A stretch of 64,000 nucleotides of DNA from Dehalococcoidia bacterium (GTDB lineage: Bacteria; Chloroflexota; Dehalococcoidia; Lucifugimonadales; GCA-002694895): positions 39,182 through 103,181 of the forward strand of contig JAPYRX010000006.1 of the NCBI GenBank assembly GCA_029936815.1, given 5' to 3'. The translations under genes and the position numbers were made by a program. Positions 1-64,000 of this stretch are shown piece by piece. Each line of letters begins with the position of its first letter. Position 1 is the stretch's first letter. The notes beneath the pieces are model-generated. The model was not told the origin of the DNA, ran no database searches, and worked only from the letters and a program-made list of their open reading frames with translations.

Positions 1-558
1 TATGAATGATAATATGATTGATAAATACAACAAAATATACAGAATAAATAAATTAAATGATCCTAAAATCAAAGCCGCAGCAAGAGTTATAATCCGTTCT
101 GGTCTAGTGAAAATCCCTACATCCCCTTCGACACCATATGATTCGTATTTTGCTTTAATATAACTTACCAATTGATTTAGTAGGGCGTTAATAAAGATAA
201 TGATCACAGTGTATTCATTATCTTTAAAGTATATTAATAAACCTATGTATATTATTACTTCAGAGATGCGATCTATAACTGCATCAAAAAAACCTCCAAG
301 GATCGAAGTTGTTTTTGTATATCTGGCTAGAGATCCATCTAACAAGTCGAATAGGCTAGAAATTACAATCATAATCCCTGATACAAGCAAGTATCCCTGC
401 GTGATTAGTATCATCGTAACTATAGAAAAAAACAGACCTATGATTGTAATTAAATTTGGAGAGATTTTCAGTTTTGCAAGAATAGGAATAACAGATAAAT
501 TTAAAAGTTTATTTATGTGCTTTTTTAAGTCTGATCTTAAATCTTGATATTTTTTCAA
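1..558 (-). CDS. CDP-alcohol phosphatidyltransferase (phosphatidylinositol(-phosphate) synthase-like), 3' part runs off the window
   Basis: Not in the ORF track because it has no stop in the window. Minus-strand translation from TTG at 558: LKKYQDLRSDLKKHINKLLNLSVIPILAKLKISPNLITIIG...DLLDGSLARYTKTTSILGGFFDAVIDR. This matches the CDP-OH-P signature D-x2-D-G-x2-A-R-x8-G-x3-D-x3-D. The start overlaps the TGA stop of the upstream glycosyltransferase. Confidence 0.9.
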   Translation of the reverse strand, partial: MKKYQDLRSDLKKHINKLLNLSVIPILAKLKISPNLITIIGLFFSIVTMILITQGYLLVSGIMIVISSLFDLLDGSLARYTKTTSILGGFFDAVIDRISEVIIYIGLLIYFKDNEYTVIIIFINALLNQLVSYIKAKYESYGVEGDVGIFTRPERIITLAAALILGSFNLFILYILLYLSIILSFI

Positions 559-1643
559 TTTGATTTATTTTTTGATTTTAAATATATATCAATTATTCTA
601 TCAGAAATAATATTCCAATCGTATTCTTTAACAAATTTTAATCCATTTGCTTTGATTTTTTCTTTTAGATTCTTATTGAAATACACAGTATTAATTGCCT
701 CGAATATTTCTTTTGGGTTTCTAGGATGTATTAGTAATCCGTTCTCATTATTTTTAACCACACTATTATATCCTTCTATATTAGATGCGATAATTACCGT
801 GCTACTTACCATTGCTTCTAATAAGATTATGCCAAAACTTTCATTTTGCAGTGATGGAGCACAGAGTATGTCTGAATCTTGAAGAAGATCAATTTTGCTT
901 TTTTCGTCAACCACTCCTGGATTCACAATTTCAATATTTTCAATATTTTGAGTGCTTAATTTGTGGCCTATAACAGTAAGTTTTACAGGGAAAGTAAAAT
1001 TATAGTTTTTTAGAGAATTCATTAAATATTTCAGGCCTTTTCTTTTGTCTTCTCTACCTATAAATAAGATTTTCAATTTATTTGATTTTTTTTGGATTTT
1101 GATTATATTAGTTTTATAAAGTTCTGAATTGATCCCATTTGGAATAATTGTATATTTTTGTTTAAAGTGTTTTTTAATATATTTTTCAGCTGACTTAGAC
1201 ACCACTATTCTTTCATCAATTTTTTTTTCCAAAATATTAAATAGCTTTGAAAGTCCAAATCTATATAATTGTGTCCCGTTGTTTGAATGAAAAGTTGTGA
1301 CAATTTTTGATTTTGAATGGTTTAAAAAAAACATTGGCAATGAACCAGCAAATGGTTCATGTATGTGAACAATGTCAGGATTATAAGTATTTAATATATT
1401 TTTAACTTTATTACTAATAAATGGAGAAAGAGTTATTGGAGCAATAGAACCTCCGCTCTTAATATTATATGATTTTCCAATTTGGTAGATATTATTGTAA
1501 CTTGCAGGTTTGTTTTTTGATTCAGGAGTGATAATCAGATGATCAATTTTTTTTATTTTCAATTGATTCGATAGATTGGATATATGATTCCATACACCTC
1601 CAGGGAAATCAATTCCATAAGGACATACGATACAAACTCTCAA
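555..1643 (-). CDS. GT4 glycosyltransferase, PimA-like (phosphatidylinositol mannosyltransferase family)
   Basis: MRVCIVCPYGIDFPGGVWNHI N-terminus, FIGREDKRKGLKYL and ESFGIILLEAMVSS motifs; lies between ino1 and a CDP-alcohol phosphatidyltransferase. Confidence 0.8.
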   Translation of the reverse strand: MRVCIVCPYGIDFPGGVWNHISNLSNQLKIKKIDHLIITPESKNKPASYNNIYQIGKSYNIKSGGSIAPITLSPFISNKVKNILNTYNPDIVHIHEPFAGSLPMFFLNHSKSKIVTTFHSNNGTQLYRFGLSKLFNILEKKIDERIVVSKSAEKYIKKHFKQKYTIIPNGINSELYKTNIIKIQKKSNKLKILFIGREDKRKGLKYLMNSLKNYNFTFPVKLTVIGHKLSTQNIENIEIVNPGVVDEKSKIDLLQDSDILCAPSLQNESFGIILLEAMVSSTVIIASNIEGYNSVVKNNENGLLIHPRNPKEIFEAINTVYFNKNLKEKIKANGLKFVKEYDWNIISDRIIDIYLKSKNKSN

Positions 1644-1659
1644 TTGTAATCAGTTTGAT

Positions 1660-2742
1660 TTATTCTAAAGATGATTCAATAAACTTATCAAGTAGTTGAC
1701 GAGCTTCGTTATCTGTATATTGAGTTGGTGGTGATTTGAAATAATAACTTGATGGAGCGTCTACGACTCCTGCAATTCCTTGATCCATTGCAATCTTTGC
1801 GCATCTGACTGCATCAATTACAACTCCTGCAGAATTAGGGCTATCCCATACTTCTAATTTCAATTCGATATTTAGGGGCACATCTCCAAAACTAGTTCCT
1901 TCTAATCTAATATATGCCCATTTTCTATCAGTTAACCAAGGAACGTGATCACTTGGGCCAATATGAATATTATCACTATTCATATCATAATCAATTTGAG
2001 AGGTAACAGATTGTGTTTTAGATATTTTTTTGGATTTTAATCTACTACGTTCTAGCATATTTAAAAAATCAGTGTTTCCACCAAAATTTAGTTGGTATGT
2101 ATTATCTAGCTCAACTCCTCTATCCATGAAAAGGCGACTTAAAACTCTATGTACTATTGTTGCACCGACTTGTGATTTTATATCATCACCAATTATAGGT
2201 ACTCCCGCATCCTCAAATCTTTTTTGCCAGTATCCATTTGGGCTAGAAGCAATAAATACAGGAATACAGTTAATAAATGCACATTCTGCTTTTAATATTT
2301 GTTCAACATACCATTTTGTAGCTTCTTCAGACCCTACAGGTAAATAGCTTACAACAACATCAGTTTTAGTTTCTTTTAAAATACTTGCAATATCAGCAGT
2401 AGATGAAGAATCTTTTTCAATTATTTCCCCTAAATATTGCCCGATACCATCATGAGTCATGCCTCTATATACAGGAACATTTAATTTTGGAACATCTTGA
2501 AATTTAATTGTATTGTTTGGAGGTGCGAAAATTGCTTCAGAAAGGTCTTTACCCACTTTGTTTTTATCAACATCAAAAGCTGCGGTAAATTCTATGTCTC
2601 CTATATGATATTTCCCTAAGACAGGATGCATTATCCCAGGAATTGTATCTGTTGCATTAGCATTCTGATATTTTATTACGCCTTGGACCAAAGATGATGC
2701 ACAATTACCTACACCTATTATTGCTACTCTGAGTTTACTCAA
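1660..2742 (-). CDS. ino1: myo-inositol-1-phosphate synthase (actinobacterial-type)
   Basis: [58 protein letters not shown] motifs. Confidence 0.9.
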
Positions 2743-2828
2743 GTTAATACCTTTTGAAAATATTGGAGAATAGAAAATTGTATCATTTCAATGTATTAAT
2801 TTCAATCATATTAGTTTTTTAAATAAAT

Positions 2829-4184
2829 TTAAATAATTCCGTCCGCAGAAATAGTATTTGCGATGATTGTAGATGTTTCAGTTAATTCGGACAAATATTT
2901 TTTGTCACCAACAATTACTGTGGAGAAATCATTTAAATTGGAGAAGTTTTTATGCAAATAATTATATATTCCATCTTTTGTGATTTTAGCTATTTCGCCA
3001 AAATATAAATCATGGAAATCCAATTCTAGATTTTCGAAAATCAATTTATTTACCAAACTAATTGAAGACATATGTGTCTCAAAATTTTTACGATAACTTA
3101 ATTTTACAGATTCGATAGAATTTTTAATTTCTTGATCGGATATTTTGTTTTCTCCGAACAAAGACTCTATTTCATATTTAATTTCATTTATTGAATCTTT
3201 GGTATTCTTGGTATTTACCGAACCTCCAGCAATAATTGTGGGTTCCGTCGATCTTGCCCAATTCAAACTTGAACCAAATCCATATGAATAACCATTTTTT
3301 TCTCTTAGGTTCACGTTCAATCTTGACATAAAAGACCCCCCGAAAATCTCATTGAATATTTCAAGGCATAATCTTTCATGCAATGTTGGAATAGACAATC
3401 TTTTTCCTAAAACTATAATACTTTGAGGACTGGGTATGTCTGTAGGAATTAAAAGGTTTGAATTTTTCTTTTCTTTTATGGTTTGACAATCGGTAGATTT
3501 GATTGGGCTAAGTTTGAGCTGATTTAATATATTTACTATTTCTTTGTTTTCATTTTTTGATATGAGTGCGATTTTAGTATTAGAAGTGATTTTTATTAAC
3601 TCAAGTGCGATTTTATTTAAATTAACTGCAGTTAATTTTTTTATATTATTTAATTGGCCTATTGAGGTGTAAGAATGAGTTGAATCTGATTTATATAAAT
3701 ACTTATATAATCCTGATCTTGCTAAAAACATCGGATTACCTTTGTTTTGTAATATTTCTCCAATCATCAATTTTTGTATTCTTACAAATTCTTTTGAGTC
3801 TATATTTATATTATTTATAGCATTTAAAAGAATTTGTAAAGATTTTTGCCAAGTATCCTCGGTGGATTGAAATCCTATAACAATTTTTTCAGCATCTGAA
3901 AAATAAATCGGATCTGCCCCAGAGTTTTCGAGTTGGTATTGTAATGAAGTTTTAGAATTGTAAATATTTTGTTCAAATAATAATTTCAAAATCAAATTAG
4001 AGCATCCGGGAGGAATTTTTTTACTAGATTTTTCATATATAGGTAGAATGAAAACTATAGAAAGAAGTTCGGATTGTGTTTTTGTAACTCTATATACATT
4101 TAAATTGTTGTCAAGTTTAACGTGATTTATTTTAGGTGTTACGAAATTGAAACTGTCTTTTGTAGGTTCTGGTAATTTATTCAT
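2829..4184 (-). CDS. M16-family peptidase-like protein (likely non-catalytic partner)
   Basis: M16 C-terminal-like architecture (GGSFMSRLNVNLREKNGYSYGFGSSL); no HxxEH motif seen; overlaps the next M16 gene. Confidence 0.8.
   Translation of the reverse strand: MNKLPEPTKDSFNFVTPKINHVKLDNNLNVYRVTKTQSELLSIVFILPIYEKSSKKIPPGCSNLILKLLFEQNIYNSKTSLQYQLENSGADPIYFSDAEKIVIGFQSTEDTWQKSLQILLNAINNINIDSKEFVRIQKLMIGEILQNKGNPMFLARSGLYKYLYKSDSTHSYTSIGQLNNIKKLTAVNLNKIALELIKITSNTKIALISKNENKEIVNILNQLKLSPIKSTDCQTIKEKKNSNLLIPTDIPSPQSIIVLGKRLSIPTLHERLCLEIFNEIFGGSFMSRLNVNLREKNGYSYGFGSSLNWARSTEPTIIAGGSVNTKNTKDSINEIKYEIESLFGENKISDQEIKNSIESVKLSYRKNFETHMSSISLVNKLIFENLELDFHDLYFGEIAKITKDGIYNYLHKNFSNLNDFSTVIVGDKKYLSELTETSTIIANTISADGII
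3782..3839. repeat. 14-bp inverted repeat with 30-nt loop inside the M16-like gene
   Basis: TTACAAATTCTTTT ... AAAAGAATTTGTAA. Confidence 0.93.
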
Positions 4185-5470
4185 TTTTTTATTTTGTAAT
4201 ATAAAGATATATGAGGGGAATCAACTAAAGATTTAGCACTTTTTGTAATGTTTTCTTGGGTTACATTGTTAAAATCATTCAAAATTTCATTAATATCCGA
4301 GGGATTTTCTCCAAATATATTAATATAGTTCAAAGTATCTGCAATACCTCCAAAACCTCCAGATTTTTCTATTTGACGGTTGATACTTAAACGAAACTTG
4401 TTTTTAGCAATAGATATTTCATTTTCATTAACATTAGTTTCAGAAAGTAGAGTTATCTCACTGAGAATTTTATTGTATACATTATCAAAGTTTTTTTCTT
4501 CTGTTAAAGTCGCTGAGATTTCAAACTCACCTGCTAATTCTTGAGAATAATGACCTACATAAATATCTTGTACTAATTGTGATTCTGTTATTAATTTTTT
4601 CTGCAATCTACTTCCTATTCCATCCCCTAATATCATTCCTATAATATCCATTGCTGATTCGGAAGAGCTAAAATTAGAGGATTTTGTTGGCCATCTGATT
4701 ATTATCTTTGGTAGAGTAGCAGGGCTATTTCCAATAATTTCATGATGTTCAGTTTTTATTAACTTACTGTAATTTGGAGTTTTATTAATTGACTTAGAAT
4801 TTGATTTTATATCTGAAAAATATTGATCAATCCATTTTGTTGTTTGATCAATATTGAAATTTCCTGATATGCATAAACTTGCATTGGATGGGATGTAAAA
4901 TTTTTTATGAAAATCAATTGCTTCATTTAATTTTGCATTGTTTATATCTTTTTCTAAGCCAATTGTTTGCCAATTATAAGGATGAGGGTTTGGGAAGACT
5001 AAATTTTGCAAATACTCTTCACTATCTCCATACGGCGAATTTTCATAACTTTGCTTTCTTTCTTGGATGACTATTTTTTTTTCTTTTTGTAATTTATTTT
5101 CATTGAGCGCTTCTGTTAAATGCCCCATCCTGTCAGATTCCATAAACAAAACTCTTTCTAGATAATTTGGACTTATATTTTCCCAATAGTTAGTTCTGTC
5201 TGTATTGGTAGATCCATTAATCCCATTAGGTTTAATACTGATAGGTTCTACTATCGAAAACCAATTTGAATTGCAATTGCTCGACCCCTCAAACATTAAA
5301 TGTTCAAATAAATGAGCAAATCCTGTCATTCCATGTTTTTCATTTTTAGATCCAACATGATACCATACATTTACAGTAACGTATCCTTTGGATTTATCTT
5401 GGTTAAGAATGAAATCAAGTCCATTTGTAAGTTTATTTTTTGTGATTGAAAAATTATTTTTTGCCATCAT
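4181..5470 (-). CDS. M16-family zinc peptidase
   Basis: HLFEHLMFEGS inverted zinc motif (HxxEH) and a downstream Glu region. Confidence 0.85.
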   Translation of the reverse strand: MMAKNNFSITKNKLTNGLDFILNQDKSKGYVTVNVWYHVGSKNEKHGMTGFAHLFEHLMFEGSSNCNSNWFSIVEPISIKPNGINGSTNTDRTNYWENISPNYLERVLFMESDRMGHLTEALNENKLQKEKKIVIQERKQSYENSPYGDSEEYLQNLVFPNPHPYNWQTIGLEKDINNAKLNEAIDFHKKFYIPSNASLCISGNFNIDQTTKWIDQYFSDIKSNSKSINKTPNYSKLIKTEHHEIIGNSPATLPKIIIRWPTKSSNFSSSESAMDIIGMILGDGIGSRLQKKLITESQLVQDIYVGHYSQELAGEFEISATLTEEKNFDNVYNKILSEITLLSETNVNENEISIAKNKFRLSINRQIEKSGGFGGIADTLNYINIFGENPSDINEILNDFNNVTQENITKSAKSLVDSPHISLYYKIKK

Positions 5471-5577
5471 TTAAGTCCTAAGAAATGATTTTATAGCATT
5501 AAAGTTTTGATTCCAAGCCATAAGAAATGATAAAATCTAAATACATTGCTTTTGATTTTAGATTAAACGAGGTAAAA

Positions 5578-7407
5578 ATGAGTAAAAAGAAATCCAATTT
5601 TCAAAAAAATGGATTCGTATATTTGATAATTGCATCTACAATTTTTGCATTAATATTATCTTCACTTTCAAATCCTTTTAGTGCAAGTACAGAAATTTCT
5701 GTTACTGAAACTTTAGAAATGATAGCTGATGGAAAAGTTAAAGAAGTTGTTGTTCAGGGTGAAAAATTAACGATTATCGCTAAAGATGGAAGTAAATATT
5801 TTTCTTCAAAGGAATCAGGAATTAGTTTATTAGAATTAATGAAAGATTCTGGCATAGACCCATTGAAAAACGATGCTAATATAGTTGTGAAAGGTAGAAG
5901 TGGGTGGGGTACAGCTTTTAATATCCTGTTTAGCTTTTTGCCAATAATATTTTTTGGGGGACTAATATTATTTATGATGAGACAAGCTCAGGGCGGTGCG
6001 AATCAAACTTTTGGATTTGGTAAAAGTAAGGCTAGAAAATTTACAGAAAATAAATCCGGAGTTACTTTTAAGGATGTTGCCGGAGTAGAAGAAGAAAAAA
6101 TTGAATTAGCTGAAATAGTCGAATTTTTGCAGGAACCTGCGAAATTTATAAAATTAGGCGCAAAAGTGCCCAAGGGTGTTTTATTGGTAGGGCCACCAGG
6201 TACAGGGAAAACGCTATTAGCCAAAGCTGTGGCAGGTGAAGCAGCAGTACCATTTTACTCTATTAGCGGAAGTGAATTTGTTGAAATGTTCGTTGGCGTT
6301 GGAGCGTCTAGAGTTAGAGATTTATTTGGTCAAGCTAAAATTAATTCTCCTTGTATTATTTTCATTGATGAAATTGATGCTGTGGGCAGACATAGAGGAT
6401 CAGGATTAGGAGGTGGCCATGATGAAAGAGAACAAACTCTTAATCAAATTTTAGTTGAAATGGATGGGTTTGAATCTGGTGGATTCAATATCATAATAAT
6501 TGCAGCTACTAATAGACCAGATATTTTAGATCCGGCATTGTTAAGACCTGGGCGATTTGATAGACGAGTAGTTTTAGATGTTCCTGATATGAAAAGTAGA
6601 ACTGAGATTCTTAAGGTTCATTCGCAAGGTAAACCAATTGAAGATGGAGTAGATTTATCTAAATTGTCTGAGCAAACTCCAGGATTTAGTGGGGCTGATT
6701 TAGCAAATTTGATGAATGAATCTGCAATTCTTGCGGCTAGAAGAAAAAAAGATAAAATAGGGCACGACGATTTTGCTGAATCTATAGATCGAGTATTGGC
6801 AGGCCCGGCAAAGATGTCTAAAATTTTAAGTAAACAAACAATTAAAGTCACAGCTTGCCACGAAGTAGGTCATGCATTATGCGGACATTTATTACCAGAA
6901 GCAGATTCTCCAGTTAAGGTTTCAATTATATCTAGAGGACATATGGGCGGCTATACTCGATTTTTACCAGATGATGAAACAGCACTGCAGACAAAGAAAC
7001 AATTGGAAGCAAGAATAGTAGTAGCCCTCGGAGGAAGAGCTGCAGAAGAAGTGGTTTTAGGTGAAATTACAACCGGAGCTAGCAATGATATGGAGCAAGC
7101 AACAAAAATAGCGAGAACAATGATAATGAAATTTGGGATGAGTGATATCTTGGGGCCAAGAACCATGGGAAAAAGAGAAGAAACAGTTTTTTTGGGAAGA
7201 GAAGTGTCAGAACAAAAAGACTATAGTGAAAGTCTTGCAAGCGTTATTGATGAGGAAGTAAAAGAATTAATTACAAGTGCATACGAAAAATCGAAATCGT
7301 TGATTAAAGATAATATCGAAATATTAAATAATGTAGTTGATTATCTTATCATTAATGAAACTATCGAAGGTGAAACATTGACAAAATTATTATCTACTCA
7401 ATCTTAA
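5578..7407 (+). CDS. ftsH: ATP-dependent zinc metalloprotease FtsH (start moved from 5527 to the ATG with upstream gaggt)
   Basis: Walker A GPPGTGKT, SRH RPGRFDRRV, HEVGH zinc motif, N-terminal TM segments. Confidence 0.95.
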   Translation: MSKKKSNFQKNGFVYLIIASTIFALILSSLSNPFSASTEISVTETLEMIADGKVKEVVVQGEKLTIIAKDGSKYFSSKESGISLLELMKDSGIDPLKNDANIVVKGRSGWGTAFNILFSFLPIIFFGGLILFMMRQAQGGANQTFGFGKSKARKFTENKSGVTFKDVAGVEEEKIELAEIVEFLQEPAKFIKLGAKVPKGVLLVGPPGTGKTLLAKAVAGEAAVPFYSISGSEFVEMFVGVGASRVRDLFGQAKINSPCIIFIDEIDAVGRHRGSGLGGGHDEREQTLNQILVEMDGFESGGFNIIIIAATNRPDILDPALLRPGRFDRRVVLDVPDMKSRTEILKVHSQGKPIEDGVDLSKLSEQTPGFSGADLANLMNESAILAARRKKDKIGHDDFAESIDRVLAGPAKMSKILSKQTIKVTACHEVGHALCGHLLPEADSPVKVSIISRGHMGGYTRFLPDDETALQTKKQLEARIVVALGGRAAEEVVLGEITTGASNDMEQATKIARTMIMKFGMSDILGPRTMGKREETVFLGREVSEQKDYSESLASVIDEEVKELITSAYEKSKSLIKDNIEILNNVVDYLIINETIEGETLTKLLSTQS

Positions 7408-7419
7408 GATGAATTTAAA

Positions 7420-7974
7420 TTGAATATTACAAAGAGACAAGATTTATGGGTTTGGATAGATTTGGAGATGACAGGTTTGGATTCTTCAAAATGTGTAATA
7501 GTTGAAATTGCATCTGTTATTACAGATAAAGAATTGAATATTGTTGCGGAAGGTCCGGAAATTGTTATCAATAGATCACAAGAAGATATGAAATCAATTG
7601 AAGACTGGCCAAGGAAAATGCATGCAAAATCAGGATTACTTAATGATATTGAAAAATCCAATAAATCTCTAGTTGAAGCAGAAGAAGATACCTTGAATTT
7701 TATTTCGGAATATATTGATCCTAATTCTTCCCCATTATGTGGAAATAGTATATATCAAGACAGAATTTTTCTTAAAAAAGAAATGCCTATTCTTGAAAAA
7801 TATTTTCATTATAGAAATATTGATGTGAGTACTTATAAAGAAACTTATCTTTCTTGGGGAGGAGATAAAAAAAACTTACCCAATAAACAGACAAGTCACA
7901 GAGCAATGGCAGATATTTTGGAAAGCATACTAGAATTAAAATGGTATAAAGAAAACTTTATCCATTTATCTTAA
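7420..7974 (+). CDS. orn: oligoribonuclease
   Basis: WVWIDLEMTGLD, HRAMADI; DEDDh exonuclease pattern; TTG start. Confidence 0.9.
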   Translation: MNITKRQDLWVWIDLEMTGLDSSKCVIVEIASVITDKELNIVAEGPEIVINRSQEDMKSIEDWPRKMHAKSGLLNDIEKSNKSLVEAEEDTLNFISEYIDPNSSPLCGNSIYQDRIFLKKEMPILEKYFHYRNIDVSTYKETYLSWGGDKKNLPNKQTSHRAMADILESILELKWYKENFIHLS

Positions 7975-8734
7975 ATATCGGAATTTCTCTCATTTTATGT
8001 AGGTTTTGCATTCGTATATTGCGATAAATTCCTAATATATTTTCTTGGTTTTTATTGTGTATTGTTTCTGCATCTATTGATTCACTCAGAATCATGGCTT
8101 CCTCCAAGTCTTTGTATGTTAATCCATTTAATTGATCTTCATCTGTTCGTCCATCATCCCATAATCCATCTGTTGGAGAAGCTGATATTATTTTTTTGTT
8201 AATTTTGAGTTCTTTTGCGATTTCCCATACATCTGATTTCATACAATCTCCAATAGGTGAAATATCAACTCCTCCATCACCATATTTAGTGTAAAATCCC
8301 ACGCCAAAATCTTCGACTTTATTACCTGTTCCTACAACCAATCCGTTTTGACTTCCTGCTATTTGATACAATGCTAGCATTCTTAATCGCGACCTAGTGT
8401 TAGCCAACGAATGAAGATTATTATAATTTGACATGACAAAAGTATTTTCAATATTAGAAAATACTTTTGTCATGTCAAATATTTCATGCTGAACGTTCTT
8501 ATATTTTTCTGATAACCATTGGCCATGTTCAATACTTAGGGTGTTTTGTGATGTGATTTGCCTTATTGGAATTGATACTACAATCGTTTTTATTTCTGTC
8601 ATTGCACACAAACTTGATACAACAGCAGAATCTACACCTCCTGAAATCCCAATAACTAATGAAGACATGTTACTATCTTTGCAATAATTTTTTATCCAAT
8701 TTGAAATATCGGTAATTAATTTTTTGTATTTCAT
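7958..8734 (-). CDS. nadE: NH3-dependent NAD+ synthetase
   Basis: GISGGVDSAVV PP-loop, GTGNKVEDFGVGFYTKYGDGGVDISPIGD. Confidence 0.9.
   Translation of the reverse strand: MKYKKLITDISNWIKNYCKDSNMSSLVIGISGGVDSAVVSSLCAMTEIKTIVVSIPIRQITSQNTLSIEHGQWLSEKYKNVQHEIFDMTKVFSNIENTFVMSNYNNLHSLANTRSRLRMLALYQIAGSQNGLVVGTGNKVEDFGVGFYTKYGDGGVDISPIGDCMKSDVWEIAKELKINKKIISASPTDGLWDDGRTDEDQLNGLTYKDLEEAMILSESIDAETIHNKNQENILGIYRNIRMQNLHKMREIPIFKING
8426..8480. repeat. Perfect 24-bp inverted repeat with 7-nt loop inside nadE
   Basis: ATTTGACATGACAAAAGTATTTTC-AATATTA-GAAAATACTTTTGTCATGTCAAAT. Confidence 0.98.
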
Positions 8735-9897
8735 AATTTGTTAACGAAACTTTCAATTCGATTTAAAGCTTCTGTAATATTATCTTTAGAATTTGCAAAA
8801 GATAACCTTATATACCCACTACCTTCTTTTCCAAATGACTCACCTGAGAGGGTTGCCACTCCATTTTCTTCTAACAGCCTGTTTGCAAATTCTTCACTTG
8901 ATATGCCTGTATTAGTGATATTTGGAAAAACATAGAAAGCACCAGAAGGATTTGGACAATTAATATTCTTGATATTATTTAATCCGTCAACAATTAAATT
9001 TCTTCTAACTTTAAATTCTGAAACCATTTTTGACACACTTTCCTGACTACCTTTTAATGCTTCAATAGCAGCTATTTGCGTGAAACTTGCCGTACAAGAA
9101 TTACTATTAGTGATCAATTTTGTTATTGGTTCAACTAGTTCTTTTGGAAAAATTCCATATCCTATTCTCCATCCAGTCATTGAATAAGATTTTGAAAATC
9201 CGTCTAGAATTATTGTTTTATCAGATATGTTTTTGTAGTTGGAAATACTTTCATGAGATCCCTCGTATAAAAATTGAGAATATATTTCGTCAGATAGCAC
9301 TGTTATATCTTTGTCTTCAAGAATATTGGCAATCCTTGCCATCTCTTTAGAATTTATAATACTTCCACAAGGATTGTTTGGAGAGTTTAGTATTACAAGT
9401 TTTGTTTTTGAACTAATTAAAGATTCAAGTTTTTCAATGTCAAATTTGTAATCTAAATGTTCTTCTAATTTGAACGGAATTGCTTTTCCTCCAGCAAAAT
9501 TAATCATAGATTCGTATATAGGAAATCCTGGATTTGGGTAAAGTACCTCATCACCAGGATTTATTAATGCAAGAATAGTATAAAACATTATAGGTTTACC
9601 ACCTGATGTGATTATTACTTGATCATTATCAAACTCAACAGATCTAACTGTTTTGGAATATTTTTGGATTTCTTTTTTTAATTCGTTGTACCCACCCGAT
9701 GGATTATATTTTGTATACCCAGTGTCTAATGCAGCTTTCCCTGCATCTATGATATGTGCCGGAGTGTTGAAATCAGGTTCTCCAATCTCTAAATGTATGA
9801 TATTTCTACCTTTTTCTTCAAGTTTTTTTGCTTTAGCTAGTACTTCAAAAGCTGTTTCTGTACCTAATCTTTCCATTCTATTTGCTAAATTTATCAT
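8731..9897 (-). CDS. Class I/II PLP aminotransferase (aspartate aminotransferase-like)
   Basis: LEIGEPDFNTP, NSPNNPCG, SKSYSMTGWRIGY motifs. Confidence 0.85.
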   Translation of the reverse strand: MINLANRMERLGTETAFEVLAKAKKLEEKGRNIIHLEIGEPDFNTPAHIIDAGKAALDTGYTKYNPSGGYNELKKEIQKYSKTVRSVEFDNDQVIITSGGKPIMFYTILALINPGDEVLYPNPGFPIYESMINFAGGKAIPFKLEEHLDYKFDIEKLESLISSKTKLVILNSPNNPCGSIINSKEMARIANILEDKDITVLSDEIYSQFLYEGSHESISNYKNISDKTIILDGFSKSYSMTGWRIGYGIFPKELVEPITKLITNSNSCTASFTQIAAIEALKGSQESVSKMVSEFKVRRNLIVDGLNNIKNINCPNPSGAFYVFPNITNTGISSEEFANRLLEENGVATLSGESFGKEGSGYIRLSFANSKDNITEALNRIESFVNKL

Positions 9898-9977
9898 GAG
9901 TTTAACCTAGATAATATTATAAGTATTTTTAAATTATAGCATTTAGTAATGATACAATGTATATAGAGGAGAATTTA

Positions 9978-10880
9978 ATGCATTTATTTCTTGCAACACC
10001 GAGAGGATTTTGTGCTGGCGTAGTTAGAGCTATAGAAATTGTTGAGAAATCTTTAGGAGTTTTTGGAGCTCCAATATATATAAAACATCAAATAGTACAT
10101 AATAAATATGTAGTACAAGATCTTGAAAGTAAAGGAGCGATAACTGTCAACGAAATCAGCGATGTTCCTAATGATTCTGTAGTGATTTTTTCCGCTCATG
10201 GATCCCCACCTGTTGATTATGAAATTGCAAAATCTAAAAATATAAAAATCATTGATGCTACATGTCCTTTGGTAATTAAAGTACACAATGAAGCAATTAA
10301 ATATAGTAAAGAAGGAAAAAAAATAATATTATTAGGCCATCAAGAGCACCAAGAAGTTATTGGAACAATGGGACAAACAGATATGATATTAGTCGATGAT
10401 AGGCAAAAAAACAATATTCCTGAATTTGATGCAGAAGAAAAGATAGTTGTATTATCTCAAACAACTCTATCTGTAGAAGATACAAAACAAATTTCGAATA
10501 GTATAAAAGATAAATACAAAAATTCAATTTTGAGAAATGATATATGCTATGCGGTTTCTAATAGGCAAAAAGCGGTGAAATCATTATCAAGACTTGTAGA
10601 AATGATTATTGTAGTAGGTTCTGAAAACAGTTCGAATTGTGTAAGACTAAAAGAAGTATCTGAGAATTACGGAACTAAATCTTATTTACTGAACTCTGTA
10701 GATGAGATAAAAAATTTGAATCTGAAAAACATATCTAATATTGGTATAACATCGGGGGCATCTACACCGGAAATTTTAATTGATGAATTTATCAATCAAT
10801 TAAAACCTTCAAAAATAACTACTGTTGGTGATAAGGAAAGGGAGATAAACTTTGTGTTACCTTCTGAATTGAAAGCATGA
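9978..10880 (+). CDS. ispH: 4-hydroxy-3-methylbut-2-enyl diphosphate reductase (start refined to ATG after gaggag)
   Basis: PRGFCAGVVRAIEIVEK, SAHGSPP, DATCPLVIKVH, ITSGASTPE. Confidence 0.93.
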   Translation: MHLFLATPRGFCAGVVRAIEIVEKSLGVFGAPIYIKHQIVHNKYVVQDLESKGAITVNEISDVPNDSVVIFSAHGSPPVDYEIAKSKNIKIIDATCPLVIKVHNEAIKYSKEGKKIILLGHQEHQEVIGTMGQTDMILVDDRQKNNIPEFDAEEKIVVLSQTTLSVEDTKQISNSIKDKYKNSILRNDICYAVSNRQKAVKSLSRLVEMIIVVGSENSSNCVRLKEVSENYGTKSYLLNSVDEIKNLNLKNISNIGITSGASTPEILIDEFINQLKPSKITTVGDKEREINFVLPSELKA

Positions 10881-11572
10881 TAATTAATTTACTGAGTTTA
10901 TCTGAAGGTGCGAAAAAAGCAAATGGTGTAGTCGTTATTATAGATGTCTATAGAGCTTTCACCACTCAATCCTTTGCATTTGAAAGAGGAGCTAATTCTA
11001 TAATCAATGTAGCAGACACTCAAAAAGCTGTTGATTATAAATCTAAAGGATACGGATATTATTGTATGGGTGAAATAGATGGGAAAAGACCTACAGGTTT
11101 TGATTTCGGGAATTCTCCTAAAGATTTGGAAAATATTGATATTAATAATAAAATTTTAATCCATTGCACAATGAACGGGACAACTGGTGCTGAATTAGCA
11201 GAAAATGCTGATGTAATTTTAGGAGCCGCGTTAATAAATGCAAAAGCCACAGCAAATTATATTAAATCAATTAATCCATCTGTTGTAAGTTTGGTTTCTA
11301 TGGGATCAAGAAATTTGAATAATTCTGAAAGAAGGACAGAAGAAGATGAATTGTGTGCTATTTATATAAAAAGTATATTAGATAATTCGCCTTTGAATCC
11401 TAAAACTATTGTTGAATTAGTCAAAGATTGCAAGGAATCAACTAAATTTGGAGATCCTCTTCAACCCCAATATCCTGAATACGATAAAATTCAAGCTCTT
11501 AGAATTAATGAATTTGAATATCCTATTATCATAAAAAAAGAAGATAATTTCCTGGTTTCTACTAAAAGTTAG
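10877..11572 (+). CDS. ComB-family protein (2-phosphosulfolactate phosphatase-like)
   Basis: VIIDVYRAFTT, CMGEIDGKRPTGFDFGNSP, CTMNGTTG family motifs; overlaps ispH. Confidence 0.75.
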   Translation: MIINLLSLSEGAKKANGVVVIIDVYRAFTTQSFAFERGANSIINVADTQKAVDYKSKGYGYYCMGEIDGKRPTGFDFGNSPKDLENIDINNKILIHCTMNGTTGAELAENADVILGAALINAKATANYIKSINPSVVSLVSMGSRNLNNSERRTEEDELCAIYIKSILDNSPLNPKTIVELVKDCKESTKFGDPLQPQYPEYDKIQALRINEFEYPIIIKKEDNFLVSTKS

Positions 11573-12795
11573 AAAATATCTTTTTTCATATTTGGTATTA
11601 TTTCTTTAATTTTTGAATATTTCGATTTTGAGAATAAAGCCATTATTTTTTGATTGTTGATGAAATTTAAAACCGATTTGAAATGATTGTCAAAAGAAGA
11701 TTTGTTTGAGGTCAAAATATTGGTTATAAATTTATTAGATAGAGCAAAATTTGTTAAATTATCAAGTAAATTATCTTCAAATCCAAATAATATGTTTCTT
11801 AATTTATTACCATTTTCTATTTCTGTGCCTATAGCATCCATCCATTTATTTTCATAGCTAGACAGAAATTTTTCAGAGAAATCATTTTTATTTAATGCTA
11901 TTTTCAACGTTTCAACTGCGATGTCTGCTGAAATTTGAGAATAATAAATCCCACCACCTGTTACTGGTTTTACAATTCCTGCTGCATCGCCGACTATTAA
12001 AACCCTATCAGAGTAAGTTTTAATTAAAGGTTTTATTGGAATGCCCCATGATTTAATAAGTTTTTTGTCCATATTTTTTAAATTATATTCATCTGTTATA
12101 GTATTTAAAAATTGGTGAAGAATATTTTTACTTCTACTTTTTGTTAGTACTCCTATTAGTAATTCATCTTTAAAAGTGGGAACTATCCATCCAAACCCCT
12201 GCGATCCAAATCTTGATCCTAAAAATACTTTTGTATTAGTTATCTTCTCTGTGTTTTTTAAAATGATTTGTGACCCATTCAATATATTCTCTTTATTTAT
12301 TGGTTTAATATTTAGTTTTGATATTAATTTACTTTCAAGGCCTGAAGCTAAAATGATTGATTTTGTACAAATAGTTTTCTTTATACCTGAGCGTGTATAA
12401 GAAACCTCTGCGTATTTTTTATTTACTGTAATATTAGTTACCCTAGACTGGTAGAATACCTGGATATTGTTTTTTATAGCTTTTTGAATTATTTCTTGAA
12501 CATATTTAGCTCTGTCAATAATAAATGCTTTTGGATTATCAGATTTTAGATGGAATTTATTATCACTTGGATTGATTATATCCGCTGAATTTCCTTCATT
12601 ATGAATTAAATATTCAGCTAATCCATATTTTTCGGCACATTCCTTTCCAATTATTCCTGTACATAATTTGTCTCCTAGAATTTCACGATAATCAATCAAT
12701 AATATGTTATTTGTGAATTTTGATAATTCCAAAGCGGCTCTAGCTCCAGCAGGCCCCCCTCCAATAATTATGCAATTATATAATGTTTTTTTCAT
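11569..12795 (-). CDS. Geranylgeranyl reductase-family FAD-dependent oxidoreductase
   Basis: IIIGGGPAGARAALELS, VLIVGDAAGIVKPVTGGGIYYS. Confidence 0.8.
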   Translation of the reverse strand: MKKTLYNCIIIGGGPAGARAALELSKFTNNILLIDYREILGDKLCTGIIGKECAEKYGLAEYLIHNEGNSADIINPSDNKFHLKSDNPKAFIIDRAKYVQEIIQKAIKNNIQVFYQSRVTNITVNKKYAEVSYTRSGIKKTICTKSIILASGLESKLISKLNIKPINKENILNGSQIILKNTEKITNTKVFLGSRFGSQGFGWIVPTFKDELLIGVLTKSRSKNILHQFLNTITDEYNLKNMDKKLIKSWGIPIKPLIKTYSDRVLIVGDAAGIVKPVTGGGIYYSQISADIAVETLKIALNKNDFSEKFLSSYENKWMDAIGTEIENGNKLRNILFGFEDNLLDNLTNFALSNKFITNILTSNKSSFDNHFKSVLNFINNQKIMALFSKSKYSKIKEIIPNMKKDIF

Positions 12796-12927
12796 ATTAT
12801 TATGTTAAATGGTTATAAAATTCTATAACAATAAAAATATTTGTTTATTTATGTATTAATTTGTATTGTTTATATTTATATATTAAATATGATAGTTTTT
12901 AGTTTTTAGAACAACTTTTTTTATGAT

Positions 12928-14214
12928 ATGAAATCACTTTTTCCTAAGAAGTCACCCTTCCCTAATTTAATAATGTTTGATTCCCTGAAATATAAAGATT
13001 TTAGAATGACATGGATTTCAAATATGTTATCCGGGTGCAGTTATTGGACTTTTTCAGTAGGAGTATCTTGGTTAATACTGAAGGAGACTGGAAACTCATC
13101 TAATGTTGGGATAGTTATTTTTGCTAGTATGTTACCATTTTTAATCGTATCTCCTTTTGCCGGATATATTTCTGACAAATATGACAGGAAATCTCTAGCT
13201 TTTATTATGTACATATTAAACACTGCTTTTTGTTTAATTTTATTTTTATGTTCTTTGTTTAATTTTTATCCAATATTATTCGTAGCTTCCATAGCATTTG
13301 TGCTTGGAACTTTTAGAACTGTGCAAGAGCCGACAGTATCTTCATTAATTCCTAATCAAGTTCCGAAATCTAACCTTCTTAATGCTATCACTTTAAATGC
13401 TGCTACTAGGCATGGAAGTCGTTTTTTTGGTTTACTAATCGTATCTCCTTTCATAGGATTAAATATTTTAGATGGTGGACAATTTTTATTGTTGCTAAGT
13501 TTTATATTTCAATTATCTAGTACGTATTTTATTTACAAAATAAAAACCGTATCTTCGGGCGAGTCTTCTTCTGATTCGGATATATTAAGTAGTATTTATA
13601 AAGGTATTAAATACATATATACAAATAGATTGGTATTTATAATTATTCTAACAGTCGCAGTCCACTGTGCACTTGTGATGTCATACGAATCTATCCTGCC
13701 GCTATTTGCACAAAAAGGATTAAATGATAATTCCGGTGAATATTTAGGATATCTTGTCATGGTATTTGGGGCAGGATCTTTGGTAGGGAATTTGATTTTG
13801 TCTAGCGCACAAACACAAAGCTTCAAATCATTTTTATTCCTGTTATCCTCTGTTGGAAGTGGTGTTTTTCCTATTGTGCTGGGTTATGCTGTTTATTTTT
13901 CTGGTGCCAATGGATTCATACTAAGTATGGTAGGAATCTTTTTTGTTGGAGCATGTCAAAGTTCTTTTATGTCAGTAACAACTACAATGGTACAAAAAAT
14001 AGTTCCAGATGGAATGCGAGGTAGAATAATGAGCTTATATCTGCTTCATGCAGGAGGAATTATGGCGTTCGGAAATTTAATTTTGGGAAGTCTTGCTGAT
14101 TATGTTGATTACACTTGGCTATTTAAACTAACAGGATTGGTGTTTTTAGTATATTTTTTCTTTTTGTTTGTAACACAGAAACGATTTAGAACTGATATTA
14201 TATCTATAATATAA
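12928..14214 (+). CDS. MFS transporter
   Basis: 12-TM-like hydrophobic protein; GYISDKYDRKSL loop; EnfT/MdtG-like architecture. Confidence 0.8.
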   Translation: MKSLFPKKSPFPNLIMFDSLKYKDFRMTWISNMLSGCSYWTFSVGVSWLILKETGNSSNVGIVIFASMLPFLIVSPFAGYISDKYDRKSLAFIMYILNTAFCLILFLCSLFNFYPILFVASIAFVLGTFRTVQEPTVSSLIPNQVPKSNLLNAITLNAATRHGSRFFGLLIVSPFIGLNILDGGQFLLLLSFIFQLSSTYFIYKIKTVSSGESSSDSDILSSIYKGIKYIYTNRLVFIIILTVAVHCALVMSYESILPLFAQKGLNDNSGEYLGYLVMVFGAGSLVGNLILSSAQTQSFKSFLFLLSSVGSGVFPIVLGYAVYFSGANGFILSMVGIFFVGACQSSFMSVTTTMVQKIVPDGMRGRIMSLYLLHAGGIMAFGNLILGSLADYVDYTWLFKLTGLVFLVYFFFLFVTQKRFRTDIISII

Positions 14215-14239
14215 AGATTGAAAAATTATAGATAATTTG

Positions 14240-15031
14240 ATGAAAAGTACTGTGGTTATTCCTTGCGCAGGAAAAGGAAAAAGATTAGCTCCTTTAACAA
14301 ACGATGTAAGCAAATCGATGTTAGAGATAGGTGATTATAAATTGATTGATTATGCGATTTCGGAATGTTTATTATCTGATATTGATAGGATTTTGATTAT
14401 CTCTTCTCCTGATGATCTATTATTGAAAAACCATATGGAAAATATCTTTTGTGATTATAAACTTCCTTTTTTAGATGACTTTAAAACTGAAAAGGCTGAA
14501 ATAATTGTGATTGATCAACCAAACCCAAATGGATTAGGTGATGCAATAAATTTGTCATCTGATTATATAATTAGTGATAAATTCGGAATAATCCTTCCTG
14601 ATGATTTTATAATATCACATAATCCAATGATAAAAAAAATGAAAAATTGTTCTGAAAAATTGGAGTCTAATATATTATTAGGAAAAGAGATTTCCAATGA
14701 ACTTGTCAGCAATTTCGGAATAATTGAGACGAAATCGAAAATTCATCCTAGTTACCAAGAAGTTTGTTCATTATTGGAAAAACCCAGTATTGAACAAACA
14801 AATTCGAATCTTGCAATATTAGGAAGGTATTTTTTGAATAAATCTGTTTTTACTTACTTACAAAATACTTCACCAGGATATGGTGGTGAAATTCAGCTAA
14901 CTGATTCTTTGATTCAACAATTGAATAACGAAAAATTCTATGTTATCGAATGCGAAAGCACACATTTTGATGTGGGTAGTATAAAGGGATTTGAAGATGC
15001 CAACAAACATGTATCAGAGCAAAATATTTAA
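14240..15031 (+). CDS. Sugar nucleotidyltransferase (GalU/RmlA-like)
   Basis: VVIPCAGKGKRLAPLTNDVSKSML, GYGGEIQLTDSL. Confidence 0.8.
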   Translation: MKSTVVIPCAGKGKRLAPLTNDVSKSMLEIGDYKLIDYAISECLLSDIDRILIISSPDDLLLKNHMENIFCDYKLPFLDDFKTEKAEIIVIDQPNPNGLGDAINLSSDYIISDKFGIILPDDFIISHNPMIKKMKNCSEKLESNILLGKEISNELVSNFGIIETKSKIHPSYQEVCSLLEKPSIEQTNSNLAILGRYFLNKSVFTYLQNTSPGYGGEIQLTDSLIQQLNNEKFYVIECESTHFDVGSIKGFEDANKHVSEQNI

Positions 15032-17043
15032 GAATTGTCTTTGATTGATTCTTCAATTAGCTCAGCTATATCTTTAACTTCTTTGTTTCCTTGAGACTTT
15101 GCTGATAACCCTTCTTCAAACATTTGAAGGCAGAATGGACATGCTACAGCTAAAGTGTCTGAATTAGTTTCTAGGAAATCGTCAGTTCTTAGATGACTAA
15201 CTCTTTTTTCATTACTTTCTTCTATCCACATATGTCCCCCTCCGGCGCCACAGCATAAAGCTTTATCTTTATTTCTGCACATTTCTACTCGCTTCATTCC
15301 TGGTATTGCATCAACTATATCTCTTGGTTCATCATATATATTGTTATGTCTACCTAAAAAACATGGATCGTGGTAAGCAACAGATTTTTCAGAATTGTTA
15401 ATAGGAATGATTGATTTTTCATTTATCAATTTACTGATTAATTCTGTATAACTAATTACTTCAGCGGAAAATCCTAATGATGGATACTCATTTTTTATGG
15501 TATTAAGGCAATGAGGGCAATGAGTTATGATTTTTTTCACATCATATTTTATGAAATTTTGAATATTTTGATTGGCTAGTATTTGAAATAAATATTCATT
15601 TCCTATTCTTTTTGCTGGATCACCTGTGCATGTTTCTTCAGTGCTAAGTATAGCAAAATCTATATTTGCTGAATTTAATATTTTGATTATTGACTTACTA
15701 ACATTTTGGTTTCTTTCTACTAAAGCTCCGGTGCAACCTATCCATAAAAGATATTCTGCGGTTGGGTTTTCAGATATTGTCTTAACATTTAATTCGGAAT
15801 GCCAATCAGATCTTGTAAATGTTGTTCCTCTCCAAGGATGCCCTCTTTGCTCAAGGCTTAAGAGTGTAGTTTCTGCTGTTTCTGGCATTTCTGATTTTTC
15901 CATTACTAGATGCCTTCTCATATCTATAATGGGACTTATGTGCTCAATTCCTACTGGGCATTCATTAACGCACGCACCACAATTCAAACAATCCCATATT
16001 TCTGTTCTAGAAACCTGATTATCAATTACTCCAACATTTGGATCGTCATTGTTTGCAGAGGCTCCTTGCATTAAATTATTGATTAAGAACATTGGTGATA
16101 ATTGCTTTCCTGTTATATTGGTGGGACATACTTCTGAGCATCTACCACAAACTGCACAAGCAAAGAAATCAAATATTTGCTTGGGCTTGAATGTTTTAAT
16201 ATTATTTGCGCCAAAAGTTTCCATTTCTTCTAAATTAGTAGGAGAATCTATTATTCCAGAACTCCCTGTACTTCCAAAGAAAAACGATAGTGGGCTAGCA
16301 ATAAGATGTAAATGTTTTGATATAGGAATATAAACTGCAAAAGAAAGAATGATTAACAAATGAGCCCACCAGAAAATATCGTGTATCAATATATAAGAAT
16401 TCGTTGAGTAATTCAAATTTGTAAACAATTTACTTAAATTAGTAGAAATAATGTGATATTTCAAATTTGAATCAATGAAGACTAATTGGTAAATTGTTTC
16501 AGATAATACATGACTAAGCATTAAGGATCCAATTAATATTAATATTATTACGGATTCCGGTTTTTTTGTAAGCGAAAACTTCAACCTGTTTGGAGTTAAA
16601 ATCCATCTTCTTATTAATGCTGCAGCTAATGAAATAAAGACTAATACAGCTAATATTTCTAAATAATTTAAATAGATATGTTTTATAGTTGATCCTAAGA
16701 TTTTTTCTGAAAATTTATCGTTAATTGAATCTCCAAAAATAAACAACAGATATGAAAGACTATAAGATATGAAAGAAATAAAAATAATTACGTGCCCAAT
16801 TCCAGACAAATCATTTTTCAAACTTGTACGCTTTAATACTTTTTTTTGTCCTAATCCATTGATTATGACATTATAAATTTTATTTTTAATATTGCTAAAT
16901 TCTAAGCTGTAGATAGATTGTTTAACATGCTTGATTACTTTGTCATAGAATAAGTAAACAGATAATGAAAACATTATAGAAGTTAATCCATATACGCCTA
17001 GCCATGTTGGGAAAAGATTGAAAAACGAATCTGGAACTGCCAT
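15028..17043 (-). CDS. Membrane-anchored (Fe-S)-binding oxidoreductase, HdrD/GlpC-like with CCG domains
   Basis: N-terminal TM region, two CxxCxxCxxxC clusters (CAVCGRCSEVCP, CLNCGACVNECP), CCG motifs (CCGAGGGHMWIEE). Confidence 0.82.
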   Translation of the reverse strand: MAVPDSFFNLFPTWLGVYGLTSIMFSLSVYLFYDKVIKHVKQSIYSLEFSNIKNKIYNVIINGLGQKKVLKRTSLKNDLSGIGHVIIFISFISYSLSYLLFIFGDSINDKFSEKILGSTIKHIYLNYLEILAVLVFISLAAALIRRWILTPNRLKFSLTKKPESVIILILIGSLMLSHVLSETIYQLVFIDSNLKYHIISTNLSKLFTNLNYSTNSYILIHDIFWWAHLLIILSFAVYIPISKHLHLIASPLSFFFGSTGSSGIIDSPTNLEEMETFGANNIKTFKPKQIFDFFACAVCGRCSEVCPTNITGKQLSPMFLINNLMQGASANNDDPNVGVIDNQVSRTEIWDCLNCGACVNECPVGIEHISPIIDMRRHLVMEKSEMPETAETTLLSLEQRGHPWRGTTFTRSDWHSELNVKTISENPTAEYLLWIGCTGALVERNQNVSKSIIKILNSANIDFAILSTEETCTGDPAKRIGNEYLFQILANQNIQNFIKYDVKKIITHCPHCLNTIKNEYPSLGFSAEVISYTELISKLINEKSIIPINNSEKSVAYHDPCFLGRHNNIYDEPRDIVDAIPGMKRVEMCRNKDKALCCGAGGGHMWIEESNEKRVSHLRTDDFLETNSDTLAVACPFCLQMFEEGLSAKSQGNKEVKDIAELIEESIKDNS

Positions 17044-17175
17044 ATAATTTGTATTTATAGTTAATTAATATAATTATATTAATTCAATAGAAAATCATTA
17101 ATGATGTGTTGCAATTAATATGTTCACAAGATACCATACTATTTCTTTTAAATTAAAGTTAAATAGTTGTGTTTT

Positions 17176-18174
17176 ATGGCAGAAAATCAATTTGAAGCTC
17201 GAAGGGCAATTTTGATCGGAGATGTTGGTGATATAAGACATCAAAGAAATGCAGCAGTTTTAAGGAATAATTCCTTAAACCCTAAGGTTGCAATAGAATT
17301 TTATGCGTCTATGAATGGAGTTGTTGCGGGCTTAATTGAGATAAAATCATTGCTTGACAAAGTACTGCCTGATACGGGGTGCGAATTATGGGCTTTAAAA
17401 GAAGGAGACGATATAGCTCAGAATGATGTAGTTTTGAGAATAATTGGACCTTATGGAGCCTTTGGCCTTTATGAACCTTCAATAAATGGTATCTTATCCT
17501 CATGTTCTGGCTGGGCAAGTTCATCCAAAGCTTGTGTTAAAAATGCAGATCATATTCCTGTATTTTCAAGAGTGTCTAAATACGTTCACCCAAATGTTGC
17601 CGAACTTGCTGACTATTCGGCTGTAGTAGGTGGAGCTATGCAATGTAGTACAAATTTAGGTGCTCGTATTAGTAGTACAACAGCTTTTGATACAATGTCT
17701 GATTCACTAGCAATGCTTTTTGGAGATATAGTTTTAGCAGCAAAAGCTTATGATTCAATGTTACAACCAGATATACAAAGAATATTTTCTGTAGGATCTT
17801 TAGAATCAATCAATCAAGAATCCTTGAAAATTACTGATAGCCTAAAAGAAAAAACAAGAGGTGTAGAATTAGTAATTAACAACTATGTGCCTGGGAATTT
17901 TGATTCAATAAAAGAATTAAAAGTTAGATTAGATAATGCTGGATATAATTATGTTGAGATTTATCTGTCAGGAGATGTGATTAATCCTGAATTTATTTCA
18001 GATTTAATTACCAATCAAGTACCAGTACAAGGACTTATTGTAGAGAAATATATAGGCCTTTCATCTCCTCTGCCATTCAGATCTGAAATAAAACAAATAG
18101 AAGGGATTTCAGTAGGTAGGAATGGCCAAATCCCTGGATTGATTGATAATCCCAAATTAAACAAGCTAATTTAG
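17176..18174 (+). CDS. Nicotinate phosphoribosyltransferase-family protein
   Basis: NAPRTase/QPRTase-like barrel features (GILSSCSGWASSSKAC, GGAMQCSTNLGARISSTTAFDTMSDS). Confidence 0.7.
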   Translation: MAENQFEARRAILIGDVGDIRHQRNAAVLRNNSLNPKVAIEFYASMNGVVAGLIEIKSLLDKVLPDTGCELWALKEGDDIAQNDVVLRIIGPYGAFGLYEPSINGILSSCSGWASSSKACVKNADHIPVFSRVSKYVHPNVAELADYSAVVGGAMQCSTNLGARISSTTAFDTMSDSLAMLFGDIVLAAKAYDSMLQPDIQRIFSVGSLESINQESLKITDSLKEKTRGVELVINNYVPGNFDSIKELKVRLDNAGYNYVEIYLSGDVINPEFISDLITNQVPVQGLIVEKYIGLSSPLPFRSEIKQIEGISVGRNGQIPGLIDNPKLNKLI

Positions 18175-18177
18175 GTC

Positions 18178-19200
18178 TTATACTTTAATTTCAAAACAGC
18201 CTATATTGTATTCTTTGGTAAATTTAATTTTATTGGGTAAATCATAATATTTTGTTCCATCTGAGTGCATTAATTCATCAATTTTATCTATATGTTTCAT
18301 AGATATTTGAATATTTATTGACGAATTGCTGTGCAATATTTTTCTTATGATTTCAGACCTCAAAGATCTAGGTAAAATTTTAAAAGTATTTATATCTGAT
18401 ATCGTACGTTTATTACCTTTGTACGAAATTAATTTTTTGAAAAGATGATCTAATAAATCTTTATTCCCTTCATTATTATTTTTTGCAATCTTCCCTAATG
18501 ATATTAATGCATCTGTAACTTTTGGATTAATATCCGCTAAAGATGGTAAGATTTGCTTCCTTATTTTATTTCTAGTGTATTTTATATTATTGTTTGATAT
18601 ATCAAACATTGGCTTAATATGGTTTTCTTTGCATATATTTTCAGTTTGAATTCTTTTGATTTCAAGTAAAGGCCTAATGATTTTATAGTTTTTAGATTTA
18701 ATAGTTTTTGCTATATTGTTACTTATTCCTTCTAATCCATTTAGCCCTGATCCTCGGATAATATTAAATAAGATTGTTTCTGCGTTATCTGACGCGGTAT
18801 GACCTGTTAGTATTATATTAGAGTTAAATTTACTAGCTTCTTTTGCTAATTTTTCATATCTTAAAATTCTTGCTGTGTTTTCCATTGAAGAATTATGAAT
18901 ATTATTAAATTCATTTTCACTTATTTCAGAAATAGAGTAATCTAATTTTAAATTGTTGGCTAATTTTGTTATGAAATTTATTTCTTGTGATATTTGATTT
19001 CTTGGTCTTAAATTATGATTAACATAGACCAATTTTATTTTACTTTCCCAATCGTGCGATATCTTTGACATTAGTATAGATAATGCAGTAGAATCCGCAC
19101 CTCCAGAGCATCCAATAATAATGTTTAATTTAGGATCGATACAAGAATTAATAAACGGCAATATTTGTGTTGCAGTTTTATTTGTAACTTGCATCATCAC
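18178..19200 (-). CDS. tilS: tRNA(Ile)-lysidine synthase
   Basis: IIGCSGGADSTALS PP-loop, GHTASDNAETILFNIIRGSGLNGLEGI. Confidence 0.9.
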   Translation of the reverse strand: MMMQVTNKTATQILPFINSCIDPKLNIIIGCSGGADSTALSILMSKISHDWESKIKLVYVNHNLRPRNQISQEINFITKLANNLKLDYSISEISENEFNNIHNSSMENTARILRYEKLAKEASKFNSNIILTGHTASDNAETILFNIIRGSGLNGLEGISNNIAKTIKSKNYKIIRPLLEIKRIQTENICKENHIKPMFDISNNNIKYTRNKIRKQILPSLADINPKVTDALISLGKIAKNNNEGNKDLLDHLFKKLISYKGNKRTISDINTFKILPRSLRSEIIRKILHSNSSINIQISMKHIDKIDELMHSDGTKYYDLPNKIKFTKEYNIGCFEIKV

Positions 19201-20498
19201 AAGTTTTTTTCGTTGTTATGAATGTATAAAGAATTTTGTTTTTTAGTTACTTCTAATATTTCTAATTTTAATCCTTTCATTTGTTTAACTTCAAATATAT
19301 GTTTTGAGTATTCTATATGATCTCCGTTTTTAGGGATCCGTCCCAAAAGTTGCATTACAAATCCTGCTGCAGTTTCATAATCTCCGTCCGGTATTTGAAT
19401 ATTTGCGTCTTCTAATTCTTCATTTAAATCTTGAATACTTATACCACCGTCAATCTTGAAAGTATTTGTATCAATTTCAATTAATTCTTCTTCTGGTTGT
19501 GTTCCTTCTTCTCCGAAATCTCCCACTACTTCTTCTAGGAGTTTTCTCAAGGTTATCACTCCTGACAATCCTCCGTATTCATCTATAATAATTGCAATCT
19601 TATCTCCTGAAATTCTCATCTCGTTAAATATTTCGAAATTTCTCTTTGTCTCTGGAATGAAATAAGGCTCTCTGATTAATTCTTTTAATTTACTATCATC
19701 ATTTACTGTCTTTTTGGAAATATTCATTAACACATCTTTTGAAGATATTATCCCTACCACACTATCTTCAGATCCTTTGTATACAGGAAACCTTGAATGG
19801 CTATGCTTTGAGTAAACATCCTTATAATTCCTTATTGTTGATTCTATAGATAAAGATATTACTTCAACTCGTGGAGTCATGATCTCTTGTGCCTGCGAGT
19901 CCCCGAATCTAAAAACATTTTCTATCATCTCCGCTTCTTGAGGTTCTAAAGATCCTTCTTCTTCACCTATGTCAATTAGAGTAAGTAATTCTTCTTCTGT
20001 AATAGAATTCGAGTCTGAAATTTCAGCAATTTTAGAATTGTTTTCAATTCCTTTTATCATCAATTTAAGTATAAATACTCCCGGAGCAAATAATAATTCT
20101 AAAAATTTCAATGGCTTGGAATATAATATTGATATTCTTTCAGACATTCTTATCGCTAGAGCTTTAGGGAGTACCTCTCCAAATATCATTAATATTATTG
20201 TTCCAACAATTGTTGTTAAGAAAGCCGTTAGAATTTTATTTTCATCAGTAAATTGATAAATCACTCCGCTTAGTAAGGTTGCAAAAACTATATTAACTAT
20301 ATTATTACCAATGACAATAGTGGACAGGAGTTTGTCTTTGTCTGCTAGCAATTTTGATACTCTGTCAGCTCCCTTTATTTTAGAGTTGATCATATGAAAT
20401 AGTTTAGTTTTTTGTATTGAGAGATAGGCTGCTTCAGAGCTCGAAAAAAAACCGGATAATACAATAGAAATTACAATAAGAATTATTTCAATTGTCAT
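19197..20498 (-). CDS. HlyC/CorC-family (CNNM + CBS) transporter
   Basis: DUF21 N-terminal TM, CBS MTPRVEVISLS, HSRFPVYKGSEDSVVGIISSKD, CorC_HlyC C-terminal domain. Confidence 0.88.
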   Translation of the reverse strand: MTIEIILIVISIVLSGFFSSSEAAYLSIQKTKLFHMINSKIKGADRVSKLLADKDKLLSTIVIGNNIVNIVFATLLSGVIYQFTDENKILTAFLTTIVGTIILMIFGEVLPKALAIRMSERISILYSKPLKFLELLFAPGVFILKLMIKGIENNSKIAEISDSNSITEEELLTLIDIGEEEGSLEPQEAEMIENVFRFGDSQAQEIMTPRVEVISLSIESTIRNYKDVYSKHSHSRFPVYKGSEDSVVGIISSKDVLMNISKKTVNDDSKLKELIREPYFIPETKRNFEIFNEMRISGDKIAIIIDEYGGLSGVITLRKLLEEVVGDFGEEGTQPEEELIEIDTNTFKIDGGISIQDLNEELEDANIQIPDGDYETAAGFVMQLLGRIPKNGDHIEYSKHIFEVKQMKGLKLEILEVTKKQNSLYIHNNEKNL

Positions 20499-20499
20499 A

Positions 20500-21510
20500 T
20501 TAGCTTTGATTATCCTCTTCGGTATTGATAATAGTCATTACTTTTGATTCTATTTCTTTAGAAATAGAATCATTTGTCTTTAGAAATGTTTTTGCTGCTT
20601 CTTTTCCTTGCCCAAGCCTGGTATCTCCATAAGAGTAAAAAGCTCCACTTTTAGTTAGAACTTCATGTTCAACGCCAAGTTGTATCATGTCAGCTTCTCT
20701 TGATATTCCTTCGTTGTACACTATTTCAAATTCAGCTGTTCTAAAAGGAGGGGCAACTTTATTCTTTAAAATTCTAGCTCTAACTCTATTTCCAACTGCT
20801 GTTGTTCCTACCTTAATTGTTTCGATACGTCTTAAATCAATTCTAACAGAGCTATAAAATTTTAATGCTCGGCCTCCTGGGGTAGTCTCAGGGCTTCCAA
20901 ACATTACACCGATTTTCTCTCTTAATTGATTTATGAAAATCACCGCACAATTTGAACCGCTAATTACAGGAGTAAGTTTTCTAAGTGCTTGAGACATAAG
21001 CCTTGCTTGCAATCCAATGTGTGAATCTCCCATATCACCCTCTAATTCAGCTTTTGGTACTAATGCTGCAACACTATCCAAAACAACAACGTCTACAGCT
21101 CCACTTCTAACTAAATATTCGCAAATCTCTAAAGCTTCCTCACCACCGTTAGGTTGAGATACAAGTAAGTCGTTTAGATCAACACCACACCTGAAAGCAT
21201 AACTAGGATCAAGCGCATGTTCAGTATCTATATAAGCAGCTACGCCCCCTTCTTTTTGGGAATTTGCGATAATATGGTAGGATAAAGTAGATTTTCCAGA
21301 TGATTCAGCGCCAAATATTTCTGTGATCCTTCCTTTTGGGATTCCGTTAACCCCTAGAGCAATGTCAAGATTTATAGAGCCTGTCGATATTGATGCAATT
21401 TTTAGATTACTGTTTTCTGAGCCAAGTCTTACAATTGAGCCTTGTCCAAATTGTTTGTCAATCTGGCCAATTGCTTGGTCTAAAGCTTTTGTTTTATTGG
21501 GATCCATCAT
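20500..21510 (-). CDS. recA: Recombinase RecA
   Basis: [54 protein letters not shown]. Confidence 0.97.
20545..20572. repeat. 13-bp inverted repeat with 2-nt spacer in the recA 3' coding end
   Basis: TGATTCTATTTCT-TT-AGAAATAGAATCA. Confidence 0.95.
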
Positions 21511-21568
21511 TTAGTATATTATGTAATTAGTAAATTTTACCATTTTCTTTCTGATCGAACAACTTATA

Positions 21569-22759
21569 TTAGAATTTGAGTTTTTTCTTGCTTGTTTTAT
21601 ATTTTCTGTCTTTCCATGTCGAAGAATAAAACATGTTGTCAGTAAAAGACCTAGCTGCTAACAAAAGAATTAATGATATTAAAATTGGAAACGAAAATGG
21701 AGTTATCATTGAATAATTAAACCTGATGGTCACTATTGTCCATGATAATATCAATAGAATTAAAAGAGTAATGCTAAGAATAATAAATTCCGTGTTTTGC
21801 TCCATTCCTATTAAATAAAGTATCATTGGAATTGTAGAAAATAAAACAAATGATAATAATATTAAAAATATAGTTAAAAAAATCGAAATACTATAACCAA
21901 CTGCAGGAAAAATGTTTTTCGAATATCCGGATATAAAATCTTTATTTGTTTTATAGGTTCTCGTAGATATTCGTTTGGCTCCGTCGTACAAAATCCATCT
22001 TAATTTATTTCTTTTGATATTCCTACCTAATTGAAAATCATCTACGGGATTGTCTTTTATGCTTTCAAACCCGCCAATACTGTTGAAAGAAGATTTTTTA
22101 AAAAGCATGAATTGACCAAAGGTAGCTGAAAGAAATGGGGCATTCAATGATAATGCTAATTTCATAGGAAGCCAACAAACTATAAACCATGAAATTATTT
22201 TTTTCATTGCGTTGTCTGCAATTAAAATTGTATCTCTATTGGGAACTAAAGATAGTAGGTCAATATTATCTTGTTTTAAAATACTTAAAGCATCAGACAA
22301 AGTGTGTTTATCTATTTGAGTATCTGCGTCAACAAATAAAATATATTTTCCTTTTGCTTGTTTGGAAAGTTGATGGCATGCCCAATTTTTCCCAAGCCAA
22401 CCTTCTGGTAATTTAGCTCCATCAATAAGCTTGATTTGAGAATTTTTCACAGAGAATTTTTCAACAATATTTTTTGTTTGATCCGTTGAATTATCATTTA
22501 AAATAATCAATTCGAAATTCTGATAATTTTGTTTTAATATTGATCTTATTGTTGATTCTAGAATATCTTCTTCATTTCTAGCCGGAATTAAAATAGATAT
22601 TAAATCATTTGACTTTAGCAATTTGCTTTTTGGCAATTTTTTTAACCAAAAGAAATTTGTAATTCCTGTAAGTACAGTAAATAACGCAATCCCGATAAGG
22701 CTTATATACCAATAAATAAAATTATTTTTTTCTAATATTACGTCGTATATAAATTCCAT
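21569..22759 (-). CDS. GT2 glycosyltransferase (CrtQ/hopene-type membrane glycosyltransferase)
   Basis: ISILIPARNEEDILESTIRSIL, FVDADTQID, C-terminal TM segments. Confidence 0.8.
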   Translation of the reverse strand: MEFIYDVILEKNNFIYWYISLIGIALFTVLTGITNFFWLKKLPKSKLLKSNDLISILIPARNEEDILESTIRSILKQNYQNFELIILNDNSTDQTKNIVEKFSVKNSQIKLIDGAKLPEGWLGKNWACHQLSKQAKGKYILFVDADTQIDKHTLSDALSILKQDNIDLLSLVPNRDTILIADNAMKKIISWFIVCWLPMKLALSLNAPFLSATFGQFMLFKKSSFNSIGGFESIKDNPVDDFQLGRNIKRNKLRWILYDGAKRISTRTYKTNKDFISGYSKNIFPAVGYSISIFLTIFLILLSFVLFSTIPMILYLIGMEQNTEFIILSITLLILLILSWTIVTIRFNYSMITPFSFPILISLILLLAARSFTDNMFYSSTWKDRKYKTSKKKLKF

Positions 22760-23361
22760 TATTTCCTTATTGATCTGAAATTTAATTTTTGATTATATTC
22801 TTTTCTATGTTTGAAAATTATAAAAAGTAAATTGAAAGTTATTCCATATAATAGTGATTCTGTTTCAAAATATGTAGTGTTTCTGAGAATAATATATATG
22901 TATAGAGTGGAAAATGCAAAAGTAACAGTTATTGCATCATTTTTTTGTAATGTCTTTAAAAATATTAAGCTTGCTCCAAGAATATAGAAGGCTTCTCCTT
23001 TTGTTATCGCTAGCCAAGTTCCAGCTGTCACAGCAAGTGATTTACCTCCTTTGAATTTTAGGAAAGGAGAAAACCCGTGACCTATTAATGAGCTTATTAT
23101 ACATAATAACATTGTTCTATCTGACATTTGAGAAATTGTGATCGTATACAATATTGGCAAAGCTGATTTTGAAATTTCTAAAAATGCAGAAATCATACCC
23201 CATAAAATACTCCCAGCCCTAAAAACATTCACTGTTCCCGGATTTTTATCACCATATGTTGTTATATCTGATTTTAATTGTATTTTTCCAACAATATAAG
23301 CCCACGGTACTGAGGAAGATATGTATACAATGAAAACTATGAGTATATTGATATTACCGAT
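22759..23361 (-). CDS. plsY: Glycerol-3-phosphate acyltransferase PlsY; start extended to a putative ATC codon
   Basis: The track ORF starts at an internal GTG (23232). The same frame upstream encodes IGNINILIVFIVYISSSVPWAYIVGKIQLKSDITTYGDKNPGT..., the conserved PlsY N-terminus, with no ATG/GTG/TTG. AAAAAGGG lies 7 nt before ATC (23361..23359). Body: LIGHGFSPFLKFKGGKSLAVTAGTWLA. Confidence 0.8.
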   Translation of the reverse strand: MGNINILIVFIVYISSSVPWAYIVGKIQLKSDITTYGDKNPGTVNVFRAGSILWGMISAFLEISKSALPILYTITISQMSDRTMLLCIISSLIGHGFSPFLKFKGGKSLAVTAGTWLAITKGEAFYILGASLIFLKTLQKNDAITVTFAFSTLYIYIILRNTTYFETESLLYGITFNLLFIIFKHRKEYNQKLNFRSIRK

Positions 23362-23526
23362 CTTGTATCCCTTTTTACTAGATAGCTATATAAGATTATA
23401 TCTATTCTATTTAATTTCACAATCAATCGATTATAAAAATATTGTTCTTTATGTGTTTCAAAGGTTTATATTTACTAAATTTGATTTTATAATCTATACA
23501 TAATTTAAAATATATGATTAATTACA

Positions 23527-24411
23527 GTGCAAGATTTCAAATCTCTAAAAATAGGTGTAATAGGAGCAGGTTCATTAGGTGGAGCTATTTCTATTGCCTT
23601 AGATTCTTTGGGTTACACTTTTTCAAAAATATATAGTAGGACTACTCAATCTACTAATAATTTATCTTCAAAATTGACTGGAGCATCTTCTGCAAATAAT
23701 TATCAAGAAGTTGCTCGAAATTCAGATGTAATTTTTATTATTACTCCAGATAAGAATATTAAAGAAATTGCAGATTCAGTAGATTGGACAAACAATCAAA
23801 TTATTATTCATTGCTCAGGAGTATCTGATTTAGACGTGTTGTCTAAAGCTAAAGAAAATGGTGCTTTTGTGGGTAGTATGCATCCGCTATATCCTTTTTC
23901 TGATATGGAGTTAGGTAGTAAAAATTTGAAAAATGTAACTTTCGGAATAGATGGTGATTTACAAACTAAAAAATATATAAAAAAATTGTTGTCAGATTTA
24001 CAATCTCAACCCATTGAAATCAATTCTGATTTCCGATCTTTATATCATTTATCAGGAGTTATGGCAGGAAATTTATTACTTGGATTAGCTTCTGCGATTT
24101 CGGATATTTGGAGTGAAATTGGATTAGATAGAAAATCTGGCGCTAAATCATTAATTCCGATGATGATAAATAGCTGCGAGAATATATTAAAATTAGGAAT
24201 ACCTCAATCTATGGCTGGCCCGTATGTAAGAGGAGATATTGATACAATTAAAATGCACTTGAATGCTCTTAAGGATTCTAATTCTGAAATCTTACCTTTA
24301 TATATTGAATTGGCTAAAGTCAGTTTAAAATACGGTGATGAAAAAGTGGGCGAGGAACAAACTCAATCAACAGAAATTTTGAAAATATTAGATTCATATA
24401 CCGTCGAGTAA
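23527..24411 (+). CDS. Rossmann-like/DUF2520 protein (pyrroline-carboxylate-reductase-like NADP-binding)
   Basis: KIGVIGAGSLGGAISIAL, IIIHCSGVSDLDVL, GSMHPLYPF. Confidence 0.82.
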   Translation: MQDFKSLKIGVIGAGSLGGAISIALDSLGYTFSKIYSRTTQSTNNLSSKLTGASSANNYQEVARNSDVIFIITPDKNIKEIADSVDWTNNQIIIHCSGVSDLDVLSKAKENGAFVGSMHPLYPFSDMELGSKNLKNVTFGIDGDLQTKKYIKKLLSDLQSQPIEINSDFRSLYHLSGVMAGNLLLGLASAISDIWSEIGLDRKSGAKSLIPMMINSCENILKLGIPQSMAGPYVRGDIDTIKMHLNALKDSNSEILPLYIELAKVSLKYGDEKVGEEQTQSTEILKILDSYTVE

Positions 24412-24472
24412 ATTATTGTTTTATTTTCATGTTTAAAATACTATTATATATATAAGTGAGCAAGGAGTTTAA

Positions 24473-26722
24473 ATGGCTACGGAAATGAAATTTAAAGTTA
24501 TTGGCAAATCTCCCATAAGGCATGATGGGAATGACAAAGTTACTGGAAGAGCTCTTTATGGAGCAGATATGACTTTACCTGGAATGTTGTATGGTAAAGT
24601 TTTAAGAAGCCCTCATCCTCACGCAAGGATAAAATCTATTGATATAAATGATTTAATCAATCATCCCGATTGTAAGGCTGTAGTTACCTCAAAAGATCTT
24701 GCTTCTGCACCTGAAATTACCAAAGACCCATTATATGGACAAGTAAGAATCCCAAATGTTTTAGCGAGTGACAAAGTTTTTTACAAAGGACATCCTATAT
24801 TAGCTGTCGCTTCAAGTAGTCCAGATCATGCAGAAGAATTACTTGAGTTAGTGAAAATAGAATATGAAGTATTAAATTATGCTTCTAATGTAGAAGAAGC
24901 AATTCAAATAGATTCAGATATATTGCATGAAAATTGGCAAAAAACTGATGATGAATTAGATATAAGTGAAAAAGGAACCAATATCGGTACTATTGAAGTT
25001 TATAAATTAGGTGATGTTGATAAAGCTTTAGAAGAATCAGAAAATATTATGGAGCGTGAATTTAGAACGAAAACTGTACATCAAGGATATATTGAACCTA
25101 CTAATGGAACTGCATGGTGGAGACCAAATGATCGATTAACAGTTTGGTGTAGTAGCCAAGGCCATTTTGGAATTCGAGATTCAGTTGCTGCAGTATTGGG
25201 AATTCCTAATTCGCAAATAACTGTAATTCCGATGGAAATTGGAGGAGGATTTGGAGGAAAACTGTCTGCTTACTTAGAACCTTTAGCGGCTATTCTTTCA
25301 AAAAAAACAGGCTATCCTGTAAAAATGACTATGAGTAGAGCTGAAGTATTAGAAGCAACAGGCCCAACTTCAGGTAGTTACCAGAAAATTTCAATAGGAT
25401 ATAACTCCAAAGGTAAAATAAATGCTGGGAAAGCAGTTATGCTACTTGAAGCAGGAGCATTTCCAGGAGCACCTGTAAGTGGAGCTGCATCTGCAATATT
25501 TTCTCCATATACAGTAGAAAATGTTCAGATCCATGGATATGATATTGTTACTAATAAACCTAAAACTACAGCTTATAGAGCACCGGGGTCCCCGATATCT
25601 ATGTTCGCAGTTGAAAGTATGATTAATGAAATTGCTGACGAATTAGGAATAGATCCTGTTGAATTGAGAATTATAAATGCGGCTAAAAATGGTACTAGAA
25701 GAGCAGACGGAGTCGTAAATGGAACTATTGGTGCCATTGATGTAATGGAAAATATTAGAAATCATCCTCATTATTCAATGCCATTACCTGATGGAGAATA
25801 TATTGGAAGAGGTATATCTTTAGGTTTCTGCAGAAATAACTCTGGCTTATCTAGTGTGATTTCAAACATGCTTCCTGATGGTAATTTTTCTTTAATAGAA
25901 GGATCCGTAGACATAGGTGGTAGCCGCACATCTGTTGCTCAACAATTTGCAGAAGTTTTAGAAATTCCTGTTGAAAATGTGATGCCACATATAGGGGATA
26001 CTGACACGATTGGATTTACTTCATCAACAGGAGGTAGCGGAGTTACTTTTAAGACTGGATTTGCTGCTTATCACACAGCAAACGATATTAAATCCCAACT
26101 TATAAAGAGAGCAGCTTTGATATGGGATACTTTGGAAGAAAATATAAATTACAGTGAAGGAGTTTTGTATCATAAGAATGATCCGGAATTAAAATTATCT
26201 TTAAAAGAAATATCGCCAATATTAGGAGATACAGGAGGTCCAATTACAGGAAAATCACATATAAACCCTGCGGGACAAGAAGGTTCTTATGCTGCTAATA
26301 TAATTGATGTAAAAGTAGATCCTGACACAGGAAAAGTAGATATTTTAAAAGTCACAGCTTTTCAAGATGTTGGAAGAGCCATTCATCCTGGATATGTTGA
26401 AGGACAGATTCAAGGAGGTACTACTCAGGGTATAGGATGGGCTTTAAATGAAGAATATTTTATGATTGATGGAGAAATGAAAAACAATAGTTTTCTTGAT
26501 TATAGAATGCCTACTTCCCTTGATTTACCTATGATTGATCCTGTAATTATCGAAGTTAATAACCCCAATCATCCTTTCGGTGTAAAAGGGGTTGGTGAAT
26601 CAAATATTGTTCCTCCATTAGCAGCTGTGTCACACGCTGTTTATAATGCAATTGGAAAAAGAATTTATGATTTACCAATTAACCCAGAATCTATAATTAG
26701 AGCAATAAATAAAAATTTATAA
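24473..26722 (+). CDS. Xanthine dehydrogenase-family molybdopterin-binding subunit
   Basis: DKVTGRALYGADMTLPGMLYGKVLRSPHPHARI, GGGFGGKLSAYLEPLAA, TTAYRAPGSP, VKGVGESNIVPPLAAVSHAV. Confidence 0.9.
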   Translation: MATEMKFKVIGKSPIRHDGNDKVTGRALYGADMTLPGMLYGKVLRSPHPHARIKSIDINDLINHPDCKAVVTSKDLASAPEITKDPLYGQVRIPNVLASDKVFYKGHPILAVASSSPDHAEELLELVKIEYEVLNYASNVEEAIQIDSDILHENWQKTDDELDISEKGTNIGTIEVYKLGDVDKALEESENIMEREFRTKTVHQGYIEPTNGTAWWRPNDRLTVWCSSQGHFGIRDSVAAVLGIPNSQITVIPMEIGGGFGGKLSAYLEPLAAILSKKTGYPVKMTMSRAEVLEATGPTSGSYQKISIGYNSKGKINAGKAVMLLEAGAFPGAPVSGAASAIFSPYTVENVQIHGYDIVTNKPKTTAYRAPGSPISMFAVESMINEIADELGIDPVELRIINAAKNGTRRADGVVNGTIGAIDVMENIRNHPHYSMPLPDGEYIGRGISLGFCRNNSGLSSVISNMLPDGNFSLIEGSVDIGGSRTSVAQQFAEVLEIPVENVMPHIGDTDTIGFTSSTGGSGVTFKTGFAAYHTANDIKSQLIKRAALIWDTLEENINYSEGVLYHKNDPELKLSLKEISPILGDTGGPITGKSHINPAGQEGSYAANIIDVKVDPDTGKVDILKVTAFQDVGRAIHPGYVEGQIQGGTTQGIGWALNEEYFMIDGEMKNNSFLDYRMPTSLDLPMIDPVIIEVNNPNHPFGVKGVGESNIVPPLAAVSHAVYNAIGKRIYDLPINPESIIRAINKNL

Positions 26723-26744
26723 ATAAATGTGTAAGGGGAAAGAT

Positions 26745-27989
26745 ATGACAAGCAAACAAGAGCAAGAGCTAAGAGACAAAGCTAGAAAATTACATTTTAA
26801 TTCAATTGTTGTAGATACTCATGCAGATACTATAAGTAGAATGGTTGATCCAACAAATAATACACACGGGATTCATGATGATCCTGACCGAGCTAGAGAT
26901 CACTATCCTATTGAAGATCAAGGAGTAGATATATCTAAACGATTAGAAGATGGGCATTTGGATTTACCTAGAATATTCGAAGGTGGATTAGGAGTTCAAT
27001 GGTGGTCTTGTTTTGTGTATTCAGGTTATATTGCGAAAAAAGAAACTATAGATAGATCACTAGTATTGATTGATGCTTTAAAAAGATTTGAAAAAATGCA
27101 TCCTGAACAAATCGGACTTGCTTTAACAGCAGAAGATTGCAGAAATATGGTTAAACAAGGCAAACATGCTGTTGTCCCTTGTATTGAAGGCGGCCATGCT
27201 ATTAACGATAATCTTGCAGTACTAAGACAATATTGGGATTTGGGTGTTAGATATATAACACTTACCCATTTTAATACTAATAACTGGGCTGATAGTTCGA
27301 CTGATGCTTCTAAGAACAATGGATTAAGTTTATTTGGAGTAGAGGTAGTAAAAGAGATGAATAAACTTGGTATGGTAGTTGATGTTTCCCACGTTTCAGA
27401 TAAAACATTTTGGGATACTATAGAAGTTGTAAACAAACCATTAATGGCTTCACATTCATCTTCATGGGAAATATGCAAACATCCACGAAATATGAAAGAC
27501 GATATGCTTAAAGCAGTGGCAACAAATGGTGGAGTGGTGTGTGTTAACTTTTATCCAGGTTTTGTTGGGGAAGAATTAAGAGTAGCAAATCAGAATTTAG
27601 AAAATCAGATGTGGGAAGAAATTGATGATTTAGAAAGAATGGCTAAAAGATCGCCAAGTGGACATTTTGATAAATCTAGAGAATTCATTAAAATTGAAGC
27701 TCAAAATATCAGAACAAGATATGAAATTGTTAGCAAAGATTTGCCTTTACCTACTTTGTATGATGTCGTTGACCACATAGATCATATGGTTAAAGTGGCA
27801 GGGATAGATCATGTAGGATTAGGCTCGGATTTTGATGGTATCCCAGAGGGACCAGTAGGACTTGAAGATTGTACGAAATTTCCTAGCATCACAGAAGAAC
27901 TTATGAGAAGAGGTTATTCTGATGGTGACATTCAAAAAATACTAGGCCTTAATACTATGAGAGTTATGGAAGCAAATATAGGCAAGTAG
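26745..27989 (+). CDS. Membrane dipeptidase (M19, renal dipeptidase family); start refined to ATG after aagggga
   Basis: VVDTHADTISR, EGGHAI, VDVSHVSDKTFWD, SHSSSWEICKHPRN, HVGLGSDFDG. Confidence 0.9.
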   Translation: MTSKQEQELRDKARKLHFNSIVVDTHADTISRMVDPTNNTHGIHDDPDRARDHYPIEDQGVDISKRLEDGHLDLPRIFEGGLGVQWWSCFVYSGYIAKKETIDRSLVLIDALKRFEKMHPEQIGLALTAEDCRNMVKQGKHAVVPCIEGGHAINDNLAVLRQYWDLGVRYITLTHFNTNNWADSSTDASKNNGLSLFGVEVVKEMNKLGMVVDVSHVSDKTFWDTIEVVNKPLMASHSSSWEICKHPRNMKDDMLKAVATNGGVVCVNFYPGFVGEELRVANQNLENQMWEEIDDLERMAKRSPSGHFDKSREFIKIEAQNIRTRYEIVSKDLPLPTLYDVVDHIDHMVKVAGIDHVGLGSDFDGIPEGPVGLEDCTKFPSITEELMRRGYSDGDIQKILGLNTMRVMEANIGK

Positions 27990-28000
27990 CCAAAAAATAT

Positions 28001-28834
28001 TTATTTAATAGAAAATGCTATTGCTATACAACCAGGACCTGCGTGAGTTCCAACTACGGGTCCTATTCCTGTTATTGTTATAGGCTGATCTAAGTTTTTA
28101 GTATTTAGTTGTTCAATTATTTCATTGGCTGTTTCAGGTACATTTCCATGTAGAATTGCTATTTCTGACACCGAATTAATATCACCCATATCTTTTATCA
28201 TTGTAGATATAGCTTTTTTTATTGTTCTAGCTCTGCTATGAGGAACAATTTCTCCATTTACTGTTGTTACAATTGCTTTAATGCTTAAAATTGAACCAAG
28301 TAATGCTTTAGCTTTTCCTATTCGCCCACCTCTTCTGAGAAATTCCATTGTATCCATTGCTACAAATACTTTGGTTTTAGCCGAAGTATCTAATGCGATT
28401 TTTTCTAATTCTTCTAAAGATTTTGCGGTCTTAGCAGCTCTTGCTGCACTCATGGCCGTCAATCCTTGAGCCATAGATGCTGTTCCTGTGTCAACAATTT
28501 TTATTTTTTTTGTATCTAGTATTTTTATTGCTTGCTCTGCAGAATTTATTGTTCCACTTAATTTTGCAGACACATGTACGGATAATATCTCAAAACCTTT
28601 TTTTAAAAGTTTATCATAGGCTTGAACAAAAGCATCAGGTGAGGGTTGAGAAGTTGACGGATGGTTAGGGTCAGTGTTTAAGCGATTGAAAAAATCTGTG
28701 TTTGATAATTCTATTCCATCTAGATATTGCTCGGTACCAAAAATAACTGTCAAAGGTATTACTGTAATATTAAGTTTTTTTGCTATTTCTGGTGAAATAT
28801 CTGAAACACTATCTGTTACTACTGCTAATTTCAT
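28001..28834 (-). CDS. DegV/FakB-family fatty-acid-binding protein
   Basis: VVTDSVSDISPEIAKKLNITVIPLTVIFG, TSQPSPDAF, GPVVGTHAGPG. Confidence 0.88.
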   Translation of the reverse strand: MKLAVVTDSVSDISPEIAKKLNITVIPLTVIFGTEQYLDGIELSNTDFFNRLNTDPNHPSTSQPSPDAFVQAYDKLLKKGFEILSVHVSAKLSGTINSAEQAIKILDTKKIKIVDTGTASMAQGLTAMSAARAAKTAKSLEELEKIALDTSAKTKVFVAMDTMEFLRRGGRIGKAKALLGSILSIKAIVTTVNGEIVPHSRARTIKKAISTMIKDMGDINSVSEIAILHGNVPETANEIIEQLNTKNLDQPITITGIGPVVGTHAGPGCIAIAFSIK

Positions 28835-28942
28835 TCCTACTCCTAATTCGTTAAAATCTATTTTTAATTAAATAGTTTGAATAGTGTAAAGTTTATATTA
28901 TTTATATTCAACCTAATAACAAATGAAAATTTTATTTAAAAA

Positions 28943-29596
28943 TCAGGCTTTGTTATATTTAAATGCTTTTGTTCTTTTAGGATAACAATTTTTGCAAATT
29001 TCACAAATTGTTCCATCACAACCTCTAGCTGTACAGTGCGATCTTCCATAAAATATAATCTGTAAATGTAACTTGTTCCAATTCTGTTTAGGAAATATTT
29101 GTTTTAAATCTTTTTCTGTGGCTGAGATATTTTTACCTTTTGTAAGCCCCCACCTTTGAGCAAGTCGATGAATGTGTGTGTCAACTGGGAATGCAGCATG
29201 ACCAAATCCTTGCGACATTACTACACCTGCAGTTTTGTGACCTACGCCAGGTAAATTTTCTAAATCAATAAAATTTCCAGGCACATTTCCATTGTGCTTT
29301 TCAACAAGTATTTTAGAAAGATTTGATATATTTAAAGATTTTTGTGGAGCTAATCCACATGGCCTGATGATTGAACGAATGTCTTTGATTTTGATTTGCA
29401 TCATTTTTTTTGCATTATTTGCTAAAGAAAATAAATGAGGAGTAACTTCATTTACTTTCTTATCAGTACATTGAGCACTAAGTAATACTGCAATCAGTAA
29501 TTCAAATTTGTTTTTGTGAATTAATGGAATCGGAGTTTTGGGATAGATTTCATTAAGGCGATTTAGAATGAAATTAGCACGATCTTTTTTTAACAT
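28943..29596 (-). CDS. nth: Endonuclease III
   Basis: LLSAQCTDKKVN, LPGVGHKTAGVV, VDTHIHRLAQRWGL, C-terminal C-x6-C-x2-C-x5-C cluster. Confidence 0.93.
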   Translation of the reverse strand: MLKKDRANFILNRLNEIYPKTPIPLIHKNKFELLIAVLLSAQCTDKKVNEVTPHLFSLANNAKKMMQIKIKDIRSIIRPCGLAPQKSLNISNLSKILVEKHNGNVPGNFIDLENLPGVGHKTAGVVMSQGFGHAAFPVDTHIHRLAQRWGLTKGKNISATEKDLKQIFPKQNWNKLHLQIIFYGRSHCTARGCDGTICEICKNCYPKRTKAFKYNKA

Positions 29597-29709
29597 TGTT
29601 TCAAACTCTATAGTAATGAATGTTTTATAAGGTAAATTATATTTTGTTATTTAAATATTAATTATGTATTAATTGGGTGTAAAGCTATTTAATGAATATC
29701 AAACAAATG

Positions 29710-29793
29710 TTTTTATAACTATTCAGACTATAACCATGATTTTTATTATAAAATTTATACATTAATACAAGTAGAAAAAAATAGTTATAAAAA
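29710..29793. repeat. 14-bp perfect inverted repeat spanning 56 nt, between nth and argC
   Basis: TTTTTATAACTATT ... AATAGTTATAAAAA. Confidence 0.95.
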
Positions 29794-29829
29794 GTATAAT
29801 TTTGGTTCTTAATTAATTCTCATAAAACA

Positions 29830-30855
29830 ATGATTAAAGTTGGAATAATAAATGTAACGGGGTACGGAGGAGCAGAATTGGCTAGACTCTTGTACAATCA
29901 TAAATCGGTTGAAATCGTAGAAGTTACGGGTAGAAGCATGGCAGGCAAGAGTTTAAGAGAAGTTTTCCCCCATCTATATGACATTGATATAGATATAAAA
30001 GAATCTATATCTCAGAAATGTGATGTCATATTTTCGGCTTTACCTCATGCAGCTAGCGCAGAGCAAATTAAAAACTTCGTGGATAAAGATGTGAAAATTT
30101 TAGATTTGAGTGCAGATTTTAGATTAAATAACTTAAATGAATATCGAAGATGGTATGACACGGAACACCCTATGCCTGAATATTTAGATGATTTTACATA
30201 TGGATTGACTGAAATATATCGAGATGAAATAAAAAATTCGAACTATATTGCTAACCCGGGATGTTTCCCTACATCTATATTATTAGCGTTGATCCCCGCT
30301 TTAAAATCTAAATTGATTAATCCACCTTTAGTGATTGATTCCAAAACTGGAGTCTCTGGAGCCGGGAGAAAACTATCTTTAAATACACATTTTTCAGAAA
30401 TAAATGAGAATGTAAAAGCTTATTCTGTGTTTGGACATCGCCATCTTTCGGAGATTTCTCAAGAATCTAATTTGATAGACGACAGATTTGAAAATAAAAT
30501 TACTTTCTTAGCACATTTAGTTCCTATGACAAGAGGGATTTTGACTACTATTTATGCTGATTACAATCATGATTTGATTAAAAATAGTGATCAATTAATA
30601 TATATATATCAAGACTTTTATAAAGATTCTCCGTTTATTAAAATAGTTGAAGAACCTCCATCAACAAAAAATACTTTAGGATCTAATTATTGTCATATAT
30701 TTCCTTATATTGAGCCTAATAGTGATAAATTAATATTATTAAGTTGCATTGATAACTTAGTGAAAGGAACTGCTGGTCAGGCTGTTCAGAATATGAATTT
30801 AATGTATGGATTAGAAGAAACAGAAGGTATCTTAGATCTCGCTTTATATCCATAA
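29830..30855 (+). CDS. argC: N-acetyl-gamma-glutamyl-phosphate reductase
   Basis: GIINVTGYGGAELARLL, IANPGCFPTSILLALIPA, GVSGAGRKL, HLVPMTRGIL. Confidence 0.92.
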   Translation: MIKVGIINVTGYGGAELARLLYNHKSVEIVEVTGRSMAGKSLREVFPHLYDIDIDIKESISQKCDVIFSALPHAASAEQIKNFVDKDVKILDLSADFRLNNLNEYRRWYDTEHPMPEYLDDFTYGLTEIYRDEIKNSNYIANPGCFPTSILLALIPALKSKLINPPLVIDSKTGVSGAGRKLSLNTHFSEINENVKAYSVFGHRHLSEISQESNLIDDRFENKITFLAHLVPMTRGILTTIYADYNHDLIKNSDQLIYIYQDFYKDSPFIKIVEEPPSTKNTLGSNYCHIFPYIEPNSDKLILLSCIDNLVKGTAGQAVQNMNLMYGLEETEGILDLALYP

Positions 30856-30906
30856 ATTTATATAATTAATATTTGAAAAATATTATAATTATAATCTAAT
30901 TAATAT

Positions 30907-30981
30907 GGCCCCATCGTCTAATGGTTAGGACACCACCCTTTCAAGGTGGGGATACGGATTCGAATTCCGTTGGGGTCACCA
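30907..30981 (+). tRNA. tRNA-Glu (anticodon TTC), 3' CCA encoded
   Basis: GGCCCCATCGTCTAATGGTTAGGACACCACCCTTTCAAGGTGGGGATACGGATTCGAATTCCGTTGGGGTCACCA folds as a cloverleaf: acceptor GGCCCCA/TGGGGTC, anticodon arm CCACC-CTTTCAA-GGTGG, T-loop TTCGAAT. Confidence 0.96.
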
Positions 30982-30982
30982 A

Positions 30983-31183
30983 TTATCCTCCTCCAACTGC
31001 ACGTACTATATCGACTTTATCATTACTTATTATTTTATTTTTATGCCAGTCAGACTTTTGAATAACTTTTTCATTTACAGCTACAGCTATAGTTTTAGAT
31101 TGTAGCCCTAATATATTCACCAAATCAGTAATAGAAATTGGTGTTTTAATTTTTGTATTTATTTCGTCGTTAATAAATATCAT
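30983..31183 (-). CDS. thiS: Sulfur carrier protein ThiS
   Basis: 66 aa beta-grasp with C-terminal DIVRAVGGG (GG terminus); next to thiE/thiG. Confidence 0.88.
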   Translation of the reverse strand: MIFINDEINTKIKTPISITDLVNILGLQSKTIAVAVNEKVIQKSDWHKNKIISNDKVDIVRAVGGG

Positions 31184-31820
31184 TTTTCTTCATTAAAATA
31201 TTTTTTATAAGAGTAATAATTTTTTTAGGATTTTCTCTTTCAATTATACCTGATTTTATTGCAACTCCATCTGCACCGGCTTTAATTACTTTTGATGTGT
31301 TTTTTTCATTTATTCCACCTATCGCTAAAACAGGGTATATATATTTTTTTTTAATTATTGAAATTTTCTCTGCCCCTACAGGACGAATCCTTGGATGTGA
31401 TTTGGAACTGAAAACGGTACCAAAAATTAAATAATCTGGTGAGTATTCATTAATGCTAGGCATGCTATTTATATGCGTTGATTTTCCTATAACAAGCCTT
31501 TGATCTATTTGTTTGACTATGTCATTTTTCCATTCTGATTCTTTAATATGAATTCCGTCTGCTAAAGACTCATTTGCTAAATTGATATCAGAATTTATAA
31601 TTATATTAGATTTTGGATAGATGTTTTTTATTTTGTTGATGATATTTAATTTTTCTTTGTATTTATTTTTTTGAGTGTCTCTCAATTGAATAATATTTAC
31701 TCCTGATTCGATTGCCATTGATATAAAAATTTCAGCTTTATTTCTATTATCAAAATCTTTATACATATCTACTACTAGCATGAAGTAGTATTCTAAATTG
31801 AATTTATTTTTTTGGTACAT
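31170..31820 (-). CDS. thiE: Thiamine-phosphate synthase
   Basis: NIIQLRDTQ, ADGIHI, LIIGKSTH-type, FGTVFSSKSHP, AIGGINEKN. Confidence 0.85.
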   Translation of the reverse strand: MYQKNKFNLEYYFMLVVDMYKDFDNRNKAEIFISMAIESGVNIIQLRDTQKNKYKEKLNIINKIKNIYPKSNIIINSDINLANESLADGIHIKESEWKNDIVKQIDQRLVIGKSTHINSMPSINEYSPDYLIFGTVFSSKSHPRIRPVGAEKISIIKKKYIYPVLAIGGINEKNTSKVIKAGADGVAIKSGIIERENPKKIITLIKNILMKKNDIY

Positions 31821-32598
31821 TTTTATTTATATCACTATTTGGACTACTTGTGGACCCCTGGTTAATTTTTGGAATTCTTCCAGCTAGAAATGCGTTTCTA
31901 CCTGCTGTAACTCCATATTTGAATGCTTCAGCCATTAAAGTTGGATTTTTAGCTTGTGCTATTGCTGTATTAACCAAAACACAATCTGCACCTAATTCCA
32001 TAGCTAGTGAGGCATCTGATGGCACAGCTAGTCCAGCGTCTACGACTACGGGCACATTGGATTGTTCGATTATTATTTTAATTTCTTCAATTGTATGTAT
32101 TCCGTTTCCTGAACCTATGGAAGAGCCTAATGGCATTACTGTAGCGCAACCTATTGTTTCAAGTTTTTTTGCTAATACTGGATCTGCGTTTATATATGGA
32201 AGGACTGTGAAATTATTCTTAATAAGATAATTCGCAGCTTCAAACGTTTGAACAGGGTCTGGCAACAAATATTTAGAGCCTGGTATAACTTCTAATTTTA
32301 TCCAATTTGTTCCTGTTAATTCTCTAGCAAGTTCGGCAGTGTATATTGCTTCTTTTGTTGTTTTTGCACCTGCAGTATTTGGAAGAAGCGTGTATTTATC
32401 CCAATCAAAGAAATCAAGAATAGATTTTTCTTTAGGGTTTTTCAGATCAAGCCTTCCAATTGCAACAGTAATTATTTCTGCCCCTGATGCTTCTATTGAA
32501 TTTGTCATTTCAAGATCAGATCGATGTCGGCCAGTCCCGATCATCAACCTTGATTTGAATTCTTTGTCTCCAATACTTAAAAGATCTTTGTTTTGCAT
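31804..32598 (-). CDS. thiG: Thiazole synthase
   Basis: SRLMIGTGRH, VAIGRLDL, LLPNTAGAKTTKEAI, PLGSSIGSGNGI, VVVDAGLAVPSDASLAMELGADCVLVNTAIA. Confidence 0.93.
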   Translation of the reverse strand: MQNKDLLSIGDKEFKSRLMIGTGRHRSDLEMTNSIEASGAEIITVAIGRLDLKNPKEKSILDFFDWDKYTLLPNTAGAKTTKEAIYTAELARELTGTNWIKLEVIPGSKYLLPDPVQTFEAANYLIKNNFTVLPYINADPVLAKKLETIGCATVMPLGSSIGSGNGIHTIEEIKIIIEQSNVPVVVDAGLAVPSDASLAMELGADCVLVNTAIAQAKNPTLMAEAFKYGVTAGRNAFLAGRIPKINQGSTSSPNSDINKNVPKK

Positions 32599-32644
32599 AA
32601 CATAATATTAATATTAGAAAATATTTATAATTTTAATTATCTGA

Positions 32645-34000
32645 TTAAAGATCTTTAATCACATTTTCAGTTCGTTCAACCAGATCATCTATTTCATTTT
32701 TGTTAACTGTGATAGGAGGAGCTAATTGTATTCCTATAGGGCTTGGGAGTCCAATCATTTTATATTTATTGTAAAGAGGCCCTAATTTTTTAGCAAGATT
32801 AGGGTACGGCTCTTTTGAATCTTTGTTTTTAACTATTTCTACAGCATTTAGAAGGCCTTTTCCGCCTCTAACGTGACCAACAATATCATACTTGTAAAGT
32901 TCTTCAAGTTTAGACATCAAGTAATCTCCCATTTGTTTGGAATTTTCAACAACATGTTCGTCTTCCATGATTTCCAGGGTTTTTACACCAGCAGCAGTTG
33001 ATGCTGGGTTTCCTCCGAATGTCATTAGATGTGTGAAAGTTTTACTCTCGTCGCCTATAAACGCATCTGAAATTTTCTTTGTTGCAATAGCGCCTCCAAT
33101 TGGAAGGTATCCACTTGTACACGCTTTAGCAAAAGTGATTATATCCGGTGTTACATCCCATTGTTCAATAGCAAACCAAGAGCCTGTTCTTCCAAATCCC
33201 GTAATAACTTCGTCAGAAATCATTAATACTCCATACTTGTCACATATCTCTCTAATCATTTGAAAATAAGCTTTGTTAGGTACATGTATTCCTGTGGCAG
33301 TTGAGATTGGTTCTGCAATGAAAGCAGAAACTGTAGATGGATTGTGGCCTAATATTGCTCTCTCAAGATCTTTAGCATATTCTTCACTAGCTTGCTCTTC
33401 TGATATTGTACTGAATCCATATCTGTAACTATCATAATTTGCAATTTTAACGCTACCTGGCATTAGAGGTTCAAACTCATAAGGCGGTCTCGTTCCACCT
33501 CCCATACTCATAGTCGCGTAAGTTGCTCCATGATATGAATTCCTTCGGCTGATTACTTTGTATCTTGAAGATTCCCCATTGTTAATATGGTACTTTCTAG
33601 CCATTTTAATTGCAGTTTCATTTGCTTCAGCTCCTCCTGAAACAAAAAATACTCTTGAATCTTTGTCAGGTGAATACGATGCGATTTTAGCCGAAAGTTT
33701 TGCTGTAGGAGGGCTAAAAGATCCCATAGGGGTGAAGCTTACTTCTTTCATTTGGGCATACGCTGCATCTGCTATATCAGTTCTTCCATGACCAAGATTA
33801 ACTAGCCAAAGACATGAAGTGGTATCATACCAAGGTTGGTCGTTTTCATCATAAAGCCATATACCTTCACCTTTGGTTATAGTTTTCAATCCTGTTTCTT
33901 CCGATATATCTCCAGCAGGTTTAGCATGAGGCCAAAAATGTTTTTGGGCCATTAATTTAATATCTTCTAACTCTGAACCTGACAATGGTTGTGTTGACAT
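32645..34000 (-). CDS. Class III PLP aminotransferase (omega-aminotransferase)
   Basis: FVSGGAEANETAIKMAR, ISDEVITGFGRTGSWFAIEQWDVTPDIITFAKACTSGYLPIGG. Confidence 0.9.
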   Translation of the reverse strand: MSTQPLSGSELEDIKLMAQKHFWPHAKPAGDISEETGLKTITKGEGIWLYDENDQPWYDTTSCLWLVNLGHGRTDIADAAYAQMKEVSFTPMGSFSPPTAKLSAKIASYSPDKDSRVFFVSGGAEANETAIKMARKYHINNGESSRYKVISRRNSYHGATYATMSMGGGTRPPYEFEPLMPGSVKIANYDSYRYGFSTISEEQASEEYAKDLERAILGHNPSTVSAFIAEPISTATGIHVPNKAYFQMIREICDKYGVLMISDEVITGFGRTGSWFAIEQWDVTPDIITFAKACTSGYLPIGGAIATKKISDAFIGDESKTFTHLMTFGGNPASTAAGVKTLEIMEDEHVVENSKQMGDYLMSKLEELYKYDIVGHVRGGKGLLNAVEIVKNKDSKEPYPNLAKKLGPLYNKYKMIGLPSPIGIQLAPPITVNKNEIDDLVERTENVIKDL

Positions 34001-34022
34001 AATTTAACTCCTATATTTTTAT

Positions 34023-34991
34023 TTATTGATATGTTTCCGTTCTCCAATGTGCATACCTTAAATCAATACCTCGAACAATGTTATGGTACAAACTTTGAAT
34101 TTCTTTTGAAATTTTTCCCGGGTTGTTACCTATACTATATCCGTCAATTTCTCCTATGAATTGAATTTCCCCTCCTGTTCCGCATATTAAAGATTCATCA
34201 GCAACGTAGAATTCTGTTCTGTCTATTTCTCTTTCTTCCACTTCTAATCCCAAATCGTCTTTTGAGAGCTGTATGATTGATTTTCTTGTTATACTGTCTA
34301 GTATGCCGGATGTAACATTTGGAGTTATGAGTTTCTCATCTTTTACCATGAAAACACAAGTGTACGTTGATTCTGCTACTTTTCCTTGAGTATTAAGAAT
34401 TAAAGATTGGTCATAATTATTAAGTCTTGCTTCTTCAGCGACATATCTTGAATTCTGATAATTAGCAATTGTTTTAATTCTTGGAGGCATTACATCATCA
34501 GATATTCTTCGCCATGAGCTAACATTAACATTCAACATATTATTGGAAGTTAGTAATGAGTCAATTGGTTTTGCTGTAATACACATATCTCCTAATCTGT
34601 CACCAGATGCCAAAAATCCCGGGGGGCCATCTCCAAAATATGCCAAAGGTTGCATATAAACATCTTCTTTGTACTTATTTTTTTTGATCAGTTCAATAAT
34701 TATGGATTTTAATTCCTCTATCTCTATTAAAGGATGCATTCTCATCATCTTCATGGATTCCATAAATCTTTTTAAATGCTCATTTAAGTGCAGGATGTAT
34801 ACCTGATCTTCTTCACTATTGTAATAACCTCTGATACCTTCAAATACCATGTTGATTGAGCTCCATCCTAACATTGATATAGGGAAATTAGCATCTTTAA
34901 ATTTCATGAACTCGCCTGATTTCCATACGTAATCCGGTTCAACATTTACTTCAAATGTATTTCTTTTTACATTTTCTACTTTCTTAACCAT
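34023..34991 (-). CDS. Branched-chain amino acid aminotransferase-family (fold IV)
   Basis: INMVFEGIRGYYN, ARLNNYDQSLILNTQGKVAESTYTCVFMVK, TPNVTSGILDSITRKSI. Confidence 0.87.
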   Translation of the reverse strand: MVKKVENVKRNTFEVNVEPDYVWKSGEFMKFKDANFPISMLGWSSINMVFEGIRGYYNSEEDQVYILHLNEHLKRFMESMKMMRMHPLIEIEELKSIIIELIKKNKYKEDVYMQPLAYFGDGPPGFLASGDRLGDMCITAKPIDSLLTSNNMLNVNVSSWRRISDDVMPPRIKTIANYQNSRYVAEEARLNNYDQSLILNTQGKVAESTYTCVFMVKDEKLITPNVTSGILDSITRKSIIQLSKDDLGLEVEEREIDRTEFYVADESLICGTGGEIQFIGEIDGYSIGNNPGKISKEIQSLYHNIVRGIDLRYAHWRTETYQ

Positions 34992-35044
34992 AGTAACGTT
35001 TTAAATTAGAGTAAGAGAAAATAGAATAACATATAAATAGTTTA

Positions 35045-35076
35045 TAATGATATATTTATTAATAAATATATCATTA
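35045..35076. repeat. 32-bp perfect palindrome in a divergent intergenic region
   Basis: TAATGATATATTTATT|AATAAATATATCATTA, between the starts of the fold-IV aminotransferase (-) and rhodanese (+) genes. Confidence 0.97.
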
Positions 35077-35102
35077 GTATCATTAAACATTTGGAGGATT
35101 TT

Positions 35103-35450
35103 GTGACGCCTACAAAAAACGATGGAGAACCATATAACAGAATTAACCCTAAGGAATTAAAAACTCTAATTGAAAAAAGCAATCCTAAAATCATTGATGT
35201 GAGAGAAGTTCACGAATATGATACTGGGCATATTAAATCATCAGAATTAATTCCATTACATACAGTGGAATCTTGGATTTCAAAGAATAATGAAATAAAC
35301 GAAAAAATATATTTTGTATGCCAAATGGGTGTTAGAAGTGCGCTTGCTTGTGAGATAAGCGCAGCTTATGGGATTGATGAAAGTTTCTTGTTTAATTTGG
35401 AAGGAGGAATGAATGAGTGGATTATTAATGGATTTGAGTTGAATAAATAG
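35103..35450 (+). CDS. Rhodanese-like domain protein; start refined to GTG after GGAGG
   Basis: KIIDVREVHEYDTGHIKSSELIPL, YFVCQMGVRSALA, LEGGMNEWI. Confidence 0.88.
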   Translation: MTPTKNDGEPYNRINPKELKTLIEKSNPKIIDVREVHEYDTGHIKSSELIPLHTVESWISKNNEINEKIYFVCQMGVRSALACEISAAYGIDESFLFNLEGGMNEWIINGFELNK

Positions 35451-35460
35451 GAGTTTTAAT

Positions 35461-36417
35461 ATGTCTATAACCGTAGTTGGATCTGTAGCGTATGATACTG
35501 TAACCACATCATTTGGAAGAAGTGAGAGACAATTGGGTGGATCAGCAATATATTTTAGCCTGGCGGCTTCAAAGTTTACAAAAACTTTCCCCGTTGGAGT
35601 TTATGGCAATGATTTCAAGCAATCTGATCTTGAATTATTAGAAAGAAATTCAATTGATATTTCCAATTTAAGGAAAGAAGATGGATTAACGTTTTTTTGG
35701 GAAGGGCTATATGATAATGACGATATTAATAATCGCCAAACTTTAGCCACTGATTTAAATGTTTTTGAAAATTTTGTTCCGACACTGAATAAACCTGCAC
35801 AAAATTCAGAGGTGATTTTTTTAGCAAATATAAACCCCGAATTACAATTTGATGTTTTAGGGATTGCGAAAAATACTAACAGACACTCTTTTGTCGGGCT
35901 TGATACCATGGACCTTTGGATAAACTCTGCAGAAAAATCCTTAAAAAAAGTCATTACAAAATCTGATGTGATTATGATTGATCAATCTGAAGCTAGATTA
36001 TTATCAGGAGAAAACAATTTAAAAAATGCCGGACGTAAAATAATGAATTTAGGAGCGAAATGTGTTGTTATTAAAAAAGGTGAACACGGTGTTTTGATTT
36101 TTATAAATGATCATGAATATGCTCTACCCGGCTATTTAACTAATGATGTAAAAGATCCTACAGGTGCAGGCGATTCTTTTGCCGGTTCGTTTTTTGGATT
36201 TTTAGATAAATGTGCTTCTTACGAATCTAAAGATATATTTCATGCAAGTATTTTTGGAACTATTATTGCTTCGTATACTGTTGAGAATTTTGGTGTAAAA
36301 TCATTATTACTAATTGACGGAGAGATGATATACAAGAGGTATTTAGACTATATGAATCTTATAGGATACAAATATATTTATTCTGAAAATAAATTTAAAG
36401 ATTATTTAAATTTATAA
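35461..36417 (+). CDS. PfkB-family carbohydrate kinase
   Basis: GSVAYDTVTT, LGGSAIYFSLAASKF, VKDPTGAGDSFAGSFFGFL. Confidence 0.85.
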   Translation: MSITVVGSVAYDTVTTSFGRSERQLGGSAIYFSLAASKFTKTFPVGVYGNDFKQSDLELLERNSIDISNLRKEDGLTFFWEGLYDNDDINNRQTLATDLNVFENFVPTLNKPAQNSEVIFLANINPELQFDVLGIAKNTNRHSFVGLDTMDLWINSAEKSLKKVITKSDVIMIDQSEARLLSGENNLKNAGRKIMNLGAKCVVIKKGEHGVLIFINDHEYALPGYLTNDVKDPTGAGDSFAGSFFGFLDKCASYESKDIFHASIFGTIIASYTVENFGVKSLLLIDGEMIYKRYLDYMNLIGYKYIYSENKFKDYLNL

Positions 36418-36451
36418 GAAGAGTTTATAGGTATTCTGTATTCAAATAAAA

Positions 36452-36514
36452 TGTGCTAGAATTACTCGGGTCAATCAATGCATTACTATTTAATAATATT
36501 AATGTAGATTGATT
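36452..36514 (+). promoter_or_regulatory. ahcY-metK leader: extended -10 promoter and structured hairpin
   Basis: TGTGCTAGAAT (36452-36462), then AATCAATGCATTA(36473-36485) pairing with TAATGT-AG-ATTGATT (36500-36514). Confidence 0.5.
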
Positions 36515-36544
36515 TTAAAGCATATTATATAAAAGGTGTTATAA

Positions 36545-37810
36545 ATGACTGAATTAAAATACGATGTTAAAGATTTAAGCCTTGCTGCAGAGGGACTTAG
36601 GAGAATTGAATGGTCTCAAAAAGAAATGCCTGTATTGAACCAAATACACAAAAGATTTATTAAAGAAAAACCATTAAATGGTATGAGGATTGGTGCATGT
36701 TTACATATAACTACTGAAACAGCATACTTGGCTAAGATTTTAAAAGATGGTGGAGCTGAAGTTGCAATGTGTGCGAGTAATCCTTTAAGTACTCAAGATG
36801 ATGTTGCAGCAGCTTTAGTCTCTGAGTATGAGATACCAACGTTTTCTATAAGAGGTGAAGATAATAATACTTACTATGATCATTTGACTAAAGTTTGTGA
36901 TTTTGAACCGAACATGACAATGGATGATGGCGCTGATATGGTTGCTATGATTCATAAGGATCGCACTAAACTCATAGATAATATTTTAGGTGGGAGTGAA
37001 GAAACTACAACGGGAATTATAAGATTAAGGAGCTTGGCTTCTCAAAACAAGTTGATGTATCCTGTTATCGCTGTAAATGACGCTGATACAAAACATTTAT
37101 TTGATAATCGTTATGGCACAGGGCAAAGTACTTTAGATGGAATTACTAGAGCCACAAATATATTATGGGCTGGTAAAACTGTAGTTGTAGCTGGATACGG
37201 ATGGTGTGGAAAAGGTATCGCTAAAAGAGCTGACGGAATGGGATCTAATGTTATAGTAACCGAAGTTGATCCTGTAAGTGCATTAGAAGCGGTAATGGAT
37301 GGATATAGAGTTATGAAAATGGAAGACGCTGCAAAAATTGGAGAGGTTTTTATTACTGTAACTGGTGGTATGAATGCAGTTGGAATTGATGCTATAAAAA
37401 ACCTTAAATCAGGAGCAATAATTGCAAATAGCGGACATTTTAATGTGGAAATAGACATTGAGTCTTTAGAAAAAGAGTCAGATTCAAGTAAACAAATATT
37501 AAATTCTGTAAAACAATATACTTTATATGACGGAAGACAGATTTTCTTATTGGGAGAAGGTAGGTTGATTAATTTGGCAGCAGCAGAAGGACATCCTTCT
37601 GGTGTCATGGATCTTAGTTTTGCTGGCCAAGCGCTTGCTGCTGAGTTCATTCAAAATAATAATACTGAATTGAATAATACAGTACATGCATTACCAGTAG
37701 AATTAGATAAAGAAATAGCTATGTTAAAATTACAGGGAATGAATGTAAGTATAGATGAATTATCTGAAGAACAAGAAAAATATCTTAATAGTTGGGATAT
37801 TGGAACATAA
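36545..37810 (+). CDS. ahcY: S-adenosylhomocysteinase
   Basis: [82 protein letters not shown]. Confidence 0.96.
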
Positions 37811-37824
37811 ATCGGAGGTATAAA

Positions 37825-39027
37825 TTGAGTTACGATTTTATAAATGCAGAATCTTATTTATTTACATCGGAATCTGTAACAGAAGGACATCCCGATAAAA
37901 TATGCGATCAAATCTCTGATTCAGTTTTGGATAGTATTTTAGCTATTGATCCAATGGCACGAGTTGCTTGTGAGGTATCTATTACTACAGGACTAGTAGT
38001 TATCATGGGAGAAATAAGTACACATGCATATGTTGATATTCCTTCTGTGGTTAGGAAAGTAATTTCAAATATAGGATTTAATGATCCAATTTTAGGCTTT
38101 GATTCAAAATCTTGTGGCATTATGTTATCAATAAATGAACAATCACAAGATATATCTCAAGGCGTATCTGAATCTTTAGAAAAACGATCTAATGACAATG
38201 ATGAAAAATCAATTATAGGAGCTGGAGATCAAGGTATGATGGTTGGTTTTGCTTGTAAAGAAACTGATGAATTAATGCCTCTACCTATAACTTTGTCTCA
38301 TAAATTAGTACAACAATTATCACAAGTTAGAAATAGTAATGAAATAGACTATCTAAGACCAGATGGTAAATCTCAAGTTACTATTGAATATTCCAACGGC
38401 AGACCTAAAAGAGTGGATACAGTAGTAATAAGTACTCAACATAATCCGGAAGTTGAACAGGAAACTATTAGAGAAGATGTTATAAATAAAGTTATAAATA
38501 AAATTATCCCACAAAATATGGTCGATGATAAAACCAAGTACCATGTGAATCCTTCAGGAAGATTTGTTATTGGAGGACCAACTGGAGACACAGGCCTTAC
38601 TGGACGAAAAATTTTAGTAGATACATACGGAGGTTTTGCAAGACATGGAGGAGGAGCTTTTTCAGGGAAAGATCCTACTAAAGTTGATAGATCCGGCGCA
38701 TACGCGGCAAGATGGGTAGCGAAAAATATTGTTGCAGCTGGTGTAGCTGATTTATGCGAAGTACAACTTGCTTACGCGATTGGTATGGCTGAACCAGTGT
38801 CAATATCAGTTGAAACTTATGGTACAGCTAAATTTTCTTATAATCAGATTATTGAAATAATTAATAAAGTTTTCGATTTAAGACCTGCTGCTATAATTGA
38901 ACAATTGAACTTACGTTCTCCGATATATTATCCTACAAGTTTTTATGGACATTTTGGTAGATTAGATTTAGATTTACCTTGGGAAAAATTAAATAAAGTA
39001 GACGATATAAAAAACCTTATAAAATAA
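37825..39027 (+). CDS. metK: S-adenosylmethionine synthetase; start refined to TTG after ggagg
   Basis: [70 protein letters not shown]. Confidence 0.97.
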
Positions 39028-39048
39028 ACAAGGATTCAATTTCATATA

Positions 39049-40470
39049 ATGAAAAAAATCAATTTTGGCACTGATGGTTGGAGAGGTATAATTGCTGATG
39101 ATTTTACTTATGACAATGTAGATTTGTGTGGTTGGGCAATTGTTTCCTATATTAAAGAAAATCTTAAAAACGAAAGAGGAGTAGTATTAGGTTATGATAG
39201 TCGATTCACTTCTAAAGAATCCGCAGATTTATTAGCTACAATTTTTTTAAATTCAGGTATCGACACATATTTGGTGACTGAACCAACTCCTACTCCGGTT
39301 ATAACAAATGAAGTTGTTTCTAGAGGTTTTGATTTAGGGGTGATTATTACCGCAAGTCATAATGACTATAAATGGAATGGAATTAAGTTGCGAAACTCAA
39401 AAGGGATATCATTAACTAAAGAAAACTTAAAATTTATCGAATCAAATATTTCTAATAAAAAAAGAATAGAAATTTCTAAAAATTACACTAAAAATATAAA
39501 AGGATTATTAACACAAATATCTCCTAGACAAGGTTACTTGGACGATTTAAGAGAAAAACTACCAATATCTGGATTACGTAACACAGATATGAAAATATTG
39601 ATTGATAATATGTATGGGACTACATCCGGTTACATAGAAGATTTATTGGATGACGCTGATTCAAGCCCTGTTGTAGATTCATTACACAACTTTAATAATC
39701 CTTTTTTTCCAGGAATTAAAAGACCAGAACCTATAATTGAAAATTTGTCTAGCATGTCTGAGAAAATGAAAAAAGAAAATTATTCAGTAGGATTTGCTTT
39801 TGATTTAGACGGAGATAGAATAGGAGTAGTTGATGAAAATGGAGATATTTTAGAAACTTATGAAATATTCTTATTATTATCATATTATTTTTTAGAGTAC
39901 AAGAAGAAAACTTTACCTATAGCAAAAAGTTTATCTGTAAGTAATACAATTAATAATTTGGCATCTCACTATAATGTCCCTGTTTTGGAAACTCCCGTTG
40001 GATTTAAATATTTAAGTACACATTTATCAAAAAATAGAGTAATGATAGCCGGCGAAGAAAGTGGAGGGTTTGGATTTGACGAATTTAAAGATAGAGATGG
40101 ATTGGTTAGTTGTATTTTGATTTTAGACTTGATAACTATGTCAGGATTAAGTTTGAGCCGTATTTTAGATCAAGTAAAGACAATTAGCGGAGGCACATTT
40201 TTCCATAGACAAGATATTGATTTTAATCCAGATAAAAGAGATGATTTGTTACAATCATTGAAATCCGTTTCTCCAAATCATATTTATGATTTGGGTATTA
40301 GCTACATTGACGAAAAAGATGGCGTTAAATTTTCTTACATTGATGGTAGTTGGATCCTTATTCGTATTTCAGGCACAGAAAATGTTATAAGAATATATGC
40401 GGAATCAACTGATGAGAAAACAATAAAATTAATGACATCAAATCTTCTTTCAAAAATTGTTATTAGGTGA
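39049..40470 (+). CDS. Phosphoglucomutase/phosphomannomutase
   Basis: FGTDGWRGIIADDF, VIITASHNDYKWNGIK, FAFDLDGDRIGVVD, GEESGGFG, RISGTENVIRIYAES. Confidence 0.93.
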   Translation: MKKINFGTDGWRGIIADDFTYDNVDLCGWAIVSYIKENLKNERGVVLGYDSRFTSKESADLLATIFLNSGIDTYLVTEPTPTPVITNEVVSRGFDLGVIITASHNDYKWNGIKLRNSKGISLTKENLKFIESNISNKKRIEISKNYTKNIKGLLTQISPRQGYLDDLREKLPISGLRNTDMKILIDNMYGTTSGYIEDLLDDADSSPVVDSLHNFNNPFFPGIKRPEPIIENLSSMSEKMKKENYSVGFAFDLDGDRIGVVDENGDILETYEIFLLLSYYFLEYKKKTLPIAKSLSVSNTINNLASHYNVPVLETPVGFKYLSTHLSKNRVMIAGEESGGFGFDEFKDRDGLVSCILILDLITMSGLSLSRILDQVKTISGGTFFHRQDIDFNPDKRDDLLQSLKSVSPNHIYDLGISYIDEKDGVKFSYIDGSWILIRISGTENVIRIYAESTDEKTIKLMTSNLLSKIVIR

Positions 40471-41350
40471 TTTTTACTATTTTATAACCTACATTTCCTG
40501 CAGGAGCAGTTACAATTACTGTTTCGTTTTCAGTTTTACCTACTAATGCCTTACCTATTGGTGATTCAACAGATATTTTAGAGATACTTACATCTGCCTC
40601 AGGAGATGCTACCAAGCTTATTTTCACTCTTGTTTTATTGTTTTGGAGTATAGTTACTTTTGATCCGATTTTTGCAATTTTGTTTGTTTTAGAATTTTTC
40701 TTGGTATTTATTATTTCAGACTTTCTCAATGTTTCATCGATAGTTTTTATTTGAGATTCAATTAATCCTTGTTTCTCTCTAGCAGCTTCTAGCGGGGCAT
40801 TTTCTCTGAAATCTTTATCTGCTGCAGCTTTATTTATATCTTCAACCACGTCTTCTCTTTCTTTGAATTTTATCGCTAAGTCACTTACCAAGCTATCATG
40901 ATATTCTTGTGATATTTCTATGATGTCTTCTTCGTGTAATCTAGATTTTAGATTTAAAGATCCAGTTCTACGTCCTTTTTTATTTCTTATATGATTACTT
41001 AAATTTGCATCTGTGAATTTGATTTTTTCATCATTAGAATCTGGGTTATGAAGAAAACTTAAAAAGTCTCTTGCTACTGTTAATTTTTTTGAAGCATTAA
41101 AATTTGAATGTTTTATATTAGTGATTTGTACATATTGCTCTATAAAACTTGGTTCTATTAAATTGAGATTGATATTATCCATATTTAAATCTTCATTGTA
41201 TGATTTGGGTTCTAGACACTCGGAAAGCCATTGGATAAAAGATGAAAGATCATTTTTTATACTTTCTTTCCTAGATTTACGCATTCTATTTGTGTATAAA
41301 TTAACTGCTTTTATAAGATTTTCTGAAGGTTTTGTTTGGCTTTTAGACAT
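40463..41350 (-). CDS. GreA/GreB-family elongation factor with a ~125 aa N-terminal extension resembling a tyrosine-recombinase SAM-like core-binding domain
   Basis: C-terminal GreA: AAADKDFRENAPLEAAREKQGLIE..., ISVESPIGKALVGKTENETVIVTAPAGNVGYKIVKI. N-terminal: AVNLYTNRMRKSRKESIKNDLSSFIQWL...FIEQYVQ...NASKKLTVARDFLSFL. Confidence 0.82.
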   Translation of the reverse strand: MSKSQTKPSENLIKAVNLYTNRMRKSRKESIKNDLSSFIQWLSECLEPKSYNEDLNMDNINLNLIEPSFIEQYVQITNIKHSNFNASKKLTVARDFLSFLHNPDSNDEKIKFTDANLSNHIRNKKGRRTGSLNLKSRLHEEDIIEISQEYHDSLVSDLAIKFKEREDVVEDINKAAADKDFRENAPLEAAREKQGLIESQIKTIDETLRKSEIINTKKNSKTNKIAKIGSKVTILQNNKTRVKISLVASPEADVSISKISVESPIGKALVGKTENETVIVTAPAGNVGYKIVKIT

Positions 41351-41371
41351 CTTAACTCCAATTAAAAATTA

Positions 41372-44179
41372 TTATTTCATTTCCCCTAGGTTACTACCTA
41401 TTTGTAGATTTATATTTAAAGGAACTACTAATTGTACTACATTAGTCATAATAATGGTAAGTATATTTATTAACTCTTTTGTTTCAGATTTTTCAGATTC
41501 AAATATAAGTTCATCATGTACTTGTAATAACATTTTACTTTGTAATTTTTTGTTCTCTAATTCAGTGTGGATTTTAATCATAGATAATTTGATGATTTCT
41601 GCTGCAGACCCTTGTATGGGCATATTAATTGCCATTCTTTCAGCATGAGCTTGTATCCTTTTATCGTTTGCATAAATTTCTGGGATATGTCTTTTTCTAC
41701 CAAATATAGTTTCAACATACCCCTTATCTTTAACATCAGATTTTGTCTTATTAATATAATCTGAGATTTGAGGAAACCTTTTGAAATATATTTCTATAAA
41801 ATCTTTTCCTTGATTAACACTTAAATCAGTTTGTTTTGAAATTCCATAGGGACTAAGTCCATAAAGAACCCCAAAGTTTAGAATTTTAGCAATTCTTCTC
41901 ATATCTTCTGTAACATTTTCTATTCCACACCCATACATTGTTGCAGCTGTAAAATTATGAATATCCTCTCCATTTTTAAAAGCATCTATTAAATTTTGGT
42001 CTTTAGAAAAATGCGCTAGTACCCTAAGTTCGATTTGCGAATAATCAGCAGAAATAAATTGATGGTTATCAATTTGAACTTCAAAAGCTGCTCTTACTAA
42101 TTTCCCTGACAGTGTTTTTTTTGGGATAGTTTGTAAATTAGGTTCATTGCTTGACAATCTTCCTGTTGAAGTTCCTGACTGATTAAATTTTGTATGAATT
42201 CGATTCGTATTTTGATTAATTAGTTTAGGCAATGTATTTATGTAAGATGATAATAATTTTGATAATTCTCTGTACTCTTGGATTAATTCTAAGAATTGTA
42301 AATTTCTTGAGTCTTCTAATGCAGGAGTATAATTGGTTTTAGATTTGAATTTTTCAACTAATTTATCTTTTAAATCTGTAATTGATTGAGAATCTGTAGA
42401 ATAGCCTGATTTAGTTTTTTTGGTTTTGGGTAAATCGAATTTTTCAAATAATATTTTACTTAATTGTTGAGGAGAATTTAAATTTATTTCTTCATTAGTA
42501 AGTTCTTTCGCTCTAGATTCTAATATTATTATTTTTTTGGCAAATGTTTTGTTGAGATCATTTAAATACTTTATATTTATTGGCATACCAAAATTTTGCA
42601 TACAAATTAAAATTGGGATCAATTCCATTTCTATATTATTGAATAAGTCATCGAGGTTGTTAATCTTTAATTCTTTTTCAAATATAGTTTTTAGTTTGTA
42701 CGTGTAGATTGCATCATTAATTGCGTATTCTGCAATTTGATTTACAGTTTTATCAGCAATATTAGATATGGTTTTGCCCTTGCCTATAATTTCAGATAAT
42801 TGAGTTAAATTTACATTGAATAAGTCATTAGATATATTTTTCAAGCCTAGATTTCTATAGTTTAATAAATGTGCTGCAATTAATGTGTCAAATTTGAAAT
42901 TATTAATCGTAATATGTTCATTTAATTTTTTGTACTGACTTAGAAGTACTGAGTGATCAAAGTTGATATTATGACCGATTTTAAGGATTTTTTCGGATTC
43001 AAAAATTGGTTTTAATTTTTGTAGGGTTTCTAAAATAGGAAGGTTGTTATCATTAGTATGTTGCAAGGGTAAGTAAAAGCCCTCAGATTCATTATAGCTT
43101 AAAGAAATTCCAACTATGTTATTGTCGATCATACTTAAGGAAGTAGTCTCTGTATCAAATGCTATTTCTTTTTGATCGTATAATTTCACAATTAGTTTAT
43201 CTAATTTTTTTACATCATCTATTATATGAAGTTTAAATCTTTTTTGATTTTTTGATTTTCCTTCAATCGATTCTGTGTTTGATTCGTTAAACAATGATTT
43301 TTGATATCTACTACTTAAAGATTTAAATTCGAATTTTTCGAAAAGATTCAACAATCCGGATTTGTTTATATTAGAGATATTCAGTTTGTTAAAATCTATT
43401 TCTATATCAACGTCTAATTTTAGTTCTACAAGCGATTTGGCCCGTATCGAATTTTTCGCATACGTATCAAGGTTACTTCGTAATTTTTCTTGAGGGATTT
43501 TGTCTAGATTCGAAAAAACATTATCAATTGTTTTGTATTCATTAAGTAATTTGATTGCTGTTTTTTTTCCTACTCCTGGAATACCGGGGATATTGTCAGA
43601 ACTATCTCCAGTTAAAGACTTGTAATCAATGATTTGATCAGGTGACAATCCTAAATATGTGTTTTTTATTTCTTCTTCATTAAATGTTTTTAAATCACCA
43701 GTTTTTGATGTGGTGACAATATAAACATTTTCTTTTACAAGTTGATGCAGATCAGAATCTCCAGAAAATATGAAAACTTCATCGTCTTTATTCTGACTTA
43801 GTTTATTACTTAATGTACCTAAAATATCGTCAGCTTCAAAATTCTTCTCAGAAAATGATTCTATGTTAGTATTTGGTAATTCTTGTGTTATTAGATTTAA
43901 TTGTATTTTTAATTCGTTTGGAGCTTCAGATCTGTTTGCTTTGTATTCTGTATACATCTTGTTTCTAAAAGTTGGCCCTTTGGTATCAAATGCAACTCCT
44001 ATATGAGTAGGTTTTATTGAATTTATCAGTTTTAAAATTGTGTTAAAGAAACCATAAATAGCGCTTAATTCTATTCCTTCACTATTTAGCATGGGAGCTT
44101 TTATCCCGTACCATGATCTGAACATTAAGTAATGACCATCTATAAATAAAAATTTATTTTTATTTTCTTTATTATTAAT
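41372..44179 (-). CDS. polA: DNA polymerase I; start extended to a putative ATT codon
   Basis: The track ORF starts at an internal ATG (44125). The upstream in-frame sequence INNKENKNKFLFIDGHYLMFRSWYGIKAP restores the conserved PolA 5'-nuclease N-terminus. AAGGA lies 8 nt before ATT (44179..44177). Body: FSADYSQIELRVLAHFS, DMRRIAKILNFGVLYGLS, LLQVHDELIFE. Confidence 0.9.
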   Translation of the reverse strand: MNNKENKNKFLFIDGHYLMFRSWYGIKAPMLNSEGIELSAIYGFFNTILKLINSIKPTHIGVAFDTKGPTFRNKMYTEYKANRSEAPNELKIQLNLITQELPNTNIESFSEKNFEADDILGTLSNKLSQNKDDEVFIFSGDSDLHQLVKENVYIVTTSKTGDLKTFNEEEIKNTYLGLSPDQIIDYKSLTGDSSDNIPGIPGVGKKTAIKLLNEYKTIDNVFSNLDKIPQEKLRSNLDTYAKNSIRAKSLVELKLDVDIEIDFNKLNISNINKSGLLNLFEKFEFKSLSSRYQKSLFNESNTESIEGKSKNQKRFKLHIIDDVKKLDKLIVKLYDQKEIAFDTETTSLSMIDNNIVGISLSYNESEGFYLPLQHTNDNNLPILETLQKLKPIFESEKILKIGHNINFDHSVLLSQYKKLNEHITINNFKFDTLIAAHLLNYRNLGLKNISNDLFNVNLTQLSEIIGKGKTISNIADKTVNQIAEYAINDAIYTYKLKTIFEKELKINNLDDLFNNIEMELIPILICMQNFGMPINIKYLNDLNKTFAKKIIILESRAKELTNEEINLNSPQQLSKILFEKFDLPKTKKTKSGYSTDSQSITDLKDKLVEKFKSKTNYTPALEDSRNLQFLELIQEYRELSKLLSSYINTLPKLINQNTNRIHTKFNQSGTSTGRLSSNEPNLQTIPKKTLSGKLVRAAFEVQIDNHQFISADYSQIELRVLAHFSKDQNLIDAFKNGEDIHNFTAATMYGCGIENVTEDMRRIAKILNFGVLYGLSPYGISKQTDLSVNQGKDFIEIYFKRFPQISDYINKTKSDVKDKGYVETIFGRKRHIPEIYANDKRIQAHAERMAINMPIQGSAAEIIKLSMIKIHTELENKKLQSKMLLQVHDELIFESEKSETKELINILTIIMTNVVQLVVPLNINLQIGSNLGEMK

Positions 44180-44284
44180 TGTAATAATCCTTGAATTTCC
44201 ATGTTAAAATATATTGTAAGGCTATCTATCTAAATATACTATTAAATTTGTCAAAATAAACTTCAATCAACTTCTAGGAGAACT

Positions 44285-44533
44285 ATGACTTATATTATTT
44301 CAAAAACATGTGTCGGATTAAAAGACGGGTCGTGTGTTGATGTGTGTCCAGTTGATTGCATATATACAACGGATAATGATGATCAATATTTTATTAATCC
44401 TGAAGAGTGCATAGATTGTGCTGCTTGTGAACCGGTGTGTCCTGTTGAAGCTATATATGCAGAGGAAGATGTTCCAAAAGATCAAGAAAATTATATTGAT
44501 AAGAATTATAATTATTTTAATTTAGAAAAATAA
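44285..44533 (+). CDS. 7Fe/8Fe ferredoxin
   Basis: CVGLKDGSCVDVCPVDCIY and ECIDCAACEPVCPVEAIY cluster motifs. Confidence 0.93.
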   Translation: MTYIISKTCVGLKDGSCVDVCPVDCIYTTDNDDQYFINPEECIDCAACEPVCPVEAIYAEEDVPKDQENYIDKNYNYFNLEK

Positions 44534-44552
44534 ATCAATCGTGGGTAAATTA

Positions 44553-47204
44553 ATGAATTTTATTGATAAATATAATATCAGTGATACATTTAATATAGGT
44601 AATAAAAATTATAACTATTGCAGCTTAGATAAGTTGGACAAATCCCACCCCGAACTTAAAATTGGTACGATGCCAAATGCCGTTAAAATAATGATGGAAA
44701 ACGTTCTTCGTAATTCTTGTCTTGATGGTAACGAAGATTTCGATTTAACAAAATTATCAAAATGGTCAGATTTTAACAATTCTGATGAAGTTCCATATTA
44801 CCCCTCAAGAGTATTACTTCAAGATTTTACAGGAGTCCCTGTAGTTGTAGATTTAGCTAGTATGAGAGATGCCGTGAAGAAAAATAATGGAGATCCTTCT
44901 ATAGTTAACCCCATGGTTCCTGTGGATCTTGTTATTGATCACAGTATTCAAGTAGATTATTTCGGATCAAAAAACGCTTTCATAAGGAATGTTGAAAAAG
45001 AATATGAAAGAAATTCCGAAAGATATTCTTTGTTGAAATGGAGCCAAAAATCATTTAGTAATATGAAAGTTGTACCTCCTGGTGCTGGGATAGTTCATCA
45101 AGTTAATCTGGAATATTTATCACCCGTAATTTCTAATAAAAATTATAGTAATACATCTTTGGTAATTCCAGACACTGTTATAGGAACAGATTCACATACT
45201 ACAATGGTGAATGGATTAGGAGTTCTTGCTTGGGGAGTTGGCGGTATTGAAGCAGAATCAGTGATGGTGGGGCAGCCAGTATATATGAAAATACCTTCTG
45301 TGATTGGTGTTAATATAATAGGCTCTTTACCAAAGCAAATGACAGCAACAGATTTGGTTTTAACTATTACTCAAAAATTAAGAAGCTATGGAGTTGTTGG
45401 GAAGATAGTAGAATTTTTTGGAGAAAGCTTTAATTCTTTGTCATTGCCTGACAGAGCTACTATTTCAAACATGGCTCCAGAATATGGAGCAACTGCTTCA
45501 CTTTTCCCGATTGACACAAAAACTTTAGATTACTTAGAATTAACAGGACGGGATTCAAACAAAATTGAAATGATAGAATCATATTCTAAATTACAAGGAT
45601 TGTACGGAGTAGATAATAATAGAAAATCTTTTGAAGATATTATAACAATAAATTTAAGCGATATTGAGCAAAGTATGGCTGGGCCTAAGAGACCTCAGGA
45701 TAAAGTTAAATTATCAGATGTTAGATCAAATTTTTCAAATTTTCTATCTGAGTCAAAAGAATATATTACAGATTCTAGTAACCTTGATCATGGTGCTGTT
45801 GTTATAGCAGCAATTACTAGCTGCACTAATACATCAAATCCGGATGTAATGATTGGCGCAGGAATCTTGGCAAGAAACGCAGTTGAGAATGGATTGAAAA
45901 CAAAGCCCTGGGTTAAAACAAGTCTTGCCCCAGGATCACAAGTTGTGGATGATTACTTGCATAAAGCAGAATTAATTGACCCATTAGAAAAATTGGGATT
46001 TCATATTGTTGGGCATGGTTGTACTTCATGCATAGGCAACAGTGGTCCTTTACCGGATGATGTTTCTGAGAAAATAGATGATCAAGATTTAATTACTTGC
46101 GCAGTTTTGAGTGGCAATAGAAATTTTGAAGCAAGAGTACATCAACAGGTTAAAGCTAATTACTTGGCTTCTCCAATTTTAGTGGTTGCTTATGCTTTAG
46201 CAGGAACCATAGATATTGATTTTGAAAGTGATCCCATTGGTAAAGATAAAAATAACAAAGAAATATATTTGAAAGATATATGGCCTGATAAAGATGAAAT
46301 TGATTATAAAGTAAATGGATCATTGAGCCCGGAAATGTTTAAAAACAGATATGATACAGTTTTTGACGGTGATGATAATTGGCAGAATCTTTCTGTCCCT
46401 GAAGGTGATTTGTATAATTGGGACAAATTTTCTTCTTATATACAACCACTTTCAATTTTTGATGATTTCACTAAAGATTTACCTGAGCAAAAGAACATAA
46501 ATGATGCAAGAATTCTTGCAGTTCTTGGAGATAGTATTACTACTGATCATATTTCTCCTGCAGGAAATATAAGTAAAAATTCTCCTGCCTCGGAATATTT
46601 ACAACAAAAAGATATTGGATTTTTAGATTTTAATACATATGGATCTCGAAGGGGTAATGAAAATATATTGACAAGAGGAACTTTTGCAAATGTCAGATTG
46701 AAAAACCTTTTAACTGATGTCGAGGGTGGGCATACTATTCACTTTCCTTCTGAAGAAAAAATGAGTATTTTTGATGCGTCTGAAAAATATAAACAAACAA
46801 ACACTCCTTTGATTATTATTGCAGGAGACGAATACGGAAGTGGGAGTTCTAGAGATTGGGCTGCTAAAGGACCTTATTTACTAGGTGTAAAATTAGTTAT
46901 TGCTAAAAGTTATGAAAGAATACATAGATCTAATCTTATTGGAATGGGAATTTTGCCAGTTGAATTTACAAATGAGGAAGATTTTAAATCTTTAGATATG
47001 AAAGGAAATGAAATTATTTCTATTGATGATATAAAACAAACCAAAACTCCAGGAAGTTTATTAAATTTATCAATATCGGGACCTGATAATAATTTTTTAA
47101 AATCAATAAAGGTAAAATCTAGAATAGACACAAATGCTGAAGTTAATTATTTCACCAACGGTGGATTATTACAATTTGTACTTAGAAAACTGTTAAATAA
47201 GTAA
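44553..47204 (+). CDS. acnA: Aconitate hydratase A (ATG start; track GTG at 44541)
   Basis: VIGTDSHTTMVNGLGVLAWGVGGIEAE, AAITSCTNTSNPDVM, HGCTSCIGNSGPL, GDEYGSGSSRDWAAKGP. Confidence 0.95.
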   Translation: MNFIDKYNISDTFNIGNKNYNYCSLDKLDKSHPELKIGTMPNAVKIMMENVLRNSCLDGNEDFDLTKLSKWSDFNNSDEVPYYPSRVLLQDFTGVPVVVDLASMRDAVKKNNGDPSIVNPMVPVDLVIDHSIQVDYFGSKNAFIRNVEKEYERNSERYSLLKWSQKSFSNMKVVPPGAGIVHQVNLEYLSPVISNKNYSNTSLVIPDTVIGTDSHTTMVNGLGVLAWGVGGIEAESVMVGQPVYMKIPSVIGVNIIGSLPKQMTATDLVLTITQKLRSYGVVGKIVEFFGESFNSLSLPDRATISNMAPEYGATASLFPIDTKTLDYLELTGRDSNKIEMIESYSKLQGLYGVDNNRKSFEDIITINLSDIEQSMAGPKRPQDKVKLSDVRSNFSNFLSESKEYITDSSNLDHGAVVIAAITSCTNTSNPDVMIGAGILARNAVENGLKTKPWVKTSLAPGSQVVDDYLHKAELIDPLEKLGFHIVGHGCTSCIGNSGPLPDDVSEKIDDQDLITCAVLSGNRNFEARVHQQVKANYLASPILVVAYALAGTIDIDFESDPIGKDKNNKEIYLKDIWPDKDEIDYKVNGSLSPEMFKNRYDTVFDGDDNWQNLSVPEGDLYNWDKFSSYIQPLSIFDDFTKDLPEQKNINDARILAVLGDSITTDHISPAGNISKNSPASEYLQQKDIGFLDFNTYGSRRGNENILTRGTFANVRLKNLLTDVEGGHTIHFPSEEKMSIFDASEKYKQTNTPLIIIAGDEYGSGSSRDWAAKGPYLLGVKLVIAKSYERIHRSNLIGMGILPVEFTNEEDFKSLDMKGNEIISIDDIKQTKTPGSLLNLSISGPDNNFLKSIKVKSRIDTNAEVNYFTNGGLLQFVLRKLLNK

Positions 47205-47207
47205 AAA

Positions 47208-47480
47208 TTAATTTGATGTTATTTCTTTTTTAATTCTACTAATTTTTTTTGATAGTTTCTCATTATCACTTTTGATTATATATGAGTCAAAACTTCCAGC
47301 TTTATCAATATCTCTAATTGCACTTGTAGCTACAATTAGGCTTATTTTTTTATTTAGAGTGTCACTCCAAAAAGATACTTTTTGTAGATTCGGATTGAAT
47401 CTTCTTTTATTTCTATTTTTTGCATGACTGACATTATTTCCTGCTTGGAAAATTTTGCCAGTTAATTCACATTTCGCCAT
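47208..47480 (-). CDS. rpmB: Large ribosomal subunit protein bL28
   Basis: MAKCELTGKIFQAGNNVSHAKNRNKRRFNPNLQKVSFW. Confidence 0.92.
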   Translation of the reverse strand: MAKCELTGKIFQAGNNVSHAKNRNKRRFNPNLQKVSFWSDTLNKKISLIVATSAIRDIDKAGSFDSYIIKSDNEKLSKKISRIKKEITSN

Positions 47481-47586
47481 GACTACCTTTATCTTGTAGA
47501 GTATATTACTTATAATATTAATAATTCAGATGAATTATTTTATCACTGAAAGAATGATTTGTCATTTACATCTTATGTATTAAATT

Positions 47587-49218
47587 ATGAAAACAATAAA
47601 AAAAATAAACGGTTCGGATTTAACTGAAATATTAACTCTTGCCAAGGAATTGATATATGAATATAAGGATCAAATCAATCAATTAAATGTTTTTCCTGTC
47701 CCTGATGGAGACACAGGTACTAATATGTATTTAACATTAGAATCTGCATTGAAAAATATAGATATGAAAAAAGAAAAAAGTATTCATAATGTCAGTAAAG
47801 TCATTGCGAAAAATGCTGTGTTGGGTGGAAGAGGAAATAGTGGAGTTATTTTATCTCAAATCTTGCAAGGATTATCCAATGGATTGAATAACATAGAACA
47901 ATGTGATGTTAATGAATTTGGAATTTCCTTAGAAAGCGCTGTGCAAGCAAGTTATAAATCAGTTAGCAACCCGGTTGAAGGAACGATGTTAACTGTTATT
48001 AAAACTTTTTCAGATTCTTGGAATAAAATAAAAACTACCTCTGATTCATTTAGTACTATTATTCCCCAAGTTTGCGATAATGCTCAAAAAGTTTTGTTAG
48101 ATACTCCAAATATGTTGAATGTTTTAAAAGAGGCTGGAGTGGTGGATGCAGGAGGGCAGGGCCTTATTGTTATATTTGAAGCAATGAAGAGTTATATATG
48201 TGAAGAGAATGCCGATATTGATAAAATTATGAACAAACCTAGTTCAACAGATAATAATTTAAGTTCTTATTTTGAGAAACACACAGAGGATGAATGGGGC
48301 TATTGTGTTCAATTTGTAATTAATGGAGATAATGTTTTACATGATGATGTGAAACACACAGTCGATAAAACTGGAGGATCTACAATTATTACAGGTATCG
48401 AAAATTATATAAAAGTTCACACTCATTCTGAAGACCCAGGAAGTATATTAAGCTCATGTATGAAATATGGTGATTTGATGGAAATTGATATAGAGAATAT
48501 GGATAGGCAATTTGAGGAGTTTGCCAAAACATCTGTTAAACAAGAATCTCTAAAATTAAATGAGAACCAAATATCTTCTGTAATCGCAATATCTAATGGA
48601 CAAGGATTTAATGAATTATTTTATAATATGGGAGTTGATCAAATTATTTTTTGTGAAAATACAATTAATCCCAGTGTAGAAGAAATTTTAGAAGTTTTAG
48701 GTAAATGTTTAACTACAGATGTAATAGTTGTGTGTACTGATAAGAATGCTATTATGGCGTGTGAAATTGCCTCTAAGCAAAGTGATAAAAATGTTTTCAT
48801 TCTTAAAACTCAATCTGTATCCGAAGGATTGTCTTCAATGATTGTTTGCAATAAAGAAAATGATGGCAATACAAACTTGGAGAACATGACGGATTCTATA
48901 AAAAATATGGGATTTGGATCTATTTCACAAACATTAAGATCAGGATCAATGAATGAAATAGAATATAAAGAAAATGATTATATTTCATTCATTGATGGGA
49001 ATATCGTATTTTCTGAAATCGATTTGGTTCGTTCGATTAACAAAACAATTCAACATTTGAACCCAAATGTTGATAGTTATTTAACAATTTATTGGGGATC
49101 TGATATTAAACTTAAAGATATTATAGAACAACAAATTATAGAAATTAATGAATATTTAGATTTAGAATTTCAAAATGGTGGTCAGAAAAATCTAATAGCA
49201 TCATTAGTAATGGAATAA
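47587..49218 (+). CDS. DAK2-domain (FakA/YloV-like) fatty acid kinase
   Basis: LNVFPVPDGDTGTNMYLTLESAL, GGRGNSGVILSQILQGL, VDAGGQGLIVIFEA. Confidence 0.9.
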   Translation: MKTIKKINGSDLTEILTLAKELIYEYKDQINQLNVFPVPDGDTGTNMYLTLESALKNIDMKKEKSIHNVSKVIAKNAVLGGRGNSGVILSQILQGLSNGLNNIEQCDVNEFGISLESAVQASYKSVSNPVEGTMLTVIKTFSDSWNKIKTTSDSFSTIIPQVCDNAQKVLLDTPNMLNVLKEAGVVDAGGQGLIVIFEAMKSYICEENADIDKIMNKPSSTDNNLSSYFEKHTEDEWGYCVQFVINGDNVLHDDVKHTVDKTGGSTIITGIENYIKVHTHSEDPGSILSSCMKYGDLMEIDIENMDRQFEEFAKTSVKQESLKLNENQISSVIAISNGQGFNELFYNMGVDQIIFCENTINPSVEEILEVLGKCLTTDVIVVCTDKNAIMACEIASKQSDKNVFILKTQSVSEGLSSMIVCNKENDGNTNLENMTDSIKNMGFGSISQTLRSGSMNEIEYKENDYISFIDGNIVFSEIDLVRSINKTIQHLNPNVDSYLTIYWGSDIKLKDIIEQQIIEINEYLDLEFQNGGQKNLIASLVME

Positions 49219-49226
49219 ATCAATAG

Positions 49227-51686
49227 ATGTCGGACGATATTAAAAGTAATAAAGAAATATCATTTGAAAACATTAATATTTTTCAAAAAATATTAAACCT
49301 TGAAATAGCTAAAAATTTTGATAACAAATCAGTTGTCGGAGGTGGCTTAGATGGCTATATGGAAACAAATGCTCATTACTTGGTGGAATTGATTAGAAAA
49401 TATGAGGATAAATATGGTAAAAAACCTATTTATGAAAAATTGGATCATGATAACAGACAATTATTATGTAATCGATTAGTAGATGAAATTAATTTATTAA
49501 TTAAAACGGATGACGTATCTGTTAAGAAATCGACTAAATCAAGTTCGAAAATCATTACTAAAACTTTAACATTGGATTCAGATTTGAAATCTATTGGAAG
49601 AGTTCCTTCCAAAATTATTAATATGTTTAGTAATATCCAAATTAAAAATCTTTACGATCTTCTAACTTTTTTTCCTAGGAGGCATCGAGATTTTAATGAT
49701 ATGAAAAAAGTTAACGAATTAATTGCAGGAGAAATTCAAACAGTTGTGTTAACTGTTTGGGAAGCAAAAACAATTAGATATCGTAATGGAGTAAATGCTA
49801 CCGTTGGGATTTTGGGAGACGAAACAGGCAATGTTAAAGTTCAATGGTTTGGTAGAGGTTGGTTAGTTAAGCAATTAAAACCAAATGTGAAAGTTATAAT
49901 AAGCGGTAAAGTAAATCTTTTTAGAGGTAATATATTATTTTCAGGAAATTTTGAGTATGAAATTATTGACCCTGAAATATCGTCTGATTTCACTCATGTA
50001 GGCAGATTTGTTCCTGTTTACCCGTTGACTGGGCAAGTGCACCAAAGAAGTATTAGGCAGATAGTGAAAAAGACATTAGATTTGGTTGGAGATCAGATTA
50101 ATGATTTCATGCCTGAAGGTATCATAACCAAATTAAAATTAATGAACTTAAAAGATGCTGTAAAACAATTCCATTATCCAGACGATTTGAACAGTTACAT
50201 TCAAGCTAGGAAAAGAATAGTATTTAACGAGTTTTTTTTACATCAATCTGCTTGGTTAATTAAGAAAAAAGAACACAAAGCCTCAGAGAAATCTTACAAA
50301 ATTAGAATTTCTTGGGATTTTATAGATAATTTTTTTCAATCATTAACTTTTCAGCCTACCAAATCTCAAATTGGAATCATAAGAGAAATAATAAAAGATT
50401 TAGATAAATCTGAACCCATGACAAGATTATTGCAAGGTGAAGTTGGTAGCGGTAAAACATTGGTTGCTATTGTGTCAGCTTTATCTGTGATAGATAAAAA
50501 TTATAAATCTGCAATTATGGCACCTACTGAAATACTAGCTGAACAACATTATATGAAAACATTAGATTTATTTCGTAAGACAACAAAATTAAGTGAATAT
50601 CACTCTTCTTTTAATATAGAAGGTACTGAAAAAAATATAACTTTAGGATTATTTTTGGGAAGTATGGCTGATAAAGATAAATTTAAAATGATCGATATGA
50701 TATCTAAGGGTCATATCGATATGATTATCGGTACACATACATTAATACAGGATAATGTACACATACCAAAATTAGCTTTAAATATTATTGACGAACAACA
50801 TAGATTTGGAGTACTTCAAAGAGCTTCAATTAAATCTAAGGAAAATATTTATCCTCATACACTTACAATGTCTGCAACTCCTATTCCTAGGAGCCTTGCT
50901 CTTACTGTTTATGGTGATTTAGATCTTTCCGAATTAAATGAACTCCCGTTTGGCGAAAGAAAAGTGAAAACAAAATTTATTAAGTCAAATCGAATCAAAT
51001 CTGGCTATAATCATATAAAAAAACAGATTGAGGAAGGTAGGCAAGCTATAATAGTTTGCCCATTAATTGAAGAATCTGAGAAATTAAATTCTGATTCTGC
51101 TGAAAAAGTTTATTATCAATTGAAAACAGAAATATTTCCTCAATTTAATATCGGATTACTACATGGGAGATTAAAACTCAATGAAAAAGAAAAAATAATG
51201 AGTAATTTTAGAAATGGAGAAATAAATATATTAGTAAGCACGACAGTAATTGAAGTAGGTGTTGATATCCCAAATGCTAGTGTTATGTTAATTTTAAGTG
51301 CTGACAGATTTGGTATGTCTCAATTGCATCAATTGAGAGGAAGAGTTGGACGTGGCACTGATGAAGGATATTGTATATTGGTTTCTGATACTGATAATGA
51401 ACATACGATTGAAAGGTTGAAAATTTTTGAAAGAATTAATGATGGTTTTGAATTATCAGTTGAGGATTTGAGAATTAGAGGTGAAGGAGACGTTATGCAA
51501 ACGAAACAAAGTGGGATCCCATTATTTAAAGTGGCAGATTTGATTAAAGATAGAGAAATTCAAGAAATATCAAGATCAATGGCTGAAGAGTATATAGAAT
51601 TAAATTTTGATGAATTAATCAAAAACAAAACCCTGTATGAAAAGATTTTAATGATTAAAGATCAAATGAAAGGGAAACTTAATTAG
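49227..51686 (+). CDS. recG: ATP-dependent DNA helicase RecG
   Basis: TRLLQGEVGSGKTLVA, IIDEQHRFGVLQRA, MSATPIPRSLALTVYGDLDLSELNELPFGERKVKT, QLRGRVGRG. Confidence 0.95.
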   Translation: MSDDIKSNKEISFENINIFQKILNLEIAKNFDNKSVVGGGLDGYMETNAHYLVELIRKYEDKYGKKPIYEKLDHDNRQLLCNRLVDEINLLIKTDDVSVKKSTKSSSKIITKTLTLDSDLKSIGRVPSKIINMFSNIQIKNLYDLLTFFPRRHRDFNDMKKVNELIAGEIQTVVLTVWEAKTIRYRNGVNATVGILGDETGNVKVQWFGRGWLVKQLKPNVKVIISGKVNLFRGNILFSGNFEYEIIDPEISSDFTHVGRFVPVYPLTGQVHQRSIRQIVKKTLDLVGDQINDFMPEGIITKLKLMNLKDAVKQFHYPDDLNSYIQARKRIVFNEFFLHQSAWLIKKKEHKASEKSYKIRISWDFIDNFFQSLTFQPTKSQIGIIREIIKDLDKSEPMTRLLQGEVGSGKTLVAIVSALSVIDKNYKSAIMAPTEILAEQHYMKTLDLFRKTTKLSEYHSSFNIEGTEKNITLGLFLGSMADKDKFKMIDMISKGHIDMIIGTHTLIQDNVHIPKLALNIIDEQHRFGVLQRASIKSKENIYPHTLTMSATPIPRSLALTVYGDLDLSELNELPFGERKVKTKFIKSNRIKSGYNHIKKQIEEGRQAIIVCPLIEESEKLNSDSAEKVYYQLKTEIFPQFNIGLLHGRLKLNEKEKIMSNFRNGEINILVSTTVIEVGVDIPNASVMLILSADRFGMSQLHQLRGRVGRGTDEGYCILVSDTDNEHTIERLKIFERINDGFELSVEDLRIRGEGDVMQTKQSGIPLFKVADLIKDREIQEISRSMAEEYIELNFDELIKNKTLYEKILMIKDQMKGKLN

Positions 51687-51769
51687 AAATGGAATTTCTT
51701 GTGTTTTTTATTAATATGCAGTGATGTAAAATATATGCTCCAACAATATTATTTATTCACAATATTTTT

Positions 51770-52747
51770 ATGAAATCTTATATTAAAAATGAATCTAAAG
51801 AATGGGCAAGAGAATTCTTGAATGGCCAATGGTCAACATTAGTAACTCCATTTGATGACCGTGGAGAGATTGATGAACAAGGATTAAGATTTAACATTGA
51901 TTATATTAAAAGTTTAGGATCAAACGGTGCTGGTTGCTCATGGGGCATGGGAGAGTTTTGGAGTTTGTCGATTAATGAAAGAAAAAAATTGATGGACATA
52001 GTTATAGATCAAGCTAAAAATTGGCCTGTTGCTGCACATGTTAGCCACACATCCGTTTCTGATATTATCGACTTGATGTCTTGTGCTGAAAAATCAGGGT
52101 TTGAATTGTTAGTAATTGGAGCTCCATATTTTGCAACACGAAAACCATCTCAAGTAATTGATTTTATTAAATATATATCTTCCAAAACAGACCTTGCAAT
52201 TATGTACTATAATTCACCTCAATTTGGAACAATTTTAAATTCTGCTGAGTTGGCAGAAATTGTTAACATAGAAAACATAGTGGGAGTAAAGGAAGCAAGC
52301 TTTAATAAAGAAATTTCAATTAATTCTCATTTGGAATTAGGTCAAAAAGCTATCATTAGTACTCCAGATGAATGGATTTATTGGGAAGGTGAAAAGCAAG
52401 GATTTAATCAACAAGTAATGTTTGCGAATACTTCAGATTGGAGATTTGATACCCCGGATAATAATAGCTATACAAAATTTGTTCAGATGGCTAGTAAAGG
52501 AACTATTGATAATGATTTGTATGAAATGGAAATTAAAGATATAAAACAAATATCCGATAAATGGTGGCAAAAAACTGTATCTGAAGCTGGAGGTGTTTTG
52601 CCAGTGGCATTATGTAAGTATTGGGGAGAACTAGTTGGTATGAATAGTGGAGGCCCCAGGCCGCCTGTACATGATTTACTTTCAAAGGATAAACAAGATT
52701 TGAAGATCGAATTAGCTAGTTTAGATAAGTTAAAAATTTCATTATAA
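51770..52747 (+). CDS. Dihydrodipicolinate synthase-family aldolase
   Basis: LVTPFDDRGEIDEQGLRFNIDYI, MYYNSPQFG, VGVKEAS. Confidence 0.85.
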   Translation: MKSYIKNESKEWAREFLNGQWSTLVTPFDDRGEIDEQGLRFNIDYIKSLGSNGAGCSWGMGEFWSLSINERKKLMDIVIDQAKNWPVAAHVSHTSVSDIIDLMSCAEKSGFELLVIGAPYFATRKPSQVIDFIKYISSKTDLAIMYYNSPQFGTILNSAELAEIVNIENIVGVKEASFNKEISINSHLELGQKAIISTPDEWIYWEGEKQGFNQQVMFANTSDWRFDTPDNNSYTKFVQMASKGTIDNDLYEMEIKDIKQISDKWWQKTVSEAGGVLPVALCKYWGELVGMNSGGPRPPVHDLLSKDKQDLKIELASLDKLKISL

Positions 52748-52765
52748 GATTATATGAGGTAATAA

Positions 52766-53758
52766 ATGTTGTTATTAGTAAGTGTTCAAAATGTTAAAGA
52801 AGCTCATCAAGCTATTAAAGGCGGAGCTGATATAGTTGATGTGAAAAACCTACAAGAAGCTTTGGTTGGATCTGCTCATCCAAATACTTTTAAAGAAGTA
52901 AAAAAAATAGCCCCTGACCCAATTCATTCAAGTCTAACATTAGGTGTTGTTCCAGACCAAATCGGAACAGTTTCTATGGCAGTCCATGCTGCAGGATTAT
53001 TAGGAGCTACTTCCGTTAAAGTTGGATTCATGCATGATGAATATGATCATGCATTAGAAACATTACTTGCATGTAGAGACGCTCTTGAAGGGTCAAACAC
53101 TTTACTTATAGGCTCATTGTTTGCTGATAATTTGTTATATGATAATGGTTTGAATCCATCTTTGATGGTTGACTTAGCTGTGGAAGGTAAATGTGATGGG
53201 TTTTTAATTGATACATTAGTAAAGGATGGTAGAAATTTATTTGACTTCATGCCTGAAAATGAACTGAAAAAAATGGTTATTGAAGCTAAATCCAGAGGAT
53301 TAAGCACAGCTCTATCTGGTCACTTGAAATTATCTGACTTAGATGAACTTGCGAGAATTAATCCAGATATTGTTGGAGTACGTGGAGCTGTTTGCGGGGA
53401 AGGAGATAGAGATGAAGGAGTATATTGGGAGGCAGTTAAACATTTTAAGAATCAACTGGATCTTCGAAAATCCGGAGAACTAAAAGTAAGAGAAAATCTT
53501 TCTTCAGAATTTCAAACTTCTTCAAAATTTTTTCCTAAAGGAGAAGTGATAATCGATGGGCAGGGAAAATCTTGTTCAGGAATCATCGCTGCTTTGGCAG
53601 AGCAAATAAAAAATGATAATAATTCTATTGTTGAAGTAATTATTCCTGATGAATTGAATACATATGATGTATTGTTGTGGGCAAGAAATGATAATCACAG
53701 TATAATGGATCAACAAAAGGATGGTAATGGCAATTTGAGGATATTGTTAAAACCTTAA
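52766..53758 (+). CDS. (5-formylfuran-3-yl)methyl phosphate synthase (MfnB)-like domain fused to a C-terminal TusA-like domain
   Basis: MLLLVSVQNVKEAHQAIKGGADIVDVKN..., SSLTLGVVPDQIGTVSMAVHAAGLLGATSVKVGF, IDTLVKDGRNLFDFM (MfnB). C-terminal VIIDGQGKSCSGIIAALAEQIKN...VIIPDELNTYDVLLWARNDNHSIMDQQKDGNGNLRILLK (TusA pattern DxxGxxC). Confidence 0.8.
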   Translation: MLLLVSVQNVKEAHQAIKGGADIVDVKNLQEALVGSAHPNTFKEVKKIAPDPIHSSLTLGVVPDQIGTVSMAVHAAGLLGATSVKVGFMHDEYDHALETLLACRDALEGSNTLLIGSLFADNLLYDNGLNPSLMVDLAVEGKCDGFLIDTLVKDGRNLFDFMPENELKKMVIEAKSRGLSTALSGHLKLSDLDELARINPDIVGVRGAVCGEGDRDEGVYWEAVKHFKNQLDLRKSGELKVRENLSSEFQTSSKFFPKGEVIIDGQGKSCSGIIAALAEQIKNDNNSIVEVIIPDELNTYDVLLWARNDNHSIMDQQKDGNGNLRILLKP

Positions 53759-53767
53759 TGTGTATTT

Positions 53768-54079
53768 ATGGAACAAATAACAGCTTTAATAAGAGATATC
53801 ATAATTATAGTTTTCGTATTATGTCTTACTATTTTAATTGTTTTAGGATATCTGAAAATAAACAAATTATTTTCTAAAGTTGATTCTTTAGTGGATAGTT
53901 CCCAAAAATTGTGGTCTTTAATGGGCTATATGATTTCTCCAATAGATAAGATAAACTCAAAATCATTTCAAATGATTGCTAAATATATTAAATCATTAAA
54001 TGTTGAAAAAGCTACTAAAAATGCAAAGAAGGCAACAAAATCTGCTACTGATAAAATAAGGAGAAAGAGTAATGAGTGA
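53768..54079 (+). CDS. Small single-TM hypothetical protein
   Basis: N-terminal TM (DIIIIVFVLCLTILIVLGYL) and basic tail; ATGA-type overlap with the next gene. Confidence 0.7.
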   Translation: MEQITALIRDIIIIVFVLCLTILIVLGYLKINKLFSKVDSLVDSSQKLWSLMGYMISPIDKINSKSFQMIAKYIKSLNVEKATKNAKKATKSATDKIRRKSNE

Positions 54080-54359
54080 TAAGCGAAAAAAAGGCGGATT
54101 CAGTAATTTGTTTATTGGTTTTGCTTTAGGTATGTATTTAGGTCCTAAATTAGTAAAAAAACTACAAAAAACACAATTGACTGAAAATGATAGAGTTAAA
54201 CTTTTTGCTCTTAACATGAGAGATACTACATTGGATGTTATTGAATCTTTGAGAACTTATTTAGATAATCTAGGGATTGAACCTTCGAAAGATATATTTG
54301 ATGAAATTGACAAATTTATTAATCAAAAAAATAACAAAAAATCTAAAGATGAAGATTAA
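54072..54359 (+). CDS. YtxH-like small protein
   Basis: GGFSNLFIGFALGMYLGPKLVKKL followed by a charged helix. Confidence 0.6.
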   Translation: MSDKRKKGGFSNLFIGFALGMYLGPKLVKKLQKTQLTENDRVKLFALNMRDTTLDVIESLRTYLDNLGIEPSKDIFDEIDKFINQKNNKKSKDED

Positions 54360-55189
54360 ATAGGTTTGTTTGAAATAGGGTAAGAACCAATTATTTTAAG
54401 GTTGCTAGTCAATGTATTTATCTTAGTGAATATTTTTTTCAATTTAATCTCTTCGGAATGACCAATAATATCCATCCAAAATATATATTTCCCTAATTCT
54501 TTTTTTGATGGCCTTGATTCAATTTTTGTGATATTTATATTCTCATCAGAAAAAAGTTTCATTACATTTATTAATTGCCCAGGTTTATCTATATCTGAAA
54601 AATCAAAGCAAAAAGAAGTTTTGTCATTATTGCTAGGCTGTGTTACTTTACTTCCTAATACAGCAAATCTTGTTATATTATTCTCTTCATCTTGAATATC
54701 TTCTTCAATAACATGAAGATTGTGTTTAATAGCATTTCTAGAGTGTGCAATAGCTGCACTGTATTGAGATTCAGGCTTAAGTTCTGATAATGCAGCAGAT
54801 GTACTTGAGGCATTAATTAATTCTGATTGAGGTAGGTTTTTAGATATGTATATTCTACATTGTGCTAAAGCTTGAGGGTGGGAATATATTTTTAATATAT
54901 CTTTTGGATTTTTTATTCCATTTGTTATTAGTGAATGAGAAATATTCAATAATATTTCAGAATTTATACTTACATCGTATTCATGAATTAATGCGTCTAA
55001 TGTAACTGTTACAGAACCTTCAATGCTGTTTTCAATGGGGACTACTCCGTAATCTGTGATTTCGTCTTGTACTGACTCTATTACTGCTGGAATGGAATGG
55101 ACTGGAAATAACTTTTCATTACGAAATCTATGAATAGCCGCTTGCTCGCAATAAGATCCTTCCGGACCTAAATAAGATATGCTTTTCAT
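54356..55189 (-). CDS. pheA: Prephenate dehydratase
   Basis: SYLGPEGSYCEQAA, DYGVVPIENSIEGSVTVTLDAL, ITRFAVLG, ACT-type ESRPSKKELGKYIFWMDI. Confidence 0.93.
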   Translation of the reverse strand: MKSISYLGPEGSYCEQAAIHRFRNEKLFPVHSIPAVIESVQDEITDYGVVPIENSIEGSVTVTLDALIHEYDVSINSEILLNISHSLITNGIKNPKDILKIYSHPQALAQCRIYISKNLPQSELINASSTSAALSELKPESQYSAAIAHSRNAIKHNLHVIEEDIQDEENNITRFAVLGSKVTQPSNNDKTSFCFDFSDIDKPGQLINVMKLFSDENINITKIESRPSKKELGKYIFWMDIIGHSEEIKLKKIFTKINTLTSNLKIIGSYPISNKPI

Positions 55190-55212
55190 AGTTTGAACCT
55201 CTTGTATAGTTG

Positions 55213-55872
55213 TTAAGATAAATATTCTAACATTTTGTTCTTATTTTTTTCTTCGGTAAGAATAAGTAATTCATCTTCAGAATGGATGGTTTTATGTTCT
55301 GCTGGGGTATCTGTTATTCCGTTTGCTCTTATTAGTAAGATTATCGAACTATGATTTGGAAGAATTATATCTTTAATTGATTTACCTATGATATTCGAAT
55401 AAGAATCTATTCTTATTCCTAAAATTATTTTTTTGGGACTTGTATTTAATTCTGTTATAGACCAAGGAGCAAGAATTGATGTTTCTTGTTCAATAGAGCT
55501 TAAAATCATTGATTCTATATTTATAACTGTATCGATCCCAAAATAAGAAAAGGCTTTTATATAATTTGAATCATTAGCAAGATTAATTGTTTTTTTAACA
55601 TTGTATTTTGATTTTGCAACCATTCCAATTAAAAAATTATCTTTATCTGATTTTGTGGCAACGATGAGTATATCGGCTCTATCCATTCCCGCGAGACTTT
55701 GGATTTCCGGGTCACAAGCATCCCCGTTTTGGCAAATTGGTCCGAATAACTGATCAAAATAGTGACATTTTTCAATATCTTTTTCTATTACAGTCACCTC
55801 GTGATCATATTCTGAATACCATTCGACTAATTTTTGAGTTAAATTGTTTACTCCAATTATAATTACATACAT
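55213..55872 (-). CDS. TrkA/RCK-domain protein with degenerate nucleotide loop
   Basis: VIIIGVNNLTQKLVEWYSEYDHEVTVIEKD (no GxGxxG), GDACDPEIQSLAGMDRADILIVATKSDKDN, TrkA_C-like end. Confidence 0.82.
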   Translation of the reverse strand: MYVIIIGVNNLTQKLVEWYSEYDHEVTVIEKDIEKCHYFDQLFGPICQNGDACDPEIQSLAGMDRADILIVATKSDKDNFLIGMVAKSKYNVKKTINLANDSNYIKAFSYFGIDTVINIESMILSSIEQETSILAPWSITELNTSPKKIILGIRIDSYSNIIGKSIKDIILPNHSSIILLIRANGITDTPAEHKTIHSEDELLILTEEKNKNKMLEYLS

Positions 55873-55873
55873 A

Positions 55874-56305
55874 TTATTTCCAAAAATGTTTTAGTTTTGG
55901 AGGTAAATTCCAAGGATAAAATATTTCTATTCCTTTAGTGTTAAATAATTCGTCATACTTTACATCATTTATACAACAATAAATATTATTAGTGCTAAAG
56001 GTTGATTTTATTAAGGCTGCAGACAAAATATTTAATTTGGTATCATTTGTTGCCAAAATTGTTAGTAGATTGTTTTTATAATCATTTTCATTTATTGCAT
56101 GGGCATCACTCAAATTTTTTTTCTTTAATGTAATCTGGTTGGAAGTCCTGACAAGCGAAGAGTTGCTTGAATTGTCTTTTTGATCGACGATAAGAGTTAT
56201 ATCATAATGATTAGACGATTTGAGAAAAGAATCAACAATAAAATTTGATATATCTGAATACCCAAATATAGTAATGCTGTTTTTACTTTCAGAAACTTTA
56301 TTCAT
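55874..56305 (-). CDS. Degenerate TrkA-N (RCK) protein, N domain only
   Basis: ITIFGYSDISNFIVDSFLKSSNHYDITLIVDQKD...; operon position between two TrkA-type genes. Confidence 0.6.
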   Translation of the reverse strand: MNKVSESKNSITIFGYSDISNFIVDSFLKSSNHYDITLIVDQKDNSSNSSLVRTSNQITLKKKNLSDAHAINENDYKNNLLTILATNDTKLNILSAALIKSTFSTNNIYCCINDVKYDELFNTKGIEIFYPWNLPPKLKHFWK

Positions 56306-56312
56306 GATTACA

Positions 56313-56756
56313 TTATTCTTTATAAATTATTGTTGAACAAGCTTGATTGTTAAGTATATATGATGCGTTTAATCCAATTTCAGATGTTGTTTTTTCATTC
56401 TTGTTTGCACCTATTATTAAAAATTGAGGATTATTTATCTTGGCGATTTCTATTATTGCTGCACCTGCGTGTCTAGCCTGTATTATTTCTCCATAAATAT
56501 TTCCATGTGAACTTTTGAATTCTTGTTCTAATTGTTTGAGGATCTTTTCAGCTTTTTGAAAAGATTTGTGATCTTCAATGTCTAATTCTTTTTCTCTAGG
56601 AATTATGATTACATATAATAAGCATATTTCCGAATTGTTATCCGATAGCTTTATTGCACATCTAATTAAACTTGAATCAATTATAGATCCAGATATTCCA
56701 ACTATTATCTTGTTGTGAGTTGTAGATTTTCCTGACGAATTATTTGATCTAAAAAT
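56313..56756 (-). CDS. Universal stress protein (UspA)-domain protein; putative ATT start, absent from ORF track
   Basis: Open frame translates FRSNNSSGKSTTHNKIIVGISGSIIDSSLIRCAIKLSDNNSEICLLYVIIIPREKEL...ARHAGAAIIEIAKINNPQFLIIGANKNEKTTSEIGLNASYILNNQACSTIIYKE-stop. No ATG/GTG/TTG before the conserved KIIVGISGS strand; GGAG 10 nt before ATT. Confidence 0.8.
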   Translation of the reverse strand: MFRSNNSSGKSTTHNKIIVGISGSIIDSSLIRCAIKLSDNNSEICLLYVIIIPREKELDIEDHKSFQKAEKILKQLEQEFKSSHGNIYGEIIQARHAGAAIIEIAKINNPQFLIIGANKNEKTTSEIGLNASYILNNQACSTIIYKE

Positions 56757-56761
56757 ATTAT

Positions 56762-57421
56762 TTATTCTCCGAAATTTTTGTCAATCAGTTCATTCTTCCC
56801 AGCTAAAATTAAAACATCATTTTTTTTAATTATTTCGTTTATATCAGGATTGAGTATTATATTTTTTGACCTGACAATTGCTAGAGCAGTGAGATTGTAT
56901 TTGTCTCTTAATGTTCCAATATTTAATTCTTTTAACGATTTACCTTGTTGGTGTTTAGATACTTCGACTTTACTTATACCATAATTTGCTGTCATTCCCA
57001 TATAATCTATGACATTAGGATTAAACATGTTGTGTGCTAATTGTTCTCCCATTTCTTGTTCAGCTAGTAAGGTTTTGTCTACTTGAATTCTTTCAAGTGC
57101 ATTTCTTTGTAGTTCGTTTTGAGCTCGTGCGACAACATATGGGACACCAATAGATTTCAACAAAACTGAAGTCATAAGACTAGAGACAGTGTCAGAACCT
57201 ATAGCAACAATAGCAGCATCATATGAAGCTATCCCAAGTTCTCGCAAAGTTGATTCATTAGTAGCATCTCCTGAAACAGGATATGTTACCTTACCTAACA
57301 TATCTTGTACTCTATCTTCTTTTTTATCTATAGCAAGAACGTCGTGCCCTAAATTATATAATTCGGTAGCAACGCTTCTTCCAAATCTTCCTATTCCAAT
57401 TACAGCAACTTGTTTTTTCAT
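56762..57421 (-). CDS. KtrA/TrkA potassium uptake regulator (canonical RCK)
   Basis: VAVIGIGRFGRSVATELYNLGHDVLAIDKKEDRV, GDATNESTLRELGI, TrkA_C. Confidence 0.92.
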   Translation of the reverse strand: MKKQVAVIGIGRFGRSVATELYNLGHDVLAIDKKEDRVQDMLGKVTYPVSGDATNESTLRELGIASYDAAIVAIGSDTVSSLMTSVLLKSIGVPYVVARAQNELQRNALERIQVDKTLLAEQEMGEQLAHNMFNPNVIDYMGMTANYGISKVEVSKHQQGKSLKELNIGTLRDKYNLTALAIVRSKNIILNPDINEIIKKNDVLILAGKNELIDKNFGE

Positions 57422-57432
57422 TTGTTTAATTC

Positions 57433-58884
57433 CTATCCTATTGTAACTCTTTCTTGGGCATATTTGAACATTTTAGGATTATTTATATTTCCCAATGACA
57501 AAATCATAGTAATTGGGCCTATTCTACCAATGATCATTAAAATTGTTAACACAATTCTTGATCCAAATGATGAGATATAAGTGAATCCAGATGATAGTCC
57601 TACTGTTCCAAATGCGGAACATATTTCGAAAAAAATGTTTGAATTTTCGTTGTTTTGTTCCAATTGAGAAATAATTATAGAACATAATAAGATCGTTAGA
57701 ATCCCAATGATAGTTATTGTTAAGCATCTTTTTACTTGATCTTCTGGTATTGTGCGTCCAAAAAGTGAAGTATCATTAGCTCCAGTTACAGTACTCTTCA
57801 AATATGCAAGCACCACCATAAATGTATTGATTTTAATTCCACCAGCCGTAGAAGCAGATGCTCCTCCGATGAACATTAAAATTGCACACCATATTGCAGT
57901 AGATGAATTTATTGAATCAAAAGGTAAAGAAGAAAAACCTGCAGTTCTTCCGCTGATAGTATTAAATATCGAATGTTTAATACTTTCAATCATAGAATAA
58001 TTGTTTAAAAGTCCATTAGGTTGAGATTCTAGTAACATAAAAACGATTGTTCCTAAGATGTTTAATATGATTGTTGCAGATATAACAATTTTCGTGTTAA
58101 GTGTAAGGCGTTTCCATCTAATGCTTCCAAGTATATCAAAGAAAACTAAATATCCTAAACTTCCTAGAAAAATTCCACTCCCAATTAAAATCATTACTTT
58201 TGAATTGTTTTCGTAACCTCCTAATAATCCTTCATTATTGAAAAAAACAAATCCTGCGCCGTTAAAAGAAGATATTGCTTGAGAAAACCCTTGCCATAAA
58301 GCCATATATAAATTCATATCTTTAGTGAAAGTCAGAGTTAGAAGAATCCCTAAAATTAGTTGAACAATAATGCTATATGAAACAATCAAAGTAACAGTTG
58401 ATACCGCACTTCCTATTTGTAATTTACCTAATGATTTTGGATCAGCAATAGATTCTCTTAATAATAGTTGTTGAGTTAGTGAAATCTTTTGACCAAACAA
58501 CCTTAGTATGAAAGAAGTAGAAGTCATAAATCCTATTCCTCCAAAGAAAATTAAAAACACAATAGTGGTTTGACCAAATGAAGACCAAAATTCACTTGTA
58601 TTTTCAACTACTAATCCCGTCAATGTAAAAGAGGATGTAGCAGTAAATAGTGATATCAAAAAAGAATTTTTATCAGGATGGTTTGTTGCTTGAGGGAAAA
58701 GTAGAAGAATTGTTCCAGCTAATATGATTGTTAAATAAATTATCAATAATGTAATAGATGGATTATATAATTTTTTTTTCAAATCGAAATTGTTTATTGC
58801 AATATTGATGGGTTTAATTGCATCTAGTCTAGCTATCCTTACAATATTTGACCCTGGTTTTGGATTGTTTGTACTTTTGTTCAT
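57433..58884 (-). CDS. TrkH/KtrB potassium uptake transmembrane subunit
   Basis: Multi-TM with P-loop-like segments (SSFTLTGLVV, SSFNGAGFVFF, SGRTAGFSSLP, FGTVGLSSG); downstream RCK genes. Confidence 0.9.
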   Translation of the reverse strand: MNKSTNNPKPGSNIVRIARLDAIKPINIAINNFDLKKKLYNPSITLLIIYLTIILAGTILLLFPQATNHPDKNSFLISLFTATSSFTLTGLVVENTSEFWSSFGQTTIVFLIFFGGIGFMTSTSFILRLFGQKISLTQQLLLRESIADPKSLGKLQIGSAVSTVTLIVSYSIIVQLILGILLTLTFTKDMNLYMALWQGFSQAISSFNGAGFVFFNNEGLLGGYENNSKVMILIGSGIFLGSLGYLVFFDILGSIRWKRLTLNTKIVISATIILNILGTIVFMLLESQPNGLLNNYSMIESIKHSIFNTISGRTAGFSSLPFDSINSSTAIWCAILMFIGGASASTAGGIKINTFMVVLAYLKSTVTGANDTSLFGRTIPEDQVKRCLTITIIGILTILLCSIIISQLEQNNENSNIFFEICSAFGTVGLSSGFTYISSFGSRIVLTILMIIGRIGPITMILSLGNINNPKMFKYAQERVTIG

Positions 58885-58943
58885 TATATTTTATTTAAAT
58901 TTATTTATATAATACTTAATATTAAACTAATTGTATGTAAATC

Positions 58944-59525
58944 ATGGATTATGATCAATTTTACAAACGTTCAACAAAAGAAATAGTAGATATTATACAA
59001 AAAATAAATTTATCAGAAACTAAATTTATTTTTACCTTACTTGGATCTTGCCAAAGATTATCTAAATGGATCTTGGACAAAGAGGGAATATCAAAAAATC
59101 TTGTTGGAATTTATATGCCTTATTCAAAAGATGCAATCAATGAATTTATGCAAATAGATACCAAAAATTATGTTAGTGAGCAAGTTGCAACAAATCTTGC
59201 GAAAGCAAATTATTTAAAATTTAATAATGATAAAACTAGCATAAATTTTATTTCTACTGCTGTAAGCTCTTCATTGAAAACAAATAGATTGAAAAGAGGT
59301 AAAGACAGAAGTTATATAACTATTTTTTCTGGAAATAATATTTATAAGTATAAAATCGATTTCATTTCAAAAAATTACACTCGATCTATCCAAGACTTTA
59401 TAATTAGTTATTTTGTTTTGAAGCAACTTTATTTACATTATTATCCTCAGTTAGGAAGTAATATTTCAATTGATAATAATTTTCTTCCAGATGGCGTTAA
59501 AGTTACAAACATTGATAAAATATAA
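58944..59525 (+). CDS. Divergent CinA C-terminal (PncC-like) domain protein
   Basis: FTLLGSCQRLSKWILDKEGISKNLVGIYMPYSKDAINEFMQID...VSEQVATNLAKAN resembles CinA-C (AESCTGG...YSNEAK...VS..A..MA) but is diverged; precedes an NMNAT-like gene. Confidence 0.5.
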   Translation: MDYDQFYKRSTKEIVDIIQKINLSETKFIFTLLGSCQRLSKWILDKEGISKNLVGIYMPYSKDAINEFMQIDTKNYVSEQVATNLAKANYLKFNNDKTSINFISTAVSSSLKTNRLKRGKDRSYITIFSGNNIYKYKIDFISKNYTRSIQDFIISYFVLKQLYLHYYPQLGSNISIDNNFLPDGVKVTNIDKI

Positions 59526-59540
59526 AAAACATAAATTTTT

Positions 59541-60158
59541 ATGATTGATTTTATAAGTAAGTTAAAAATTGAAAAGTATGAATTTCTTCATTTAGATGAG
59601 AATTTAAAAATTCGTAATTTTAATGTTGAATATGAAAAGTACATTATTTTCCCAGGTAGTTTCAACCCTCTACATGAAGGACATATCGAGCTTTTATTAT
59701 GTGGAATGTTCGTTAGTCAAAAAAAACCTGTTTTTGAAATTTCTATTTCAAATGTCTCAAAACCAGATTTGAATACAAATGAATTGAAAGAACGAATTTT
59801 ACAATTCAAAGGCTTATACGAAATTTTAATTACTGATGAACCTACATTTTTTGAAAAATCCAGATTATTTAAAGGCGCTGATTTTTTAATTGGAGGAGAT
59901 ACATTTATGAGATTATTTGACATGAATTTTTATCCTGATATTAATTCTAAGAATAAAATTTCTGATAATTTAAAAAAATTAAATGAAAATGGAACAAGAT
60001 TTATTATCGGAGGTCGTAATGTGGATGGAGAATTCGTAGATATTAATAGTCTTGAAATTCCTAATGATTTAGAAGATATGTTTGTTGGAATACCCCAAGA
60101 TGTGTTTGATTCTAATATTTCTTCCAATAAAATAAGAAAACAAATGAAAGATAATTAA
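59541..60158 (+). CDS. Cytidylyltransferase-like (NMNAT/NadD-like) nucleotidyltransferase
   Basis: IIFPGSFNPLHEGHIELL (HxGH), FLIGGDTFMRL, DSNISSNKIRKQM (C-terminal ISSTxIR-like). Confidence 0.75.
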   Translation: MIDFISKLKIEKYEFLHLDENLKIRNFNVEYEKYIIFPGSFNPLHEGHIELLLCGMFVSQKKPVFEISISNVSKPDLNTNELKERILQFKGLYEILITDEPTFFEKSRLFKGADFLIGGDTFMRLFDMNFYPDINSKNKISDNLKKLNENGTRFIIGGRNVDGEFVDINSLEIPNDLEDMFVGIPQDVFDSNISSNKIRKQMKDN

Positions 60159-60159
60159 T

Positions 60160-61626
60160 ATGTTTGATGATTTAAGACAGTATATAAATTGGTTGTCAGA
60201 TAAAAATCTGTTAACTGTAGTGGATAAAAAAGTATCTTCTGAACTCGAAATTACGGAAATAGTTTCTAGAATGATTGAATCAGGAGGTCCTACTTTAATG
60301 TTTAACAATGTAGACGGGAATAAAATTCCTGTTGTAGCAAATTTATTTGGATCTGAAATAAAAGTTTCTAACGCTTTAGGAATTTCAAATCTAAATGAAC
60401 TATATGACAAATCAAATGATGTTATTTCTTTGATAGATAAAGAAATAACATCATTTAAAGATAAAATGAACCTTTTATCTAATTTGTTCCATATGAGACA
60501 AATTAAACCTAGATTAGTGAAAAAAGCCCCTTGTCATGAATTAATTTATGACCCTGAAGAGTTTAACTTATCTCATTTACCTGCATTGAAATCATGGCCT
60601 TCTGATGGAGGTAAGTATTTGACTTCAGCGATGGTGATATCAAAAAATCCAATTAATAATAAAAGAAATGTGGGAATGTACCGTATTCAAATAATTGACG
60701 AATTAAATGCCATTATGCATTGGCAATCATACAAAGGTGGATCTCAAAATGAAAATCATGCTAAAGATTTAGGTATTACTAAAATTCCTGTTGCTATCGT
60801 GTTAGGATGTGACCCTGTTTCTATGTGGTCTGCGTCAGCTCCTATGCCTCCTGATATTGATGAATTTATGCTAGCAGGATTTCTTAGATCAAAGCCTATA
60901 GAATTAGTTAATTGTTTTTCTATAGATATGCAGGTACCTGCTCATTCTGAAATAGTATTAGAAGGCGAAGTTCACTTAGATGATTATAGAGATGAAGGCC
61001 CTTTTGGAGATCATACGGGTTTTTATTCTCCTATTGCAAAATACCCCACTTTTAAATTAAAAAAAATAACTATGAAGAAAGCCCCTCTATTCCCTGTGAT
61101 AACCGTAGGTAAGCCTATTAAAGAAGATTATTACTTAGGGAAAGCAAGTGAAAGATTCATGCTCCCAATCTTAAAAAAAATAACCTCTGAAATTGTTGAT
61201 GTTAATATGCCAGCTGAAGGTATTTTTCATAATTTTATTATTGTTTCTATTAATAAAAAGTATCATGGGCAGGCAAAAAAAATTATGCATACTATATGGG
61301 GATTAGGATTACTGTCTCTTACAAAAATTGTAATTGTTGTAGATAAATGGGTAGATATCCATGATTTGTCTGAAGTGTTTTGGAGAGTTGGGGTAAATAT
61401 AGATCCAAATAGAGATCTTATGATTACTCAAGGACCAGCTGATGATTTAGATCATTCAAGTGAATTTTATAGATATAGTGGAAAATTAGGTATTGATGCT
61501 ACAGAAAAAATAGAAGGAGAGCCTAGGGTTAGAGAATGGCCAGACGAAATAAAAATGAATAAGGAAATAATAGAATTAGTTGATAATAATTGGGGAAATT
61601 ACGGATTTGAAAAAATAAATGAATAA
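60160..61626 (+). CDS. UbiD-family decarboxylase
   Basis: YRIQIIDELNAIMHWQSYKGG, LEGEVHLDDYRDEGPFGDHTGFYSP, full-length UbiD architecture. Confidence 0.92.
   Translation: MFDDLRQYINWLSDKNLLTVVDKKVSSELEITEIVSRMIESGGPTLMFNNVDGNKIPVVANLFGSEIKVSNALGISNLNELYDKSNDVISLIDKEITSFKDKMNLLSNLFHMRQIKPRLVKKAPCHELIYDPEEFNLSHLPALKSWPSDGGKYLTSAMVISKNPINNKRNVGMYRIQIIDELNAIMHWQSYKGGSQNENHAKDLGITKIPVAIVLGCDPVSMWSASAPMPPDIDEFMLAGFLRSKPIELVNCFSIDMQVPAHSEIVLEGEVHLDDYRDEGPFGDHTGFYSPIAKYPTFKLKKITMKKAPLFPVITVGKPIKEDYYLGKASERFMLPILKKITSEIVDVNMPAEGIFHNFIIVSINKKYHGQAKKIMHTIWGLGLLSLTKIVIVVDKWVDIHDLSEVFWRVGVNIDPNRDLMITQGPADDLDHSSEFYRYSGKLGIDATEKIEGEPRVREWPDEIKMNKEIIELVDNNWGNYGFEKINE
60414..60456. repeat. Perfect 18-bp inverted repeat with 7-nt loop inside the ubiD-family gene
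   Basis: AAATGATGTTATTTCTTT-GATAGAT-AAAGAAATAACATCATTT. Confidence 0.98.
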
Positions 61627-62467
61627 AATATCACTAATAACTAAGTCGCTAAGGATACACGAGACTTTATTTACGTTACCATTTGCTTATTTTGGTACGT
61701 TATTTGCAAGCAACGGTTCGTTTGAACTGAAAAATATTATTTTAGTAACTATAGTCTTAGTACTTATAAGATCATTTGGTATGGGAATTAACAGGTATAT
61801 AGACTTAGGCATCGATAAATTAAATGTAAGGACTAAGTCTAGACCTATGGCTTCAGGCTCTATTAGTAAGAATACAATTCTTTTTGTAATATTGGTTTGT
61901 GCTGCATTGTTTATTATTTTTTGCTACTTTATAAATAAATTTGCATTTTACTGTAGCCCTATAGTGGTGGTGATAATGTGGATTTATCCTTATACAAAAA
62001 GATTTACATTTTTGTGCAGTTTTGTATTAGGATTCATATTATCTATTGCACCTGTAGGAGGGTGGGTTGTAGTTAGAGCTAGTATGAATTTAGACATATA
62101 TTTATTCAGCCTTGCTATTATGCTTTGGGCGTCTAGTTTTGACATGATTTACCATACGCAAGACTACAACTTTCAAAAAAAATATAACCTTCAATCATTT
62201 GGATCTAAATTTGGTATAAATAATACATTTATCTTTGCTGTGTTTTTGGATATGTTATCAATGGTAGTATTTGTTTATTTTGGATATTCAAGTGAATTAA
62301 AAATTATTTATTTTATCGGATGCTCAATTGGATTATTGATTCATTTGATTAAATATATAAGAAATTGGCCTAAATCTGATAAAATAAATTTAAGACCAGA
62401 ATTTTTCAGATGGAATACTATGTTTTCTTTGATTATTTCTAGTTTTGCAATAATCTCGATAATTTAA
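61619..62467 (+). CDS. UbiA-family prenyltransferase
   Basis: MGINRYIDLGIDKLNVRTKSRPMASG (NxxxDxxxD), YTKRFTFLCSFVLG, second Asp region FDMIYHTQDYNFQKKYNLQSFGSKFG. Confidence 0.88.
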   Translation: MNKISLITKSLRIHETLFTLPFAYFGTLFASNGSFELKNIILVTIVLVLIRSFGMGINRYIDLGIDKLNVRTKSRPMASGSISKNTILFVILVCAALFIIFCYFINKFAFYCSPIVVVIMWIYPYTKRFTFLCSFVLGFILSIAPVGGWVVVRASMNLDIYLFSLAIMLWASSFDMIYHTQDYNFQKKYNLQSFGSKFGINNTFIFAVFLDMLSMVVFVYFGYSSELKIIYFIGCSIGLLIHLIKYIRNWPKSDKINLRPEFFRWNTMFSLIISSFAIISII

Positions 62468-62486
62468 ATTATATTAAGTTAATATT

Positions 62487-63080
62487 ATGGAATTAGACAA
62501 CCCTATAATTGTGGCAGTGACAGGAGCTAGTGGAGTGGTGTTAGGCTACAAAACTGTTCAAGCTCTTTTGGAAAAAAATGAAGATGTTATTTTTATATGC
62601 TCATCTTCAGGACGTATGGTTTGGAAAGATGAGCAACTTCCGAGCTTTGGAGAGACTATTGAAAAATGGGATTCGTCAGGTAAATTTAAAATGTATAGTA
62701 ATGGAGATTTTTATTCACCAATAGCTAGTGGAAGCTATAAAACCAAAGCGATGATTATTGTTCCTACAAGTATGAATACGGTATCAGCAATATCAAATGG
62801 GATCACAGATAATTTAATTAAAAGAGCAGCAGATGTGATGATTAAAGAAAACAGAGAATTGATACTTGTTCCGAGAGAAACACCGCTAAGTGCGTTGCAT
62901 TTAAATAACATGGCTAAATTAGCGAACTTGGGAGTGAAAATTCTACCACCCAATCCTCCTTATTATTTATTTCCTAAAACAATAGATGATATAAATGATT
63001 ATATGATTAAAAAAATAATGGTAGCTATTGGGATATTGAAACAACTTCCTGATAATTATGTTTACAAAGATAATAAATAG
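62487..63080 (+). CDS. UbiX-family flavin prenyltransferase
   Basis: VAVTGASGVVLGYKTVQALL, IVPTSMNTVSAISNGITDNLIKRAADVMIKENRELILVPRETPLSALHLNNMAKLANLGVKILPP. Confidence 0.93.
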   Translation: MELDNPIIVAVTGASGVVLGYKTVQALLEKNEDVIFICSSSGRMVWKDEQLPSFGETIEKWDSSGKFKMYSNGDFYSPIASGSYKTKAMIIVPTSMNTVSAISNGITDNLIKRAADVMIKENRELILVPRETPLSALHLNNMAKLANLGVKILPPNPPYYLFPKTIDDINDYMIKKIMVAIGILKQLPDNYVYKDNK

Positions 63081-63206
63081 ATCTAAATAGGTCGTGTTGT
63101 GAAATTTCAAATCAATGGAATTATCAAATAATTTTTAAAATTTATTGATAAGCGTACTTAACGTTAAATTCATAATAATTATAATTTTGAATAAAAAAAT
63201 ACAAAA

Positions 63207-63240
63207 ATATTTATCTAAATTAAGAAATTTAGATAAATAT
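63207..63240. repeat. Perfect 15-bp inverted repeat with 4-nt loop
   Basis: ATATTTATCTAAATT-AAGA-AATTTAGATAAATAT. Confidence 0.95.
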
Positions 63241-63261
63241 GAAATTTACCATATAAATGTA

Positions 63262-63290
63262 TTGACCCATTATTATAGATTAAATATACT
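63262..63290 (+). promoter_or_regulatory. Sigma70-type promoter for 23S rRNA
   Basis: TTGACC (63262-63267), 17 nt spacer, TATACT (63285-63290), about 125 nt upstream of mature 23S. Confidence 0.8.
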
Positions 63291-63416
63291 ACATTTCTTG
63301 GAGCTCCAATTCATTCCTAACGTGTTCTATCACGTTTCTTTTTGAAATTGGAGTATCGTTCTTTAATAGTTGAATATTTTTGAGTCTTAAATTGAGAAAC
63401 AAGTTTTTTAATGTAA

Positions 63417-64000
<584 letters not shown>

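Follow-up and report, generated by a model that had tools for sequence, protein, structure and literature searches.

The polA gene on the minus strand of the 64,000-nucleotide stretch of DNA analysed here (the window) is probably translated from an AUU codon at 44179-44177, a weak start that would be positioned by the Shine-Dalgarno (SD) motif upstream of it and that, judging from comparison of related genomes, is conserved within its genus of uncultured Chloroflexota bacteria, in the manner of similar starts in at least five other genes. The probability of this reading is put at about 85%. The coding sequence as proposed, from the AUU to the stop codon, occupies positions 41372..44179 (minus strand; 935 codons), and the DNA polymerase I that it encodes is a full-length match to NF004397 (9.2e-285; 947.6 bits against a cut-off of 720) and also matches TIGR00593 (6.5e-255). 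The Pfam domains 5_3_exonuc_N, 5_3_exonuc, DNA_pol_A_exo1 and DNA_pol_A were identified in the protein, indicating that the 5'-nuclease, 3'-5' exonuclease and polymerase are all present.

The start region of polA

The polA frame is closed upstream by an in-frame TAA (44204..44206, minus strand), which is followed by CAT GGA AAT TCA AGG ATT ATT ACA ATT, the last of these being the candidate start codon (44177..44179, minus strand). The frame continues as AAT AAT AAA GAA AAT AAA AAT AAA TTT TTA TTT ATA GAT GGT CAT TAC TTA ATG, the final codon of which (44123..44125, minus strand) is the unlikely start chosen by standard ORF calling (MFRSWYGIK...). No ATG, GTG or TTG is present in frame between the TAA at 44206-44204 and this internal Met at 44125, just as the initial annotation described it, with correct minus-strand coordinates; the AAGGA motif that it placed 8 nt before the ATT was confirmed at 44188..44192 (minus strand). 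The missing canonical start is not improbable when considered alone, since a run of 17 codons without ATG, GTG or TTG has a probability of ∼0.47 at the codon usage of this genome. The observation rises above chance because both the absence of a start and the AAGGA motif are conserved in two congeners with PolA proteins that are 67-68% identical to that of the window.

Initiation at the internal ATG would require that PolA lacks the first strand and the conserved Asp of its 5'-nuclease domain, and that similarity upstream of the codon reflects regulatory DNA. Although no canonical codon precedes this ATG in the polA frame and every congener retains it, the SD motif lies far upstream of it, and the 5_3_exonuc_N, NF004397 and TIGR00593 models begin 8-10 residues before it, which bears out the suspicion that the ORF track loses the beginning of the nuclease domain. 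A start at 44125 would cost ∼10 residues of that domain, among them the IDGH motif, the Asp of which binds metal in nucleases of this family. Together with the substitution pattern and the relatives considered below, these observations render the internal start very improbable.

The genome that contains the window (G000) was compared with four congeners (G001 to G004) and with many order-level relatives, all of the genomes being metagenome-assembled. A profile search of genome contigs returned three named congeners, and a search of genome contigs with the truncated PolA as a single protein returned no match; the public records of congeners, which derive from Chloroflexota metagenome-assembled genomes, are PAHZ01000020.1 (isolate NAT190), CAJWSY010000011.1 and CATLOZ010000009.1. 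The group may possibly belong to SAR202. Over its full length, the PolA of the window is 68% identical to that of G004 and 67% identical to that of G003, and the G001 protein is 56-58% identical. The polA genes of G003 and G004 are likewise devoid of ATG, GTG or TTG before the internal Met, and the absence of a start was confirmed in PAHZ01000020.1 and CAJWSY010000011.1. Their 5' ends read TAA AGG ATT GTT ATT ATA AGT ACA... (G004) and TAA AGG ATT CTA ATT ATA ATA AGC... (G003), such that AAGGA is followed after 8 nt by ATA in both species, and by ATT in the window. The polA gene of G001, conversely, opens with ATG AAA ATT AAT.... Its ATG precedes the Asp of the DG motif by 13 codons, the position occupied by the window's ATT, and AAGGA is absent from this species, while being present in all three that lack the ATG. 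A canonical codon was also found upstream of the DG motif in 26 of the 26 order-level relatives in which the start region was read. A canonical start in relatives, which the initial annotation had named as evidence against the AUU, was thus seen in the distant congener G001 but not in the near congeners G003 and G004, a mixed yet informative outcome, and the AUU at 44179, being matched by the G001 ATG at the same distance and by the ATA codons 8 nt after AAGGA in G003 and G004, emerged as the best supported start, as had been proposed.

Across the 13 codons that precede the internal Met, two changes separate the window from G004 and five separate it from G003, with four between G003 and G004. 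Every change upstream of the internal Met among these three species falls at a third codon position, indicating that the stretch is translated and speaking against the internal ATG, as does the translation of the same N-terminal part from canonical starts in G001 and in the order-level relatives.

The initial annotation also raised the possibility of a start at the out-of-frame ATG at 44202, with -1 slippage at A_AAT_TTT into the polA frame, or of a one-base assembly error at that site. Both the ATG and the A/T-rich run do exist in the window, but the upstream ATG of G004 and its polA are related by another frame offset, and no such ATG exists in G003, so that the conserved other-frame start that would accompany a slippery site in a programmed frameshift was not found. 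Additionally, the ATG at 44202 lacks an SD motif and is only a few nucleotides away from the point at which transcription probably begins. A single indel cannot explain the polA sequence either, since three assemblies, each independent of the others, lack the canonical start, and the slippage and assembly-error explanations are both considered highly improbable.

Initiation at another near-by non-canonical codon, namely ACA at 44182 or ATT at 44185 or 44188, is unlikely. In the nucleotide alignment the G001 sequence TTATTATGAAA stands opposite TTATTATAAGT in G004 and AATTATAATAA in G003, where ATG has become ATA by a G-to-A change, and the window codon that faces the ATG is ACA, with ATT directly after it; ATT codons are also found two and three codons upstream of 44179. 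However, no use of ACA as a start is documented, the ATT at 44188 overlaps the SD motif and the ATT at 44185 is separated from the motif by 2 nt, too short a distance, so that a near-cognate codon is combined with normal spacing only at 44179. Since G003 and G004 also have an ATT 5 nt after AAGGA, the identity of the exact start codon rests on spacing. With the AUU at 44179 as the start in the window, the alignment suggests that ATG was replaced by ATA in a common ancestor of the start-less species, and that the start may then have shifted by one codon to ATT in the lineage of the window.

The polA gene shares the intergenic region at 44204-44290 with a divergent ferredoxin gene (44285-44533, plus strand). 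Two blocks within this region, one resembling TTAATAGTATATTTA and the other TTACAATATATTTT, are identical in four congeners, and are likely to represent two -10 regions. The TTACAATATATTTT block, identical in all four of the congeners compared, contains TACAAT (44213..44218, minus strand), which likely serves as the -10 element of the putative polA promoter; because this block fixes its placement, the polA leader would be ∼26 nt in length. Folding of the leader revealed no structure better than those of shuffled sequences.

AUU and AUA codons at the likely start of other genes

Two screens were conducted on 92% of the G000 genome, ∼0.77 Mb of G003 and 0.26 Mb of G004. The first compared stop-to-stop frames between G000 and both G003 and G004 (986 ortholog pairs) and required an SD motif, and the second was a coding-potential scan of 1211 G000 genes that used neither the SD motif nor the start codon. 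The screens, which are independent, converged on the same few genes. Several genes of the genus were found to show the feature, and the view of the polA AUU as an isolated rarity was consequently abandoned. In plsY, an OadG-like gene, a gene of the S-Me-THD/DUF917 type, usp and infC, an SD motif is followed at start distance by AUU or AUA in three to five congeners each, and comparison of the sequences suggests that at least these five genes have starts of the same habit as that of polA.

The candidate start of plsY is ATA in all five congeners, with no canonical start in the frame up to that codon, whereas the plsY genes of other families begin at ATG, GTG or TTG. In G001 and G002 the sequence is AGGAG TAA AAA ATA, and the open frame extends a single codon upstream of the ATA; only AAA and ATA could therefore serve, leaving ATA as the sole credible start. 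The OadG-like gene has AGGAG followed by ATT in four of four congeners, and the S-Me-THD/DUF917 gene has ATT in three congeners and ATA in one, behind AAGGT, GAGGAG, AAGGAG or AGAGG. For infC, ATA stands behind GGAGG or GGGAG and would be the start in four or more of the five congeners; four of them lack a canonical start, and the G000 gene has an in-frame ATG, which overlaps its SD motif.

The usp gene, which encodes a Usp-family protein (Pfam Usp, 2.6e-6), is located in the same window as polA. Its open frame (56313-56780, minus strand) spans 155 codons without a single ATG, GTG or TTG, and the probability of 151 codons free of all three at this codon usage is ∼0.001. The candidate start is ATT at 56756-56754, with GGAG at 56770-56767 (minus strand), giving a proposed coding sequence of 56313..56756 (minus strand). 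The orthologues in G003 and G004 keep both GGAG and ATT, with a spacing of 10 and 9 nt, respectively, and the arrangement is thus retained in three congeners. The usp start adjoins the 3' end of the upstream gene.

Three further genes were noted in G000. A PlsY paralogue (22759..23361 within the frame 22759-23385, minus strand; Pfam G3P_acyltransf, 5.5e-30) runs for 51 codons from the beginning of its frame before any canonical start, in this one genome, and its G003 orthologue has an ATG; it is a candidate either for an AUC start (AAAAGGGATACAAG-ATC, the ATC at 23361-23359), for which the case is tentative and weak, or for a decaying gene. A short-chain dehydrogenase gene (G000:C9:94355-95128, minus strand) has no canonical start over 43 codons and an architecture like that of polA, with AAGGA, 8 nt and then ATT ACA AGT AAA AGA, in one genome. 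In a UppP/BacA homologue (G000:C24:72107-72967, minus strand) the first canonical codon, a TTG, lies inside the conserved N-terminus, and an AUA start (TTAAGG, 9 nt, ATA GAT ATA) is possible.

Other candidates were dropped from the survey. These comprised antisense shadow ORFs and ORFs overlapping rRNA; a NUDIX gene, an epoxide hydrolase fragment and an FAH fragment, all broken by frameshifts or contig ends; prfB, which has a known programmed frameshift; ∼100 ortholog pairs in which the similarity upstream of the ATG is merely that of the 5' UTR; and selD and a CxxU AhpD-like gene, in which an in-frame TGA denotes selenocysteine. The TGA is conserved in both of the latter genes (G000:C11:107359 and C8:14675 regions) and tRNA-Sec(TCA) is present in G000, indicating that the genus uses selenocysteine.

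Translation machinery and proposed mechanism of initiation

The 3' end of the 16S rRNA carries the canonical anti-SD sequence CACCTCCTTT. The duplex between this tail and the AAGGA of polA was calculated at -5.0 kcal/mol, which is stronger than that of 65% of conserved canonical starts of this genome (polA stands at 65-67%). At all 21 of the non-canonical sites measured, the SD motif surpasses the median strength for 669 conserved canonical starts, being mostly in the top quarter—a comparison that is partly circular, since one of the two screens required an SD motif. The strong SD motifs are accordingly regarded as support rather than proof.

Recurrence of AUA and AUU as starts in the genus might also be expected if the lineage read AUA (and AUU) as Met, or had a special initiator tRNA for these codons. 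However, in alignments of the interior of genes, 75% of the columns with AUA pair it with AUU, AUC or AUA, and 1.4% pair it with AUG; since AUA exchanges with AUU and AUC and hardly with AUG, it is read as Ile within genes. The initiator tRNA, found in G003, has a CAU anticodon. Besides tRNA-Ile(GAU), the tRNAs identified include no Met-like species with anticodon UAU or AAU, although G000 is incomplete and might encode an additional tRNA. A change in decoding is, on these observations, exceedingly improbable.

For the AUU start of polA, the ribosome would be placed by AAGGA, 8 nt upstream, and the codon would most likely be read by the ordinary CAU initiator tRNA through a third-position mismatch. 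Since IF3 is normally expected to disfavour starts of the AUU type, initiation on polA would be weak and the output of PolA low, and by analogy with known systems both may be sensitive to the level of IF3; we infer initiation at the AUU, its low strength and the discrimination by IF3 alike. The presence of AUA in polA of two sister species suggests that the trait is old and common to the genus, and the AUA start of infC fits an intact IF3 autocontrol, again by analogy. It is conceivable, though doubtful, that the AUU and AUA starts form a regulon in which the level of IF3, or relaxed start-codon proofreading, adjusts polA, plsY, oadG, the Usp gene, the DUF917 gene and infC together, thereby coupling replication repair and membrane synthesis to the condition of the translation machinery.

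Relation to known AUU and AUA starts

Should the reading be correct, one genus of small genomes has conserved six or more AUU/AUA genes, polA and plsY among them, and starts that are usually regarded as near-unique exceptions can be selected and kept. Since such genes start at AUU or AUA, their beginnings would be cut off or missed in standard annotation, and gene callers confined to ATG, GTG and TTG would truncate or lose them across metagenomic databases. The three-part comparison employed here—a canonical start missing in several species, third-position substitutions and an SD motif—can be applied to any genus, and the genus-wide set makes a link between the genes through IF3 testable. AUU and AUA starts are already known as a kind; a literature search of incomplete coverage found no report of one for polA, and among the papers searched polA and the genus-wide set appear to be new.

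The AUU start of Escherichia coli infC, which encodes IF3, is subject to IF3 autocontrol (Butler et al. 1987, as related in PMC1780047). The polA gene resembles it in having AUU as the sole usable start, and infC of the genus itself has AUA in no fewer than four of its five congeners; polA is nevertheless a different gene, for which control by IF3 would be by analogy. In E. coli pcnB, an AUU start limits expression (Binns and Masters 2002, as related in PMC1780047 and PMC13009471), and the AUU of polA would likewise be expected, by analogy, to hold an enzyme acting on nucleic acids at a low level, although the two genes are non-homologous. The inferred AUU starts of lepA in Borrelia burgdorferi and Bacillus licheniformis (PMC1780047) are similarly deduced from sequence for a housekeeping gene, but in single genomes, whereas the AUU or AUA of polA is backed across species. 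Finally, Staphylococcus aureus has AUA starts in infC, ccpN and citZ and an AUU start in cvfC1, all with strong SD motifs (PMC13009471, 2026), and AUU and AUA reporters yielded ∼10% of the AUG output in poor medium (PMC13009471). The genus described here is comparable in that more than one conserved start of the AUU/AUA type occurs within the same organism, but whereas those of S. aureus were mapped experimentally, the present set is from another phylum, comprises other genes, DNA polymerase and plsY among them, and was identified by comparison only.
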